From positions 1 through 5,351 of the forward strand of contig CAIOLH010000091.1 of NCBI GenBank assembly GCA_903859115.1: a stretch of DNA of 5,351 nucleotides, written 5' to 3'. Origin of the DNA: an uncultured Opitutia bacterium. GTDB lineage: Bacteria; Verrucomicrobiota; Verrucomicrobiae; Opitutales; UBA953. This document shows, in pieces, positions 1 to 5,351 of this stretch. A program made the position numbers and the translations under genes. Below the pieces are notes generated by a model. That model searched no databases, was not told the DNA's origin, and worked only from the letters and a program-made list of their open reading frames with translations. Each line of letters starts with the position of its first letter. Positions within the stretch are counted from its first letter, which is position 1.

Positions 1-1
1 A

Positions 2-388
2 CAGGAGAATAATTTACCTGAGGCTAAAATATCCAGCACCGCCCTCCCCTTTCTGGTTGGATATAGCTGGCCGGGGAATATCCGCGAACTAAGAAATACT
101 TGCGAAAACCTTTCTGTTTTAAAATCAGGTAAGACCATCGAAGTAGCAGATTTAGACTCCAGACTCACCCAGCCAACTGTCGTTGCGCCGCTCATCCACC
201 CGCTTGCCCTCCAGCCGGGAGTTTTTGATAAAGAAAAGAACGAGAAAAACCTCTTAAAACAGGCCTTGGCCAATGCTGGCGGAAATCGCACAAAAGCTGC
301 CGAATCCTTAGGTATTTCTCGTCGCACCCTCCACCGAAAACTTTTGCAATGGCCCGAGCTTGAGGTGGAAATAAAGCCCAATTCCTAA
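2..388 (+). CDS. Sigma-54-dependent transcriptional activator, NtrC family (3' end only)
   Basis: Frame 2 is open from the window edge to a TAA at 386-388, giving the last 128 residues of a protein whose start lies upstream. Residues 22-40 contain SWPGNIRELRNTCENLSVL, which matches the sensor-II end of the AAA+ sigma-54 interaction domain (NtrC has WPGNVRQLENTCRWL at this place). After a linker with prolines at about 55-75, residues 84-114 form a Fis-type helix-turn-helix with GGNRTKAAESLGISRRTLHRKL, which binds enhancer-like sites upstream of sigma-54 promoters. The AAA+ ATPase core and any N-terminal receiver or sensor domain are outside the window, so the signal cannot be named. The family remodels RNA polymerase-sigma-54 using ATP. 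The stop is one base before the ATG of the solute-binding protein gene, so the two are almost certainly one transcript. The family call is secure, but NtrC, ZraR or another subgroup cannot be distinguished. Confidence 0.92.
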   Translation, partial: QENNLPEAKISSTALPFLVGYSWPGNIRELRNTCENLSVLKSGKTIEVADLDSRLTQPTVVAPLIHPLALQPGVFDKEKNEKNLLKQALANAGGNRTKAAESLGISRRTLHRKLLQWPELEVEIKPNS

Positions 389-389
389 A

Positions 390-1235
390 ATGTTTAGAAT
401 CTTATTAATTTTATGTTTAGTGTCCCGACTCCCCGCGATTGAAATTGCCGGGTCGGATATTCTCAAAGAGACGCTCAAAGATATAGAAAAACTTCCCGGC
501 GCCCCCAAGGCTAGTTTCAATGGTACCATGCCAGCTCGCCGAGCGCTCTTGGAAGATCGGGCGAGCATTGGGATCTTCTTTTTAAGAGAAAACGAAGAGG
601 ACCCCAAGCCCTCCCCTGGAAATTTCTTTAACCGCTATTTATTGGCGAACGCCGCCGCCTCTTTAATTGTTCATAAAGAAAATAAGTTAACTCAGGTAAA
701 CCTTGAAGGGCTTCGAGGAATATTTTCAAAATCTGCCCGCTATCCGGCAACGAATTGGAATGATTTACCGGGTTCAAATCAGTCCGAAATTGTTTCCCCC
801 ATTATCTATTCTCCCCGCAGTTCATTTATCCAAGAATTTTTTACGGGCTTTGTGATGAATGGGGACGAATTTAAAACCAACGTAAAACAACGATTAGAAT
901 ATATAACCATCCAAGAAAATATTGAGTCGAGATTCGGCGTTGCGGTTATTATGCCGGTAGGGACCCTCACCGCAGGTCGCGTGATGGCTATAGCTGACGG
1001 ACGCCCCGGACGCCCATCGGTCGCCTACCTGCCAGACGAGATGAATATTTATAACGGAGACTACCCGCTTCGCCTTCCTCTTTATATTTATGTCAGGAGC
1101 GACAAAGAGAAAGAACTGGGTAAAATTTTAACTTGGTTATTGTCGGATGAGGTTGCCGAAAGAATAAAAAAACAGGGCTTATACCCCGCCCCTAAAGCAA
1201 TTCGGGCTAGATTATCCCAAAGGCTTGACAGGTAA
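390..1235 (+). CDS. Secreted PstS-like substrate-binding protein (PBP superfamily)
   Basis: The 281-residue protein begins with a short signal peptide: R3, hydrophobic core ILLILCLVS, probable cleavage after LPA at residue 16. It is therefore likely periplasmic. The mature part resembles the PBP-like fold of phosphate-binding proteins. Residues 94-126 hold the hinge-type segment VHKENKLTQVNLEGLRGIF followed by W123. YSPRSSFIQEFF (140-151) sits where PstS proteins have their Ser/Arg ligand loop. YPLRLPLYIYV (225-235) is typical of the return strand, and the last part has the GKILTWLLSDEVAERIKKQG helix pair. It is shorter than E. coli PstS (about 346 residues including signal), and the N-terminal ligand motif is IAGSD rather than a glycine/serine-rich GSGS. 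Start: the ATG at 390 gives the complete signal peptide and follows the upstream TAA by one base. I see no Shine-Dalgarno, so translational coupling is inferred. No permease or ATPase gene adjoins it. The ligand may be phosphate, but that is inference; molybdate, another anion or a purely sensory role remain possible. Confidence 0.7.
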   Translation: MFRILLILCLVSRLPAIEIAGSDILKETLKDIEKLPGAPKASFNGTMPARRALLEDRASIGIFFLRENEEDPKPSPGNFFNRYLLANAAASLIVHKENKLTQVNLEGLRGIFSKSARYPATNWNDLPGSNQSEIVSPIIYSPRSSFIQEFFTGFVMNGDEFKTNVKQRLEYITIQENIESRFGVAVIMPVGTLTAGRVMAIADGRPGRPSVAYLPDEMNIYNGDYPLRLPLYIYVRSDKEKELGKILTWLLSDEVAERIKKQGLYPAPKAIRARLSQRLDR

Positions 1236-1254
1236 GCCCTCGAGCGGTTCTCCT
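1225..1254 (+). promoter_or_regulatory. Possible promoter for tRNA-Gly
   Basis: A perfect TTGACA (1225-1230) overlaps the last codons of the solute-binding gene. Eighteen bases later is TCTCCT (1249-1254), which matches the -10 consensus at only three positions. Initiation would fall near 1261, a few bases before the tRNA 5' end. The -35 is convincing as a string but the -10 is poor, so co-transcription of the tRNA from the upstream operon is an equally good explanation. Confidence 0.25.
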
Positions 1255-1267
1255 TGTTTCTTCGAAA

Positions 1268-1342
1268 GCGCGTGTAGCTCAATGGTAGAGTACCACCTTG
1301 CCAAGGTGGCTGTTGCTGGTTCAAGTCCAGTCGCGCGCTCCA
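1268..1342 (+). tRNA. tRNA-Gly, anticodon GCC
   Basis: A full cloverleaf can be folded by eye. The acceptor stem GCGCGTG (1268-1274) pairs with CGCGCGC (1332-1338) with one G-U pair. The D arm is 1277-1291 with a GGT-containing loop. The anticodon stem CCACC/GGTGG (1293-1297 and 1305-1309) encloses the loop TTGCCAA with anticodon GCC at 1300-1302. A five-base variable loop and the T arm (1315-1331, loop TTCAAGT) follow. The discriminator base is T1339, as usual for glycine tRNAs, and CCA is encoded at 1340-1342. It decodes GGC and GGU. It lies 32 bp after the solute-binding gene on the same strand and 16 bp from the convergent phoR stop. Confidence 0.98.
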
Positions 1343-1358
1343 ATTTCCTAACGGTTAA

Positions 1359-2603
1359 CTAATTAGAGGAAGGAATGGTGACCGTTATTTTAAGACCCCT
1401 GGGGTTGGCATTAGTTGCCCCCACGGTCCCGCCGTGTAGTTCGGCAACCTGTCTAACGATACTCAGACCGAGTCCACTACCCCCTGCTCTGCGAGATTTA
1501 TCAGTTCGATAAAATCGATCAAAGATTCGGGAGATATCGGAAGGCGAGACGCCCGAGCCGTCGTCTTCTACTTCCAGTGTGAATCCCGCGTCAGTTTCAA
1601 ATGTTCTTAAAACAATTTGGGTAGCACCTGCGGCGTGCGACAGTGCATTGTCGATGAGATTTTGAATGAGTCGACGTGCTTGAACGGGATCCGCTACACC
1701 GCCGTCATTATCTCCTAACTCAAGTTTTAGTTCCACGTGAGCAGCGCGACAGCGGGCAGCAAATTCATCGGCTACCTCGTGACACGCACGGTGAATAGCA
1801 CCCGGCGTGTAATTCATGGCGTCGGTTGAACTCTCTAAACTGGCCAAAGCGAGTAGACCTTCGACCAAACTTTGTAATCGGCCGACCGAGCTAACAATTT
1901 TCTTAATAAAACGCGTACGATCTTCAGGAGAAAGTATTTCAAAATCATCCGCCAGGGTTTCGGCATAACCTCTGAGAATGGTTACCGGTGTTCGTAAGTC
2001 GTGAGAAACATTGGTCACGAATTCACGCTCCATTGATTGTAGGCGCTTTAAAGCGGTCACTTCAGTTAAAACGAAAATGACTGCGCCTTCACCAAAGGCC
2101 TCTGGGTCGGTTTGAGCTCCTGAAGCTTGCACCCACGCATCAGCCAAAGGTGAACGATGTAATAAAATAGTGGAACGCGCCCCACCCTCGTTGCGCACGC
2201 GTCTTACTAAATCGATAAACTCCGCGCTTTTCACTAGAGGAATAAACGATCCTCCTAATTCATCATCTCTAATATTAAATAGTTCTTTAGCCGCTGGATT
2301 TGCTAGACGAAGTAAGTCTTTAGCATCCACCACCAATACGGCATCCGTCAGCGGAGAAAGTAATATTTCAATACGTTTGGCCGCTGCTAAGCTAATTTCA
2401 CCTTCGGTCAGCGACTTACCTTCGATGGCGTGGTAGAGATCATCAAAACCAAACCAAGCAACTAACCACCCTGCTGGACGGTCGTTGAAATTATTTTGTA
2501 AAAGAGCCCGACGAGCCCACCGCACCAAGTCATCGAGGACTAAAAAAATATAGATTAAAAAAACGAAACTCAGCCCCAATAAAATCCAAGGGAGCGTACT
2601 CAT
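1359..2603 (-). CDS. phoR: PhoR-like sensor histidine kinase
   Basis: This 414-residue membrane kinase probably phosphorylates the PhoB-type regulator encoded just upstream in the transcript. One strong transmembrane helix is visible (about residues 4-24), followed by a basic/Trp-rich stretch (27-55) that may lie on the membrane face. A PAS-like domain covers about 75-185 (LTDAVLVVDAKDLLRLANPAA to VIFVLTEVT). The dimerisation and phosphotransfer domain has NVSHDLRTPVTILRGYAE with phospho-acceptor H201. The ATPase domain has the N box NLIDNALSH (315-323), G1 box DDGSG (347-351), F box IFDRFYRTD (360-368) and G2 box GGSGLGLSIV (374-383). All catalytic boxes are intact. There is no room for a periplasmic sensor domain, which agrees with E. 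coli PhoR, where phosphate status is read through the Pst transporter and PhoU; neither is present in this window. The ATG follows the phoB stop by five bases without a visible Shine-Dalgarno, suggesting coupled translation. Specificity for phosphate rests on similarity and pairing with PhoB, not on proof. Confidence 0.9.
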   Translation of the reverse strand: MSTLPWILLGLSFVFLIYIFLVLDDLVRWARRALLQNNFNDRPAGWLVAWFGFDDLYHAIEGKSLTEGEISLAAAKRIEILLSPLTDAVLVVDAKDLLRLANPAAKELFNIRDDELGGSFIPLVKSAEFIDLVRRVRNEGGARSTILLHRSPLADAWVQASGAQTDPEAFGEGAVIFVLTEVTALKRLQSMEREFVTNVSHDLRTPVTILRGYAETLADDFEILSPEDRTRFIKKIVSSVGRLQSLVEGLLALASLESSTDAMNYTPGAIHRACHEVADEFAARCRAAHVELKLELGDNDGGVADPVQARRLIQNLIDNALSHAAGATQIVLRTFETDAGFTLEVEDDGSGVSPSDISRIFDRFYRTDKSRRAGGSGLGLSIVRQVAELHGGTVGATNANPRGLKITVTIPSSN

Positions 2604-2608
2604 TATAA

Positions 2609-3313
2609 TTAATTAGAAATACGATAGCCCACCCCACGAATGGTTTCAATCGTATCACCAGCCGCACCTAATTTCTCGCGCAAGCGACGCACGTGGGTGT
2701 CCACGGTACGTGTTTCTAAGTCGGGCGAATAATTCCAAACGTCAGCCAACAACTCTTCACGCGATTGTACCCTGCCCTTGCGGTCTAATAAAATACGGAG
2801 AAGTTTAAACTCGGTGGCGGTGAGATCCACTACACTACCATCCGCTGTCACTTCATGTTTTTCGATATCCATTAATAAGCCACCGGCGCTTAATCGCGTG
2901 GAAGGTTTTGCGGCGGCGGATTTTGCCCGACGAAGAAGAGATTTAACACGCAGAAGAAGTTCACGCGCATCAAAAGGCTTGGTCATGAAATCATCTGCAC
3001 CCGATTCTAAACCTTTAACCTTGTCGGTGATATCACCTTTAGCGGTGAGAAAAATAATTGGAATATCTTGTAATACTCCATCTCCGCGAATCATGCGTAA
3101 AAGTTGAACGCCCGAAAGATCCGGCATCATCATATCCAAAATAATTAAGTCAGGACGAAGGTCTCTGGCTAAGCCAATCGTGCGTAATGGGTCGTTGATT
3201 GCGCGCACCGCATAGCCAGCCTGCTTCAATTTATATTCCAGCAGCTCGGTGACATCGACCTCATCATCGACCACAAAAATTCTTTTCATGTGCTCGGTGT
3301 CTTGGTTGGACAT
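2609..3313 (-). CDS. phoB: PhoB-like response regulator (OmpR/PhoB family)
   Basis: The 234-residue protein has a receiver domain (about 9-130) and an OmpR/PhoB winged helix (about 140-234). In the receiver I see acidic residues D16 and D17, phospho-acceptor D60 in LIILDMMMPDLSG, T90 in FLTAKG, and K112 before a proline in DDFMTKPF; all switch residues are present. The output domain has LTATEFKLLRILLDRKGRV, the recognition-helix segment TRTVDTHVRRLREKLG (201-216) and the C-terminal hairpin IETIRGVGYRI. When phosphorylated by PhoR it would bind tandem Pho boxes and activate phosphate-starvation genes. It is the first gene of a phoB-phoR pair, with mnmG 143 bp upstream on the same strand. Start: ATG at 3313 has GGGGGT directly against it, too close for a good ribosome site. 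ATG at 3289 (MKRIFVVDDE) fits the usual family N-terminus equally well, so the true protein may be eight residues shorter. Naming as PhoB rather than another OmpR-family member is likely but inferred. Confidence 0.9.
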   Translation of the reverse strand: MSNQDTEHMKRIFVVDDEVDVTELLEYKLKQAGYAVRAINDPLRTIGLARDLRPDLIILDMMMPDLSGVQLLRMIRGDGVLQDIPIIFLTAKGDITDKVKGLESGADDFMTKPFDARELLLRVKSLLRRAKSAAAKPSTRLSAGGLLMDIEKHEVTADGSVVDLTATEFKLLRILLDRKGRVQSREELLADVWNYSPDLETRTVDTHVRRLREKLGAAGDTIETIRGVGYRISN

Positions 3314-3337
3314 ACCCCCAATAAAACCACCCTCAAT

Positions 3338-3369
3338 AATATATCCAGAAAAAAAGACAATTGTGTCAA
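3338..3369 (-). promoter_or_regulatory. Candidate phoBR promoter with Pho-box-like repeats
   Basis: On the - strand a perfect TTGACA (3369-3364) is followed by GATATA (3345-3340, spacer 18) or TATATT (3343-3338, spacer 20), both imperfect -10 candidates, 25-35 bases before the phoB ATG. Overlapping the -35, GTAACA and GACACA repeat with an 11-bp period, and on the + strand AATTGT occurs at 3359 and 3370. PhoB/PhoP-type regulators bind direct repeats with this period, so autoregulation is plausible. The repeat match is loose, and no transcription start is known. Confidence 0.4.
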
Positions 3370-3428
3370 AATTGTTACACCACTAAAAATAACACCTAAA
3401 CTATTTACAATCAGTAACTTAAATAAAT

Positions 3429-3444
3429 AGTTCCACGTGGAACA
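3429..3444. promoter_or_regulatory. parS: parS site, intergenic (ParB binding)
   Basis: The 14-base perfect palindrome GTTCCACGTGGAAC (3430-3443), flanked by A and A, matches the classical chromosomal parS 16-mer at 15 of 16 positions. ParB dimers load on such sites and spread, and ParA then segregates the origin region. It sits 12 bp beyond the mnmG stop and upstream of the phoB promoter. The palindrome could also form a short GTTCC/GGAAC hairpin followed by TATTTATTT on the mnmG message and act as a weak terminator. A second, better copy inside mnmG favours parS as its identity. Confidence 0.85.
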
Positions 3445-3456
3445 TACTAATTTTAA

Positions 3457-5343
3457 TTAAACACTTTTGGCTCTAAATAAAACCATAAGCAAAGAGATAT
3501 CGGCCGGATTTACCCCACTGATTCTACTAGCCTGCCCTAGGTTTATCGGATTAACCGCGGCTAACTTTTGTCGGGCCTCTTTACTTAATCCGTAAGCCTT
3601 AAGGAAATCAAAACCCTGTGGAACTTTGAAATTATCAAGATCATGAAGTTTACGAGCAGATCTTAGTTCCCTGCTTAAATAGCCTTTATACTTAACCCTA
3701 TAGAGTACCTCTGCCCTTACCTCGGGTGTTTCGGAGTTAAAAGAAGGCGGCAGATCCGCAGGCGTGCTATCGATGTTCCTTCTTAGAACATCGCCTGCAA
3801 TACCCCCTGCTATATTAATCTTCTCCATGTATTCCACCCAGTGGTTTACTCTTTCAACCTTGTGCTGAATGCGCCCCAGGCGCTCGGGGCTTACTAAGCC
3901 GTAATTAGAGATTTTAGAGTTAAGTCTCAGCTCGGCACTTCCATGATTAAATAAAAGTCTGTATTCAGCTCGGCTGGTAAACATTCGATAAGGCTCCTGG
4001 GTGCCTTTGGTTACAAGGTCGTCGATTAAAACACCAATATAAGCCTCGTCTCGTCCTATCACCATGGGGGTCAATCCCTTACAAACCGCCGCAGCGTTTA
4101 CGCCAGCCACTAAACCCTGGGCGCCAGCTTCTTCGTATCCCGATGTACCATTGATCTGACCCGCAAAGAATAAGCCCTGAACCTTCTTGGATTCGAGGGT
4201 TGGATAAAGCTGGGTCGGCGGAGCAAAATCGTATTCAACGGCATAGGCCGGCCTTAGCATCACGGCATTTTCCAGTCCGGCTATAGAATGGAGCATTTCA
4301 AGCTGAACCTCGAAGGGTAAGGAGGTTGAAAGCCCGTTGATATACCATTCGTTGGTATTTCGACCTTCGGGCTCTAAAAACAGTTTGTGGCTTTCTTTTT
4401 CGGAGAACTTTACAAACTTATCTTCAATAGAGGGGCAGTAGCGCGGACCGACGCCTTTGATCTCGCCGCCATAGAGGGGAGAGCGGTGCAGATTATCTTG
4501 TACAATCTTTCCGGTTAAGCCGGTAGCCTGAGTCATCCAGCAGGAGACTTGATTGGAGCCAGGGGTCCAGCCGGGGAGGGTTTGGCCTGAATGTTCCACG
4601 TGGAACAAGTCGCCGTCTTGGCGCGTGTCATGGAACGCAAAAAGAGTGGGGGACTGATCGCCCGCCTGCTCTTCACATTTAGAAAAATCGATAGAGCTTC
4701 CAAGGATTCTTGGAGGGGTACCAGTCTTGAGTCTTTGCAACTCGATACCAGCATCTAAGAAACTGCTGGACAACGACTTAGAACTAAAGTCACCCAATCT
4801 TCCTCCCTCGGTTTTATTGGAACCGATATGCATTAGACCTCTTAAAAATGTGCCTGTTGTGACAACCACAGTCTTAGAGTAGAAGGCTAAATCTAGGTTA
4901 GTATTTACGCCAACCACTTTACCGTGATCAAAGATAAGGCCGGTGACCATGGCCTGGAAAATGGTCAGTCCGGGCTGAAGTTCGCAGCGGTGCTTAAGGC
5001 GGAACTGATAAGCCTTTTTATCACACTGAGCGCGAGGGGCCTGAACGGCGGGACCCTTAGATGAATTAAGAAGGCGCCACTGAATTCCGGTTACGTCGGC
5101 GGTGATTCCCATTTCGCCGCCGAGGGCATCGATTTCTCTGACGATGTGACCTTTGGCTTGGCCCCCAATAGCAGGGTTACAGCTCATTTGAGCAATGGTA
5201 TCAATGTTTCCGCTTAATAGTAAAACATCCACACCCATGCGTGAAGCAGCTAATGCAGCCTCAACTCCGGCATGCCCCGCACCACAGACAATTACATCGT
5301 AGGGCTTTTGTGGGCCGAGTCTTATTTCTTTGGCGGGTTGCAT
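3457..5343 (-). CDS. mnmG: MnmG (GidA), tRNA wobble uridine modification enzyme
   Basis: With MnmE this FAD protein installs the (carboxymethyl)aminomethyl group on U34 of tRNAs, using glycine or ammonium and methylene-tetrahydrofolate; it is cytoplasmic. The 628 residues match the family end to end: FAD-binding GAGHAG (21-26) after [21 protein letters not shown] (52-66, with conserved C55), GTPPR (208-212), [13 protein letters not shown] (297-309, with C303), [21 protein letters not shown] (390-410, broken here only by reading order), [14 protein letters not shown] (450-463) and the C-terminal [19 protein letters not shown] (603-621) used for MnmE/tRNA contact. Compared from memory with E. 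coli MnmG, about 18 additional residues lie between 238 and 267, a segment encoded partly by a parS site. Start: ATG at 5343 gives a normal N-terminus, but the eight preceding bases read CTCCTCCT, the opposite of a Shine-Dalgarno, and the frame stays open to the window edge, so an upstream start is not excluded. mnmG often neighbours rsmG-parA-parB; here phoBR follows instead. Confidence 0.97.
4592..4607. promoter_or_regulatory. parS: parS site inside mnmG (ParB binding)
   Basis: TGTTCCACGTGGAACA is a perfect 16-base palindrome identical to the classical parS consensus form. It lies within the mnmG coding region and is read as residues L246-H251 (LFHVEH) on the - strand. The centre-to-centre distance to the intergenic copy is 1163 bp. 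A perfect 16-base palindrome of a known consensus is very unlikely by chance, and a near-identical second copy nearby supports a ParB nucleation cluster. No parA or parB gene is inside the window. Confidence 0.92.
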
Positions 5344-5351
5344 AGGAGGAG

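Follow-up and report, generated by a model that had tools for sequence, protein, structure and literature searches.

Can a piece of protein-coding DNA serve at the same time as the centromere of a bacterial chromosome, and which of the two roles then decides its sequence? The question is raised by a stretch of 5,351 nucleotides from an uncultured Opitutia bacterium (assembly GCA_903859115.1, contig CAIOLH010000091.1), the whole of which we call the window. In it, a palindrome of the kind bound by the partition protein ParB lies in the middle of mnmG, a gene for a tRNA-modifying enzyme. In this work we have compared this locus with its relatives, searched whole genomes for further copies of the palindrome and asked what has kept it where it is.

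A perfect parS palindrome in the coding sequence of mnmG

The gene mnmG (gidA; 3457–5343, minus strand) encodes the tRNA uridine-34 modification enzyme, a protein of 628 aa with matches to TIGR00136, PF01134 and PF13932. The match to TIGR00136 (740.9 bits, cut-off 524.85) covers residues 15–625 and is full-length, and there are solved structures among the relatives of this protein (2zxh, 3cp2, 3ces). The original prediction was that a perfect parS site lies within this gene, and direct reading confirmed the 16-bp palindrome TGTTCCACGTGGAACA (site A) at 4592–4607. The 16-mer is in the mnmG frame: the codons that it spans, (T)TG TTC CAC GTG GAA CA(T), read L-F-H-V-E-H, and the (L)FHVEH so encoded corresponds to MnmG residues 246–251. 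Compared with the 16-bp parS consensus type TGTTNCACGTGNAACA, site A has no mismatch, and a second site, AGTTCCACGTGGAACA, which the first reading of this DNA had overlooked, has one. It is located at 3429–3444, beyond the end of mnmG, with 12 bp between it and the stop codon. With up to 3 mismatches allowed, shuffled versions of the window (n = 200) gave a mean of 0.02 matches versus the two that we found, and none of the 200 reached two; a chance palindrome was ruled out by this test.

The second site lies in the AT-rich spacer that separates mnmG from the gene following it (3314–3456), with a GC content of 0.38–0.39 in the 500-base intervals covering it. No DnaA-box-like 9-mer is present in the window, this spacer included. 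Further genes in the window are those for a PhoB-like regulator (2609–3313, minus strand), a PhoR-like kinase (1359–2603, minus strand) and a PstS-like binding protein (390–1235, plus strand; PF12849), all three below the NCBIfam cut-off for the exact name, together with a tRNA-Gly(gcc) at 1268–1342. The arrangement suggests that 390–3313, beside mnmG, is a phosphate-response cluster.

Conservation of the site in near relatives

The window resembles Opitutae (Verrucomicrobiota) most closely, and its nearest loci belong to Opitutae/Opitutales MAGs with MnmG 98% identical. As a set of near relatives we used the best 80 of 584 mnmG relatives (L001–L080), fetched by peptide patterns that lie outside the site; these are mostly from Opitutae, Puniceicoccales and other Verrucomicrobiota, and two (L012, L068) are labelled Proteobacteria. 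All 80 of these best loci carry the in-mnmG site with 0–2 mismatches and in an identical codon phase, the best copy per locus being perfect in 66, with one mismatch in 12 and with two in 2. Two or three in-frame copies, 48–63 bp apart within one loop, are present in 12 of the same 80, with three in L055. In addition, each of the 20 nearest relatives among the best 80 of 584 (L001–L019 and L032) has a copy with 0–1 mismatch 5–30 bp past the mnmG stop, and the DNA that flanks this 3' copy aligns poorly.

When whole near genomes were searched for the 16-mer, with 2 mismatches allowed, all 24 of 24 gave matches. In 21 of them, mnmG and the ~60 bp that follow its stop codon contain all of the sites with 0–1 mismatch. 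The three exceptions are G001, with one extra site at a contig end, G021, with one at a distance of 8.6 kb, and G005, with a second pair of identical spacing on another contig, possibly outside mnmG. These relatives have a small number of sites each, most of them at a single locus and not evenly scattered.

Selection on the DNA or on the peptide

Is the palindrome merely a by-product of a conserved MnmG motif, FHVE(H/Q), with the peptide being what is under selection? This motif is indeed conserved across many mnmG genes, and the frame of the site never varies: all 171 sites with at most one mismatch that lie within the coding sequence are in one and the same of the three frames. The choice of codons, however, speaks against this explanation. 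There are 174 FHVE copies in 157 distinct mnmG genes, and 154 of them are written TTC-CAC-GTG-GAA versus 7.0 (sd 2.6) expected from the codon use of each gene itself, although these counts are not independent, kinship among the genomes being uncorrected. The Glu of FHVE is GAA in 174 of 174 copies, although across these genes GAA encodes just 50% of the Glu residues; the 20 non-canonical copies consist of 15 with CAT for CAC, 4 with GTA and 1 with TTT. In the same vein, LFHVE shows the highest synonymous conservation (0.84) in 81 genes, the window's and the best 80 of 584, with 0.31 for the next independent stretch and a median of 0.07.

Copies outside the mnmG frame point the same way. The 3' copy of the closest relatives is one case. 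Another comes from genomes with no convincing mnmG: in the four that were fetched (L091–L094, corresponding to G043, G051, G027 and G034), the sites lie outside any mnmG. The protein-motif explanation, which we regard as very improbable, is rejected because of the codon test together with these copies.

Further evidence against it comes from the fate of the peptide, which has decayed in genomes without a parB match or with parS elsewhere. G040 and G049 (0.9 Mb, no parB match) have FHVKQ and FHVRQ, with TTT, and G057 and G124, whose parS sites are on other contigs, have FHARQ and LHARQ. G050 and G042, in which the in-gene site occupies a late slot near the end of mnmG (CDS position 1600/1612, about codon 534), have FRMKQ and FRMEQ in the early slot. 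In the two small genomes G040 and G049 (L253 and L254), where the motif in mnmG is in decay, ParB and DnaA matches are both absent. We also placed 99 MnmG proteins on a tree that was quickly made, rooted at the midpoint and had the loop's own columns included. In it, every large group has the early slot, and at least 5 changes are required to explain the 7 rows without it.

As judged from codon use and the placement of copies, selection is on the DNA and not on the peptide alone. This supports two claims of the original prediction, that the palindrome matches the chromosomal ParB target, to which the consensus comparison without a mismatch also contributes, and that one stretch of DNA does double duty as centromere and codons, as the in-frame 16-mer and the DNA-level selection in relatives indicate. 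We therefore read the 16-mer as a genuine chromosomal parS that is probably kept in the mnmG frame by selection on the DNA, and predict that it is a centromere at which ParB loads; we put the probability of this reading at roughly 0.88.

The MnmG loop that carries the site

How could an enzyme accept such a sequence? Site A lies in a loop-coding part of mnmG (4558–4626, minus strand; bounds approximate) that is marked by gaps in alignments with 2zxh, 3cp2, 3ces and 9hip. These show the loop as an insertion, of about 18 residues relative to E. coli MnmG and of 12 relative to Aquifex MnmG, and FHVEH is absent from both of these proteins, another point against selection for the peptide. MnmG would tolerate the site because its codons sit in a loop of variable length, the enzyme just carrying FHVE(H/Q). 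A simple text rule put the motif right next to the conserved Cys strand in 45 copies and found an insert between the two in 126. In L143–L147 it abuts the Cys strand in the shortest loop of the set. We infer that the site came first and that the loop then grew on one or the other side of it. An AlphaFold2 model built from 12 sequences was too poor to show the shape of the loop: the mean pLDDT was 64.9, and residues 243–264 were below 50, as were many other segments.

Distribution in the class and the phylum

For a wider view we used 141 genomes from the class of G013, with the positions of mnmG determined independently of the site. A match with at most one mismatch is present in 134 of the 141, and the usual number in a genome is one or two; for comparison, the pattern in reversed letter order gave mostly zero matches. 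Such a site is inside mnmG in 115 of the 141, a count that in part relies on the span of the TIGR00136 match or on a gap in a split match, with the second piece unlisted for G123 and G142.

This leaves 26 class genomes in which no site with at most one mismatch is shown inside mnmG. Four have only a site with 2–3 mismatches there (G063, G138, G109 and G114, the last with two). Six have no convincing mnmG (G027, G034, G035, G036, G043 and G051); the absence of this gene from genomes of 4–7 Mb would be unusual. Twelve have the site elsewhere or merely beside mnmG (G124, G057, G153, G159, G144, G115, G139, G125, G088, G101, G026 and G074, in the last of which it is not in the mnmG CDS examined). 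G040 and G049, which are without a parB match, lack sites with 0–1 mismatch altogether, G040 having a single unrelated match with 2 mismatches. Of the 26, 24 were examined, G149 and G162 being the two others. The host of the site had originally been called an essential-type gene. Its identity as mnmG stands on TIGR00136, but for the class "essential-type" is too strong because 6 of 141 genomes have only mnmG matches of E 1e-6 to 1e-4.

Two variations on this pattern were observed. The late slot described above for G050 is probably not confined to it and G042, as match spans give the same offset in G110, G058, G064, G068, G078, G092, G097 and G105. In G144 (C85) and G115 (C127), five parS-like sites lie within about 5–6 kb on contigs other than that of mnmG, and it seems that in these lineages the centromere left mnmG and multiplied.

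Could site A then be a relic, or an auxiliary loading site for ParB or SMC, with the working centromere of the window's genome elsewhere? That some class genomes carry parS elsewhere would accord with this, as would the coverage of our genome searches, which is of relatives of the window, and the GC skew around the site in members of its clade (G004, G009 and a single stretch of G011), which is too weak to place the origin. We nevertheless consider it unlikely. The window has two near-perfect sites in 5 kb, 21 of the 24 near genomes confine such sites to mnmG or its immediate 3' side, and in two single-contig genomes, G091 (4.73 Mb) and G127 (4.15 Mb), the one in mnmG is the sole site with at most 2 mismatches. 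A working centromere in mnmG remains the reading that we prefer.

The phylum was sampled with 40 of 76 further genomes (G163–G204 without G165 and G196, which have no mnmG match), among which there may be class members missed by the class sample. A site with at most one mismatch was found in 18 of the 40, in 17 of them in the gap of a split mnmG match and in G178 upstream only. The mnmG match is split by a long insert at this point in 18 of the 40 genomes, and the site is there in 17 of these 18 (G164 is without it) and in none of the 22 with unsplit mnmG, an association with Fisher p = 2e-10, kinship not corrected. In 10 of the 17 the gap holds two or three copies, 33–82 bp apart.

ParB, ParA and the action proposed at mnmG

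A centromere needs its binding protein, and relatives of the window do encode it: a ParB above the TIGR00180 cut-off is present in 22 of 24 near genomes and in 21 of 23 further class genomes. The ParB of G010, a relative of the window, has ParB_N, HTH_ParB and the GERR motif, with ParB_C below the cut-off. Its top NCBIfam score in bits is to the Noc model, below the cut-off of that model; the consensus of the Noc binding site (NBS) departs from parS in the central bases. ParB is encoded on another contig than the mnmG site or at a distance from it. A ParA-like AAA_31 protein was found in 7 of 7 genomes, and its best match is not a neighbour of parB (21 kb away in G091, 59 kb in G050 and 237 kb in G047).

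Established knowledge of ParABS systems is the source of what we propose on ParB binding, clamp loading, the action of SMC and ParA and the reason for the persistence of the site. ParB, encoded elsewhere in the genome, would load as a CTP-dependent clamp at the mnmG site or sites, of which site A and the one at 3429–3444 may form one two-site centromere. The loaded ParB would then spread over mnmG, recruit SMC and give ParA a handle, and the origin-adjacent region would therefore be segregated first. New copies may arise as in-frame duplicates or beside mnmG, after which old copies may vanish. If a new site does least harm close to an old one, the centromere would stay while its copies come and go within and beside the gene. 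Such persistence accords with a report that Caulobacter tolerates extra parS near the existing parS cluster; the same paper describes imperfect segregation in strains of B. subtilis and P. aeruginosa that have a single parS, a point against our reading (PMC5815017). For P. aeruginosa, one origin-proximal parS is necessary and sufficient, as the title of another study states (PMC4368675).

Might the palindromes instead act in transcription, as an operator or a terminator stem, and not in segregation? On the mnmG strand, the 3' site of the window reads as a terminator-like stem with a T-rich tail, and a double use of it is possible. In many of 21 close sequences the flanks lengthen the palindrome of this site, the first four flank positions being paired in 52–62%. 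However, a T-rich tail resembling that of the window occurs in few relatives only, the in-gene site is deep within the coding sequence, and two genomes without a parB match are also without the site. We find a role in transcription in place of segregation highly unlikely, and hold to the reading of the palindromes as ParB-loading sites.

Comparison with known systems

That parS can be part of a gene is known. In B. subtilis, a parS lies within the coding sequence of spo0J near the origin, where it doubles as codons, as does the site described here; its host, though, is parB (spo0J) itself, whereas mnmG is unrelated to segregation. The chromosomal parS sites of P. aeruginosa are of the same 16-bp consensus kind as ours. 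There are ten of them, nine predicted within coding sequences, in the portion of the study available to us (PMC4368675). In contrast to these ten sites, mostly in coding sequences, a single gene, mnmG, holds the site in the class genomes counted above, often with at most one other site in the genome and sometimes in tandem in-frame copies. For the repABC replicons of Rhodobacterales, positive selection has been proposed for parS even within coding sequences, in the text accessible to us (PMC9040568). That is a plasmid or chromid system tied to its own operon, unlike the present site, which is chromosomal and apart from parA and parB.

A parS in mnmG/gidA of Verrucomicrobiota is not described in the titles and abstracts of the open-licence literature that we searched, which is only part of the field. 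Since parS and in-gene parS are known already, what would be new here is the use of one gene as the centromere across a class, the in-frame duplication of the site and the shaping of a protein by it. A centromere appears here to have imposed itself on the sequence of a protein, unusually clearly and at great phylogenetic depth. The case also offers natural experiments, in the genomes where parB is missing, the site is relocated, a second slot is used or the site is duplicated in frame. Why the centromere stays put becomes testable too, as genomes with one site in one gene permit clean synonymous recoding.

The mnmG site and the replication origin

More questions are raised by the position of the site on the chromosome. 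The GC skew was sampled in eight genomes, each with a contig as long as the rounded genome size. In five of the eight the skew origin is at or near parS; in G103, G127 and G147 it was unclear. With 20 places sampled in G047, the minus-to-plus turn lies between 4.105 Mb and the contig end/start (4.320 Mb) and parS at 4.237 Mb; dnaA, at 2.29 Mb, is nearer the opposite skew turn (1.955–2.150 Mb). In G091 (20 places, one of them, at 1.46 Mb, near zero) the turn is at 1.96–2.12 Mb and parS at 2.155 Mb; its dnaA, at base 31, is close to where the skew turns the other way. In G050, likewise sampled at 20 places, the turn is at 0.960–0.985 Mb, parS at 0.971 Mb and dnaA at base 31. Four samples each placed the turn at 1.225–1.255 Mb in G042 (parS 1.240 Mb) and at 3.56–3.82 Mb in G095 (parS 3.858 Mb). 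In G047, G091, G050, G042 and G095, the skew origin is thus at or near the mnmG site and not at dnaA. Another group (G031, G061, G071, G076 and G054) has 25–67 kb between parS and dnaA. The original prediction had also placed the window probably close to the origin, and on this point the single-contig relatives argue for it in five of eight cases with three unclear, while the weak skew of the window's own clade speaks neither way.

No DnaA-box cluster (at least 3 per 500 bp) was found in the Opitutae-type loci examined. In L260 and L264, which we take to be from Akkermansia-type genomes, a 500-bp stretch some 3.5 kb away from the start of mnmG holds three DnaA-box-like 9-mers and is a candidate oriC. 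The origins of 12 gut strains, Akkermansia muciniphila included, have been mapped by Hi-C, GC skew and coverage; in the available text of that study the origins were set by parS and skew with read coverage agreeing, and dnaA was not always the marker, much as here (PMC10197239). The same text has no mnmG placement of the site and no phylum-wide tracing (PMC10197239).

We incline, if only slightly, to a broader view drawn from these comparisons, in which the centromere has been locked in mnmG since at least the class ancestor, and probably from deeper in Verrucomicrobiota. The centromere would also have remodelled the enzyme: the loop with FHVE, tandem repeats of up to three copies included, would exist only for ParB, the loop would lengthen around the site, and the old codons would rot when the centromere moves to the late slot or leaves the gene. 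The parS in mnmG, and not dnaA, would then mark the replication origin in this phylum and could be used in practice to locate the origin in genomes and MAGs of Verrucomicrobiota, in which records started at dnaA may begin nearly half a chromosome from the skew origin (G091). Lastly, the oriC of E. coli adjoins gidA/mnmG, which fits with an old link between this gene and the origin.
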